Positions 1-64,000 of a stretch of DNA of 64,000 nucleotides are shown piece by piece. Both the position numbers and the translations under genes were made by a program. Below the pieces are notes generated by a model, which was not told the origin of the DNA, ran no database searches, and worked only from the letters and a program-made list of their open reading frames with translations. The stretch covers positions 1,426,001 through 1,490,000 of the forward strand of contig JABSSW010000001.1 in the NCBI GenBank assembly GCA_018902385.1, written 5' to 3'. Each line of letters starts with the position of its first letter. Within the stretch, counting starts at the first letter, position 1. Origin of the DNA: Physcia stellaris (lineage: Eukaryota; Ascomycota; Lecanoromycetes; Caliciales; Physciaceae).

Positions 1-2151
1 AGGGAGAAGGAGCGCGGAGGTGTGTATATAGGCGGGCGGGTAAGATGTCGATATGGCTACTTAGGCGTTGGGGTCTGGCTTCGAGATACCACTCTGCACG
101 AATTATTGTATTGATATCAATATAGACCCTGTAAGATTACATCACCCTCTCCAACATTCAGCACATCTCACTACCCAACTCACCCCTCCTTATCTCCCTG
201 CACCCCACCTCCACCACGCTTCCCCCTCCCCACCATCCCGCAGCTATTCCCCAGCTCAACCCTCACCACGAGAACGATACCACGGCGACAAGCTCAAAGC
301 CCTGCTCCACACCCCTGGCTTCCGGCGTCTCGGCTAACGAGTTTCTTTGCCCAGCACCCCGGACGCTGTGATGCAGAAGCGGGATGCTGCTGCCGCGAGA
401 GGCGTGTGGAGTTGAAGATGATGGAGGGGACGAGGAGAGGATTGTGTGAGGATGTGGTTCGGAGAGGCTGGGACGTGGGCGCCTGGTGATGATGCGCGCT
501 TGATGGTGTATCGGTTGGGACTCGGGAGGAGATGCACGGAGGAAGGATGGATGGATGATGCCCGGCGCAGCTTTTGAGATCTCTGGCACATGCAATGGAT
601 GGAGAGAGATGCATTTCTCACTCATTTCTTCGCTTGTGCATGGGTAACAGCCATTTTTACTCCATTTCTTCCCTCTCCACTTCAGCATTATCACGAGCCT
701 TCTCGAAACACGTCTTCAGCAATATGAAGTCTAGTCCGATCGTCCAATAGTCGAACCACTCAACCATCAACAATGGATAAGAGACTAGCGCACGGATATT
801 CATGGCACCGTTTAGAACCCATAGATGGAAAGATAATGTCCGTGGCTACCCTGATCAATCCCGATGGCATTGGTGATGATGATGATCGTTCTCATGGTTT
901 AGCGAAAGAGAGAAAGATGAAAAGCATTGACGGAAGATTGCAGAGTAGATCCTGGGAGCCTTTTGCTTGCTGTTCATTGTATTAGTGCGGAGGAGAGCGA
1001 AGGGGAGAGAGGAAAGGGGGAGGGCGGAGGGGGAGGCAATTTGGGCTGGTGACTTGGAGGGATATACTATGCTGTGTTTGGGACTGAGAGAAAGGACTGG
1101 GTGTGATGTGAGTCGAGTGAGCCTGAAATGTCATTTTTGTTGCCCGTGTAGATCCCTGTGGCTTAGATTCGGGGATTGCAAGGATTGGAAGATAATCTAG
1201 ACGATATCAGAATTCTTGCTGTGCTCGCGTTGTATGGTCTAGGATCATTGGGAGCATTCACGAAGATTGAGAGAAAATTTGGTGCATTGGCGAAGGGGGA
1301 GAGTATTCCCCTTTATCTAAGAAATTGAGTCCGAGGAAATAACTTTTGCATGATCGTCCGACTCGGTGACTCATTAATTATTGAGGCTGCGCAATCAAAA
1401 TATCATCGAATGATCCGAAGCCACACTATGAACTTTGGCAAGCCCCGAACCATCGTCTCTGATACTGATATTAGTATTGATAAGTTTGAAAGACCCAATT
1501 CGCGCACGCGCTTGCCCTGTATCAGCCTTTTCGGCGGACGTTATGGCCTGGAAGTGGCTTTGGTGGTTGGCAATAGTCCCTGAGATCGGAACTAGGTCTC
1601 GGAAGGGGCAGACTGCTGTTAGATGATTGCTGTGAGATGGGCGCTTTTCGTTGTGTAGGATGGAGGCGCAGTACTATTCCATGAGTAAGAGGCGTGAGGA
1701 GCAATACCAGGAGGGGTATTGCCCTCTAAGGTTGGTATTGAAATTGGGGCGGCGCGAGAGAACAGCTGTCGTACTTCGCTGTGTTTGGCCATCGATCATG
1801 GCGGCCAATGAAGCTTCTAATTGACGTGAGCTTCCAAAGCCTCCAGGGAGGTTTAGAAATGGCGTGTCGGCGTGCTCTGATATGAGTAGGCTCTCAACCT
1901 GGAAGAGTATTGCAATGCCTCATTGCTTTCGCAGTCTCATCCCGGTTCCTGCAGCCGAATACCACATTTTGTCCTTTAGGCAAGACACCCGCTACTGTAA
2001 GAAGTGGCGGGAAGACAGCAGTGACGGTTTCGCTGAGCCATAAACTGGCATGAGTATAGGAAGGAGATGGATAGCAGTCCCAAGACAATGGCCAGGAACT
2101 GCGATGCTGAATGACTTTCATAAGGGTAAAAAATTGGGCGAAGTACTGCAT
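1..2151. other. No supported gene
   Basis: Several short open frames exist on both strands (for example 263-694 minus and 773-985 plus), but they are low-complexity Ser/Pro or Arg-rich translations with no recognisable domain and no convincing splice partners. The stretch lies beyond the 3' end of the Ctf4-like gene. It may contain the flank of a gene left of the window. Confidence 0.5.
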
Positions 2152-5020
2152 TCATGAGTCTTCGTCCTCGATGCCCATCAGCCTCTTCTCGGCAAGCTCA
2201 TCAATCTTTTCTTTGATAACCGTTCTCCCAAATCTATCGGCAATCTTGCCCGCAAGCTCGATCATCTTGCCGCCTCTATCTCTCATCAAACCGACAATCT
2301 CAAGTGCCTTCATGCCTCTCTCCTCACCAGCTCTGCATTCCACATTGAGAAGCTGCAGTAGAGCTTTGTCAACTTCAGTCTCGCGCCTATTTAATTCTGC
2401 GCGCTGACTGTGAGTTGCTTTCGTGGCAGCTAGCAGATCTTCGAGCAGACTAAGCATGAGAGAGCCCCGGACGTATGCCTCCTCGAGCCTCGGTCCTTCA
2501 TGAGCCGTAGATTCTTCGTCATTCTCAGCAGCGTTTATTGAACACGGAACTCTGAAGTCAAATTCGCTAAGAAGTGGCTTAGGGAAGTAGGGATATTGAT
2601 CTCCGCCCTTAAGAATGATGCAATGGAATTTGTCTTGAGCCACGGCGACTGGCCAGTAGGTCTCTTCCTTTCGACCCCCTGCAAGGCGCTCAAGCAGTTT
2701 CGTATCCAGCATTGGTACCCAGCGCGCTTGCCCGGGTGTACGCCAGTGCTGTAAGACTAAAAGCACACCTGTTGAATCATATATGCAAGGATCTCCGTTG
2801 TCCGAGAAGAGAACATTCTTGATAGACGCACCCTCACTGAGAGCAACAATGTCTTCGCTCTGGCATATTTCATCTCGCTTAATATTTTCAATGGTGTATA
2901 AGAGTGTAGTCGAGCCGTCGCCGCCGACCGGCCCGTTACCCATCGTCAATATGTAGTCGCGCCATGACGCACATGTCACGGTTGGTGATGATTTCTGTCG
3001 ATATACCCTGAAAGGAGTGCCAAATAAAGTAAAGACTCGTACATAATTTGTTGTCGTGGTGACCGTCACATAGGAGTCGCTCAGAGAAATAGCTGGAAAA
3101 TGATCAGTGCTGGGATGGGAAAAGACTCTACGAGCTTACAGGTGATATCTTCCCCATGTGGTAACTCTGTTCGCCAATCAGCTCTTGCCGTCCAAGTCTC
3201 ATGGGGCCGATAGAAAATGGTTGCTGGATTTCCGTTGACTGGAGGACAGGAGAATAAGGTGCCATTCTCATCTAGATATTGTTAGCTTCTGCAATAGATG
3301 AATCCGGCAAGACCTACTGAGGCAGGCTTTGTCGTAAAGATAAGGATCCGTGAAATGGAAATCACGATGAAATTCCCGATCGTAAAATTCTACAGTCACG
3401 GTATGATGGGTGTCTTGATCAACAGTCCACACGAAGCCTGTCAGATTTAAGCCTGAACACAATCAGCGTACGCCTCTCAGACCTAAGAGAGTCACTGACA
3501 GAGGTATCTGCGATTCCCTCGCCATGGTGTACTTCCTGGCTGAAAAGATTGATGTATCTTTGGCTGCCATGAGCCATAGCCCGCTCTCCGTTTACCATCA
3601 AAGCCGTCGAGCTCATCAAGATGACCATTCGTACGCTTCCCATGAACATTAAGTCCATCGGTATAGCCTGCCCCATCGTCATCCTCTACAAAATCATCGT
3701 TGTCAAGATCCATATCTGGTCCGAGGATGTCATCGACAGTATCAAGCGAGCCTCGTCGCCTAGATCGGCTCTGGTCCGAGAATTTATGGCCATTTGTGAG
3801 AGCCTTACGTGCATTGCCCGATGTCTCGGCTAAAGGGTCGTGTACGAAAGGCGCTGGATGGAGTGCGTCTTCAAGGAGACCAGCGCTGTTTGGCGCCACA
3901 AAGTTTTCGTAGATGAACAATTCACCCTCCGAAGTAGTGAAAGAAACAATGTTCTCATAAGAATGCCAAACAAAATTGGTGACACCGGCATAATCGTATC
4001 TAGCACCCAATCAATACCGCTCATTGGTACACTGTCCAACACCTACCTTGCAACAATCTTCTGAGTCTTTGTCTCCCACAGTAGTATTTTGCGATCAGCA
4101 CCGGCAGTCGCGAGGAGAGCCCCATTTGGCGACCATGCAAGCGCAGTGATATCACCCATGTGACCACCGGAGAAAGCCCTCTGCTTCTCCCAATCGCTTC
4201 TTGACATGACTTGAATATCCCTTGTGGCGGTAGGTGCCGCCAAAGCTCGCCCGTCAGGATGCCAGATAGAACAAGAGCTGGCCTCTGCATCGGTTTCCAA
4301 AGGTCGTATAAGGCCATCTACCTTTTGGACGAGTTCTGGCGTTGTAGTCGAGGTGCTATAGACATATACAATGCCATCGGTACATGAAGCTGCAATGTAT
4401 GAGCCGCTGGGGTGGAAGGTGAGGTGCTTGATCGGCTTTGGCTGGTCGCGAAGGAAAAGCACATTGGTCATATCCCTTGTATCGACAATTTTGACCTCCG
4501 TCTCACTGACTAGACGTCAGCGTCGAAGTTGTTACTCTCTGCTACTCCTTACTCGCTTGCGACGGCAGCCCATTGCCCATCAGGTGAAAGCGCTAGGTCA
4601 CGAATTGGTACGGAACATCTGGTGAGAAGCTTATCGAAGGAGCACGTGCTCAGAGCATACATGCTGACGGAACCATCTTCGGAGCCGACGATGAAGAAGT
4701 CATTCTTTGCTCCAGGTCAGCAGTCTACTTTCTGTCTGTTGAACATTGGCACTAACGGTGGCAGCAACGGCAAGGTTGTTCTCGGGACACATGTCAATGT
4801 TCCGAGGTTCACTGGTAGATCCGGTGGTATAGACTCTAATGACATCGTTCGCGCCGACAGTGATCAACTTCTTGCCATTTGGAGTGTATGCGAGTGCTGT
4901 CACGCCAGGCGGGTCTGGAGATCTTTCTTAGCAGTGTTCGACCAAAAGGTGGACCTTTTTGGGGGATTGCTACTTACGAGCAGGCCTCCCGCGCACTCTC
5001 TGCTGCGTTGTTGTCGCCAT
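2152..5020 (-). CDS. sepB: Replisome adaptor Ctf4/Mcl1/SepB (WDHD1/AND-1 family)
   Basis: Exons on the minus strand: 5020-4978, 4914-4757, 4704-4553, 4505-4047, 3999-3500, 3452-3318, 3271-3140, 3092-2152. All seven introns (43-63 bp) have GT-AG ends and phase matches throughout, giving 839 aa. The N-terminus is a WD40 propeller with motifs such as TALAYTPNGKKLITVG, IRDLALSPDGQWAAVAS and ITALAWSPNGALLATAGADR, ending in LLWET. After an acidic linker comes the Mcl1_mid/SepB beta-propeller region (NYVRVFTLFGTPFRVYRQ, then a segment around TPGQARWVPMLDT) and a charged helical C-terminus. This family trimerises and tethers the CMG helicase to DNA polymerase alpha-primase at replication forks and supports sister-chromatid cohesion; the A. 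nidulans member is SepB. I see no HMG box, which is the usual state in fungi. The start gives MATTTQQRVRGRPAHPPGV, typical of the family. Family is certain; the symbol follows the Aspergillus name. Confidence 0.95.
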
Positions 5021-5269
5021 TGATCTGCGTAGAGCCAAGTGGGCTTCAATGTCAAAGAAAGGTTCAAAGAAATACTTTGGAGACGCGTGGAATAGGCAAA
5101 AGACGCGCGAGACGCGTTCTCCATTTCCTCTCCCCATGGGCTTGGCGTGCCAACAAAGCGCCGGAAAGCATCCGTAGTTCTAACCTAAATAAGAGCCTAA
5201 ATATCACGACCATTTTCCGAAAATTGTCTTGATGTATTTCCTACACTATCTCGTGAAGTTTCGCCCAGA

Positions 5270-5583
5270 TCAGCTACCATCACATGAGTGGAAAAATGCG
5301 CCATGATAGTAGACATAATCTTGGCCAAAATCCACACTAACTGAACAGGGAGTGAAGAAAAGAGGCAAGGCTGATACCACGTACTTGCACAATCGCGGTG
5401 AACTTCCATGACAATCTGAAGTAGCTGGATCATTCTAGACCAAAATAAGTATGCTACTGTTACTGTGACTCTGAAGACGTCCTGAGGTCCAAAAAGCTTC
5501 CACGCTGCTGCTGGTTGCTCAGTCTTGGGATACTCCAGGACCAGGTCTTTGCGTTTCCGCAGAATCTTGATACCAGCGTTCAT
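5270..5583 (-). CDS. Possible small two-exon protein, unrecognised
   Basis: Exons 5583-5385 and 5319-5270 would join in phase across a GTACGT donor and an AAG acceptor to give 82 aa, beginning MNAGIKILRKRKDLVLEYPK and ending with several Tyr, His and Cys residues. The unspliced frame is also open for 128 aa down to 5197, so the intron is not proved. The frame lies head-to-head with the F-box-like gene starting at 5889 and downstream-opposed to the Ctf4-like start at 5020. No domain is recognised. It may be a real small gene or chance coding potential. Confidence 0.3.
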
Positions 5584-5888
5584 TGTTATTTGCGTCCTTA
5601 AATTGTATCGTCCGAAAGAGGCCCGGAAGCAAAGACAAAAATCCGAAGCGAGTCAATCAGACGATGCTTATGTAATCAGCCTACTGGCTTGACAAGAAAT
5701 CTTAAAGTAGTTCTGTCAGCTGGGTTAGGGTTGAGTAAGAATTTGCTCCCAAATATCGCGCCAGACCCTTACCCTTCTGACAGAACTTATGGTGTCAGTC
5801 TCCGTACAAGTCGCTGCATCCCACCAGAACACCTCATACTCCATCTGCTTGTGTACTACTACCGAGTAAAGAGCCCAAAGAACATATC

Positions 5889-7244
5889 ATGGCAGCAAAT
5901 ATAAGCGTCTATGGCTATGACCACCGAATGCTAGGAAATGATATCCCGACTCGCGTAGCTGATGGCTTAAACACAGTGTCCAATCCAGCCTTGGAAAAAG
6001 CATCAACTTACCAAGCGACACCGGGATCCACCAAATCTCTGCTGCTGAAATTACCAGTTGAATTACGAGACAGAGTATATGAGCTTCTGCTACCTAACAC
6101 AGTAGAGGCTGGGTCGAAGGGTATTGCTTGGGTTAGAGGTCATTGCGCTATCTTGGCTACCAGTAAACGCATCTACCATGAGGCGATACGCGTCATGTAC
6201 GGCAGAAGCACTTTCGTAGTCGACGTCGCCTGGGACGGAGCCAGATTCAATTACCAGTGGGTCCTGCCCACGGGCTTGGTGCCGAAACGGACGTTTGCAT
6301 TCCCAGACAAGCTGGCGGAGCGGAACGTATCTCTGATTCGAAAACTACACATTCGTATCCATCACGTTGATAATTACACTGGCATGGTAAAGCACAACTT
6401 CGGTGGACCTGGTTTGAGAGAGGGTTTAAGAATCCAAGTTGAGAAATTGTGCCAGAGGACGCTCCAGCAGATGTATGAAATAAGCCACCTTCATATACAC
6501 TTTCAGAACGATAGCCATACCATGAGCGTAGATCAGGCAATCCTAAGGCCTCTCCTGAGCCTCACCAATACGCGGACTCTCAAACTGACAGGATCTATAA
6601 CCGCAAACCTAGCAAGCACACTACAAGCCCAGCTCACAGATGCATATAGCAGAAACTCCATCTTTCGCCTGCCTCTAGAGCTTCGCGAACGTGTATATGA
6701 TTTGGTACTCACACGAGCGGCCAAGTTGGAGGTGGATTCAAGACAGCCGCACTCAATGCCGGGAGCGTACGTTTGCCGTAAAGGAGGCAACGTCGGAATA
6801 TTGCAAACCTGTACGACGATCCACGACGAAGCATCTAGCTTGTTATTTAGGACCCGCGAGGTCCTATTAAATTGCCCGGCTGATGGTATTCCCAACTTTG
6901 GTCACGGGTCCAAAGCCCTGCCCGATTCACCCGATGTAAGAGATAGTCTATGCTGGAGCAGCGTCACGCAGATAAGATCATTGAGAATTTGCACACAATA
7001 CTGGGGTGATTTTGGTTCTAAAGACGTGACACGAACGATGACAGCCATCCTGGAGACAGTCAGGGCCATTGCCCAGCATCTCCCAAATATTCGAAATCTC
7101 ATCATAGATTTCATCTGCTGGAACCGTTTCATTCCGACGCAAGAACATGCTCGAGAACTAATTCTCTGCGCGAGCGGTATCGGTAATGTTCAAGTTTTTG
7201 GGTATGACAGCCAGGGGAATTGGGGAAGAGTTATAGGACAATAA
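5889..7244 (+). CDS. Fungal protein with two F-box-like motifs
   Basis: Single-exon gene of 451 aa starting at an ATG inside CATATGGC. It carries two copies of the motif that many uncharacterised fungal proteins share with F-boxes. Copy one is near residues 52-66 (LLKLPVELRDRVYELLL), followed by ILATSKRIYHEAIRVMYGRS. Copy two is near residues 258-274 (IFRLPLELRERVYDLVL), followed by GILQTCTTIHDEASSLLFRT. In each copy the first part resembles the LP-x-E-[LI]-[RL] F-box-like helix and the second the hydrophobic C/S-K/T-x-I-x-x-EA block. Such proteins are presumed substrate adaptors or scaffold proteins, but no function is established. The duplicated layout suggests an internal gene duplication. 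The gene is intronless, unlike most of its neighbours. The domain call rests on motif recognition only. Confidence 0.75.
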   Translation: MAANISVYGYDHRMLGNDIPTRVADGLNTVSNPALEKASTYQATPGSTKSLLLKLPVELRDRVYELLLPNTVEAGSKGIAWVRGHCAILATSKRIYHEAIRVMYGRSTFVVDVAWDGARFNYQWVLPTGLVPKRTFAFPDKLAERNVSLIRKLHIRIHHVDNYTGMVKHNFGGPGLREGLRIQVEKLCQRTLQQMYEISHLHIHFQNDSHTMSVDQAILRPLLSLTNTRTLKLTGSITANLASTLQAQLTDAYSRNSIFRLPLELRERVYDLVLTRAAKLEVDSRQPHSMPGAYVCRKGGNVGILQTCTTIHDEASSLLFRTREVLLNCPADGIPNFGHGSKALPDSPDVRDSLCWSSVTQIRSLRICTQYWGDFGSKDVTRTMTAILETVRAIAQHLPNIRNLIIDFICWNRFIPTQEHARELILCASGIGNVQVFGYDSQGNWGRVIGQ

Positions 7245-8121
7245 AGTCTATCTCGGACCTCAAAGTAACCTTGTCTGAGATATGTAGATGGACCAAGATA
7301 CTCTGAAAACCTTGGTCAATTTTCTGATGTTTTAGCATAGCATACGATAGTACAGATTTTTATTCAGGAATGTCAAGCCTATGTACGTCACCATCTACTC
7401 GGCATTTGAAATCTCGTTTTGGTCAAAGGACGTAGGCTCTCTGCAGCAGGAAGATTTTGCCCCGAGAGATCCTGAGCTGAGTCCTCAAAACCTGTATTCG
7501 AAGCTTCCAAATCCCGCAAGACATAAATTTCGATAATACCTTCAACATGCGAAAATTAGTCACGCCAGTTGACATCCGAGTACGCATCGGTCGTCCACAT
7601 ATCGTCTCCTAGCTTCCCTTCCATCGCCCTTCTCTCTCTCAAAAAGGGTTTCATCGGACGAGTTGGAGTATAACTCTAAAAGATAGAACAGACCTGCATT
7701 ATCACATCAAAAAATTCTGTGCTTGTTCTACTTTTAGAGTAACTTTGTCGGAAGATAGTTGAACAGGGTTATTATAATCGTTTGTTCTTGGCTTTTGGTG
7801 CTTGCGTTGATCGATGCATGCGGGCATCTTCCGGGGTAGCGGATGCAGATATTCGTATTCTTCGTGAGCAACTAAGCTTCCATGCTATGTCAAGCGGATT
7901 ACATAGCCCGTGGGAACTGTGCAGAGATCATGTCTTACTGTATTGGCTTTTGGGTATCTTAAATGACTTTTGCTCCCCCTCGTGTGCCCACACATAGGCT
8001 TGAATATGCAAATCCATCGCTTCGTGCGTATCACGAACTCATAATGACCCTCAATCTCCATCCCCATCGCCACCCCCGAAGCCTTCTTACGTCCTACCTA
8101 GCTTCACCATCCCTCTCCATA
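7245..8121. other. Intergenic, nothing supported
   Basis: This lies between the 3' end of the F-box-like gene and the 3' end of BRX1, so the two genes are convergent. Short frames at 7782-7997 and 7963-8817 on the plus strand are shadows or chance. No repeat or RNA gene was seen. Confidence 0.5.
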
Positions 8122-9172
8122 CTAAGCGAAAAGAACACTATCATCCAACTCCCCCTTCCTCTTCCCCGACCCAGTCCTCAGCCCCAAATCCCTCCTCTTC
8201 GCCTTATTCTCCAGCCCCGACTCCGCTCTCCGGTTATATCTCCCCGCCTTACTTATCCGAATCTCACTCCGGACCTGATTCGGCGACACAAACTCTTTAT
8301 TCTCATAAATGACCGGGCCCCCAAAGCTAGACTCCAGAATCACGATCGGCGTAAGCACGAAGCGCGGGCCAATCTCCACGAGCGATATCTTGGTCTCGCC
8401 CCTATCGATCTTTTCCGTCGGTGTTTTCTTGCTCTTCGCATCCGGGTCCGGAGCCTCATTCTCCTGCTCATTTTCTCGTTTGTCCGCTTTCGCGACCGCG
8501 GTTTCGGAGATCTGGAAGCAGCGGATCCAGATCTTGCCGTCTGCGATCGTGAAGCCCATGACGTGGTCGACGAAGGGCTTGGTTTTGCGCGCGCCGTGCG
8601 GGACGGAGAAGGTGTGTGTGAGCAGCTCTTTGATGACGAGGAGGTGCGGGGCGCTGGTGAAGGTGGCGTCGAAGGAGAGGATGGGGCGCGAGCCGCGGAG
8701 GCAGTTGCCTGGGAAGTGCAGTTCGGACATGGTGTGGACTGTGGATATGGTATTAGCTGCGTTGGTGGGAGAGAAATGGTAGGGAAGGTGAATTTGCTTG
8801 AAGCGCAAGGGGTCTGAGGGGAAACGTACGGTTTTGGAGATGGAATTTGACGGTGGGTCCGTTGGGCGCTTTGCTCATCCATATGTAGAGGTCTTTCCCC
8901 TTTCGGGCTTCGAAGAATAGGACGTTGTTGCAGTTGTAGAGCTCGGCGAGCTCGTTGAGCTGGTAGAGCTTTGTTTTGGTGTCGAGCTTCGCATCTTTGC
9001 GGCTGTGAGGTAGGAGGGAGTAGAGGTCGTTCAGGAGATGTCGGTGTCGGTAGGTCACGCCTCGAGAGGAGAGGATTAGGACTCGCTGTTTCGTTCTTGC
9101 TGGGGCGGTGGATGCGGTTGTGGGGTCTTTAAGGGTGGACGATTTGGAGAGTGCTTTGTAGACGGCGGCCAT
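8122..9172 (-). CDS. BRX1: Ribosome biogenesis protein BRX1 (Brix domain)
   Basis: Exons 9172-8830 and 8738-8122 on the minus strand join in phase across a 91-bp intron with a GTACGT donor, a GCTAATA branch site and a CACAG acceptor, giving 319 aa. The Brix domain starts near residue 29 (RVLILSSRGVTYRHRHLLND). Hallmarks are NVLFFEARKGKDLYIWMSK, the junction segment FHLQNLHTMSELHFPGNCL, and GSRPILSFDATF. Near the C-terminus lies a charged, Lys/Arg-rich tail (KAKRRDLGLRTGSGKRKGEL). Brx1 acts in the nucleolus in assembly of pre-60S ribosomal particles and contacts 25S rRNA. Length matches the family (about 290-320 aa). The intron sits inside the highly conserved FHLQN-HTM block, which confirms the splice. 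Identification is firm. Confidence 0.95.
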
Positions 9173-9788
9173 GGCGAAGGGAGATCAGGGGACGCTTTGA
9201 AAAGGTCAATGACAAGTCTATGCAAAATTAAACTTCATGTACGTAGTCTGATTCTTTAAATTCAATCTCATCTTTCCCATTTTCCATTCAAAGTCTTTTG
9301 CGCATGCCCTTGAGCTTTGGACCCTAACCCTCACATTCTTCCAGTCGTGACGCAGTAGAATTTAAGGTACCTCATCAGTCAGCACACAACCCGTTACGCT
9401 TTCCCAATCCACGATGTTGGCGAATTAAGGTTTTTCAAGGTAAAGACTCGATGACTTGAGATTTTCATATTGTATAAATGTCTGCGGCGATATTCTTCAT
9501 TGGTTCACTTTGCATCTCACCCTGGCAAGCAACAATTGTGATTCTAGCTTTATACTATGTACCTTACTGTGAAGTGCAAGTCGTACAGATGACGCCATCC
9601 GAATATTTTCAAGCTCTGTAGAGCAAGAGTTCCACATGTAAGTGCTTTGAGGCGGATAGCCTTATCAAAGGGTGCTTTATCTACATGTAGAGAACAACGC
9701 ATGGAAACCTGGCTGACAATGTCAGCGCTACATGAACGGCACCCGTTGCCTGACCATGGTATCCTGAGAAGACCGTTGTCTTAGTGAA
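9173..9788. other. Intergenic, nothing supported
   Basis: This contains the BRX1 upstream region and the 3' flank of the SANT/coiled-coil gene. It is moderately AT-rich with no recognisable gene, RNA or repeat. Confidence 0.5.
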
Positions 9789-11181
9789 TTACGACAAAGA
9801 ATGCCGGTACTCGTGTCGCAGCGACCAGCTGCCATCTGAAAATTGATCATCATCATCATCATCCTTCTCCACTTCATCCTCGTCATCATCACGATCAGCC
9901 ATACTCTTGATAATAATCTCCGATAACCTATCACCCAGCTTCTTCTTCCTGTCACGTATTTGTCCCTTTTGCTTCTTGATCCGAACAATCCTCTCATTTG
10001 CTATCTCCAGCTGCTCATCGCGGTTCTTCAGCTGTTCGTCACGCTCCTTTAGCCCTTTAACAAGCTCATCGATCCTTTTATCCCGCGTGCCGATGAAAAA
10101 GTAATACTTATCAGCATATCTTTGAGCTTCTAATGTCTTCTCATGCAACTCATATCGCAGGCGATCTTTCTCGCCTTTCTCTAGCGCCAGCTGTCGATTA
10201 AGTTCATCCCTCTTTTCGTCATGCGTCTCGATGGAGAAACGATATTCTTGTATTTTCTGTGTCTTCTCCTTCAGCTCATGGCGCAGACGATCTTTGTCAC
10301 CTTTCTCTAAGGCCAGCTGACTCGACTGGACCGTGAAGTGCTTCATACATTCTTCCATCATGTGTGAAACATTTAGCTGTTGCTTTTCCAGAATTCTAGG
10401 CGTGTCAGGCTTATCGTGCTCTCTCGATAGAGTTTCTGGACTTTCATGCTGCTCTTGCTCATGCTCTTGTCGCTCTTGATCTGATCGCTCTTCTTCTGAT
10501 TGCTTTTCTTCCGATTCGTCCGATTCTGGTCGCTCACTAATCGGGTCATCCCGCTGAGCAGACCCAATCCGCTGTACTGCAGCATTGTCATGCTCTTCAC
10601 TTTCGAATTTTCGCCGTTTCGCGGGGCAGACACCATCACATTGTCGCTGATTTCGCTGATTTCGCGTGACTATCGACTGGTAAGAAAGCTAAAAAGTTAA
10701 AGAATGCTCACTTACAGTAGTGCCGCTCAATGAATCGATTTCCCCGTATTCATCGGATTCGTTTTCGGCCACATATGTTGTTGATTTTCGGGTCGAGTCT
10801 GTCTGTGATTGTGAATGAGATCGGGCTTTGCCGCCTCGCGCTTCACAGAGACTTACTTTAGAGCCCTTTGATCTGGACAGCTATGACATTTTTATAAGCA
10901 GTCCCAATATCATCATGCAACGACTATAATTACAAGGCGGAATTGCTTCTCGATAGCAGTTAATGTTCTAGCTGGAAAAGCCTTCTCAGTATCAGCGTCA
11001 AGCCTTGATTGTACATCTCAACAGCTGCACTGACCTTATGTGTTTCATTCCATGGCTCACCAATGGTGCGACGCTGAATCAACTCCTTCTTCTCCGATTC
11101 TGTCCATGGAATCGATCGAAGGGAGCGCCGCTCCGGAATATTCTTTTCGGCTGCTGTTCGGAAGTCAAGATTTGCAAACAT
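9789..11181 (-). CDS. SANT/Myb-like protein with long charged coiled coil
   Basis: Five exons on the minus strand (11181-11035, 10984-10934, 10880-10857, 10802-10716, 10676-9789) join in phase to give 398 aa. The N-terminus contains a single SANT/Myb-like helix-turn-helix, residues about 20-66: SIPWTESEKKELIQRRTI, then GEPWNETHK, then AFPARTLTAIEKQFRL across an intron. The Trp residues, the acidic patch and the RT-x-x-A signature of the third helix fit the family. A disordered Ser/Glu/Gln-rich stretch follows, then a strongly charged coiled coil with internal near-repeats (QLALEKGDKDRLRHELKEKT and QLALEKGEKDRLRYELHEKT), and an acidic tail rich in Asp. A GTAAGT...TATGTAG pair just upstream of the start looks like a 5'UTR intron. 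The role is unknown; binding to DNA or histone tails is plausible from the fold. Compare the PHD-containing gene at 13.8-15.2 kb. Confidence 0.75.
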
Positions 11182-13821
11182 TCTACATATTAGGGTGAGC
11201 AAAGCTATCTTTGGGAACAAAAGGTGTTCGTCCAGTAACTTACTTGATTGATTACTCTTCTAGCTGCTGCTGCTATTGAGATATTTGATGTTTTCAAAGC
11301 TTTCTCATAAACACATGAAGCAAAAATAGTCTTACTTTCGATCTAATGTTTGAGTGCGAAAGTTAAGTTGCATACATCCGGATAGCTCTCTCGGGGTTTG
11401 AAACAGCTAATGAGTCAGGCGGTGCTTACCGCCTCGCTGCGAGGTGAATTGCTTGCAAATGAATCAGCAATTCATCGTCAACTGAATTTGCTACTACTCT
11501 CAAAACGCTCCTTATGCCCACTAGTAGAGAGTTGTCAGTCCGCTATGAGAAAGGCTCACATCCCAGCTCAATGTGATCAGGGTCAAGGGTAGACCGCCAT
11601 TCCGAAGCATGCAGTAGGATATGGGATAATTCTGGACGAAGAACGCCATGATCCGAATGTGCATGACAAGCTAAAGACGTCCAAGCCCACTCCACGGCAG
11701 TGATAATGGGATGGGCTGACTGTGAGAACACATATTGCTGCTTTCTGGAGCTCATCGCGTCTCAAGCCCTCTGGCTCTTACGTCTTATTATGATACCGTA
11801 CACCATTACCCACCATGAAAGATGACTGTAATCTTCACCTTCTACCTTCGTAGCGGTATAACTGTCCCCTTTTCCAAATTATCTTTTCTTGGTTGTAATT
11901 TCCAGAGTGACGAATCACACAGTATATTGTTTTTCATCTGGGATTCATATCTTTGAAAGGAATAATGTCTGGGATAGATTGTCAAGCAGGTATGCAGATA
12001 GCATAAGATAGGAAGGACTCGACTTTCCTTCCAACCGGTGATCACCATCTCATCATGTGTTAATAGGCTCTTTTCCATGTTCCTGTTAGCTTTGTGGCAG
12101 ATGAGCTCTGAGCGACATGACTCATGGCCACAAGTGTCACGAGCTGGATTTCTCTTAGGCTCGATGTATTAAGCTAGAGTGAATGCCCAGTATTAAGTGG
12201 TGCAATCTTTCATTTTCCGTTCTAGGGTTGCTAGGTCCTAAAGACGATTCCTTGTTCTACTAGAATAAGGATTTGAAAGAATGCTACCTGACTCGTATGA
12301 GCGCATTTCGTCAAGGTCACAATTTGACCTCGAAATCAGATGTAGAGTCTTCTCGTATAGTCTATTCAGCAAAATAGATGTCATGCGTCGATTTCAGTGG
12401 TATGAGACTCTGTTTCACGGTTACAGTGCAAAGCCAGACCATAAGATGTTGTGGTAAAGGATTTTGGGCTTGGTTGGTTGGTGTGTGGCCAATTCCATCA
12501 TGATGCCATCATCTCACGTTAGGGTTCTCCCACATTATTGGTGGCCCCGCTAGCCGCCCGAGGTGTTCTGGAAGCTTCCCTAGACGTGTCCCAAAAGGGC
12601 CCCTAGGTAGAACATCCAACTGCACTGGGTTTTCTGGACGAGATGTATCAGGCTTAGGAGGTAAGTAATTGAGGTCACTTCGGAGAATGGCTATTAGTGT
12701 TGACCTTTAGTGGTGGCTGGGATGGAGCCGTTCGCCTCTCTAGCTGCATGTATAGGGGCTGTTTGTACCCGGAGCTCGGGGTCCGCGAATAAGATTTTCA
12801 GCACAGCAGGCCTTAAGGGGCAGGGTGCTTCGAATCTTCATTATTGTGTGTATGTTTTGATCACGTAACTGACGAGGAACTCATCCCGAATTAAGTATAA
12901 GCAACGTCTGACAGGAAGCGTGTCCTTTGCGGTTGAATTACATATAGGTATGCTACGCTGTGAACAGGCCAATACCTATATGAGAAAAGGCGAAAACGCA
13001 GTCCAGGTTTGAAGACCACTTGCGCCCAGGAGAAAAGAGATATTATAGGTGGTGAGGAGGAATCCGGCCTTGGCTTCGTTGGCAATAGTGTTGGGTTTTC
13101 CGCAATTACGTGTGTATTGTCCTCAAGCAGTTAGACTTCACCTTTGGAAATTTGCTAGGTGCAGAATCATCTGGGAATTTGTCATGACGGACCCTGAAAG
13201 TCCCCGTGCCGTGGACGGATCGATATGTTTATGTACTTTCGCCCTGATCAACGAACTTACTGCTGTAAATCGATGATTCTGTCATAAGTGCTTCCACTTC
13301 GATTAGAGACAGCTGCAATCTCTCTCCGAGTCCCCCTCGTCTCTCACTTGTCGTGGTGTGGATTTCTAGCTCCCGGCACTAGCGGGGCTTGTGGCAAGAC
13401 CCGAAAATCTCTTTGATGACATTTCCATCACCTATACACTTGACTTGTCCCCGATGCTTTAAACGAAGACCACGTGTCGTCAGTTAATAGGTCGATTTTA
13501 ATACATTGGTGTCTCACCAGTCTTGGACTGTACGACTGTCTCTCTGGTGCCCATCACACGAGCACGACTTCACATCTTAATTGGGCCGCAGAGGGTGCGT
13601 TTCGGATTGCATCAACGCTGTGCTTCCTCATCGCGGGACTGGTCGATTGCACCGTCCGCGGCTAGGGGAGCCCAATCAGTGTCGAGTGATTTGATCAATC
13701 TGCAACAGAAGCGCAATGTGTAGTGGTTCATACATCACCAAAGTTGCCTACTAGATTGACATCGATATCTGCGTCTTAGAGTACTGCAAGTATTCCACGC
13801 TGTCTTTGATGATACCAGCTG
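11182..13821. other. Long divergent intergenic region between two SANT-like genes
   Basis: About 2.6 kb separate two outward-facing SANT/Myb-like genes. Only short uncoordinated frames occur. The first 100 bases include the probable 5'UTR intron of the minus gene. No transposon ends or RNA genes were recognised. Confidence 0.5.
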
Positions 13822-15174
13822 ATGGAGTCAGATTTCTACTTTGGCCTGTATCATTCCACAAAACTTCAGGCCATGACTGAAGATTCGATGAGCTTCGAGA
13901 TGAGTCGCCAAGACAGTGTGGAACCCCCCACAAGGCCCATTATTCTTAAGCTCAAGCTGCCTCCCGCAAGGTTGATGGAACTTTCAACCCCGCCACCAAC
14001 CGATGATCCACCAAAGAAAGCCAAAATGGTACGGATGGACCTGTATAGTATCTATCACACGCTGCACACTAATCATGCTACAGGGCAAGTCAAATTTGGG
14101 AGCTTCCTGGACCGAAGCAGACATACAACAACTGTGGGATCTCCGCCAGAAAAAAGTATCATGGAATCAGATCGGCATCACTATCAACAGAACCGGAGGC
14201 GCTGCGCAACAGCAATGGATGCGGGTAAGTGACCGGCCTATCTGGATTGACCGAAGCATGCTCACCTTTCTTCAGATGCAGCGAGAAAAACATCCGGTTA
14301 GTAAGCAGCTTTCATATATTGCCTTCCCGTTCTTCAGTCCTGGAAGAGTAATGTATCTTCACGAGGTGCAACAGCTCGTATTTACATCCTTAATATCCAG
14401 CACATGCGCACCGTGAGTGTAGTCTGACTTTATTGATGTTATGACCAGCTCCTGGCAAACGGCAATGAGAGCAAGTCACCTGTCATCGAACAGAGTCCGA
14501 AACGAGAATCTCCTGCCGATAAGCCTGATGGGAAGTGTGCAGATTGTGGGAAATTCGGTTTCGTCGAAGATGGCGAAATGGTAAAGTGTTCGAAGTGCCA
14601 GGAAGTGTACCACAGGTCCTGCCATGAGCCTCCAGTCGACCAAGATTTCCTTGAGACCCCCGAAACCCCTTGGTTTTGCAGTACTTGTGCCGAAGCAGAA
14701 GCGTCGATCGGTTCTACTCTCGCTGAGAATCTTCACACGGCGCTTGAAGGACCCACCACTAGGCGAAGAAAGAAGCGGGAGAGACCAAGTAGTGCCTGGG
14801 CGAGCGTTAACGGAGACACCAACATTGACATGCAACCTGAAGTAGAGCCTACCAAGCATTCCAAGAAGCGGCCGCGGACAATGAGCAATGGACCGGGGGA
14901 GGAGGATGGATCGCCGAAGACAGAAGTGTTCCAGGAGCTCGATGCACTTAGAAGCCAAGTACAAGAGTTGGAAAACGATAAAAACGCCATGCAGCGGAAA
15001 CTTGACGGGGTAGTGGCTTCACTAAAAAATAAAGACACGGAAATGGATGAGCTGAAGGACGCCATCGACGGCTTGAAAACATCATTGAAAGAGAGGCAAC
15101 CCAGCTCCCCACTGAACGGCTGGCTGTCAAAGACTAAGAGGCGCATTACCGGTTTCGGGGGATCCCAGGCCTAA
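13822..15174 (+). CDS. SANT/Myb-like and PHD-finger protein with coiled coil
   Basis: Exons 13822-14028, 14084-14224, 14276-14296, 14338-14412 and 14449-15174 join in phase to give 389 aa. A SANT/Myb-like domain lies at residues about 77-116 (ASWTEADIQQLWDLRQKKVS, WNQIGITI, NRTGGAAQQQW). A C4HC3 PHD finger follows, with ligands C178, C181, C195, C198, H203, C206, C225 and C228; the tryptophan before the last pair (PWFCSTC) is typical. Basic nuclear-localisation-like stretches (RRRKKRER, KHSKKRPR) and a coiled coil near residues 300-365 follow. PHD fingers read histone H3 tails, so a chromatin-associated nuclear protein is likely; substrate and complex are unknown. Exon 3 is only 21 bases (MQREKHP). 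The start could instead be the ATG at 13873 (MTEDSMSFEM); the upstream one gives the longer frame. Confidence 0.8.
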
Positions 15175-16683
15175 GTGGTGCCTGGTACGGGGTGGGGGCT
15201 TGGTGTCTGAGATAAAATCTTGATTGCAAACGGGATTTTACATTTTCCAGCACAGAAAACGATTGACAAGCCGACTGTCTACCGGAGCAGGCGACTAATA
15301 GTCTACTATTGCTTTGCTTGTGTAGTATTTTGTTATTCAATAGCCGCACGATGAAGCTTATCCAGTCAGTTTGTGCTAGCTATGCTCTCTATTGCTCTTC
15401 TGGATCTGAGAGTGTGATAGGCCGTTTACCTTAGTTATGCAATGGGACCAAATATCTGAGATATGCAGGTTCTGCAATGGAGCCAAACATCCGAGATCCT
15501 ATGCACGAACCCGAAGCCAAGTCATTGCCCTCATCCCGAATTGCGCTAACGCTTCCACCACCGAGGCCGATAGCAAGACCTGTGAGCTAGCTAATTCAAA
15601 AGCTCTTGCCAGGTAAGAGTCGTATTATCATATCCTTTATACTCTTCGAGCAAATCATGATCTTACGTCACCCAAAGGAGTGCAAGCTTGATGACGGGAA
15701 GCGACGGAAAGTGATGATCACTCAGATCTGTACTTCTATCCTACAGCCTAACGTGACCCTTTCCTGGCCCGAGACAGATCTTCCCCTTGGGTTCAAATTG
15801 TCGATACCGAGTGAGGTACTCCGCGGACTATTGCGCACCTTCACATACCCTGTTCGCTAGTGGAAGTTTTACCTACGTCAAAAAAGTTCCAGTTGTCCAA
15901 GGCTATTTTACTATCGTATAATTTGATCACCATGAGGAAAAAGACTGCAGTGACGGATTGTTGATCAGATCTGATAGCAGATCTCTTCTTGTACCCTCAA
16001 TCTATCCAAATAAGCAGTGGAATCAGAAAGAGGCCAAAGAGCGGCCGATGAATACAACCCGGAAAAGAGTTCAAAGATCACCCTTGTCGCGGCATCCCAC
16101 TTCTCTCCTCATTAATGAACTCATCTTCAATAGACCTCGTCTATGGTCCGACGCACTAATGCTGCCTGGCGGCCCTTCTCCAGGCGCTCTCCCAAGCTGC
16201 AGCCTCCAATTAGCAGAATGGGGACCCCACCAGTACGTGGCATACAAGCGTCAATACATCCGAGACATTGCAAACGCTCAACGGGTGTCAACATAAGAAT
16301 CCCTATCTACAAGACATGAATGTAGCGGTGAGCTTGCCATGTTTCGATCTACCCATCGGAAGAACGCGACCCGAGACTATTCGCCACCCTGCTCCTCCGT
16401 TGTTGCGATGTGAGGGGGGAGAGGAGGTTTTTTTATCATCGAACATGTCGAGCCACTTTCTTAACATGGTTAGTCGTTGATATCAAAGCTCTTCTCTAGT
16501 GATTTCCAGCATATTGGCTAGACATCATATACATGGTCTCAAACAACAGAAAGAAGGTGAAGACATTTTAGTGTTCATCTGACACCAAGGTTCATTTCAA
16601 TGGAGAGACAGAGAATGGTGAGTTGATTCAAGATCTCTTCAAGAAAGCAAAGTATTTATCCATCTACATAGTCTCAACCTCAA
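15175..16683. other. Intergenic, nothing supported
   Basis: Scattered short frames (for example 15606-15860 and 15958-16296 plus) show no domain or splice partners. This stretch includes the promoter of the coiled-coil gene starting at 16684. Confidence 0.45.
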
Positions 16684-17929
16684 ATGGATGATGAGGAGAT
16701 CAGGAGACTCACAGAGAGCCATCATGTAAGTGACTTGGACACCCTGAATAGTTCTGCGCTAATATTGAATTAGAAAAGATCTATCGATGAAGTTGCAGAT
16801 ACCGCTTCGCAGCAAAACAAAAGAAGCAGCATCCACAGCACTGCTACTCCCTTCATGCTGGTGTCTCGTCCCATTGCAACAACTCGAAGAGGGACGAATT
16901 CCGGCACGCAGGTCAATTACGCGTTTCACATGGAAATTGAAGCGTGGAAGGAAGAGTACAAAGTATTGGAGGAAGCGTACAAAGTAGTGAATAATAAACT
17001 TATTGCCGTGGAGGGCAATCTGGCCAAGTCGCACAATCAAAACGCTATTGGGAATCTTGCTTATCACAGTGTACACCGACAATTAAAGGACAGCCAAAAC
17101 GCCCATGATGCACAGCGGACCAAGGCTGAGTCAAGCGAGCGGGAGGCCAGCCAATTGAGCAAGCAAGTTGAAGAGCTTAAATCCGCTCTTGAGGTCAAGG
17201 AGACCGAGCTCAACTCTTTCAAGGAAGCACCTACTACACGGGGAAAGGACTTGGTACAGCAGTTGCACAATAGCCAGACAAGGCTCCAGAACAGGGAGCA
17301 ACAAGTGTCCGCACTGAACGATCAACTCGCCGCCTGCTACACCACAATCGCTGTGTTCGGCAGGGGCATGGCTTCTCAGAAGCGAAATTTTGCCGAAAGT
17401 CTCTCAACAAAGAATCAAGAGCTTACCGAAGCTGGCAAGAAGCTAAGTGATACCCAAGGAAAACTCGTCGATTCCGAGGAGCAGCATCGGGAATGCCGGC
17501 AGATACTCGAGCAGACAGTCAAGCTAAGCCCGACAGAATTGGGTAAGCTCAACCAGAGTATTGAGGAAATGCGTCAAAAAGTGGATGTCATCTTTGATCG
17601 CGAGCTCCCCAAGACCGTAGATCTACAGGCTGCTCAAGAGAGTAAGGTCACCACAATGGAAAGCCGGATGGCTGAAGATGTCATCACCAAGAACAAGGAG
17701 ATTGGTCAGCTGAAAGAGGAAGTCGCCGTCTGGAAACATAAGCACACTCAATTGAGTGACACTCTTAGCAAAGAAGTTGCCGAGAACTTAGCAAATGCAC
17801 TTACCTCGGAAATTCGACGCCTCATAGAATTTGTAAGTCGGCCATTCTCCGTATACCTTTCTGTCATATGCTGAAAATTGTCTACAGTATGTTGATGGAC
17901 ATCATGAAGACTCCGCCAACAGATCGTGA
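16684..17929 (+). CDS. Orphan coiled-coil protein
   Basis: Exons 16684-16725, 16774-17832 and 17888-17929 join in phase, giving 380 aa that start MDDEEIRRLTESHHKRSIDE and end YVDGHHEDSANRS. Both introns have GTAAGT donors and good branch sites (GCTAATA in the first, TGCTGAAA in the second). After about 60 Ser/Thr-rich residues the protein is almost entirely predicted coiled coil, with heptad-rich stretches such as EREASQLSKQVEELKSALEV and MAEDVITKNKEIGQLKEEVA. No signal peptide, membrane segment or named domain is visible. It may be a structural or scaffolding protein; similarity to tropomyosin- or SMC-like sequences would only reflect heptad composition. It is one of at least four coiled-coil-rich orphan genes in the window. 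Confidence 0.7.
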
Positions 17930-19086
17930 AGCGTTTTGGTCCACCTCATCAAGTGATTAATAAAACCGAACAATAACAAAAGAGGCGGGCTGCTACCTGA
18001 TTTGTACGAGACCAAGTGTAGGGGGTGGTTACTGGTGAAATCGCGACGGTCCACATAGAAAAGAAACCGGTCTCATTCCCAAATCGAGTCCAATACGTCT
18101 CTTTCACTACAATATTGTGTTTGGTCTGGAGCGGGGGATGCTTGATGGACCTGGTTGCAAGTTTGGGCGGTTATAGAATGCCTTGAAAGCCCTGCAAGAC
18201 TAAGACCTGCTGTCTCTGGCCGCTAGTTTCTGGGTCAACATCGAGCCCAATTGTGGCCGAAGAAGATCTGGTAGCACACTTAGGGTGACTTTGATACAGC
18301 CTTGAATGCGAATCAATGACGCTATGACTTCACGATATAGTTATAGAGGTCAATGCTAGCCAGTGTGAGGTGCGGTTGCAATGATCATGAAGGTTGACGG
18401 TCAAAGTCTCTTGGTGCTTATCATTACACGAACTTTTGCGACATGGGCTAAAATGAGTCTTGTGATACCGGTGAGGACGAGCCCACTGTCAAGCTCTTGA
18501 TTGCTTGCACAAAGCCATACCCATCGCCGTTTCTCAAGCCCTTCAGCCTTCCTGGTGTCAAACCGCTGTTACCGTGTCCAGCATCATAGCGTAGAGCTTT
18601 GTTTGCGCAGTCGTTGTTACTCGTAGTAATAACGATTTGCAACCTTGCCACCGTTTAACATTCCAGAACGAACTGATGCACTCTGGTCTTCTTGTTCCTC
18701 CTGTAGGAATTCGATGAGGGAATGGTCGCGAGTTGTAGTGGGATCTTGGATTCCTACTTTGAAGACCAATCTGTGGCGAGGTCAGCGATTACTTAAAGCT
18801 GGTTCAACACTAGTCAGCCTCAATGGGTCTCGATATCGATCGAGCATTTAGGTTCGGGACAGTAGTAATGTATGTTGACGACGGAGGACGGAGTAGCTGG
18901 ATGTAGTTATTGTATTATGGTATTCGTAAGATGGCAGTGCTGAACTCTCTTGTAGGGACCTCGGTACATTCGGCTACTCCCTTACTCTTAGCGTGGACGC
19001 GCCGCGACTCAGGTGTTGCCCAAGCTCCTTCTCTTGACGATAATGGATACACTTCACCTGTCATCCGCCTGAATTCAATTTGTAAT
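17930..19086. other. Intergenic, nothing supported
   Basis: Frames in this stretch are short and lack domains. It includes the upstream region of PEX16. An open frame runs in phase from 18910 into PEX16, so the true PEX16 start could lie a little upstream. Confidence 0.45.
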
Positions 19087-20413
19087 ATGGCCATCTCGGG
19101 ATCCACCAAGACCATGGGCAATCTTTACAGAAGAGCGCAGTCCCACTTGCCTTCGACCATCATCATCCCCCAAAATTGGCTGAACTCCTATGAGGATTTT
19201 GTGAAGCACAACTCCGCTCAGGTCTCGCAGATCGAGTCGGCTCTACGTTCGCTGACATACATTCTTCCTGGTATTGGCCCTGTAACCAGGTCATAGGCTT
19301 TATCGTTAATTACTTCCAGCTAGGCCGTTTCAATGAGTCCGAACTCGCCTCTGAATCTCGTTAGTCTTGTCGAGACGTCACAGGTTTACCTGGCTCGCGC
19401 TGACCTATGCGACTGCTTCGTTTAGTCCATACAACTATCAATCTCCTCTCGACCTATCATACGTCGCTGCTGCCTTCGCCTTCCCATCCTCTACCTCACA
19501 CCCGTTACACAAGCTACCAGCGGACTAAATCGAAGACTTACACCCGTTCTTCGACCTTACTCCGAACCATTCAATATACCGAGCTATTATGCGAGATGTT
19601 CTTCAAGCGTCGAGGAGGAGACAAGCTTCGATGGCGGCTTGTCATAGTCCTTGAGCTCATAAAGGCAATTTGCCGCACTATTATGCTCAGAGTCACTGGT
19701 TGGCGGATGGGTATAAGCCCTGCGACACCGGAGCAACGTGCAGGCGAGGATGAGTCTTCTTCCTCGGGCGAGGAGCCCGGAATAGAAGAGATCTTGGATG
19801 GTGGACCAGTCGAGAAGCCGTACAAAATGCCGCGTACACAGCATACTTTGTCTCCTCTTCCATCGGATCAGATATCGATACCGAGCTATCTGTCCACACG
19901 CATCATCTCACCGGACGCCATTCGCCACGCCTCCCTTCTCGTACGACGCCTTACCAGCTACCAGGCGCAGGCCGCCGAAACGTTATATATCCTTCGTCCC
20001 CTTGTCTACGCACTGGCCATGCAGCGCTTCCAAGGGAACAGACAAGACTGGCGGCCTTGGATACTCGGGTTAGCAATCGAGGTCTCCGCAAGACAATTAG
20101 GGAAGAACCAAATCAGGAATCAACCTGGAGGTATGGCAGGGATGACAGCAGTCGAAAAGGAGGAATGGAACAGAAGAGGCTGGAGTGTCGCGTGGTGGGG
20201 GATGAGAGGAGCGTTCTATGAGAATGTTACCCGGTATAGCCACGTTCACATCTACTTTAGGTGCAATAAGCTGATATTACTATCAATAGGGCCTGGATAC
20301 AAGCCTTTACCGGCAAAATGAAGGGAAAACCGTTGCTCGACATCGTAGGTGGTGTTATCGAAGACTACGAGTATCTGTGGAACGAATACTACTTCTCGAC
20401 CGCCACAATGTAG
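19087..20413 (+). CDS. PEX16: Peroxisomal membrane protein PEX16
   Basis: Exons 19087-19270, 19324-19359, 19426-20233 and 20290-20413 join in phase to give 383 aa. Diagnostic family segments are IIIPQNWLNSYEDFVKHNSA, QVSQIESALRSLTYILPG, GRFNESELASESL and HTTINLLSTYHTSLL near the N-terminus. The C-terminal half has RRLTSYQAQAAETLYILRPL, then VYALAMQRFQ, and ends LWNEYYFSTATM. An acidic Ser/Glu insertion (GEDESSSSGEEPGIEE) occupies the middle, as in many filamentous fungi. PEX16 is an integral peroxisomal or ER membrane protein that helps recruit PEX3 and insert peroxisomal membrane proteins. The 36-base second exon is short but encodes conserved residues. The chosen start is the last ATG giving a normal-length N-terminus; in-frame ATGs at 18928 and 19114 are alternatives. 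Confidence 0.92.
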
Positions 20414-20734
20414 GACTACGGGCAGGAATCCGTTCCGTCTGGACCGCAGAGTAACACCGCGTGATCCCGAGCGTCGTTTTTTGATAGGGTTTGGGCAGTC
20501 GGTTGTATGGCCTATAGCGATGGCGTTGGGCGAAAATGTTTCGAGATATACCCACATTTGGATGCTGGCACGAGAATTCAATACGATGGGCTAGAACTTC
20601 CCATTTCCTTCATTGATTCTCATAGTGACTCTCCAATCCCGCTTTAGTCATCGCAGCACTGGTTCTCTAAAGGGGAAAGAAAACCTTTCGCTTGGTCACG
20701 GGGACGTTTTGAGGGAGCTATTGCCCGGATTTGG

Positions 20735-20885
20735 GGGAAGGCGAAGAGGGAAGACGGAGAGAGAAGAGGACAAGAAAGAGGACGAGAATAAGAGAATAAG
20801 AACGAGGAAAAGGAAGAAGAAGAAAGAAGACGGGAGAAGGGAGAAGGGAGAGGAAAAGAGAAGAGGGAAGAGGAAGCGCGATGAA
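20735..20885 (+). repeat. Polypurine (GA-rich) tract
   Basis: About 150 bases are almost exclusively A and G on the plus strand, built from irregular GAAGA, GGAGAA and GGGAAGAGG units. Such mirror-like purine tracts can adopt triplex structures. It begins about 320 bases after the PEX16 stop codon. Confidence 0.8.
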
Positions 20886-21202
20886 CTGGTGAAGTGTCCC
20901 CTATTCGCCAAACCCTCCAGAGGATTTCTATCATGCATGGTCGGTGGGGAAAGGGGTATCGCATATTATGCCATTAGCTTCTTCTGGATCCCCTTAATTG
21001 TGTCGTAGGACGCAAACCTGACTTGGGCATGCAGCTGCGACCTGGTGGCGATTCCGTTGATCGTCCTGATGCTTGGCTTTTCTTTTGGGCACGGAAGGGA
21101 TGTGGTGGATGTGAGTGTTTGTGGATACTTCTTTGGCTATTACATGCTGGGTTTATATGAGGTTTGATTTCGAGGGATGGGAAACAAGAAAAATTAAAGC
21201 AG

Positions 21203-21531
21203 ATTTCTCGATTTCGAAACGCTTGCGAATGCTTGGCAATTCTTTTTTATCACATTCCTTTCAATCTTCAATTTTCAACGCAGTAAAACTCAACAGCAAC
21301 GTGTTCAAATCGTTCAAAAACAACAACAATTGCTTTGTGAATGTATGCGATCACAATGAAATAGAATAATGCTTTAAAGTCAATTTTTGATCGAAATGAT
21401 AAAATTTGGCTTATTGAATCGGGCGAAATGTGCAATCAGGGTTAGGTTTGTGAAATAATCTTGGTGAGAGGTGGGGTAATGTGGTAAAAAAAAATTGCCA
21501 AGGATTCGCAAGCGTTTCGAAATCGAGAAAT
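21203..21531. mobile_element. Putative MITE with 54-bp terminal inverted repeats
   Basis: Bases 21203-21256 and the reverse complement of 21478-21531 match over 54 positions with about three mismatches; both begin ATTTCTCGATTTCGAAACGC. The whole unit is 329 bp. The interior has no supported coding frame. No clear target-site duplication is visible, so the superfamily cannot be assigned and excision or rearrangement at the ends is possible. Alternatively it is a simple long inverted repeat able to form a hairpin. Confidence 0.6.
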
Positions 21532-22573
21532 ATATTCCGAAACCCCTGCCCCCAAATCCTTATATCCCCACGCCTCTCTCTTGAGAGAATATCTTACCCC
21601 CCCCGCCTCCCTCCCTCCCTCTGCGCTCACCAAAAATCAACAACCGAAAATCTATTAGTAAGTAAGTAAGAAAGTAGCTAAACCAAATTTTCACTCCTCC
21701 CCCTCTCTCCCATCCCAAACACAACCTTCCCTGAACATCCCCAGACGCCCTGATATCCTCCCATCCTCATTCACATTCTGTACCCAGAGAACCGACTCAT
21801 AATTATCTAGATTCTGGGATATCAACCGGGACGAGAAGCTTCCATGAGGGAGCTTCACCGCTCACAGACTCACGACCCACGGACAAGCTCTAGAGCTCTT
21901 GGGAGGTAATAACTTGCCGGACCGACTGGACTGGACTGAGAATTTGGGCGCGTGGGATGGATTGGTAGGCGCTGGGGCTGATGAGAAGTAAGAGGATTGG
22001 TAGGTAAGGATACGGTGGAGGGTGGGTGGTTGAGAGGGGACGAGTCATTGGTATTGGGAGCTTTGTTAGTTCCGTGCAAGACTGAGTTTGGCCGCGGGTC
22101 AAGCTATGGAGCGGGAAGGGGTTTGAGGATGTGGGGATGAGAAATGTAAAGAGGCTTAAGATGCATAGAGCGGAGGTGTTGAGGAGGAGGGTTTTGACGG
22201 GGCGAATTGGGTGTGGCTCATGTTCTGTACATATACACGTAATGAAAGCGGTTTGATTGGAATGAGATTTAGAGAGTGTAGGTACTTATGCTCTAAGCAC
22301 GCAAAAATTGATGGGTGGTACCGAACAGATCGGCATGGAAACGAAGATTGGGAGGGAAATTGGACATTTGCTGGGGAATAATCTAGAATGACGGACAGAC
22401 GAAAGGAATTGGTACATTCATCTACTTCCAAACGCCAGCATGACAGCGTTATGAAGAAATTATTCCCGCACCGACGCTATGCACAACCAAAGAGTCCAGC
22501 CCACGCTTGAAGGAATCCATAATAACCCCCTATTTTCATCCTCCAAAAACAATCCTAATATCTCAAACAAATT

Positions 22574-23173
22574 CTAAACGGCTGTCGATCCTGCAGTCGG
22601 CCCAGCACTAGGAAGCCCACTAGAAGCCCCAGAAGATCTCCCAGCAGCAGTCGACAACCCCACAAGGAGACTCTCGATACTAGCCGGCATCGAGCTGGGC
22701 ACCGCACCCCCAAAGCTATTCGGCACGGCCTTCTTCGCTAATTTGATCAGCGTGGTAGGGAACGCGGATGGCAGATTGGTGCTGAGGTTAGTCGGTGCGT
22801 CAGCTGGCCGCGACTTGGGGAAAGCGCTCGGAAGATCGGTAGGGGGACTGCCTGCGGCGACTGAGGCGGGGATTGCGCGCTCGTCTAGCACGGCAGAGGT
22901 GGTTGGCACGATTGGGACTGCTCCGTTGGCGTTGGCTGCTGAGAGACTTTGGAAGAGGCTGATAATTGAGGCTGGGATGTCGGAAGGGATGGGACCGCTT
23001 GGGAAGCCACCGCTGGGAAAGGTTGTTGGTGCGCCGGAGGGTAGGGTTCCTGTGGGGAAAAATGTTGCGAGGGAATTTGGGGGTCCAGATGGCCGAATTT
23101 GGGGCATGGCAATGGTTGGTTGCAGGAGAGCTAGCGCTAGGAGGATGGAGGAGGAGATTGTGAGGACGGCCAT
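22574..23173 (-). CDS. Small secreted Pro/Ser/Ala-rich protein
   Basis: Single-exon frame of 199 aa on the minus strand. The first 22 residues (MAVLTISSSILLALALLQPT) form a strong signal peptide with likely cleavage after AMA-type residues before MPQIRPSG. The mature part is low in charge and rich in Pro, Ser, Ala and Gly, with PSG/PSA motifs (LPSGAPTTFPSGGFPSG). A longer unit occurs twice: IPSDIPASIISLFQSLS and VPSSMPASIESLLVGLS. Cysteines are absent, so it is not a disulphide-stabilised effector type; a cell-wall-associated or extracellular structural role is more likely. There is no clear GPI-anchor signal. The promoter lies to the right, where AT-rich DNA follows. Function is unknown. Confidence 0.7.
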   Translation of the reverse strand: MAVLTISSSILLALALLQPTIAMPQIRPSGPPNSLATFFPTGTLPSGAPTTFPSGGFPSGPIPSDIPASIISLFQSLSAANANGAVPIVPTTSAVLDERAIPASVAAGSPPTDLPSAFPKSRPADAPTNLSTNLPSAFPTTLIKLAKKAVPNSFGGAVPSSMPASIESLLVGLSTAAGRSSGASSGLPSAGPTAGSTAV

Positions 23174-24689
23174 TTTTGGAACTTCTTTGTCAAGATGAAA
23201 AGAGGATGTTGTACAGTGTGACAGACGCTGGACGTTATGAACGAGGAAAATGGAAACGAACGAAGCTTATGATACTGTATGGGAAGAAACGAGTGTTGTT
23301 TCGGGCTGTTGTGCTTTGATATTTCCTTCTATCAAAGCGGGCAGCTCTCTTTATACACATTCATTTTACCGTCGTCCGAGCCTTCGGCCTCATTGCACCG
23401 AGCAGTGATGCCAAAGCCATAATATATTTCGGAGAGCGAACGGATTCATTGAAAAATGATAAACAAAAGACCAACCCAAGCTGGTAGAGCTTATGCCATG
23501 TAAGGGCGACTGATGTTTCAGTGTCAACAAAGCAACATGTTGCCCAGGGTTCGAATGCCCAAAGATTATGGCGTAGATGGTAGGTGAGGATTTGTACGAC
23601 AAATGGAATCAAATAGACGTCTGGTTTATCCAACATCCGAGGACCATCAAGGCTGGTTACATGCTCCACAGACCGAGACTGCATTCTGAGAATGAGGCTA
23701 CAATTGTCAGCATTGAACCTTCGGCTTTTTCGGCGATTTGAAGTCGGATATCTCTCCTTGTAGTAATTGTTTCAACGTCCAACGCCCGGCTTCATGCGAA
23801 TTCCAACATCTGTAAACATCTTTGCATGGCCGTGTCATCGTAGTCAGCCAGCACAGTTCACAAGGACCATACAGAGGAACTCAATAACGTAGCGGTAAAG
23901 ATCCGCCTTCCATCACTGCTACCACCTCTTTATGCTTCACCTGAAAAATATACCCATGTTTTTGAGAGCAGATGTAGCGAAATGTATTTCAGCGCGCTGG
24001 ATAACAGCAACTGCGGGACGAAAGAGTGTTCGTAACTTCGAGCGCCGAGCAAGGTCGCTTGTGGGGATCGTGAAGGTGCGTGGTATGAGGCCCATGCTAT
24101 ACGTTCCCAGGTTGGACAATTGCATCGCGAGGAATGTACAAGCAGTGATGGGCTACTGACGGTCACAAGAAAACAACAATGATGTTTCTTGCATAGTCAA
24201 TGCTTCTGTATTGTAAGAAGTTTGATACCTTGGCTGTTTGAGCTTCTAGAAATGACATCAGAGACTATTACGTAATCGCCAAGGGCTGTAAATTACGGAT
24301 AAGACCAACGCTTTCCAATCGCAAAGTTTCCGGCTAAGTCAATTTCACCTAATCCTATCATACGGGAACTATGTTACATTCGTGCCAAATCGTGTGGATG
24401 TGTATAGAAAGAGGCTCCCAACAATTGGCCCATGCTCTCAATCATGGGCACAAAAGCAGTGTTCACAAGAATGATGAGAAGTATTGACCAGCTGGGTGTC
24501 CCAAAGTTTCACAAGAAGGAGAAGTGACAAGACAACCTTTCGAGGGAAACATATCTCGGGGAGCCGAATGTGGTATGTAAACTACAAGATCTAAAGGTAT
24601 TGAAGCTGGGACTGTTGCAGACAGCCATCTGTGAGGACGATACAAAATCAGGTTCCCTTGCGCTAATACTGCTTGCTTTACCGTCCATG
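23174..24689. other. Intergenic, nothing supported
   Basis: Contains short frames on both strands with no domain. A sequence near 23545 resembles a tRNA T-loop but no cloverleaf can be built around it. It separates two genes for secreted proteins. Confidence 0.45.
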
Positions 24690-25507
24690 TTACCTCGAGA
24701 TACTTGAGGTCATATCCTCCAACAAGTCAAGGAATCTTGCGGAGTCATTCAGGTGAGAACCATTTGAGGAGCCTGCGAGTAATTCTTCATCGACGGGGAT
24801 GATTGGATTACCGGAGCTCATGTAATCATTGATTGAAAGGATATTGAAGGGTGAAGTAGTCGTGTACATATAAAGGTAAGCCGCCTCGGTCTTAGCATCC
24901 ACTATGTCAGGACTTAGTAACGTGTCCCGTTGCTCTTAATTTGCACTTGTTCATGAATAGGTTCAAACCGCAAACGTACACATATATGGCTTGTGGCCAC
25001 CTTCTGGTGGGCTTGATAGAAGACAATTCCTCAGTATTGAGGCCTGGCCAGATATACTTCTCCAAGTAGCTGAGAAGAATGCTCGCTCAACACTTGGGAC
25101 ACCGTATTGGCCTTTAGTCAAAAGCGCGATACGGCAGGACTCTATGCAAGTCTTCAATACACTAGCTCAAGCTTTACTGAAGATAAGATGTAGGAATGGA
25201 ACAACATACTATGTTTCCAAATCTTTGGTAATTGGACTATAGCATTTGGGCGTCGATTATTGGATAAAGCTTCGAAGGGTACCCTCATCTGCTGTGGCTC
25301 TGCGAAAATGCGAAGCGCTGCAGCCCCAGGAAGTTTTTGGGGCGCTTCTGCGAAAGGAATCCATGACAAAGCCTGAATGCAATCTTCTGCAACGGGATTG
25401 CCATATATTGCTCCGTTACAAAAAGTTGAATTAGCGATGGAGCTATATAGCAGGCAAATCAAGAGGACATGCATGCGGTCTGCAAATGAAGTTCGTAAAA
25501 TGAGCAT
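24690..25507 (-). CDS. Small secreted protein, member of a paralogous pair
   Basis: Exons 25507-25210, 25141-24980 and 24901-24690 on the minus strand join in phase to 223 aa. A start at 25474 (MHVLLICLLYSSIANS) gives 212 aa with a cleaner signal peptide. The mature N-terminus FCNGAIYGNPVAEDCIQALS aligns with RCSHGPFGRPAPADCVRLLS in the divergent gene at 25952-26701. Further shared blocks are FAEP/FADPR, IVQLPKIW/IMQLPKWW, SCRIALLTKG/NCNIALFGFK and YMLDAK/VVLDTR. Intron positions match: the first is phase 1 after the QLPK-W block, the second lies just before the LD pair. Three or four cysteines are likely disulphide-bonded. The pair resembles uncharacterised secreted proteins common in ascomycetes. 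Function is unknown; an apoplastic role is possible but not shown. Confidence 0.72.
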
Positions 25508-25951
25508 GGGAACTGCGCAACCAGAATTTGTTTGGAGGGATCAAATCGACCCGACTGAAGAACTCATAAAAATATTCTCCATGTTGATCTTAATATGGCG
25601 AAAACTTTTAAGGTCCAAGACGGGAAGATCGAGAGCCGCCTGCCCATGTCTGGTGCTTAGCCGACTGCCTGACGAATAGGAAGCTTGGGTATTTTCGTTC
25701 CAAACGTCTTCTCCTTCTTCCGCTCCTTGGCCACTGGAGCCGCCCATCGTCAGTTGAGAAGCTTTACACGCGCAGATGCCGTCGTCTTCCATCATATCAT
25801 GCAACTGGTCCATTTATGCCCTGTCTGAAGCCTCTCATGCAGAGCCTAGCCACTACACGAAAACCTTCATCGATGCTTTTTTGGTCCTACTTTTCCCCTC
25901 AGTCCAGCATTATAGATACTGAATGCTACCCTCAGACCAGAGCTGCAAATC
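25508..25951. promoter_or_regulatory. Shared 5' region of two divergent secreted-protein genes
   Basis: The 444 bases between the start codons of the two head-to-head paralogs must hold both promoters. An unrelated minus-strand open frame (25541-25813) falls inside but shows no domain. Specific binding sites are not identified. Confidence 0.5.
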
Positions 25952-26701
25952 ATGATTCGTATCTTGCACGTCTTGTCACTATTGATCAAGGTGTGCTCTA
26001 TACAGGCAGCAGAACGCTGTAGCCATGGGCCATTTGGACGACCAGCGCCTGCAGACTGTGTCAGATTATTATCAAGGTTGCCACACGACAGAACCATACG
26101 CTTCTTTGTTGGACAAGACCTACGTACGGCACCGCCTCAAGCAAATTGGATGGGATTCGCCGACCCTCGTCACATAGGAGATAAGCAAAGAATTATGCAG
26201 CTGCCCAAGTGGTGGAGCGAGGGTAAGTCCTATGGAGTGGTCACAAGCAGATCTCCTATAACCTGATCATGCCTGCTGAATTGCAACTTAGTACTATCTA
26301 ACACGGTGAGCAGGAAATTGTAACATCGCCTTATTTGGGTTCAAGCACAAGAATCAACTTGTTGCCATAGCCTCATCGCAGTGGGAAAATATTGTGCGCG
26401 CTGGTTCACATTTGGTACAGACATGCGGTGCAAATAACCAGGGTGGAGCTAGCGTGGTGCTTGGTAAGCTTTCGTATCTAATAATCGCATTCTCAGCTAA
26501 GTGTTCTGCAAAGATACACGAGGGAATCCAACTCTGTCGCTTTTCCTATGGGAAGACGGCGCAGACTGGGACTGGCTCATGAATTATGAGACGAATGACC
26601 CTTTTCCTGAACCTCCTGATCCTACCATCGTGTATCCGCTACTGATTAATAGCTCTTTCTTGGAGAGTATTGGAAAGTCGAACTTTACGCAGTCAATCTA
26701 A
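25952..26701 (+). CDS. Small secreted protein, second member of the paralogous pair
   Basis: Exons 25952-26222, 26314-26463 and 26514-26701 join in phase to 202 aa. The start MIRILHVLSLLIKVCSIQAA reads as a signal peptide. The mature protein begins with the cysteine-bearing block ERCSHGPFGRPAPADCVRLL shared with its divergent neighbour, continues with WMGFADPRHIGDKQRIMQLP and KWWSEG, then NCNIALFGFKHKNQLVAIAS and VQTCGANNQGGASVVL. The last exon is acidic and aromatic (LFLWEDGADWDWLMNYETND). Two potential N-glycosylation sites are visible in the last exon (INSS and NFTQ). The two copies are diverged well beyond 50% in sequence yet keep their introns, so the duplication is old. No enzyme motif is seen. 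Confidence 0.75.
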
Positions 26702-28045
26702 CTTTGCTTGACTGGAACTTGGAGAAGGCAAATTAGGCTCATATTTTGTGGGTTTCTGTCCTTTCCTCAGAGCCAATCTAGGCGTAGAGTACTGTTATCA
26801 GGAACAATTTGAAAACAGGCCTTAGTGTTGCTAACAAGGTCAACCGATAGCGGACGACGATGAGACCCAACCCCTAATAGTTCAACGTGGCATTGGCAGA
26901 AATTTTAGTCGTTGTTCGCAACCACTTATGCCATTGTAGTATAGTATCATCACACTCCTACGAAGGCTTCTAGCAGTCATACTATTCGATCACTCTCCAT
27001 CGGTCGAAGGCCTCACTGAATTGGCCTCAGCTCAGTGTTACAAACTATGTGTAAGAACTGAAAACTCTTACTATCAGCTATAGCCTCTGAATCAGCACGC
27101 GGGACGTTCTTGGACTCTGATTGAGGCATTCACAGGTACCCGATTGTAGGAAAGCGTCCTTCTGCATTAGTTTTCGGCGCTACAGGCACAGGGACAAGTT
27201 AGCTACAGCTGCCACCGCTGCTCAATTCATATCTCTGGGCCAACATGGCAGTGGTCTTGCAGTTCGAGAACGACGCTGAGATTCACGACGGCTCGTATAC
27301 CGTGGCTCTTGACTAGATAGCGGATGTATTAGATCAGGGTGGAAAGGCGTTGAGGACTAGGTTTTATACCGTGCTTTTGGTCGAAATTTCAAGGTCCCAT
27401 TTCACCACTATAGGGTTGTTATTAGCCCAATAAATAACGTTAAGCCTCCAAAACCTGTGTATGACGCACGAGTACGCATTGGATGATGGGTTTATCATCT
27501 AATTCTTTCTGCTTTTTGCATATCTAAGGAGCTTTTTTCTCGTACAATGTATCGTATGACACGAACCTTTGTAATTCTCGTCTAACGCAGTCTAGTGGTC
27601 ATATCCTTCTTCGTGAACGGATCGATCATGATAACTCTGCGCACTCATGGATTACGAAGCCCAACTGGGGTGATGACTAAGCAGAAAAGCCTTAAAAACA
27701 TCCACCTCTGCTCCAATCCAATCTCGCCAATCAAGCAGTAGCTTACTAAGCATGACTTTTTCTCACCTCCTCCGTTTGACTTCTTCGCCACTCGTCATCC
27801 TTTCTCATCCACCTTCACCGTGATACTCAATGTATTTGGTTTCAAGCTGTCACGAGCTGTACGGCTACTGTGTCACTTCAGAAACTCGGACTGTTCAATG
27901 AAGTGCACTGAACTTCTGATATCATTGATCAAGTCGTCATAGAGTCTTCTGCAACTTGTAGCTGTCTTGAAGCATGGCCGACAAGCTAACGGTGTATTGA
28001 GGAGTATCGGCAAGAATTTCAAAGGAAAGATCTCCAAATGGCACC
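26702..28045. other. Intergenic, no intact gene
   Basis: No supported frame. Around 27150-27200 a short translation (RPSALVFGATGTGTS) resembles the first glycine loop of NAD(P)-binding Rossmann proteins and could be a tiny gene relic, but it is too short to call. Confidence 0.4.
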
Positions 28046-28822
28046 ATGAATACCTCATCAGCAAATAAACGCAAAGTAATCAACGACTTCTTTCACCCAT
28101 TACCTAAACGTCGCATAAATGCCAAAGCAGCACCACCATCTCCGCAAGCGACCAATTTGGAGGAGCCCTCAGGCATCTATGAAAGTACTGAGACTTCAGT
28201 GCCTGGACTTAGTCTTTGTCAGAGCTTTGTCACCGCAGCAGAAGAACAACAAATCCTGGACTTTCTGAACGATGAATCAAGATGTATCTGGAGGACTGAC
28301 CTCAGTCGCCGAACAATGCACTTTGGCGGTACATACTGCCTAATGCCTCCTAGAACAGCTTCCAGCCAGAAGTCAGAGCAACCTAAAGTATTGCAGGCGC
28401 CACCCATGCCGGAAGAGCTCTCCTGGCTCATTGACAGGATGGTGGCTTCCGGTATCTTCGAAGGGGACAAAAAGCCTCAATATTGCATCGTCAATGAGTA
28501 TACCGGAAAACTCGGCATCTCTGCGCATACAGAGAACTTTCAATTTGGGGAGCCGGTTGTAGGATTGAGCCTGCTATCGTCTTGTCCTATTCGATTCCAT
28601 GAACTTGCAACACCGTTCGACGGCTCCGTACGAAGTGGTAAAGCGGGAAAGGCTGAAAAGACCGGAAAGATCATTGACGTGCAGCTGCCGGAACGTAGTC
28701 TAATGGTCATGAGAGGAGAAAGTAGATGGAAGTGGCAGCATGAAATCATGAGGAGTTCGAAAGGACGAGGTCTGGGTTGGAAGAGAGTGAGTCTGACCTT
28801 TCGCGTCAAAGATCGGCCATGA
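28046..28822 (+). CDS. AlkB-like 2-oxoglutarate/Fe(II) dioxygenase
   Basis: Single-exon gene of 258 aa. The core matches the AlkB fold: NEYTGKLGISAHTENFQFGE contains the N-x-Y motif (N150, Y152) and the first metal ligand H161; VVGLSLLSSCPIRF follows; the distal histidine is H232 in KWQHEI; and the 2-oxoglutarate-binding arginines are R247 and R253 in RVSLTFR. Where the family normally has H-x-D this protein reads H-T-E (H161, E163), so the carboxylate ligand would be glutamate. The N-terminus KRKVINDFF (residues 8-16) fits a degenerate PCNA-interacting (PIP) box with I12, F15 and F16. AlkB homologues remove alkyl groups from DNA or RNA bases; substrate here is not predictable. A PIP box would favour a DNA-repair role at replication forks. 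Confidence 0.85.
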   Translation: MNTSSANKRKVINDFFHPLPKRRINAKAAPPSPQATNLEEPSGIYESTETSVPGLSLCQSFVTAAEEQQILDFLNDESRCIWRTDLSRRTMHFGGTYCLMPPRTASSQKSEQPKVLQAPPMPEELSWLIDRMVASGIFEGDKKPQYCIVNEYTGKLGISAHTENFQFGEPVVGLSLLSSCPIRFHELATPFDGSVRSGKAGKAEKTGKIIDVQLPERSLMVMRGESRWKWQHEIMRSSKGRGLGWKRVSLTFRVKDRP

Positions 28823-29499
28823 TTATTCCTCAGCGCCACAAGCAACACAATGGGGTAGACATATCGGCACATACCGAGCGGGAGCCGGAAAAGCGTGGCC
28901 ATCTCCTGTAGACCTCTCGGATTCCACTGTAGTCTATTGTTGTGCCTGTAGCCTGTGCTCGCAGATTGTGGCATGATAATTATGGACGTACTCTGGTAAG
29001 TGATTGGAAATAGCATGCTGGTATGCCTTTGACGGGTACGGGGCATGCTTGAGGACGCCTTCTGTCACTGAACTTCACCACATAAATCATCACTTGGAAG
29101 CTTTTGGGAAGACGAGAAATGCATTCTATCTAAATCCAGACACAGCTTCGCAAATACAACTGAGCAGTTCCTGTCCCGCAAATTCGTCCTCCAGAACAAG
29201 CACAGCTCTTTCCACCGCATCATTCTCCATGGTAGCCATCAATCGGGAGACTGCCACTGAGTGGGCTCGACCGATCTTAGCTGACGACCCAAACCGTAAA
29301 GTAGTGCAGGAGTGAGAAGTTTTTACCATGAATCATGAATGGTGGAATCCGGCATGAATGTCTGTAAAGGGGGGGAAGATAACGAGACAGGAAAAGCAAA
29401 TCCAAATCGCACCAAAACACAATCGACCAGACAAGAACAGAAACTTTGAAACATGCAGGAAACAAACGAAAGAAATCAGTCAACCACTCCAACCATGCG
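28823..29499. other. Intergenic between convergent genes
   Basis: Separates the 3' ends of the AlkB-like gene and the minus-strand membrane/coiled-coil gene. No supported feature is present. Confidence 0.45.
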
Positions 29500-31273
29500 T
29501 CAGGTCATCCAAAACTTTGCCATCGATGGGTGGACTCGCCCTTGAGCCTTAGACTTGCCCTCCGGCTTGTGACTCCCAGCTTCAGCTTCAGCCCCACCTC
29601 GAGACGTTTTCTTTTTGCCTTTTTCGTAACCTTTCAGATAGCCCCTGACGAAGACCCGACCGCGGTCCAAGCGTTTAGCCTCGCGAACGCGGTCCGCGAT
29701 TTCTTCAGCTCGCGGGTCCATTTCTGCTTCATGTCTCTTCAGGGCCTTGTAAGCGGTGTCAACGGAAGTGTACCTATCATATTTGCTTATGAGCATAAGC
29801 ATTCCTCTAACTTTGTCCACTTTCGCACAGTCTGGGTCGGATCCGTCGAGTACATCTAATAGGTTTAGTCTCGTAAGCTGCCAGTCTTTGACGTATTGGC
29901 TCTGGGAAGATTTTGCTCCTTCCGTCTCGATTATTCCGCGCTGGATCTTTGTTTCCAGTTCTTTGATCGTCAGCTCACGTTTTGTGGCGTCCGTTTCAAG
30001 CTTCCAGTTGTGAACACCCAGATTGTAGCTTTGTTTCTTTAGCTCAGCGATTATGCTGTCTGAGGACGACTGGAGCTCATCAAGTTGGTTACGGAGATTA
30101 TCGTTCTGGGCGGAAGCCCGGTCGTGCTTAACAACGGCTTTGCACCTTTCCATATGCTCATTCCAAAGCTGCTGATCTGTCTTTCGAACCAGCTCATCGA
30201 AGTCCTTGCGGATCGCTGTGATCTTCTCGCGTTGGCGCTGCTCGAGAACTTCTAGAGCCACACGACGGCGTCCATTGGACTTCCTGCGCAATATCCGCAT
30301 TTTCCGAAGCTTCTTTTCTGCCTTCTTGTTGGAGCGCTTGGCTGCATCATCAGCTTTGATCACAGTCTCCCAGAGAGTGATGTCACGCTTGGGTGCTTGA
30401 CTAAGATAGTAAGCCAGCGTGAGCAGGAAACCCATAGTAAGGCCGATGAATATTAAATCGATCGGGACGGGGCCTAACAGCGCTATTTAGTACTTCTCTA
30501 CTTGCTGGGTGGATGTGCAGCCTCTAACCTCTAATGATCAATGCAAGAACCAGTTTGGAAAAGTACCATGTGCTCTTGGGGAGGTCGATCGCAATGAACG
30601 CAAATATCCAGCAAGAGTAACACAAGATACCCACCCCGCAACGATACAGATTAGAAGGAGCGAAATTCTTCATGATCCTTGGATTTCTCCAAACAAGGTC
30701 GGCTATACTAGTGACGTTGGGCAGAGCTCCTAAGAAAAGGTTAGTCAGGCGCAAGGAGCAATAGCAGAGGGCAGTTACCAAGCATGAAAGGAGATGAGCG
30801 TGAACCAAAACCAAACGGCAAGTACCCGAACAAGAAACGGCCATACATGAGCAAAGGAACAAGCGCGATGAAAACAACGGTGATGGATTTTGCGATAACC
30901 AAATCTGTAAGCGCCGGGGCGGATTTCCTGAAGGTCCCATGAAGATATCTGATCGCAAATGTAACCACTATTGCGCCCAACAGAAAGTACAGGATGATGG
31001 CTGGGTTTCGATCAGCCCGTGATAATCTATGATTTAAGCAACTCGGCTCAGAAGGGAGTACTTACAGCCATGAATGGGCGTTTCTTCGACGTTCGGAGCG
31101 GGCAGCTCGACTGGTATCATTGTTGGATAGCATCGCGTCGGAGGGACAGGACGGGGAGGAGGAACCATCGGGCAGGAACAGGAAGGGTCAGGAGGTGGAG
31201 GTGGAGGTGGAGGTGGAGTAGAAGACTCAAGATGTGAGGCGAGCCAGCGAAGGCCAGCTGCCAACGACGCCAT
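29500..31273 (-). CDS. Multi-pass membrane protein with coiled-coil tail
   Basis: Exons 31273-31066, 31000-30779, 30729-30529 and 30473-29500 on the minus strand join in phase (all phase 1) to 534 aa. The N-terminus has a polyproline run (nine Pro near residue 23). Hydrophobic segments follow: IILYFLLGAIVVTFAIRYL, SITVVFIALVPLLMYGRFLF, GVGILCYSCWIFAFIAIDL, YFSKLVLALII and IDLIFIGLTMGFLLTLAYYL, so about five membrane spans. From there to the end it is basic coiled coil (RSNKKAEKKLRKMRILRRKS, QLDELQSSSDSIIAELKKQ) and a Lys/Gly-rich tail. No known domain was recognised. Layout resembles two other orphan genes in the window (37.5-39.4 and 40.1-43.3 kb): membrane-embedded N-terminal half, long coiled-coil C-terminal half. 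An ATG at 31282 is an alternative start. Confidence 0.72.
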
Positions 31274-32713
31274 TCTCAACACCTAACCGCGGAAGGTCAA
31301 GAATGGGTATGTGTCTTTCTCTTGTATTCGTTACTTGGAAGCAAGAATGGACAAAGGATTTGGGTAGCTTGAGCAAACAGATGATCGATGGGGGTTTGGA
31401 GCTCTGGAAGATGAGGAGAAAAAAGAAGGATTATGCAAACTGGAGCGGATTTTATTATTGTGGGCAGCTGGCGCTAGCGAGCTTAGCGTGGTGTTGATGT
31501 TCGGCATCTTGGATGAGACCGAGGTCGTTATGAGGTCTGACGTCGTTCTACGTGTTGACACTCTTCATTGTGCTGCCGAGGACGGAAAGCAGGGACATAT
31601 CAAGAAGGACTGACCGTCGTGGATAGGGGATCCTATCGCGATCTGGCATATCAGAGTGTTTATGATTTACAAGAATGGTCGACTTGGGACTGGAGTATCG
31701 GAACGGTATGCTGCATGTCTTTATCGCTTTACGGTTTTCTAGTCTCGGGCTGACAATGATTCATTAAGTATCTGAACGATAGCATTAAACCTTCGAACGT
31801 CGATTTGCCCAACCAGATATGTCAGATGGAATATCTCCTTGGTCTTCGAGTCAGTAGGCTCCCTCCTAATGTTCAGAGTTATCTCAGCCAATTTCTTTCC
31901 AATCTGGAGTTTAGCCCGGCGCCCACTCACAGCGGTAGTGGGAGTAAACCGCTTCCTTTCCCAAAGCGTGTCAAAAGAACATCCGTTGTGAATCTCGAAG
32001 ATAATGAAGCTGTCTAACTCGCTCGGAAGGAGATGGGACAATCTATTTGGCTACTTGGATTGAAGCAATGATATCAAACAATACTTTGCAGCGGTCTTAC
32101 GTATCTATAATCAGTTGCAGATGCGGTGATTTATATTTCATTAGCGAGTCCAGCCTGCTATTTATCTGATTGGGGCTGAATACATTATACAGGATGCGTT
32201 CGTTACAACCTATAATTTTCGGCAGAGATAGAACAAGATGAGCCGCGCTCTTCAACGGCTCTGGTCCCGTCTCGGACCTAATGTATTCGTTGCCAAGAGC
32301 ATCCTACTTATCGATGTGGTGTGCCATCGAGATCAAATTGGATGCTATCTTGCAGTATCTCGTGCGTCAAGTAATGTACAATGTCTCTACCCGATGCTGA
32401 GATTCTGAATAAGTTGCCATCACCAGCTCATCATAGCACTTCAGGAGCGAGATCCGCCGGTTGCGGGTAACTCAATAGTTGTCACAGCCTCGTCGCTTCT
32501 CCGCTCTTGTTGTTCGTGCGCATGTGGACTATACCATAGGTCGAATTCTAGTGTATGGTATGGCCTGACATGTTAGGTCGGCCGCGAATGAGTCGCGAGT
32601 GGCGACAGGCTAAAAGTTTCCCTGAAGAGCTCATACATGAATCGAGCCATAAGTCGACTCTCCCTCAAACATTTCATGCTTCTTCGTTGAGATGACTAGT
32701 ATCTAATCTTTCC
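31274..32713. other. Intergenic, nothing firmly supported
   Basis: A minus-strand frame at 31739-32041 (100 aa) has reasonable amino-acid composition but no domain, start context or splice partner. The rest is AT-rich with short frames. The stretch marks the left edge of the accessory block. Confidence 0.4.
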
Positions 32714-33405
32714 TTGTTTCCCCAAATTTACCCTCAGGGCTCTCAAAGACTTCATAGTTCGTTATCCCCCTTGTTGACTATGCATTTATTTCACATATAT
32801 CTCTACCTTCTAACCCAAATACCCTTCATCTTCTCCGTCGCACTCCCTCCCTCTCATCCCCTCTCGTCCATCAATCTCGCCTCCCCCAAAAACCTCACAG
32901 GCCAGCATCCATCGCGGTAACCTCCCATTCCCAATCCCCGGCCCTCTTCCAGCGATCTATCAAACTAATAATACCCCCAAGTCCGATCCACTACACCATA
33001 ACAATCCACACCCTCACATCCACAGTCATAAAACTCGCCCCCTCAAAGCCCCTCCCCTCTCTCATCCTCTCCCACTTCATCTCCGACCTCCTCTCGCACC
33101 TCACGCACCAAATCGCCCGCTTCGGACACCACACGCCCATCCCCGCCGGCCGCTTGCTCTGGGATCAAGGGCTGTGGGGCGGGAGGCTGGCGCTCGAGAT
33201 CTGGAACTCGGGGCAGACGGGGTATCAGATGAGTTTTGGGGTGGCGAGGGAGGTGGTGGAGGGGTTGAAGGGGTGGTTTGATGTTTATTGGGATAGGGAG
33301 AGGAGGGCGAGGGAGTGTTGGATGGTTATTGAGAGGGATGTGGAGGGGGAGAGGGGGGGAGGGGATGGAGGTTGGGAGGGGAGGTTGTGGATGCGGTCGG
33401 GGTGA
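32714..33405 (+). CDS. Possible secreted protein, gene model unresolved
   Basis: Two open stretches look like parts of one gene. The first (ATG at 32780) reads MHLFHIYLYLLTQIPFIFSV, a convincing signal peptide, and stays open to 32920. The second, in another frame, is open from about 32990 to 33405 and contains PSPIHYTITIHTLTSTVIKL, PSLILSHFISDLLSHLTHQI, GRLLWDQGLWGGRLALEIWN and SGQTGYQMSFGVAREVVEGL. A GTAACC...TTCCAG pair lies between them, but phases do not match, so the junction is uncertain. The second part shows strong G-over-C skew (GGAGAGGAGGGCGAGGGAG type). No cysteine pattern or named family. It could be a decayed gene. Confidence 0.4.
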
Positions 33406-33832
33406 TTCTTGGCTGGGGGCGGAAGGCTCTAGGGGTGCTTCCGGGCCGCTGGTTCTTAGCTAAATGACACCTAGAACCGAGGGGCTACATCAATGCATTG
33501 GCGGATGGGAGAGCACTTCTGATGAAATCAATTAAAGTGATCATCGGGGAGGATTGAGCTGATTGACGAGCCTAGAACGCTTGCGATAAATTAGAAGGCC
33601 TGATGTAGGTGTCGCACTTCCATTCTCGTTAGGGCTACAACTGTAGCTGGATAGAAGTCCGGAGTAGGTCCTAGAGCTTTCCACTTCCGGCAACCTATGC
33701 GCCAACTCCATGATCTGTTCTGCCCTTTCACCAGGCATCAAGAATGGACCACAAGCTGGGAGAATCCAGCCAGATGTATCTAGAACTTCTCTGAGGCGAA
33801 TGCGATGTGTCTGCTACACACGTGGTAAGAAT
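33406..33832. other. Intergenic flank left of the hAT-type element
   Basis: No gene is supported. The last eight bases (33825-33832, GTAAGAAT) are the left copy of the target duplication of the adjoining element. Confidence 0.5.
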
Positions 33833-34529
33833 CAATGATCGCAAATGTGCACTTGCACTATTAGTGCACAATGTGCACTAGTGAAGTTCTCGCAAATTAT
33901 GCAGTGCAGTTTTCGAAAATTATGCACATGTGCAGTGCAGTTCTGAGGTGAGTTGCACTAGTGCAAATATGTAATTACAGAAAAATCGAAAAATACGTCG
34001 AGAGAAGTATTTCATTGATATTTGCTAGTGATGTTGAGTTTTTGTCACCCGAATGAACTCTGAAATTCGTTAAAAACCGATCATGTGAGAGTAATTTGAG
34101 TTTAAAACTGAGCTAGTGTCTGAAATCGAGCAGAATTCGCAATGTCGAGATCGTTCAGATTTAGGGTTAGTGGTCACCTCCGCAGAAATTGAGATTTCTT
34201 ACAATTATATTCACCAATTTCAATGCGACGTCATTATGGGCTCTGATTTTGATCAACAAGCTGCATTGGGCAGTAGTACGGCCTATTTTCGCAAAGCTTC
34301 AAATAGAAGCAATTGTTGAAGCAAATGAAGACGGCCGAGACGACGAAAAAGAAGAAAAATTACTAGAATGCATGCATATCAAGCAAAACATCAAGAAAAT
34401 CATACATTTTATCGGTATGCACTAGTGCAGTGCAGTTTCTAGGTAAACACTAATAGTTTTTTACAAAAATGATTTAGTGCAGTGCAGTTCTGGGCCAAAA
34501 ACTGCACTAGTGCACATTTGCGATCATTG
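33833..34529. mobile_element. Non-autonomous hAT-type transposon (697 bp)
   Basis: The ends are perfect 20-bp terminal inverted repeats, CAATGATCGCAAATGTGCAC on the left and its complement on the right. They are flanked by a perfect 8-bp duplication, GTAAGAAT, at 33825-33832 and 34530-34537. An 8-bp duplication plus CA...TG ends is typical of the hAT superfamily. Subterminal DNA is full of short motifs, GCACTAGTGC and GCAGTGCAGTT, in several copies at both ends, resembling hAT transposase-binding repeats. No transposase frame is present; the interior is AT-rich with only short open frames. Perfect ends and target duplication suggest a recent insertion. It sits about 150 bp upstream of the HET-domain gene. 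Confidence 0.9.
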
Positions 34530-34681
34530 GTAAGAATTCAGATTGTCCAGTCCTGCACAGTGATGACTAATGTGATCCAAGCAAGCTGCGGGCTTTTTCC
34601 GGCTACCTTAGTCTGTACCTTAGTCGGTGACTTTCCTCTCGACATGCAACAGGACGGAAACCTTTAACTGAATCCTTGAAA

Positions 34682-36638
34682 ATGACTAAAGCGTATCAAT
34701 ACGAGCAGTTACCCGACCAGCACGTAAGACTGTTGACATTATTACACCCAGGTCAATTTGAAAGGGAGATACGTCTCAGCCTTGCCTGTGTGCTTTTGGA
34801 CATCGATCGGCCACCCAGCTATCATGCGCTGTCCTACGTCTGGGGAGACACAGATAGGATCAAGTCTATCATCGTTGAGTTGGGCGAAGAGGATTACATC
34901 CACAAAGTCACGGATAACTTATACACTGCTTTGAAATATCTTCGTTCAACTGATCAGGTCCGAACGCTCTGGATCGACGCTATTTGTATTCACCAGGAGA
35001 ATGCCGAGGAGCGTAGTGCACAGGTCGCAAGAATGGCTGACATCTATCGATCCGCTTCAAAAGTCATCATCTGGCTTGGCCCAGCAGGCGATAACAGTGA
35101 CATCGCCATGAAGACTCTTTCATCCATCTCCTCTAGAATCAATGTTCAATGGGCAACGCATGCGATCGAGGTGAGTGACACGAATGACATGAGCTCCGAC
35201 TTAGTAAGCTTCACGAAAGGAATGGAGCTTGACGAAGAAACATGGAGATCGATTGTTCATCTGCTGAACCGTGCCTGGTTCTTCCGACTCTGGATATGGC
35301 AAGAGGTCTTCTTAGCTCAAGACCGTGCAGAACTAGTCTGCGGAGATTCTTCTATGGGTTGGGATTGTTTCCGCAACGCCATTCTCTTACTGACCCAAAA
35401 GCATCGACTTTCGGATTACCCAGGACTTACGTCAGCCATCATACGAGCACGGCAAATTAGCAATCTCCGAAACTGGCTCTCTTTAGAAACCACTCCAAAT
35501 GACCAAATACGCGCTATGCTCGGATCAAAGAGATAGGATATACGGTATTGTGCATCTCATTGACAAGGCATCAAGACCCGATATTCGGCTGGACTATACT
35601 AAGAGCACGGTCGATGTGTTTCGAGACCTGATGCTCACAATGGTCATCACTCATAAAGAGCTTTCACTACTAACAAGTTGTGGGCTCTCGGACTTGTCCA
35701 CTGACATGCCCTCCTGGGTTCCAAATTTTTCAAAGCCTATCGGGAATAGGGACATTTTAACTCCCAGAGCCTGTTGGAATTCTTCCGCACAAGCTCGATA
35801 CACCAACGGAGGGCCTCTAACAGTATGCGGCTGCCGGGCCGCCACCATAAAGCAACAGGTAAACATCCTCAAAGATGATGATCCTTTCCCTCTCCCTTAT
35901 AAGAACATATGGGTAGCCTTAAGAACCCTGTTATGCATAATGTGGGAGAAGCCTTATGTGGACTTTGACCGCCAAAATGATAAGATCTGTCGTACACTGT
36001 GCTGCAACGAATTTGCAGAGTGCTATGAGCCGAAAAGCAGCAATCTTGTTGACTGCCGACAGACCATAGAGCATTTCAATGATTGCGCTAAGTCCACTGA
36101 CGAAGTTTCCGACGACTTCTTGGATCCCTACAGGCGAACCTTGGATCTTTTCTATGCTAGTGTCTTCAATCGTGCTTTTGTCTTTACGGAAGAAGGGTAT
36201 ATCGGTCTGACGCCCAAAAAAGCCCGGCCCAACGACATAATAGTGACATTACTCGGCTGTCAGTCGTCTATCGTCCTCCGTCCCACAGACAAGGGGACTT
36301 ATATCGTGGTGGGTAGCTGCTATGTCCACGACATAATAACCGGTGATCTACTTCTTGGGCCGCTTCCAAAGAACTGGCAGCGTGTCTGGCGTTATGACGA
36401 ACAGACTCAAAATTACTGGGACGCCTTCGTCGATCGTGAGAATGGCATGTGGCAGATCGATGACCCTAGATTAGGAGCTTTACCAGACGGCTGGTCCAAA
36501 GAAGACCATCCTCTGCAGCATGTATACCATGTATTCCGTGACGATTCTACAGGCTCGAAGAGTTCCTCTGACCCACGGATGTTGCCAGAGTCCCTACGTG
36601 CTAGAGGTGTCGACATTCGAGAGTTTCAATTAGTCTGA
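34682..36638 (+). pseudogene. HET-domain protein gene, in two overlapping frames
   Basis: The N-terminal frame (34682-35536) carries a textbook HET domain: YHALSYVWGD near residue 50, then LYTALKYLR, RTLWIDAICIHQENAEERSA and QVARMADIYRSASKVIIWLG, followed by the post-domain block RAWFFRLWIWQEVFLAQD. The C-terminal half (35499-36638) continues in a different frame with DQRDRIYGIVHLIDKASRPD and family-like C-terminal sequence to residue GVDIREFQLV. HET domains drive heterokaryon incompatibility, a programmed cell-death response to non-self, and are related in fold to TIR domains. Total length (about 640-650 aa) is normal for the family. I could not find an intron joining the frames, so the gene is probably inactive or the assembly has an error. 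The upstream hAT-type insertion lies in its promoter region. Confidence 0.8.
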
Positions 36639-37464
36639 GACCCTAACGCGGACAATGTCGCCTTCTCAAATCGGATCCGAAACGAGGATGGAAGCGCAGT
36701 GGATCTCTTATGTGCGCTCAGGTATGAATAAAGTGGTGGACTACACAAGATCGCCTGAAGATCTCGTAGCGTGTAAAAGGGGCGTGGATGGTTGAAGACA
36801 GACTAGACAGTCCGGAGTTCCAGCTTCAGTCACTCGCCGTAGACAAGATTGATTATCGAAATCGCGAAACCTGATGGACACACGGTTCGGAATAATAACA
36901 CTATTAGTTCCAAAGCCATAATCCTGCGCATCGTCTACCGCGCAAATCAAGGGGAGTGAGTCGGAATTAGGTCGGTTACCCGTCCTAGTCCACATAATCG
37001 CTAATCTGTCGGTGTTTCCCATAGGATAGAAAGTCAGGCTACCTCGATTTAACTTCCTATGTACCTAGTTTGGTTTCAGAACTTTTTTCTTCGTTGTCTT
37101 TCCTTCACTTCCAAGGCCGCACATGCGGTTTTTCATAGAGGCATTTACTTAGTCGGTACTACGCCTTGTCGCTTGCTATCATGATAAGGTTGGCTTAAAA
37201 TCATCCGCCTTTCGTCGGCTGCCAAGGTAGGTTTTTTCAGGCCTTGTATACCCAAATCCCTTCATATTCAAATTCGAAATATGTCGACACCGCTTGAAGG
37301 TTCCCGAAGAACCGGCAACATGCAGCAAGCATCAAAGACAAAGATCCATCTCTACTCAATCTTGATATTTTCCTCTCTCTTATCCTTCTTCAACCACCGA
37401 CCTGCCCACTTTGCTACGCTCCTACAACGGAAGCATCGCTGCCCTCGAAGTTTACAGCTGCAAG
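36639..37464. other. Intergenic, nothing supported
   Basis: Short frames only (36741-37022 minus, 37281-37493 plus). The latter has a hydrophobic N-terminus but runs out of frame before the membrane gene starting near 37465. Confidence 0.4.
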
Positions 37465-39386
37465 ATGTGGGAAGAAATAATAGCCTGGGTTAACGCCCAC
37501 ATCCTGCACGCATTCTTCCCAACCATAAATGTTCTCACGAAGACGTCCCCAGCACCTGACCTCAAATATCTGCACCAGTACTATTCTGAAGTATGGAGCC
37601 GCATGGAGATGCTGCCCAATGGGTTTCCGTCTCACGTCAAAGGCACCATGCGCGCAAACACCCCAATGTGGACGTCTCTGGAAGCGGTATACGTTCTAAT
37701 TCCGCAAATCTCTGGTGTGGTTGCATCATTCTCAGAAGGCATGTACCCTATGTGTAACATAGCCCTTATGTTCCGTAAGTCTTCTGTCTGCTTCTATTTT
37801 GCGAGCTAAGTCTAGGTAGTCTCCTTGCTGTTACCCTCTCTGGTATTCTATCAGATCGTTTCGATGATCCTTCTCCTGAATCCTATACTATGGGTCAAGT
37901 TGCCCGCAAAAGTTAAAAGTGTGATCAATTCTATCAAAGGACCAGTCACTCTTGTCATCGAGTTGATCGTTATTACCATGCCGCCGGGACTTGCTGATGC
38001 TACATTATGGCAACGTATGCTACCTTCATAGTATCAGATATGTCTTATACAATTAACGCGATGTCAGTACTGGCTTCCGAGCCAATGCGCGCATATATAC
38101 CTTGGGTCTCACCCATGATAGAATCCGGAGCCTCGATTAGCTTCGTACTGAGCAGCATCATATGGGCGATCACTATCTATTGCCTTGGCTTCGTAACCGA
38201 AGGCGCTGAAGACAGCACTATCTGGGAGATTATTCTCTATTCCCTTGGCTTGGTAACCGAAAGCGCTATAGACAAGGAAAAGGCTCATTTCCTGCAGCAG
38301 AATGAGATTGACAACAAATCAGATGGTAAGAATCACGTTGACCGCCCAAAAAATGCAGCGCACAGAGCCACTCAGACCGAAGCGGACCATGGTGTCCAAC
38401 CCGGCGATGATCGAGGAACGGTGCCTGCGGATCAGGGACAGGACAGGTCCGCGCAAGGAAGGGGTGCTGAACGTGCTAGGACCAACACTGATCTCTCGAA
38501 CGACGTTGCTACTCAGAAAGCCAAAACGAACAAGCTTACCAGGACGAATACCAATCTCTCCGTCGCCATTGCTGCCCAGAAGGCTAAACTGAACAAGCTT
38601 ACTAGGACGAACCGCAATCTCTCCCTCGACATTGTTGCCTAGAAAACCACAATAAATAAGCTTACCAGAACGAACACCGCCCAGAAGACCAAGATAGACG
38701 AGTTTACTGGGCAGGTTGACGCCCTCAAAGAAGAGCTGGCCGGAAAGGAGAAGGATAGGGTCGCTCAAGCAGAGCACATAGCCCGTCTTGGTACGGATAT
38801 GGAGCAGGTACGCGGAGAGAACGAAACTTCAGATGAAAAGCTCTCGGCTTCAGGATCTGCTCTCAATGAATCGAAGAAGCAGCTCTGGACTTCAGAGTCT
38901 GCTCGCGATGTATTCAAGGAGCAGCTCTCGGCCTCAGAGTCTGCTCGCAACGAACTAGAGAAGCAGCTCTCGACTTCAGAGTCTAACCGCAACGAATTAA
39001 AAAAGCAGCTCTCGACTGCAGAATCTGGTCTCAATGAATCAAAGAGGCAACTTTTGGCTTCAGAGTCTCATCGCAACGAATCAACAAAGCAGCTCTCGGA
39101 TTTAGAGTCTGATCACAATGAATTAAAGAAGCAGCTCTCGACTTCAGAAGCAGCTCTCAGTGAACTAAAAAAACAACGGGGATCTCCTTCACAAATGAAA
39201 GGGATAGATAAAGAAAGCAATGCGGCGGACAATGGCGATTCAAAGTCTAACGTTGGAGAGGTTGGTAAACCTGTCGTGACAGGTGATACTCTCCAGGAAC
39301 GTCCCCATCGTCTGAAGAGACTTTTTGGGAGATCCAAAAAGTCTGATGCTGGTACACAAGAGAAGTTATGGAAGCGTTGGCCCTGA
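37465..39386 (+). CDS. Membrane protein with repetitive coiled-coil tail; internal TAG
   Basis: Exons 37465-37774, 37820-38014 and 38068-39386 join in phase (607 codons) starting MWEEIIAWVNAHILHAFFPT. Hydrophobic stretches: MFLSLLLPSLVFYQIVSMIL-LLNPI, TLVIELIVITM and SFVLSSIIWAITIYCLGFV, so three or more membrane spans, then IWEIILYSLGLV. The C-terminal half is a coiled coil made of two repeat arrays: 21-aa units (TRTNTNLSVAIAAQKAKLNK) and eight 14-aa units (QLSTSESNRNELKK). A TAG stop (38640-38642) interrupts the first array exactly where sister repeats read CAG; the frame is open on both sides. Translation therefore gives 359 aa, or a longer product if the stop is an error, polymorphic or read through. 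No known domain. The true 5' end may include an upstream exon. Confidence 0.65.
38475..38705 (+). repeat. 63-bp coding tandem repeat (21-aa units)
   Basis: Three full units and a partial one, with the CTTACCAGGACG-type unit start at 38535, 38598 and 38661, exactly 63 bases apart. Encoded unit: LTRTNTNLSVAIAAQKAKLN. The TAG codon of the host frame lies in the third unit. Confidence 0.85.
38838..39173 (+). repeat. 42-bp coding minisatellite, eight units (14-aa)
   Basis: Eight consecutive 42-base units encode variants of QLSTSESNRNELKK (two heptads each). Units differ at several positions (QLWTSESARDVFKE, QLLASESHRNESTK, QLSDLESDHNELKK), so the array is not freshly expanded. The period preserves the coiled-coil register. 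Confidence 0.9.
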
Positions 39387-40118
39387 TGACATGAAGACAA
39401 TTTTGTTATGACGGGGTATTACAGCTCGGAAATTTCATTCCCCAGGGTATGGGAGAGGAGAAAGGGGAATGTCGTCAATCCCTCTCCATTTCAATATAGA
39501 ATAGGTATCTAAAGTATCAATAGCTTGTACTAAGTAGGAATTGGCTTTGTCAGACTATGACAGGCACTGGTCCATGGGAAGGATTGTGCTCTCTGGCTTT
39601 GTTGCCTCGATCGTCTAGGGATGCCAGGATCCTACTTCCTCCGGACTCACCTCAATAAAGTACTGTCTTATTCTACCCCAATAAGACCAGACTTTGGTCT
39701 ACGCTTTCAAGGCCCATACACATTCCGATAGTGAGTGAAGCTACATAGACCATTGACTAGTTAAACACCAGCCGCACTCTGTGATACATAGGGAAGCGTG
39801 TCAGCAGATCAAAGTGACTGACCCTTTCAAACCCAGCGCAATTGTGAAGCTATATTGTTGATAGCAAGGAAGAAAATCTTTTAGCATGGTGTTCGAGTCT
39901 TTTTCACCCGTCACATATACAGCTCGTGTTAGCACTCCCAAGCTACTACAATCTTCCCTATTTATATGCACCCGCCCCTACTTTCTTTCTCTCATCGACT
40001 GGTGCAACAGCTTCTGCTACCATCTTTACCAGTGAAGGGTCTTGCAACTCCGGCTCTTCTTGCTACTTCTTTCCATTATCACCTGCACCACTATTGTTTG
40101 CATAGCAACGCATCCAAG
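39387..40118. other. Intergenic, nothing supported
   Basis: Contains the 3' flank of the preceding membrane gene and the promoter of the next one. An in-phase frame from 39966 extends the next gene upstream, but a start at 40119 gives a better signal peptide. Confidence 0.45.
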
Positions 40119-43100
40119 ATGTTCACCGCTCTGCTGGCTGTTATGCTGGTCACTGTTTGTCCTGTTGTATCAGCGAATCCCTTTGCGGAACTTACATTGT
40201 CGTCATTACCTGTCACAGCCCTCAGCATTGTTGAGACGCCTCATGTCTTTTCATATGAGGATATGACATGCCCTGCGCAATGTCCGTGGATACCCGCCGT
40301 ACCGCTGACTATCGATGCTGGTGTTCCTCATCGGTCGTTCGTCGTCGAGCAGATTATTTCTGATGCAGCATCGTCTTCATCGATATCGGCTTCTGGTGTT
40401 GATGTTCAGCCTTCTGGTGGGAGTCATGAGCATTGCACCAACGGATCTTCGACCACCTTCGATGAAATCACGTCCTGGGCTGACGGGCATCATATCCAAA
40501 ATGGTGTTGTCTTTGCTGATGAATTTCAGTCGGAGATCCTCCAACCTATTCCTGCTACTAATTCGGTGCTGCACCATCCGCGATTGACGTCCATCAAAGA
40601 ACAAAGTAAGTCATCCACGAATGCGACAGAATTTCAAAAATTTCAAAAGCTCACGACTTTAGTCACCATATTACGCTTCCTCGTTTGCTGGATCGGAGTC
40701 GGCGCATTTGGTTATGCTGTTGGAAGCTTGTCGCTATCCAGACTCGGCGTAGGGTCCGTAAAACGATGCTCTTTTGTGGTTGAAACTACCTGCAACCACG
40801 CTGCTGCTGGTTCCTCCTCGTTGCAGCAGTCGAATAGTTTCTTGAGCAAGGAATGGCGAGACAAACAGAAAGGTATGAGACTAATGCCGCTGATGGGGAA
40901 ATACGCTAAACACTCTTTGTTAGCCATAGCTTCCGGGCTTTCCCTATTGCGAATGCGTGATCTCTGTGTCTCTGCTCTTGATTGTGTGGTAGCATTCATC
41001 TGCTGGCTCTTTAACCTCTGTGGAGAAGCCTGGCGAAACAGACAGAACCGTAAGCCAGTTTGTGGAGGAGATGATTTACTTTGCTAACATGAAATAGCTA
41101 TTCCAGCAGAAACTTTCCTCGTCAAAACACCTGCATTTAGCTCTTTTGCCCTCTACTTTGCGATGGCCTTCTTCCGCCTCCACCGTATGCACGGATGGAA
41201 AGCTAGAACGCCTATCAGCTATCTGAGGATCTGTAATGACTTCTTACGTCAGCATCAATCTCAAAATCTGGATATGCGACAACTCCTTAAGCCGACTAGG
41301 ACACGGATAGTCGACATATGCAATGTCTACCCGGCTCAGGCTCTGCGGGTATACAGTCAGCAGGACAACCGTTCTTCGTCATTATACCAACTGTCTATTT
41401 CTCAGAACAGCGCCACCAATAAACAGCCTTTGGTCCATGTCTTAGACCCCAAGGCTTTCGTGTTCGCGTTAGAGCAGGCGCTCCGAGTCCCCAAGTATCG
41501 GAAGCTGGCTGTGCGGCTCATGAAACCATACATGAAGAACGACTCCGAGAAGTTGAAGCATCTTTCGATACAGATCAAAGACCAGAAGCAGTATTATGAC
41601 AACGAAAGAGATCAGATCAACTTGTACTGGCAAGAGAAGCTTTTTGTGGTAGAGCACCAAGCCACCACAGCTATTCAAGAGTTAGAGAACTATAAAATCA
41701 ACTCGCAAAATGAAATCACCAAAATAAAGACAGGCCACAAGCGAGCTCTCAAGCAAGAGAGAGACAAGGCAAGGAGCGCCGAGGATAAGGCAGCAAGCGC
41801 CGAGGAAGAGAAGACCAAAATGGCTGTGGAGCTTCGTCGTCGGGACGGCACAATCTCCAAGCAGCTGGAAGAGAGGAAGAGAATCACAGACAGCCAGAAT
41901 TTTGATTCGGGAATCATGGAGATAAAGCTTGAAACCTACCGTGGAAAAGTCAGTGAGCTTCAAGCGGAAGCCCGAACTAAAGATCAAGCCAATACCGCCA
42001 ACCTTGGAAGGATTACGGAGCTTGAAGCTGAAGCCCGAACTAAAGATCAAGCAAATACCGCTAATTTTGAAAGGATTAGGGAGCTTGAAGCTGAAGTGCG
42101 GTTCAAAGACGAAGCCTGCAGTCTCCTAAGAAGTCGCCTGGATCGGAGCCAGAAATCTGGGGCTATGAAGGACACTAATATCGCCAAGCTTACGACAACG
42201 GTCGAAGAATTAAATCAAGATCGGAATGAGTTGAAAGAGGCGAAGAAAGAGATAGCTCGACTTAACGGAGTAGTGGATCCTCAAAAACAACAAACCAAGA
42301 GCATGGAAGAATCCAAACCACAGGCCACTACCGCAGTTGATCTTGACTGTCGGTCTGAAAACTCTAACGCGACTTTGCACGCGGAAACATCCCTGACAGA
42401 AGACCCCGTAGCAGCTACTACTCCAGGAGCCGGGGCATCGAAATCACCGCCGGATGGCCTAGTCTCACATGGTTCGGACATTTCGCAGTCTGCTATTGAA
42501 AAGAGCCCGCAGTCATGGGATGACGACTTTCACAACAGCAATCCCGCTTTCACTGCGCCTGTGCCGCTTGTCCTTAACTCCTTGCCAAAGTCACGGACCA
42601 TAGCGGACATGCTCAACATGCTATATCCTAGTGAGGATTCTGAGCCCGCTTTATCGATCGGTTCGCAGTTTGCGGAACTCTCGCCCGAGTCTTCTATAGC
42701 TGAAAAGACCCGGTCTAGCAAGAGCTCTGACACCACTGAAACACCTTCAGGCGCATCTAGCCCGACGACAGAAGCATCCAACAAGGGGCTACTGGTGGAT
42801 AGTACATCCTGCACATCCAGCGATTTACACGAGCTTAGCGGAAAAGATACTGAAGATCTCCAGCAGCTGGTGATTCCAGAGAGGTTCTCTTCTTGGTGTC
42901 AATCCACATTTGATGTCTTCGCGCCGGAAAGTCCAATGGATGCTGTTCCAGTCATAATCCTGCCAAGTGCGGGAAGATATGCAGACCTCCCGGAGAGTCA
43001 TGAATGGGCTGTCGCACAAGTGGAGCCACCTGTTGTATCTTCAATCGACGTTATTGATACGGACACAGGAGCGGTCTCTGTGAGACTCCCCGGCACCACA

Positions 43101-43280
43101 CTCAACCCAAAAAACCAAACGAAGGAAGTTGAACATCAGGAGGAGACAGCGTCACCAACTCAGGCAAACTCGAGACCGTCTCAGAAGAAATACTATTACC
43201 GTAATCGTAGCGGGAGACCAGTCGGCAGCTCGGGACTACATTCAAGCCTCGCAATCAGCCGTGACTCATTTGGACCTTGA
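40119..43280 (+). CDS. Large signal-peptide, membrane-anchored coiled-coil protein
   Basis: A convincing intron (41050-41097, with CTAAC branch site) joins 40119-41049 to 41098-43280 in phase, giving 1037 aa. Two further GT-AG stretches, 40606-40662 (57 bp) and 40873-40923 (51 bp), are multiples of three without stops; removing them gives 1001 aa. Residues 1-20 (MFTALLAVMLVTVCPVVSAN) look like a signal peptide. Hydrophobic segments LVTILRFLVCWIGVGAFGYA and LDCVVAFICWLFNLCG are probable membrane spans. Then comes a long coiled coil (residues about 400-690) with a 21-aa unit repeated three times (ELEAEARTKDQANTANFERI), and a disordered Ser/Thr/Pro/Glu-rich tail ending near KKYYYRNRSGRPVGSS. No known domain. 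It lies 0.7 kb after another membrane-coiled-coil gene on the same strand. Possible role: cell-surface or organelle tether; speculative. Confidence 0.68.
41955..42143 (+). repeat. 63-bp coding tandem repeat, three units
   Basis: Units start at 41955, 42018 and 42081 and encode ELQAEARTKDQANTANLGRI, ELEAEARTKDQANTANFERI and a third, diverged unit beginning ELEAEVRFKDEACS. Units one and two are almost identical, so that duplication is fairly recent. Confidence 0.88.
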
Positions 43281-44163
43281 AACGAGGCTGCGTGAGAGCA
43301 TTGTGGGGTGATGTAGACGAATTAGACGTCCGGATGCTGGGCCGCATTCTCGGTTGCGCCGGGAGTTATGGGTTTCCGCTTCGCTGTATCCGAATGTGGT
43401 GTGTATATGTAGAACATAATATTCAATTTGTTGAGGTCAAGGGTGTGGTATTGTAACTGACACGAGGTTGAAAACGGAATCAATCAAAACGATGAAAAGA
43501 AAACTCTGTAGAGTCATGGTCCTCGGAGACAAGGTTCTTGGAGAGATTCTTGTCATGGCTGTGTTCTGTCTCTAGTATCAAGTAATCAACAATCTCAACG
43601 CATGTCAAATCCGTTACGATGCATCGATTTTACCAGTTGAGGACAGGCTGCAAGATTCTTTTCTTGAAATGACAGCATGGAATGATATTTAATCTTGCCT
43701 CAGGAGGTCAGTGAAGAGCGCGGTCTTGAAGGGTCCATTCTCACCAGACAAAATTGAGTGCCGGTGACAGATGTTAATCACTGGCCAAATCAATTTTACA
43801 AGTGTTTAGAATCTAGAACGTAAACTGATATGAATAAAAATTAAGACTTGACGTGTTTCCCAGCTCGTGTTATTTTTTGTGCATTCGAGATTCGCGAGTG
43901 GTCCAGATCGCCAGATGTGTCAAATTCAAACATTTAGTACGTAGCTTGTTCGGAAGAGGGTTATTCCGCTCCGCTCAACAACCCCACGAGCCCCCCACCT
44001 CCTATCACAATTTCTTTCTCACGAGACTATACTCCAATCTCGCAGAGGCCAAATATTTCTATTATTTTTTAAGGGCTTCATTCGAAGCTTTCTAGATACC
44101 TCAGCACGTATCACGATCATCCTCATCTGCGCACGTGCTCTTTTTTGGCTCAAATCAGTGGTC
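43281..44163. other. Intergenic, nothing supported
   Basis: Short frames only. Includes the promoter region of the gene starting at 44164, with CT-rich DNA around 43990-44040. Confidence 0.45.
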
Positions 44164-46809
44164 ATGGCTTCCCAGGACTTTTATGACGACCCACGCAATT
44201 TCTTCGCAGCTATGAATGCGGCAAATCCTAGCATACCGATGCCTACGCTTCCAAGCAAAAACGAAGTTCAGCGCCTGGCTAAGCAGCGTGCCACTAGCAT
44301 ATTTGCTGACAGAGAGGCCTTGTTAAGCATTTATGATCGGTATGGAGGTACTATACACAGAAGATGGACTAAGAAAACCTGCGAACAACGTCGAAAAATC
44401 CTTTTAAAAGCTTTTCCGACAATGCCTGCGAACCATCGCCCAGATTTTGAAGCATTTCGCCGTGAGAGCCCAGAGCAGAGACGCTCCGACACCAGTTTCT
44501 ATGATTCATATTTGCTTCCATCTATAAATCAGGAGGACCTAATCAGGCCGAATACGCTTTTGTTGTTTCTTGAGTCCCGGTGCCAAAATTATCCAGATAC
44601 TTTCGCCAATGCAGACTTCAACTCCACCCATTTTGCAATTGTAGCCGGGGCAATTGTGCCGTCATATCTCTCTGAATACACAATGCTATTGCTGGGTCAA
44701 ACAACGCCTTCTACCTACGGCAGATTGATATCGTGGGACGACGACGAGGATGCTTTCGATATGATGTCTAGAGGCGTTGGTATACAGCCTGGGGAAGGAC
44801 TTCTCACCTTGGAGATCCAGCAAAGGAAGCTTCAATTCATACGAGCCTGCGTGGAGATTATTCTACAAGATTTACCCGTCACCGATTTGAGTTCCCCCCT
44901 AGATCCCGAACACGGGAAACAATCTATCGTCAGCATCGTCCACGAGGATTCCGAGTGGCCATCCCTTACCAAGGAGACCCTTGAAGCTCCCTACCGTAAG
45001 CCGGATCAATTCGATTTTGGACGCTTGCAATCCTTCGTACAAGCCAAGCGAGCAGAAGCAGAAGACCACATCTGGTTCCTTCGCGAAGATCCCGCGTACT
45101 TCAAGGATACCGTCTATGATTGGAGTGAGCACAGACAGGAGAAAATCTTGACCATCAACGGCAAAGCACATCCTGTTCTTCGACAAAACGTCTTCTGGGA
45201 TCGTGTCCTTGGCAATGTCGTCGTGAATGCCTACACAGATCTATTGGGTTGGGACCGTATAAGCCAGGACGTTGCTGACCTAGTCATACTCAGAAAGAAA
45301 TACTCAGATCAGCTTTCACCAACATCAACAATGCCAAAAGAATTTGAGGAAGCTTTATGCCACTTTTCATATTTACTTGAACAAAGTATCAAAGGTCCCC
45401 TTGGAAACTTCCAGGCTGGGATGCCAGCCTCTCCTCCGCTGAGGGCCCATTATGTGCGTGAACCACATCCTGATCCAGTAATGTAAGTCTTTCTGCTGTC
45501 TTGATTCTCTTGTTGCCTCATTGTTCAGATTTGTAATGGGTTGTGTGGTTATGCTGTTACGGGCTACTCAATGGCCACTCCATTAAATAAGAGTAGCTCT
45601 TAGTAAGGGGCATCTAAAGCCATGACTACCCGAATACAGTAATCTACCAAATCTTTCCCCCAAGTCAGCAGCTAGAGGATGGACAAACTAACGTCGAGAC
45701 CACCAATAGGATAATTATAACTTCCAAGAACAGCATGCGTGTCAATAAAGATTATCTCATATGGCTTCTGGAGCAATTTACCCATAAAGACCAAGTCTTC
45801 CTCTGCGGATTGGAAAATCTAGTCGATGAGCTCGAACGAATATTACGCAGTGATGTTAGAAGCCGGGAAAGAGTATCCGGATGGACAGCTAGACTCATCT
45901 CGGAGTTGTCACTGATGGCAGAGCTCAAGCGTCAAGTGGGCCTTCTTTCCCCGGGAAGTACAATGACCGTGGCGCTGTCTTTGGAGGACCAAAAAGAAGA
46001 GTTCTCCAAGCGCATGAGCTTTATGAAAAGAACCTTCAGCGTCTTCCAAAAAGACATGGCGCTCTCTAGTGTCGGAACCCCATTGCGTAGGTTTAATTAC
46101 CCGGCCGAGAAGCCGCAGAATAAAAACACGACCAGATTACTCCAGGAAGCAGAAAGGAGCCTCGACAATTTTTGGGCTAAAGTCGACAAGCATTTTGTCA
46201 AACACTCAGGCGAGACTCTTCACCAAATGATCAGCGAAGTCTTTCAAGAACGCGTTATTAAGAGGACGCCAGATTGGGTTGAGCCAGAGGGGACCACCAT
46301 CTCCCATGACTCAATCACGAAAGAAATTACTGCAGAACTTACTTCAGTGAGTCTTGGGGGGCTGAGCGAGAACACAGTCGACTCTTGGAAACCACCAGCT
46401 GTGACGATAAAACCCAAGACTCGTGGAATTGCAGCCACAGCGACAAGTTACAGCACTACGGATCTGGAAGAAACCACGGTCGATGACAACACTCCAAAAT
46501 TTACCGTCAGCAAGCGTGGCTTCAAGGTCTTCTCAACCTTGTTCCACGTGAAGGTGAATGAATCCCTCCCTGCCTGGGGAGCTACCATGGTCCGAATTCT
46601 TGTCAGCGATGGCGTCTGTAGGGTTCTCGATCCAGAAATTGGACGGTTCAGCTTGGGTCTTTGAACCGCAGAACGACCTGTTCCGTCGAAGCATCATATT
46701 CCACGAACCGCATCCCTCGAATAAGATTCCATTCACAATAGCCCGACGATTTGGGCGTCGTCTAGAAAGAGCTTATGGTTGGACTAGTGAGAGTTTTGTA
46801 AGGGCTTAG
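44164..46809 (+). CDS. Large uncharacterised fungal protein, C-terminus out of frame
   Basis: Exon 1 (44164-45482) begins MASQDFYDDPRNFFAAMNAA and contains IHRRWTKKTCEQRRKILLKA and FPTMPANHRPDFEAFRRES, typical of a family of long uncharacterised proteins seen in many ascomycetes. An intron (45483-45664) would join it in phase to 45665 onward. The second part stays open to 46664, but its last 35 or so residues are replaced by unrelated sequence: the expected ending, WSEFLSAMASVGFSIQKLDG, SAWVFEPQ, IIFHEPHPSNKIPF and RRFGRRLERAYGW, is encoded up to 46809 in a neighbouring frame. A directly repeated GAAT (46556-46563) lies exactly at the switch; one copy fewer would keep the family frame. So the gene carries either a 4-base duplication or an assembly error. 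Function unknown. Confidence 0.7.
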
Positions 46810-49800
46810 CAAAAGGTAAGAGATGTTTTTGAGCGAAATATTAGTCATGAATCCACTAATCGAGGCAGTGCTGTCGCAATCTTAATTCCCCCCTTGTTGA
46901 TACTAATGCCCCTGAAGGCTTGTAGCCCATGGTCTAGTACTGGGTGTTGCGAGTTTTAGGAAACACCGACAATCGTGTGATTGCTCGACTTGAGACGATT
47001 CTAGAAGATGTCTTTTTCATATCATCTGCGTATTCGTTGCGCCAAATACACCTGGTCACAATAGGTGTATTACTGGCAATTCTATGAGACAGAATTGCGC
47101 CACACCAGATCATGGAATAACTCTATACGACCCCTCAGCAGCGATTGAGTGGGGAACGAAGAAATTTTGAAGAATGAGGAAGGGAAAACAATAGTTGAGC
47201 CCTTGTAATACCAGGACAACGTGTTCTGAAAGTGTTGCGCCTCCTCTGCACAAGCACTCCAGTCTAGTAGGCACACTTGAGACGAGAGGCGACTGTATTG
47301 AATTAAAACGGTCGCGTGAACTTACTGATCAACACTCAGGGTCGTTGCAGTCAACGTCCGCATCTTATCGGTGGCCTTCCGGCTTCCCTTCGGATTCCAG
47401 ATAACAACCATCATACACGAACTTCAATATGATCGTTTTCTCATCTATTGCCAAATCAGTGACTCCGGTGTCTCCTTCCTATGAACACACTTAGTATGTT
47501 CTAACGACATTGACAAGAGTGATATATACTTTGAAACATGTTCTACACGCGACTTCGAAGAATCTACTTTGAGAGCACACGACGGCACGGGTTGCATAGA
47601 ATTTCCTATTGCCACAGGTAACGGTGATGTCAGAGTATCTCTCGAAATTGCGCAAACTCCTTTTTGTGAGTTGTCTCTTTCTGGTTGGATGATTCGGTCA
47701 ATATACTCTGAGAGCCCATTCTTTATTGAAAAGCTCCCTGCGTTTACTGAAATGGCCTTGGGAAAGTACGCCCCACCCGCGGGAAATTTTTCCGAAGACA
47801 TGGTGAACCGCTATATAGATGGCTTTGAACGCTGCTCGATAGAAATAGGTAATGGAGGCCTTCACAGAGACACAAGAGCCTAGAATAATAAAACGGCACG
47901 AATAGACAGTTCACCTCGATGTCTGACACGTGACACTTTCAACGCTAAATGCGGTTGTGACGCAGGTGTGCAAAACACCAAGGACGATGGATTACATCTA
48001 ATAATGACAAGCTCAGCACAAGTTTCAACGTCTAAGTAAGATAGTTTCCGATAGATTCAATGTCATCACATTCAATGAGTTGAACCAAAACACCTTTCTT
48101 TTCGATATGAGTCAAAGCACCCCTCCATGTCAGATGGTGGCATTCGACTTCATGGAATCGGATCGGCGGAACCGGCTTTTAATCTCTACCTTCCGGCAAA
48201 GAACAAGAGCCTGAAATGAAAATAATGTGATACCCAATTTCTGTTCGTCTGTGTGGCGTCTCTCAACGAGGTAGACTTTATACGTCCGAAGATGAAAAGG
48301 CCGAAATATATTGAAAACACCACCAGCACAGAGATAGTAACATCGGCTAGTATCCTCTTGGACTTACACAACGACATAAACAAACCCAATTATGAGACGA
48401 GAAGGTTCTGTATATATAACACCCTGGAGCTAGCCATGTCCCCTGGAGGAACGCAGCATGTCGAGACTGATGTCTATGCCACTAATACTGTGGTTAGAGA
48501 GGTATCGAGCCCCGGAGAAGGTTTGCTAGCCTGATGAGCTCGACGACATCGTTTCCTACGACGGGAAATCTTGTGCCATCTACACTAACGTGTTCAAACG
48601 CGGAGCGATTGCCAGATAGATTGCTAGACAGGCATTATCTAATATTCATAGTAGCCGCAACCGGTAGTTGGCTGGGGATAATTAGGCTTATCCGCCTTCT
48701 TGCAGATATCGAATCATATGCAAGGGGGATATCTTGGCCTTGGCTGGAAAAGTAAACATCAGGTCCTCTAATTCAAAAGAGTAAGGGTGAGGCATCGAGT
48801 ATCGATGTTCTCGTGGCCGGTACAGTGGCTTCTTCCGCACACCGGGAAGGGTTTGGAGCGCGAATGTACCCAGTATCTGCATTTGAATCAGTAAATACCT
48901 AATGCAACAAGCTCAGCGTGAAGCTTCGAAGGATTCAAAGCCTGCTGGACCCAAAGTCTGAACATGCAACCATAGTCTCTACGGGCGATAGGATAGCCTC
49001 GGGGGTGATTTCGTATGTATTTGGTTCAGGGAGTCATTTGACATAGAAGGACGCCAATACATTTCGAGAGTCCTGATCTTCTTGCCACTTTATCACCAAT
49101 TTAGCGGTCAGGATGATGCAAGTAAGCTCGGGAATGGGAAGTATCGCAATGTGCTATCTGATCTCACGATCCCGGAGACATCATGGCTAAGATACTTTGT
49201 AGAAAGTCGGAATCACGAGAACCCTCCTTATGATACCCTCCAGAGAATCGTAAGCTTTCGGGTAGCAAAATGATGGCTTTCGGAGGGAGATATTCATTAT
49301 ATCGTATGGCAGAAATGAGATACAAAGATACTGAGTTTGACTTTTAGTAGATAATGATGGTATGTTGCTCAAGGATGTGTGGATTATGATAGCTCCCCAA
49401 GCAATTATCCAGAGTCTTGGGGTTTGGATTCTCCCGAACTTGGATGATTCTCGGATTCGATGACACGTGAGTACAAGGGAACCTTGATCGTATGTTTCTA
49501 TATCAATCTCGAGGTATGTGGACATTCAAAATTCTTTTCTGGACATGGAATTCTACCTACATATGTGGACTGCCAAGGAATCATCACGGTGTTACTGTTT
49601 GCCAAATGTGGAAGGATCGAACAACATCTGCGTTGCCCAGACAAAGTTTCTATGATTTATCTGCGGTCTCTTCGTAGACACTACTCTCATACACCAAAGC
49701 TCCTCTTTCTGAGTGACGGATGTTCGATGTTCCCGCCAAACACTGCTAGTCTTACGAAATCTATCACCACGTGCTTTGATCTTCTGCTAGTCTACATCTC

Positions 49801-49931
49801 GTGGTTTAGTTTCGCCTTCACCTATGCCGTGTTCAAGTCTACTAACATTCCTTGTGCCTCCAAGCCTAGGCAAAACCTATCACGACATTCATTGATATTT
49901 CATTTCGAAAGTTCGGAACATATCCATCGTC
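46810..49931. other. Gene-poor stretch with fragments
   Basis: About 3.1 kb with no intact gene. A frame at 47569-47883 (open upstream to about 47490) has coding-like composition and two Cys but no domain. The frame at 48253-48534 is unexplained. A relic of a PD-(D/E)XK-like C-terminus lies near 48680-48755 and is listed separately. The 49460-49948 frame overlaps the next gene and looks like chance. Confidence 0.5.
48678..48755 (+). pseudogene. Relic C-terminus of a PD-(D/E)XK-like nuclease gene
   Basis: The end of the frame closing at 48755 reads GIIRLIRLLADIESYARGIS then WPWLEK and stop. This aligns with GIFRLLRLIERLKSWAREVY and WPWLKKEIL, the C-terminus of the gene at 49932-51933, with the Gly, the hydrophobic helix and the WPWL-x-K ending kept. 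No other part of the family is recognisable upstream, so it is a remnant of a second copy. Confidence 0.55.
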
Positions 49932-51933
49932 ATGTCTCTGCCTATTAGCGAGTCCTCCTACTCGACTGAAACTCGAGATCAAGCCTTGGAAGTGGTGTAC
50001 GACCGGAATAGTATAATCTCGTGGCTTTCAACCGTCGAGTCTGAGCCGGCTTCTCCTGGATCTCTATATTCGAATTTCCAAGAGGGCATAGATTCAATGG
50101 CAAGCTTAAAGCGTCAACGATCCGAGCTAGACTCCAATGGTGAGCAACGACAGCGTCAAGAGTCACCATCAAAGCGGCGAAAGACGGCAAGCGAGGAGTT
50201 ATCTAGGACGGAAGTTACGGAACCGGAGCTGCCACATTCATAGCCACCCTCGAGCAGGTTAACAAGTCCATCCAGAGATCCTATCAACTATCTACGGAGA
50301 GCCAAACCCGCTTTCTATTTTCGCCATCCCACAGTTGAGAAAGGGTTTCATGGATATCCGCCGCATGTGAATGCACTACTCCAGTATATGTGCCAAACGA
50401 GGGAAGATGTCATACCGCAAGGCCTGAAGGTAAATACTGGTACGAGTATCACTCACCTCAAGTCCTAAATCTGCTATCTAGGATCGCATTGTGGCCACAG
50501 ACCTAGCTGCAAGCATCATACCCAATTGTTATTATAGTAGCGAAGACATGACACCAGCAGCCCTAGAACGGATTTGGGAAGTGGCTGAGACAATCTACGA
50601 TTTAGCACACATAGCAGATCAGTACCTTCAGGACGAGAATGCATGGAACAGAATCGCATATCTCGTGGTGTCTTGGAATCCGTTTTCCGGCATTGATCTC
50701 ATCGATGTTATGAACATGTGTGTGAGATCATTTGTTAACCTGAATTTTGAATTTTACTAATCTGATTTATACAGACAAACCCAGCTCATCGAGCCATCCT
50801 TAATCCCGAACTTGAGTTCTGAAATCACTTTTTCCAAGAAGGCAAACTTTGCCCTATGCTTTTCTACTAGGCACGCAGAGGTCAATCTCTATTATAGGAA
50901 GCTCTGCTACGAAGACCGATGTCATTTCCTAAGTCAGATGAATGATGAATCTACTAGTAGGATGTCATTATTTTGTGGGCTTGAAGTGAAATCGCAGAGA
51001 GACGCGAATCATGACGAAGCCCTGGGTCAACTGGGCATTTGGATTGGAGCTGGACTGCGCAAAAGCGAACAACTGAGTTTGTACGCAGAGGAATCCCCTG
51101 TGGAGCCTGAGGATTTAGATTTTCAAGAAGAAAATGTGAGTTCATCCACATTCAGATTTAACTCCTCCCATGCTTGAAGGATAGTCAGCACTCTGTGGGA
51201 ATGGGCTAAATTGTTTCACTAGCAGAGAGACGAGGAGTTAACACATGTTCCCGTCGAACAGATAGCTAAGGTACGTATCTGTGGAACATCCGTCTTCTCT
51301 TAGCTCCTCGTTCCAGTCCTAGTACTTGTTATACCGTTTTGTGTTATGGGAGCGATCAGCTCGAGACACATCTATGCTTATCCGGATAATTCCGGATACG
51401 GAAATGCTTACTCGGATTTTCAAACAGAAAGATCCATCGGAAGTGCTGCCACTGGTTGGTTTTACTGTTGTTGGTCACGAGTGGAGGATGTATCTTGGCT
51501 ATAAGAAGGCAGGAGCAGATGCTATATTGGTACGGATCGTTACCACAAACAGCCACATCAGACAGGACACTGTGCTAACAGAATCCCGTGATACAGGACA
51601 TTGTAGGTCCTTGGGAAGCCTTCGCTGGGACGACTAGGAACATGCTGGGGTAAGTCCGGTCACATATTCTTCATCATTGTCAATCCAATCTTCTAAACTC
51701 AGGTAATTGTATTCATGTAAGGTCCGGCAAATTGATGGGCTTTGACTCCATGCATGTTTTGGCGATTCCACACCAACCAGAGCCTGGAAAAGCTGACTGG
51801 CCACAGGATCTTCCGGCTTTTGAGACTCATCGAACGACTCAAATCGTGGGCGCGGGAGGTCTATTGGCCTTGGCTGAAGAAGGAGATTTTGGATCCTTTG
51901 ATGCCCAAGGAAAATCAGGATGATGAGGGTTGA
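49932..51933 (+). CDS. PD-(D/E)XK nuclease-like fungal protein; internal TAG
   Basis: Exons 49932-50429, 50482-50717, 50775-51135, 51223-51270, 51323-51529, 51597-51649 and 51807-51933 join in phase to 510 codons. The architecture matches a widespread ascomycete family with a PD-(D/E)XK nuclease-like domain: a disordered basic N-terminus (SPSKRRKTASEE), LRRAKPAFYF, an NAW segment (DENAWNRIAYLVV), a KKANFALCF strand, LFCGLEVKSQ with the E-x-K pair, QLGIWIGAGLRK, VVGHEWRMYLGY and the C-terminal helix GIFRLLRLIERLKSWAREVY. In relatives the strand before GLEVK usually carries the metal-binding aspartate (KADF type); here it is asparagine. One TAG (50241-50243) interrupts the first exon in an otherwise open frame. 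The protein is therefore either inactive, truncated or polymorphic. Biological role of the family is unknown. Confidence 0.72.
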
Positions 51934-52825
51934 AGCAAGCTAGGTCGGATATGCTACCGACGCGCCCACACCCTAGTCACACACCATTCACACCCCTTCT
52001 TTCACTCGGCTTGGTGATCTCCTCAAAAGTAAAGAAACGGTCCAGGCTAGACATGGGTGCTAATGCAGGGATGAGGAAATAAAAGGGGCTTGAAAAGGCT
52101 GACCTCCTGATTGAATAGGAGGTCAATGCCCCATTCCTTCCATCCTCCATCTTTGGTCTCTTCTTTTTGCCCCACCCACCCACTCCTGTTTTTGGCCTCC
52201 TTCGGCATTTTCACCTCCTGATGAGGCTTCGTTTCTTCATTTCGCTCCATAATCAGTCGCAGAGGAAGGGGTAGTAGTCAGGCTCCGAAAGCTGCTCTGC
52301 TGAGCTGTTTTCGCTCATGCAGCAGGCTTACAAGCCGGCCAGGCCCAAAAATCAAGATTTATGTACATAGCAATGAAGGAACTACGCAGCATTAGTATTG
52401 TTGATGGGCCGATAAGGAAGACTTCTAGCTACTCTGGCCTCCAAAACGGTCGCGATCTCTGGATATTTGCAGCTGTTGAATCAAAACCGGGTAGAATAGT
52501 ATCAAGTATCAAAAAAGCAATTGATGCTTTTACACCCCATTTTACTGCACTCACACCCCTTTCTCGCCCGATGCAGTAATTGTACCAGAGCCATTTTTGC
52601 TACACTGACACTTCCTTCAACTATTCTGACACCCCCATTTACTATTCTGACGCCCATTTCCGCTCGATCCGATACCATGCACCACAAAAATCCCGATTGG
52701 CCGAGAGGTTTCTGGGGAAGATTCCCATTCTACAACAAAATCTCAGCCCGGAGAGCGTCTAATTCGCAAAGAATGAGATGCTGTAGTATGCGATATCGGA
52801 GAATATCATAAATTTCTCGTGTGAA
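51934..52825. other. Intergenic with short pyrimidine-rich near-repeats
   Basis: No supported gene. Around 52520-52665 the motif ACTATTCTGACACCCCCATT and close variants (TGACGCCCATTT, CTCACACCCCTTT, TTTACACCCCATTTTACT) recur, suggesting a degenerate short tandem repeat. Confidence 0.5.
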
Positions 52826-53089
52826 ATGTGCGAATTTTCGAAGGCATGGATTTTTTGTACACTAAGACTTTCGTTTCTTTCATGTTATGATTGCAAACGC
52901 ATTCTTGTTAGATTTGGGAAGACGAAGTCGTGGGATCAGATATCGATCTCAGAAGTCATGTCACGAGACGGATGCGCGGGTTGTCGAAAGCACGCTTCGG
53001 ATCAGGGGTGTCAGTGTAGTAATCAACCACATATATCCCGGAGAGATTACCACGATTTGGGATGTGAAACTTGCAAGCATGCTGTCTAA
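52826..53089 (+). CDS. Possible Cys-rich small protein or zinc-binding fragment
   Basis: An 87-aa frame with an ATG start contains ten cysteines arranged mostly as C-x-x-C pairs: SCYDCKRILV, GCAGCRKH, GCQCSN and GCETCKHAV. Spacing of paired cysteines suggests metal binding. A diverged copy of its first pair region (WCYACKSIFV) lies about 250 bases downstream, so the segment was duplicated. No family match is recognised, and the frame may be a fragment of a decayed gene. Confidence 0.35.
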   Translation: MCEFSKAWIFCTLRLSFLSCYDCKRILVRFGKTKSWDQISISEVMSRDGCAGCRKHASDQGCQCSNQPHISRRDYHDLGCETCKHAV

Positions 53090-53200
53090 AGTATCTATCA
53101 ACTGTACCTCATTCAGGGTTCTTAGTGTTCTGGTGCTATGCTTGCAAAAGCATTTTCGTCATTTGAAGAAGGACGAAGTCACGTGATTCGATATCGCATT
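52886..53200. repeat. Diverged direct repeat, about 60 bp, spaced 250 bp
   Basis: The stretch around 52888-52950 (TGATTGCAAACGCATTCTTG and following) is repeated in diverged form at about 53137-53200 (TGCTTGCAAAAGCATTTTCG and following). Both continue into GACGAAGTC and GATATCG. The first copy lies in the Cys-rich frame. Confidence 0.6.
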
Positions 53201-53435
53201 AATCGCATTTTCTCTCTCTGGTATCATGCTCTGATCGGTCTTTTTTGAATATTTCGTCTCTTGTTGACCTCGTTCGTGCGGAGTCTGGAATTCAAGTCAT
53301 AATGATGGCTCGCTGCCATGCTTGTGAGCAGCTGGTTGGTGCTGGGGGGCAAGCTTTTGAGTACGAGTGATTGGAGGAGGGGGGGTGAGCGGTTGTTTCG
53401 GCGGTGGACGGGGGGTGTGATGTATAGTAAGAAAA

Positions 53436-53809
53436 GTTGGAGGTGGTGAGTGGAAGTAGTTAAAGAGGAGGCGTGGAGATTGGATGCATTCAATTGCCCA
53501 TTGAAAAAACCACTATCGGTTCCTTTGATTGTGTGGGAAAGATGTGTACTTTGATGCGCATCGTGAAGATGTTGTCAGAGATATTAATCGCGGACATGGG
53601 GACTTACGGTATCTAGTAAGGAAATTTTGGGGGTGGTGATAGTAGGTAGTAAAAGGGGGGGGTATGGATTGGATGCATCAGTTGCCAATCGAGAAGAACC
53701 ATTATCAATCCTTTAATTATATGGAAAGATGTGTGCTTTGATGCGCATCGTGAAGGTGTTGCTAGAGATATAGATCGCGGACATATAGATCGCGGACATG
53801 GCTCTCACG
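53436..53809. repeat. Tandem duplication, two units of about 187 bp
   Basis: The second unit repeats the first with a 187-base offset: GATGTGTACTTTGATGCGCA at 53541 versus GATGTGTGCTTTGATGCGCA at 53728. Many differences are G-to-A or C-to-T. The second unit contains an extra 15-base internal duplication (ATAGATCGCGGACAT twice). Confidence 0.75.
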
Positions 53810-53997
53810 ATAATGCCCTGGTTCTCGTGAAGGCTTCTATGATTGTCGCTGTACTGCTTATTCGTTTAACGGATGACAGCGAAGTTCAGGCCATGGTATT
53901 CGTGCACGGGTTAATGCACCGTTGGGGATTGGGTGTATTCCGCTACCTATCTCGGCATTGCCGAGGTGAAGCCCAGCCTGGTCTTTAGGGAATGAAT

Positions 53998-54240
53998 TGA
54001 GGGGGGAAAGTGGGAGGGGAGGGGAGGGGAGGGAGGAGTCGAGTGGAGGGGACAAAGTTGGGAGGAGGTCTATTAGAGGGGGAAGATGGGGGAACCTAGT
54101 ACAGGGGAAGGGGAGTGGGTTCAAAAAGTCTCGGCATCACAAAAGTGAGCCCCCATCCCGATTTCGAGGGCACGAAATAAGGGGGGAAAAGGGGGGAGGA
54201 GTCTAGTTGAGGGGAAGAGGAGTGGGTGGAAGGAACGGCC
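53998..54240 (+). repeat. G-rich tract with quadruplex potential
   Basis: Two G-rich blocks, about 53999-54120 and 54178-54235, carry many runs of three to six Gs (GGGGAGGGGAGGGGAGGG). The blocks share the pattern AGGGGGGAAA...GGAGGAGTC, so the tract itself seems duplicated. The plus strand could form G-quadruplexes. Confidence 0.7.
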
Positions 54241-57228
54241 GATAACGGACAAAACTGAGGCAAGACGATAGGAAACCCGTGGTGGACACGGTTACTGATT
54301 CCCCAATGTTGAGAGAGAGAGAGGAGCATGATGATTTCCTTTCAGGAAAGGTGTGTATCATCAACCTCCCATTGCTACGATCACTATTCAGACGTTGGCG
54401 TTGCAACGGCTTGCGTGGGGCTAATGCTGTTCGAATGTCGTGGCTCTCTCTAGGGAGGTGCAGTCGCGAGTAGGGTACAGCTTGGATTCACCGCTTCGTT
54501 ATCTTCTCGTGGTGGGATCGAGGAACGTTGTTGTTGTCGCTGTTATCGGCACCGATGGAGCGCTGCGCACTGGCATCGGTGCCCATTCACAGAATCGTCA
54601 AAGATAGTATCCATCCTCTTTTGGGCCAGCCCTTGGCGAGAAATGGGTAGCAGATCTGCTCAGTGACAGCTCTCGTGGCACGTCGGGCCGCATCGATCGG
54701 ATTGCCTGATCTAGGATTGAGTGCCGGTAGCGCGAAAGCCACCCATGTGCTGCTGAGATGCGGGTGGCAGCTTTTGCGTCTAAAGGCGGTGAGAGAGAAA
54801 GAGAGGGAAAGAAAGTGCCAACTCACCTCACATGGTTGATCTGTCATGCAGGAATCTAGATGGTTCGGAGATCTAGATCTTCCAGATCTCCAGGAAATCC
54901 GGGCCAAAGGCGTTTCTTCCCCTGCCCTGCACCCTAAGCGAGTCCCCAACGAAAACCGTCATGCAGCAATGGTGACCGGATTAGGGGGGGAAGCGCGGCT
55001 AGAGTTGTTGGGCCCTTGGTGATGCACTTTTTTTTTCTCGGGTCGAAATGGAGGGTTGGGGAGGATTAACCTTGTGTGGCCTTACGTGCCTTAGCTTTAC
55101 CGTAGCGTCCGACCAGATAGCAGAAATCCCGACGCCCGTTTTTCCTTTCCCCAGTCTTGGCTTATGGCCAGCATGGAGGGTTCTAGGCCCCGTCCGTCAA
55201 TGATCGGTGAGTCTATCCAGCAGGGCCGTGTGTACCCCGTTTCCTTTGGGTCAGACAGCTAGTTTGCACTGCATCTCCCTCTCCAGCGTTCCAGTGAGAT
55301 CGTCTCGAATGGGCACGATTGCGAGGGGGGGAATGATTGCGCGTTTCACCGCCTTTCACTTCGAGGATCGGCACGCATCTGAGGTCTGGTTTTCAATATT
55401 GGCTTGGGCTCTTGAAGGGACCCGGAGGGAGCGTGCAAAAGGAGGTCCGAGCAATTGCATCAGCAAAGCTGTTGGAGTCCTTGAAGGTTCGCGACGTGCA
55501 CTCCTACTACTGGTGACATGTGGCTCCTCGCCCTCCTCTTGCCTGAGATCTGATGCTATATGCATGGACGAGTGATGAAAGCGCGCTCCTCAGTCACGGC
55601 ATCCAAGCATGCGATGAAGATGTGTTGCCTGTGGTGTTCAGTGGAAGCCGAGAAAGCGTTCAGGAAGAGGGTTTTCGGGCTCAGAGAAGGCGGGTCTGTG
55701 CGGATACGATTGGGAGGTATATCGGTTGTAGGTAGAGTTGTTGTGGGATGCGTTGGTGTTGCTAGCCTGGGACTGGCCAGCATCCCTCCGTCTATGGACA
55801 ATGGCTGATGATTTGTCAGAAAGCGAAAGAACTTGCCTTCCAAGCCGCGCCAACCCAACAGAAGTAAGAGGAGGTGCTGATAAGCTTGGAGCGGTCGTTG
55901 TCGGCGTAACATTGGCCCTCGCTGGATTTGTTGGAGGTACTGTCTCATGGTCTGGTATTCAGTGGTGCTATTCACAAGGATACACTGGCAGATCTACGAT
56001 TACCCGAGTTTGGATGAAATCAGAAGCTGATGCCGTCTTCATGTCGTCTTCACATGCTCTATGCCAAACACGGCTAAACGTCTTGTCATATTGGGTGTAT
56101 TGGTGGCCATGCATGGTAGGCACCATCACACCACACGAGGTCATGGGATACTGCGGATTACTACCAAGAAGTCTCGGCTGCCTCAATGCTGCATCCGATT
56201 GGCATCCAACGCCCTTGACGTACGAGATCATATCTTGCTCTTGACCAACGTTGGATCGCCGTTTGTCCGAAAGGTCGGGCACCGCTCCAAATACTGCCGC
56301 TTGGGCGTCGTGTCGGGTGTTGAGGTCTGTAATGGAGCGAGGCACACGAGGAGGTGAGTTGGCTTTAGGACAACCGTGGTCCGTGGACGGATCGTAGTCA
56401 GTGATGAGCGACGGACTAATGGTGGTGCAATGTTGCGAGTAAAGTCAAGAGGTAGGGTAATATCAATTCAGGTGGACTGATTTGATGGTCGTTTGGCTCA
56501 GCTGCTGAGGAATTGGAGCGACGAAAGAGAAGTAACTGACTGAAGGATGGAGGTGCCAGGAGGCAATTTAGGGTAAGCAAGTTGGTCGGTGTGTGGAAGA
56601 GAAAAGAAACTTAGGTGTAATCAAAGGTGCGGTCACCCGAAACCTCCCTCCTGCCTGGGAACCTCACCCTGATCAAATTTATATGATGAGAATCGAGGAA
56701 GGGAGTTGATAACCGATGATAGATGCTTGACCATTGACGATTGACGATTGAAAGAAAAGCAAAAGCTTCGCGACGAAGCTACCGAATAACTGCTAGACTG
56801 GATCTGTTCTCTCTTGCTAGATGCATGGCGCTGGATTTGTGCAGAGTTGGGAACGTCAAGTTATAGTGTCGAGCCAGAGTGACAGAGCACAGGGAGGGAG
56901 TAATAGCTGAGGCCTTTGGTGGAATGAAAAGTAAGAGGAGTGCTGGAATGCGAAGCTATTGGATTCGAAATATGACGAGGGTTGCGTCGACGTGCTGGAC
57001 AAAGTCCTGGCCTTTAGGAGAGAACAGAAGAACGAAAAGACATAAAGCGTTTAGGTGCGCTGATGCCTGAGGCAGGGCCTAGAAGACGCCGAAAAGTCTA
57101 CAAATTGCTTTTGAGGCTTCTCGATGGACTCCAGGCCACCTCTGGGGGCGAGGAAAAGGTGCCCAGGCTCCACCGATATTATGAGGTACAAATTTGAGAC
57201 CCAGGAGTAAGAAGATCAGGGACTGATG

Positions 57229-58061
57229 TCAAACTACAAATTCATAGTCAACGTACTCGTCCTTGGTCCTTGAAATTGTGCAATCATGTAGTACCGACTC
57301 ACCGTACGCCCTTTGGAACAGAACATCGGACTTTGCTGGCTCAGTCGAGGGGACTATCACACCTACCAAACCGCCAACTCGATGACCAAAGAGAGCCGTG
57401 TTTGCTACCGCACTACTCCGCTCTTCACAAAGAGTAATCCTCACAATCAGTCCGTGTACCCCGATGCCTTCTTCTAGAACATAGGTCATCTGGTACCAGA
57501 ATCCTTCAGGCTCCCCAAATTTGGCCATGCTCTGCAGCATCTGCACCACTTTGTACCACGTCACATGAGGACCGAACTCCTTAGCCTCGAGCCAGACTTG
57601 CACGCCGCCATGTTTCCAGCGGTGCATGTCTGTGGGTTTACGGTAACCTTGACTGATCATGGTGGCGGCTGCGAAAGAAGGGGAGTGTCGGACATCAGCT
57701 TTTTCCTCCGGTACAGGCAGTCGTATACAGTTGAAACGTACACGCAGAACATGGAGAACGGTGAGGGGTCATACAACTGGTGAGACAATCAACAAGAGTC
57801 ATAAAGCTTTGTAATTCCGGAAGGGGTCGAGGATATCGTTCGATGTTTAGGGAAAGACAGGTGCTGGGGATGCGGTAGACGTCTTTTGTCGTTGCGTTGA
57901 GGCTAGCGATGAGAGGAGTGTGAGCTTCTCGAAGGCCGGAGTAGATGTCACGTGATCTAGTGATTAGAGGGTACGTACGAAGGTTGGGCGAGTGTGTCGA
58001 AAGGGGGCGGTGTCCAGCGCGAAGATGGGAGGTTGGAAGAAGCCGAGAGCGAGCATGGCAT
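57229..58061 (-). CDS. Uncharacterised protein, three exons
   Basis: Exons 58061-57979, 57956-57742 and 57668-57229 on the minus strand join in phase to 245 aa starting MPCSLSASSNLPSSRWTPPP. The first junction uses a GTACGT donor with only a 22-base gap, which is too short for a normal intron, so exon 1 is uncertain; exons 2 and 3 are better supported. The middle contains DIYSGLREAHTPLIASLNAT and RYPRPLPELQSFMTLVDCLT. The third exon carries GYRKPTDMHRWKHGGVQVWL, YKVVQMLQSMAKFGEPEGFW and YVLEEGIGVHGLIVRITLCE. The pattern of a W-x-x-G-G-V-Q-V strand followed by helix and a G-x-I-x-V-x-I strand recalls small uncharacterised ascomycete proteins, often secreted; a signal peptide might be encoded by an upstream exon that I could not place. 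Confidence 0.55.
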
Positions 58062-60529
58062 TAGCCATAGATGGAAACATGGCCGCCGTTGTTTGGAATG
58101 GAAAATGTAGCGCAACAATCCAGCATACGGATAGTTCGAAATCATAGATGTCTTTCCGTCTTACTCCGCCATCGTTGTGCTGTTGATAATCGGCGCGGTT
58201 CAGCTTCTCTAGCGAGCGTGGGTGATAAGACCGCTCTCAGATGCTTAGTTGGATCGTTTCATTCTTTGGTAGATGACGGGACGGCTCGGTCACTGGTGAA
58301 AAGCGATACGCGCAAAAAGCTAAGGAATCCAGGAAGATCGTTGAAGCTAAAGTTTACCTTTGCATTCGGATGAGCGTTTAGAGTCTTTGTGCTTCGATAT
58401 CGCCAAGCTTCGCTGTTGCAAGGTGCTCAATGTTCCGTGGCGTAAAGTGCTGTTATATGCCAGGCTCAAATTAAGACATGACGAAGACGGATCGTTTCTA
58501 ACGGGATTCCTTTGCATCTTGTTGGCTCGCTGGACTGAGTATGAAGATGACTGGAAGATCTTCAGGTGTGACGCTGTGCATAACGGAGCTTTTCCTCGAA
58601 CTTGAAGCGGCAGATTCGTTGAATAGATTTTGATAGTCAGATCATGACTCAATCTATTCTTGGAAACTTCAATGTGTTTCCTCTCATGGACTCCCAACTG
58701 ACTTCAGCCATCAGAGCTAGTCACAGAAAGCTTGGCCTACTCCAGACGTCTACGACCATAGTCAGAACTAGCTCTTGCTTTAGGTCAAGCATCAGACAAT
58801 GTAGAAAAGGAGATGAACGAGCCCTGGTAAGCCTACGGACCCAGATTCGGTTCACTACTGTTACTTGGCCGAGGTACGGCCTGAATGTTGATGTCCGAAG
58901 CAGATCAGCTAAGGTATTGTAGGCTCCACGGGATCGCTGCTTTGAGATAGATCACTATTGTCAGCACTCAATATCAGAAAATTATGTCTGATCTCCGTCC
59001 TAGCCGTGTTTGTGGTGTGTGACCGTCCCAGATCCGTTCGGGAATCCTTTTCACCGTCCACTGCTTTGATCTACCTTGTCCCAAAGGCTCGGTTTACTGC
59101 TAACGAACAGCAGTGAATGATCAATATAGAAGGCAATAATCGTCGGGACGCCTGGCTGGCTGTGGATCGATGCCCAATATATTATGTCCGTGCGCCGACG
59201 TCTGATCAACGTTTTCACGGCAGGTTGCACGTATTTCCTTGGCAAATATTTCCCCAAAAAAAGCGCCCAGCCAAACCATTGGAGATGGATTGATTCGTGT
59301 CCAGTGTGCTGGGTCGGCGACAATCATGGATTTTCACGTGGAGCTTTTGCGCGTGGATGTGCGGCACTCGACGAAGATGGAAGATGCCGGGGGAGCATAT
59401 AGCGTTTGGCAACAGACTTCGGAATCGCATGCTTCGAACCTTATCGTGATGAGCTTGGCGTGGATGAGGTGTTGGTGGAAAAGTGGTGCCTGTAAGCAAG
59501 ATGAGCAGAGAGCTGGAGCGGAAGTCGTTGCTACGGGGCCTTCCAGGGCTATGTACGCCTCGCATGCACTAGTAGGCTCCCGATCATGGCTTCTTAGTCG
59601 CTGGGGAATGGGAACGGTGGCCGACTGGCCGGTCGATCGTTGCGTTCCCGGGAGCCCCGTCTGTTGGCCGCTGATCGTAAGAGATCCAGTGATGCGAGTG
59701 GAACGGTGTTTGTCTGGAAAAAGGTGGCAGTGTGCCTAAGAACCGAGCTACAGGCGCTGATCAGGCGGCACATGGACGATAGTGCAAGAATCCTGTCGAG
59801 GACGCGAAGGGAAGGGACATGGATGTTCGCATGTCTAGACTGTCCATGTCAGCAATATCATCTGCGTGTGCAATCGCTCTGCCGTCTGGAGGAGCCTACG
59901 AGGAGCCTACGAGGACGCAGTTAGCAAGCGGCACTACGGGCCCTCAGGCTATCTATCGCCTGGCCCAATCGGAAGGTCGGTAAGGGGGAGGGCGCTAGGT
60001 AGCTTCACTTTATTTTAGGCGCTTTGCTCTCTAATCTCTAACCGCTATGTCTCCCCGTCGGACCCCCAATATTCCATTTGGGACGGCATCATCGCTTCCA
60101 CTTCGCCTCTTCATCCCCACAATCGGAAATGCCCCAAGAAAGTCAATCCTCAGCTGCCCGCCATTCAAGAACTCTGACCGTTTGAGTCTATCCAGCCGCC
60201 AATGGGATCCCTCCCCTGCGCTGCCACTACCGGCGCCACCTCCGCAACTATCCAGATCACTTGGCTCTGCTGTCGGCCTTCACCTCTGCGAATCCAGACT
60301 TCCGAGGACCCTGCTTTCGACCTCGCATTGTGCTGAAGACATGAAGCAGCAGCCAACTTGCAAGGGTATTCCGATCGCTTCTGGGAATGCAAGGGAGCGG
60401 TCATCCCGCCTGGCGCCCTGGCTTTCATATACTAGTGGACGAACTTCGCCATATCCAGCTGTCTGTCTTCGTCGCCCAAGGACAAATCGCTACGACTATC
60501 CTCCCTAACTCTGTGAACCTGCTCTGGTC
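58062..60529. other. Intergenic, nothing firmly supported
   Basis: Many short overlapping frames on both strands (58360-58605, 59239-59739, 60047-60508) without domains or splice partners. A 12-base tandem duplication (GGAGCCTACGAG type) occurs near 59890-59915. Confidence 0.4.
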
Positions 60530-61423
60530 ATGGCTGATGAGCCCGCCTGGATCTCGACAGGTAGTCGGCTTCCACCAATTGCAACACCATCCATTGGAAA
60601 TCAAGATCGATTGCCCGCACTGTCAGAGTTATCCAAGGTACTCTCCTCGAACGCCCCTTGAAAAAGGGTTGGACAACTGAGCTCATTACCGCAGTCGTCG
60701 CCTCCCCAATCGTCCCCATTCTTACCCTATCCAAGTCCCCAAACGCGCTCTTCTAGAAAATACACCTGCCGTCCTGTAAGCCGCGGCCAATCGGCAATGA
60801 CTCGACTCACACCATCCTCACCATTTGTTTCCTCCACCGACATCCAAAGCCCCCCAGCTGCCGGAATCAGCAAGACCCTACCGATTGCGCGAGGACGTAA
60901 CGATGGTGTCGAGGACAAGATGGAAGCAAAATACCAGCAAGCACAACGGTTGGCTCCAGATGGAGTATCAAGCTCGGACATTCGATCAAAGAGCGAACCC
61001 GCCATGCCGTCTCCTCCACTGTCACCGCCTTCGCCACCAATATCTTCCACACAATCGCAGTATGATTCATCTGAAACCTCCTCCGGCTATCGGGGGCTCA
61101 CCGCCTGTTCTGTTGCTGTCGGTGCAAATTTCCCCAAGAGCGTTGATGAGTACGTCGGCAGCCTGACGGAATCCGATGTTCTTGAGAAATCGCGCTTAGA
61201 CCAGGTGATGCAAGAGATATATCGATTGTGCACAATCAATGTGGACCCTATGAGCCTAAAGCGGGTGGTATTACACAATTCGCGGCAACGACGTCTTGAC
61301 CAGTGGAGAGATGGCGATGGGGATGCTGCTTTGAGGGACGACTATGTGTTTCTTACCTACCCGCGACAATTGATGCTCGGCGATCTGGATAACCAGATAC
61401 GACTGCTGGATGTTCCTCGCTAG
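60530..61423 (+). CDS. Orphan Pro/Ser-rich protein
   Basis: Exons 60530-60637 and 60695-61423 join in phase across a 57-bp intron (GTACTC donor, AACTGAG branch site, CCGCAG acceptor) to 278 aa starting MADEPAWISTGSRLPPIATP. The N-terminal two thirds are disordered and rich in Ser and Pro (SKSEPAMPSPPLSPPSPPIS). The C-terminal part is more structured: GYRGLTACSVAVGANFPKSV, DEYVGSLTESDVLEKSRLDQ, VMQEIYRLCTIN and SLKRVVLHNSRQRRLDQWRD. No domain is recognised. A regulatory or signalling protein with phosphorylatable SP motifs would fit the composition, but that is inference. The gene could extend further 3' through another intron. Confidence 0.6.
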
Positions 61424-63501
61424 CTTTACTTCTCAGCAAGTGGGCCGTCGACACGGAACCGCTGCCACAATTCATCAAGCTCACCGCCGTCAATTCGAAC
61501 ACAATGAAATTGGGTGAGATGGCCACCAGCTGCATTCTTTGGCCAACCCGGTGTACGGCGAGGGACTGCCCGGCAATGAAGGACAAATGGGAATATCGAC
61601 CTTTTATCTTACAACGGAAATTCTTCAAATTTGGGAGCTGCGTGTATTTCACGAATGACGATTTCGGTTCTTTTCTACTCTATGTTAGTTCTCCTATCAT
61701 TGGTCTGGAGTTTTGGCATTTGATTTTGTTACTGGTGGGATCCCCTTATACCTTGGAAGTCACGGAAAGATATCCATTCTCGGGAGGGCATGGAATTGTA
61801 GACATTGTGGGCCACAGAACACGTCAGCAATTCCACATACATAACACGTCTAACGAATATATCAAGGATGTCGACAGCTAATCCCATGAAATTGGAAAAG
61901 TGGAGGTTAGAATGCTTTTTTTTTTTCAATCGTACGGGTCAGCATGCTTTGAACGAGAGGTCCTAACTAGTGAGGCTTTTGGCAACGCCCAAAATTCTTA
62001 CAAGCAAGCCGCTGAAGTATACTTGCAAGATTGCCCGGTCTTTTTAAGAGCCTGTAATTACATTTCTCCTGAGAGATGCTACATCTCGTTCATCGCTCTC
62101 AAAGCGGTACATACAAGGCATTGCACAGTCAGTATGCATTGGTACATCAATCTGGGCTTTGCGAAGCAAACCGACGTAGGATAACTTCGGGCCCAAGTCA
62201 CCCAGTGGACCATGGTTTGTCCGAAAGAGATCGGCTCTCGAGACAAGAATATTGTGCCTTGAGGTCCGAGCGTCCATCAACGGCGCTTTGTCGTTACTCA
62301 ACATCCCACATCTTCTGTACTATGCAGCCGATGAGTGGGGGTCTGGCTTTTGAGTGTTTGCTACATATCTTCGCTTTCACATACTGGCAAATTCATACAT
62401 GTCATTCTGACACCTACGCAATCGTCACCCAATGTGCTGGGCTCCTCTTAGCTTTGCATTGGTCCCTTTCGCTGCGCTGCTGCAGCAACTCTGCAGATTC
62501 TGATACCGCTACATTGTTCCTGGCATCCCAGCCTCTTGGGTCCCTGACTCCAGTACCCCTTCATGGGTTGAATGCTCACCGGTACCGTGTCACTTGATAC
62601 TGCTGGATCAGGATAGCTGCATCCAAGGTTGTTACACATGATTCAATGACTTCCACAATCGCACGCTCGTGAGCCTGCAGTGGCGCGAAAATTGGCGAGA
62701 GTCTTACTTGATAGGGTACCATCATGCAAATAGCAGCTTTCCCCCTGAAGGAACGGAAACAAGATCCTGCGTCGATATGCATGTCGATATCGCTGTCTCT
62801 ATTGAGCCTCGTCTTTCGGGTCAATGCAGACCGGCCATATTTCAGTCAGAAGACAAATGGCCCGCGGTCTCCTACAGAATGCAATGCCGCCCACCTACAG
62901 CCGGAGCCAAGTAGATATTTTCATACTAAGAAGAACGGCAGGTTTTAGATTTACATGCATCACCGCCACTTGCCGTGCGGTGACCTACCTTACATACTGG
63001 CCGCCAAAGTCCACATCATGTGATGACTTGGCGGTCAAGTACCAGAGAGAGATCGTCCAGGCCTGCCAGGCGTTGAACACTTCGAAAGATAGCTATTTCA
63101 GAGCACGGACGGCATCGTAGAGGCACATAGATGATTGAAAAGGAGGGCAAATAGTTGCTTGTAACATCAAACCATTTGCATATGATGAGCTCTCGTGACG
63201 ATTCTCATTGATTGACTCTAGAATGGAAACTACATTAATATTGGAGGAGGTTCCGATTGAGTTTAGTGGATCTCATTTCTTATCTCTTGGCGATCTCGGA
63301 ATGACTCCAGCGTGGTCCGCGTCTGCCCCTTTCATTTGAGCCTCCGAGTCGCATTCGAGTTCCAACCTCCTTGCCATTGCCTGTCATCCTCGTTTGCGTC
63401 GTGCTCCTCGGCACATTTCAGTCTTTACTGTCCTTACTCTCCGGATCATTGTCACTCATTTACAGTCCCTTCTTTACAATTTTCCCCCTTCTCTCTTCGA
63501 A
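61424..63501. other. Intergenic, nothing firmly supported
   Basis: Frames at 61504-61881, 62076-62597 and 62824-63120 are open but lack domains and overlap other frames. The last 200 bases are pyrimidine-rich and likely form the promoter and 5' leader of the CRH-type gene. Confidence 0.45.
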
Positions 63502-64000
63502 ATGCTTCCTCCATCTCCACTTCAGTCCCTCGCCCTCTTCTCGTTGATCGCACCAATTGCAGCGCAAACATGGACTTCATGCAACCCCTTAAACCAAACC
63601 GACTGTCCTACGGACTCTGCGCTCGGCATGAGCCACGTGTACAACTTCACCGAAACCGCCGCGGGCGAAACCTGGAATACGACTGCGGGGACTATCCACT
63701 ACAACGACCAGGGCGCCGAGTTTACCATCAATGCCAAAGGCGATGCGCCCACTATGCAATCCAAATTCTACATCTTCGGCGGCGAAGTCGAGGTTTGGCT
63801 CAAAGCTGCCACGGGCCAGGGCGTGATTAGTAGCATCGTGCTCCAGTCCGACGATCTGGATGAGGTCGATTGGGAATTTACTGGCACGAATACTACGCAC
63901 GGGGAGACGAATTACTACGGCAAGGGGAATGTGACCGCTGCTGCCACGCGCGCATTCTGGTACCCGGTCGAGAGCCCGCAGGATATGTTCCATAACTACA
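63502..64000 (+). CDS. CRH-type GH16 transglycosylase, 5' part (cut by window end)
   Basis: The first 166 codons are present; the gene continues beyond the window. Residues 1-22 (MLPPSPLQSLALFSLIAPIA, AQ) form a signal peptide. The mature protein starts TWTSCNPLNQTDCPTDSALG with the two early cysteines typical of fungal CRH proteins. The catalytic signature of GH16, D-E-x-D-x-E, is seen as DEVDWEF with nucleophile E121, D123 and acid/base E125. Upstream FGGEVEVWLKAATGQGVISS and the following TNYYGKGNVT and AFWYPVESPQDMFHNY also fit. Several N-glycosylation sequons are visible (NQT, NFT, NTT, NVT). CRH enzymes crosslink chitin to beta-glucans in the fungal cell wall, usually GPI-anchored at the surface; the anchor signal would lie outside the window. 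Confidence 0.92.
   Translation, partial: MLPPSPLQSLALFSLIAPIAAQTWTSCNPLNQTDCPTDSALGMSHVYNFTETAAGETWNTTAGTIHYNDQGAEFTINAKGDAPTMQSKFYIFGGEVEVWLKAATGQGVISSIVLQSDDLDEVDWEFTGTNTTHGETNYYGKGNVTAAATRAFWYPVESPQDMFHNY

Follow-up and report, generated by a model that had tools for sequence, protein, structure and literature searches.

RIP of the Neurospora type takes place after mating and before meiosis. In the sections of the published accounts on which we draw, the order of preference in Neurospora is CpA>CpT>CpG>CpC, and CpC is again the least preferred context in Trichoderma reesei (PMC5496416). Efficacy in Neurospora is described, in one part of PMC9970103, as reduced below ~500 bp and almost nil below 200 bp. 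In Magnaporthe, Botrytis, and Sclerotinia, CpT accompanies CpA, and CpC is absent from the main text of the paper that describes them; CpG is given there as the signature of the basidiomycetes studied (PMC4352252). Monilinia is reported, in the relevant part of PMC8959702, to undergo classical CpA to TpA changes plus CpC to TpT double changes. For Rhizoctonia AG8, CpC-type single nucleotide polymorphisms form the densest single class in one table, under a paper heading that speaks of CpG-biased hypermutation (PMC4014442, excerpted). The MITEs of Zymoseptoria tritici are short and non-autonomous, suffer less from RIP, and frequently lie close to genes, according to a passage of PMC9970103, and a section of PMC4522978 describes MITE families of this fungus without dinucleotide bias.

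Here we analyze a short hAT element and its relatives in a 44-Mb genome of 147 contigs, presumably that of a filamentous ascomycete, to judge from a HET-domain gene and RID-like genes. We consider it probable that a RIP-like process with a reversed context (CpC > CpT >> CpA, CpG) inactivated the long hAT copies, as well as other repeats in our sample, and that a short deletion derivative largely escaped. As in Neurospora crassa RIP, repeats undergo C-to-T changes on either strand, and short elements are largely spared; the genome also has putative RID-like genes. Unlike in N. crassa, CpC is the most mutated context, followed by CpT, and CpA and CpG change little. The genome shares with Magnaporthe, Botrytis, and Sclerotinia a main target in CpT and, putatively, a methyltransferase of the RID class, but in those fungi, in the sections cited, CpA is also affected (PMC4352252), whereas in the present genome CpC is the foremost target and CpA is spared. 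Because a preference for CpA was tested and not found, we class the pattern as a variant, RIP-like one and not as Neurospora-type RIP, and we file the element itself as an ordinary hAT deletion derivative. In the portions of the literature compared, with Clutterbuck's (2011) ascomycete survey outside the comparison, we found no case in which CpC and CpT are the main RIP contexts and CpA is spared; the pattern may be new.

A 697-bp internal-deletion derivative of a hAT transposon

The element occupies positions 33833 to 34529 (+ strand) of the window, the 64-kb stretch of DNA analyzed here (C1:1426001-1490000), and was delimited by its ends, shuffles, genome matches, and alignment. The preliminary description presented it as a fresh-looking and complete non-autonomous hAT-type MITE with perfect 20-bp inverted ends and a perfect 8-bp target duplication. 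Its inverted ends are in fact one base longer: the 21-bp terminal repeats at 33833 to 33853 (+) and 34509 to 34529 (-) are 100% complementary. The duplication GTAAGAAT is exact at both borders (33825 to 33832 and 34530 to 34537). The terminal 20-mer occurs twice in the window at up to 3 mismatches, compared with 0.00 occurrences expected from 100 shuffles. Terminal inverted repeats of hAT elements are short and start with the consensus CA(A/G)NG or similar, and CAATG stands at both ends here. The reported packing of subterminal motifs is likewise borne out. The palindrome GCACTAGTGC (33955 to 33964, 34419 to 34428, and 34504 to 34513) and the + strand repeat GCAGTGCAGTT (33901 to 33911, 33932 to 33942, 34427 to 34437, and 34479 to 34489) occur three and four times in the whole window, all within the element, against 0.07 and 0.03 expected. 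The observed count of each of three motifs was reached in none of 1000 dinucleotide shuffles of the 697 bp.

The origin of the element is apparent from its longer relatives, among at least 19 matches returned when we searched its own genome with the 697 bp (these counts are lower bounds). The 5' arm (element positions 1 to 472; 33833 to 34304, + strand) matches the 5' ends of the long copies C16, C19 (to position 470), and C41, and the 3' arm (element positions 475 to 697; 34307 to 34529, + strand) matches their 3' ends, placing the deletion junction at about 34304 to 34307. C19 (3648 bp) is flanked by CTTCGATG at either end, the target duplication of C41 (2978 bp) is CATCAATG, and C16 (2986 bp) has none. 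Two copies of a cousin subfamily, C42 (2919 bp) and C21 (4455 bp), have the target duplications TGCGCTTG and TCCGAGCG. A profile search of the genome for the hAT dimerisation domain (PF05699), which the preliminary description had proposed to look for in longer relatives, gave 22 matches, 19 of them over the cut-off; C42 scores 59 bits, and C41, C21, C16, and C19 are over the cut-off as well. Since the arms match opposite ends of long copies and the relatives carry PF05699, the window element is a single internal-deletion derivative of a hAT transposon of about 3 kb. Internally deleted hAT elements of the Ac/Ds type keep both ends, have the transposase mostly deleted, and carry an 8-bp duplication and subterminal repeats. 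The window element shares these features and is mechanistically nothing new.

The name MITE suits the element in its shortness, its inverted ends, and its lack of a transposase, but not in the sense of a homogeneous multi-copy family: the only full-length copy of the 697-bp form among the own-genome matches (a lower-bound search) is that of the window itself, and on this ground we rejected a multi-copy MITE burst. Freshness finds no support either: in the perfect ends and duplication just 29 base pairs are compared, and identity to the nearest relatives is 80 to 92%. With C-to-T changes set aside, comparison with the long copies yields 2 transversions in 223 positions of the 3' arm and 12 to 24 in 453 to 464 positions of the 5' arm, so the two arms may differ in history. 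Four further short elements have only their ends in common with the window element: C67 (150 bp) and C4 (381 bp), each with a perfect target duplication, and C34 (371 bp) and C31 (603 bp), both without one. The 8-bp duplication is thus perfect in seven of the ten elements with two recognized ends and absent in C16, C34, and C31; these counts omit C78 and C65, in each of which one end is recognized. Base-by-base comparison left out the transposase relatives C32, C34:278589, C53, C59, C46, and C5. Identical ends CAAGGCTCGCAATAGTGCAC at C3:1295809-1295828 and C59:124108-124127 hint at a third related subfamily.

The preliminary description saw no transposase frame, which is correct in substance, although a remnant survives at 34236 to 34319 (+ strand). 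It holds the ATG and 23 codons before the junction (MGSDFDQQAALGSSTAYFRKASN), then a few codons from the other side and a stop; its ATG aligns with that of the C42 frame. The deletion may plausibly have arisen during repair of a transposition gap. Because both ends and motifs resembling transposase-binding sites are kept, a transposase made elsewhere could move the short element. Of the autonomous partner that was thought to be implied, we found the longer hAT relatives, but none intact among the five long relatives examined. Four of them (C16, C19, C41, and C21) are heavily mutated. The C42 frame is open for 533 codons between stops, or 493 if counted from the ATG that we took as its start, and the hATC match of C42 carries one in-frame TGA. 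The 533-aa frame matched no Pfam family, and its 493-aa form matched no solved structure. The frames of C42, C19, and C41 end at the same place, where an intron is therefore possible. Of 23 transposase matches, 17 contain stops and 6 are pieces without. In C41 and C16, GCATTAATGC occurs once each where the unmutated form would be GCACTAGTGC, whereas the window element retains three intact copies of GCACTAGTGC; the short element should thus stay movable longer than its long parents. The ends of the family are also recorded more cleanly in it than in the three long copies that belong to its subfamily.

Between the element and the ATG of a HET gene at 34682 lie 152 bp, in agreement with the earlier figure of about 150 bp. 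The first reading frame (34682 to 35536, + strand) has a HET domain in frame from this ATG (PF06985, E 9e-33). A second reading frame (35499 to 36638) takes over in an overlap near 35499 to 35536, so that the gene as a whole extends over 34682 to 36638. Among four intron candidates of the right length class that would join the frames, none was convincing; the one with a branch-like motif was rejected since it would remove a stretch that we take to be conserved HET sequence. The gene may be broken or a pseudogene, or there may be an assembly error at the frame change. In searches of the genome, the left and the HET-side flanks of the element each matched only themselves. The perfect ends and duplication, and a position so close to the HET start codon, could suggest that a MITE was active here in recent times and changes HET expression. 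We regard this as quite improbable given a single copy of the 697-bp form, no intact transposase among the relatives examined, and a HET frame that changes within the gene.

Mutation context in hAT copies and unrelated repeats

Where the long relatives differ from the window element, they mostly have T in place of C or A in place of G. In the aligned arms, from which these counts are taken with the unaligned center excluded, CpY sites are changed at 62/99, 53/98, and 71/98 positions in C16, C19, and C41, and CpA plus CpG sites at 13/161, 10/161, and 10/161. The cousin subfamily resolves the context further. From C42 to C21, changes affect 155/166 CpC, 232/322 CpT, 14/399 CpA, and 5/298 CpG sites (Fisher p about 2e-186). 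There are 406 C>T plus G>A changes (245 and 161, respectively), compared with 7 reverse transitions and 8 transversions. Together, 387/488 CpY sites are changed, and outside CpY changes 34/2905 positions differ. The preceding base has little effect, none comparable to that of the following base, and on this ground we rejected mutation of the UV type.

These counts, with CpA as good as spared, run against canonical RIP in the mutated long copies, and the standard RIP indices are silent as well. They give no RIP signal for C16, C19, C41, and C21 or for the reverse transcriptase copies L074-L077, and the composite index of C16, C19, and C41 is -1.10 to -1.25. Among the short elements, C31 lies at the usual thresholds (1.02, 1.01, 0.00) and C34 and C67 pass that of the TpA/ApT index; canonical RIP was rejected in these three because CpA is undepleted there despite the index values. 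Neither TpA/ApT nor the CpA-based ratio, the indices in common use, gives a signal for the mutated copies tested, and an index-based survey could thus take such a genome to be free of RIP.

The same context appears beyond the hAT copies. We examined 28 non-overlapping loci, a non-random sample in which most loci were chosen for hAT sequence content (L016 and L019 were omitted, being covered by L060 and L063). In 163 windows of 500 bp with less than 32% GC from these loci, observed/expected ratios are 0.03 for CC, 0.02 for GG, 0.25 for CT, and 0.29 for AG, alongside 1.34 for CA and 3.21 for CG. The CC ratio is 0.98 in the 248 windows of 500 bp with at least 40% GC, and the 24 windows between 32% and 40% GC are intermediate. 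The CpG-type mutation of Basidiomycota (Microbotryum, Rhizoctonia) likewise consists of C-to-T changes in repeats, but here CpG is spared and, as the last of the low-GC ratios indicates, over-represented. No 500-bp window within the 64-kb window shows the CpY pattern. The AT-rich mutated flank of C16 is itself repetitive: 43 other stretches match it, at identities of up to 94%.

An unrelated pair of reverse transcriptase copies, L074 to L077, shows changes at 9/10 CpC, 49/70 CpT, 1/116 CpA, and 1/98 CpG sites, with no transversions and 19 transitions in the opposite direction. Of 527 reverse transcriptase candidates, 150 matches were scored; 10 of these have no stops, and the stops in the others are 250 TGA, 33 TAA, and 3 TAG. 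In 10 DDE_1 matches (of 11 candidates), we count 44 TGA and 3 TAA. This excess of TGA fits CpC mutation, because TGG becomes TGA through a change at GpG, which is CpC on the other strand, and changes at CpA would give TAA and TAG. TGA would also arise from CGA by a change at CpG, a context that is spared, however, in the pairs for which we have counts. Two observations run against the CpY reading. The 33 TAA stops in the reverse transcriptase matches are unexplained by CpY changes, and the few differences within L075/L076, a fully mutated pair, include CpA changes (6/84 and 4/83). L075 (C82) and L076 (C23) are still 98% identical although both are fully mutated, as if copied or duplicated after mutation.

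Some copies bear few or no such changes. The reverse transcriptase copies L072 (C5:1166321-1167120) and L073 (C12:60112-60911) are 97% identical over 799 bp, show no CpY mutation, and have long open frames of 1024 and 1151 aa, which makes them candidates for recently arrived retroelements. C42 is also mostly unmutated. Such copies point to a leaky process, to recent arrivals, or to rare sexual cycles.

In the reading that we prefer, a RIP-like process would change C to T at nearly all CpC and most CpT sites and leave CpA and CpG largely as they are. If this is indeed a form of RIP, then the RIP machinery is able to switch its target preference, and index-based programs miss the reversed form. 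A genome in which CpC is near-completely mutated and CpA is spared would then be a natural experiment in which RID-like proteins of opposite preference can be compared.

Mutation at element ends and in short elements

We compared element ends according to the DNA that they adjoin. In C21, the first three 100-bp bins have 0/16, 4/13, and 12/14 CpY sites mutated, the body has about 70 to 100% mutated per bin, and the values at the other end fall through 10/17 and 3/19 to 0/3. C19 has no mutated CpY sites in its first 100 bp (0/9) or its last 47 bp (0/8), and C16, with unmutated DNA outside, has none at its 5' end (0/9). Mutation is thus absent or almost absent from five of the six measured ends that adjoin unmutated DNA, namely the two ends each of C21 and C19 and the C16 5' end. 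The exception is the 3' end of C41, which adjoins unmutated DNA and still has 5/8 CpY sites mutated in the last 47 bp. Ends that adjoin mutated DNA are themselves mutated, with 7/9 CpY sites at the 5' end of C41 and 8/8 at the 3' end of C16. By composition, the terminal 234 bp of C65, which adjoin unmutated DNA, look mutated (CT+AG 9, compared with 23 expected), and in its interior CC+GG is 0 compared with 71 expected.

Mutation stops at the element borders in C19 and C21. Beside C41, the 5' flank (L011:4545-5450) is a CpY-depleted stretch of 906 bp with one other match in the genome, of 124 bp at 82%. Since the stretch is thus not evidently repeated, mutation may extend past repeats, or the partner of this stretch may have been lost. 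A strict neighbor preference is typical of deaminases, and a cytidine deaminase that acts on exposed single strands independently of RID would not need a repeat beside C41. We nevertheless give this explanation very little credence, since the preference concerns the following and not the preceding base, both strands are affected (245 C>T and 161 G>A from C42 to C21), DNA transposons and retroelements are both hit, and mutation halts at the borders of C21 and C19.

In all five short elements (697, 603, 381, 371, and 150 bp), CT plus AG is near expectation and the heavy pattern is absent. CC plus GG is low in each of them, at 0.33 to 0.62 of expectation, which may reflect light CpC mutation or the make-up of repeated motifs. 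In 201 bp of C78, the CC+GG count is 1 against 13.5 expected and CT+AG is as expected. Of sites that are C in C42, the window element has T at 13/28 CpC and 13/82 CpA sites, and by this measure it is spared but not pristine; it and the other short elements may be lightly mutated. The 371-bp element C34 (L014:880-1250), largely unmutated and without a target duplication, directly adjoins a CpY-mutated block.

The fading of mutation at ends and the mildness of short elements broadly fit a recognition step that depends on homology and has a minimum length, and they offer an initial length scale for that step. The RIP-like process would accordingly behave as if it required repeat homology over some length, and the 697-bp element would have largely escaped it, most likely through its shortness. 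Length as the cause of escape is judged here from five short and five long elements. The window element (697 bp) and C31 (603 bp) exceed the ~500-bp limit of Neurospora RIP, and the longest shared arm, at 472 bp, is below it. It is possible, if somewhat doubtful, that the window element owes its escape to late insertion, to its solitary state, or to chance. A single copy of the 697-bp form was found in the lower-bound search, unmutated retroelement copies 97% identical to each other exist, and 697 bp is above the published Neurospora limit, as stated in part of PMC9970103. On the other hand, 5/5 short elements (150 to 697 bp) keep CT plus AG near expectation, and 4/5 of the long elements compared base by base are heavily mutated, a contrast that favors shortness. 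The window element is unlike the MITEs of Z. tritici in that those are many-copy families in a genome with CpA-type RIP.

DNA methyltransferase genes

DNA_methylase matches occur at three places in the genome (L068, L069, and L070). L068 (C6) and L070/L071 (C5) are 40% identical over 174 residues of the catalytic DNA_methylase domain, and the N-terminal regions of L068 and L070 are 34% identical over 149 residues. These two are putatively RID-like. In L069, DUF7893 precedes the catalytic domain, and this gene is presumably DIM-2-like.

The presence of a putative DIM-2-like methyltransferase would allow a slower route, in which CpC and CpT sites of repeats are methylated by this enzyme and methylated C decays to T over evolutionary time. 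From C42 to C21, 387/488 CpY sites changed and 34/2905 positions differ otherwise; the usual decay of methylcytosine does not outpace background change by so wide a margin, which counts against this route. DIM-2 is said to prefer CpT in one part of a review, which speaks for the slow route, but the same passage states the preference as CpT within all CpN contexts and not as CpC first (PMC13297926). Taken together, we find the slow route unlikely.

For the RIP-like process, we infer instead a RID-dependent mechanism that would mutate CpY sites in the course of the sexual cycle. The chances appear about even that this is a form of RIP with a preference the reverse of the textbook one, possibly through one of the two RID-like enzymes. 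Catalysis by RID in vitro has not been detected, according to the section on RID in a recent review (PMC13297926). The open frames of L068 and L070/L071 both end shortly after the same YVS motif, which suggests an intron position in common.
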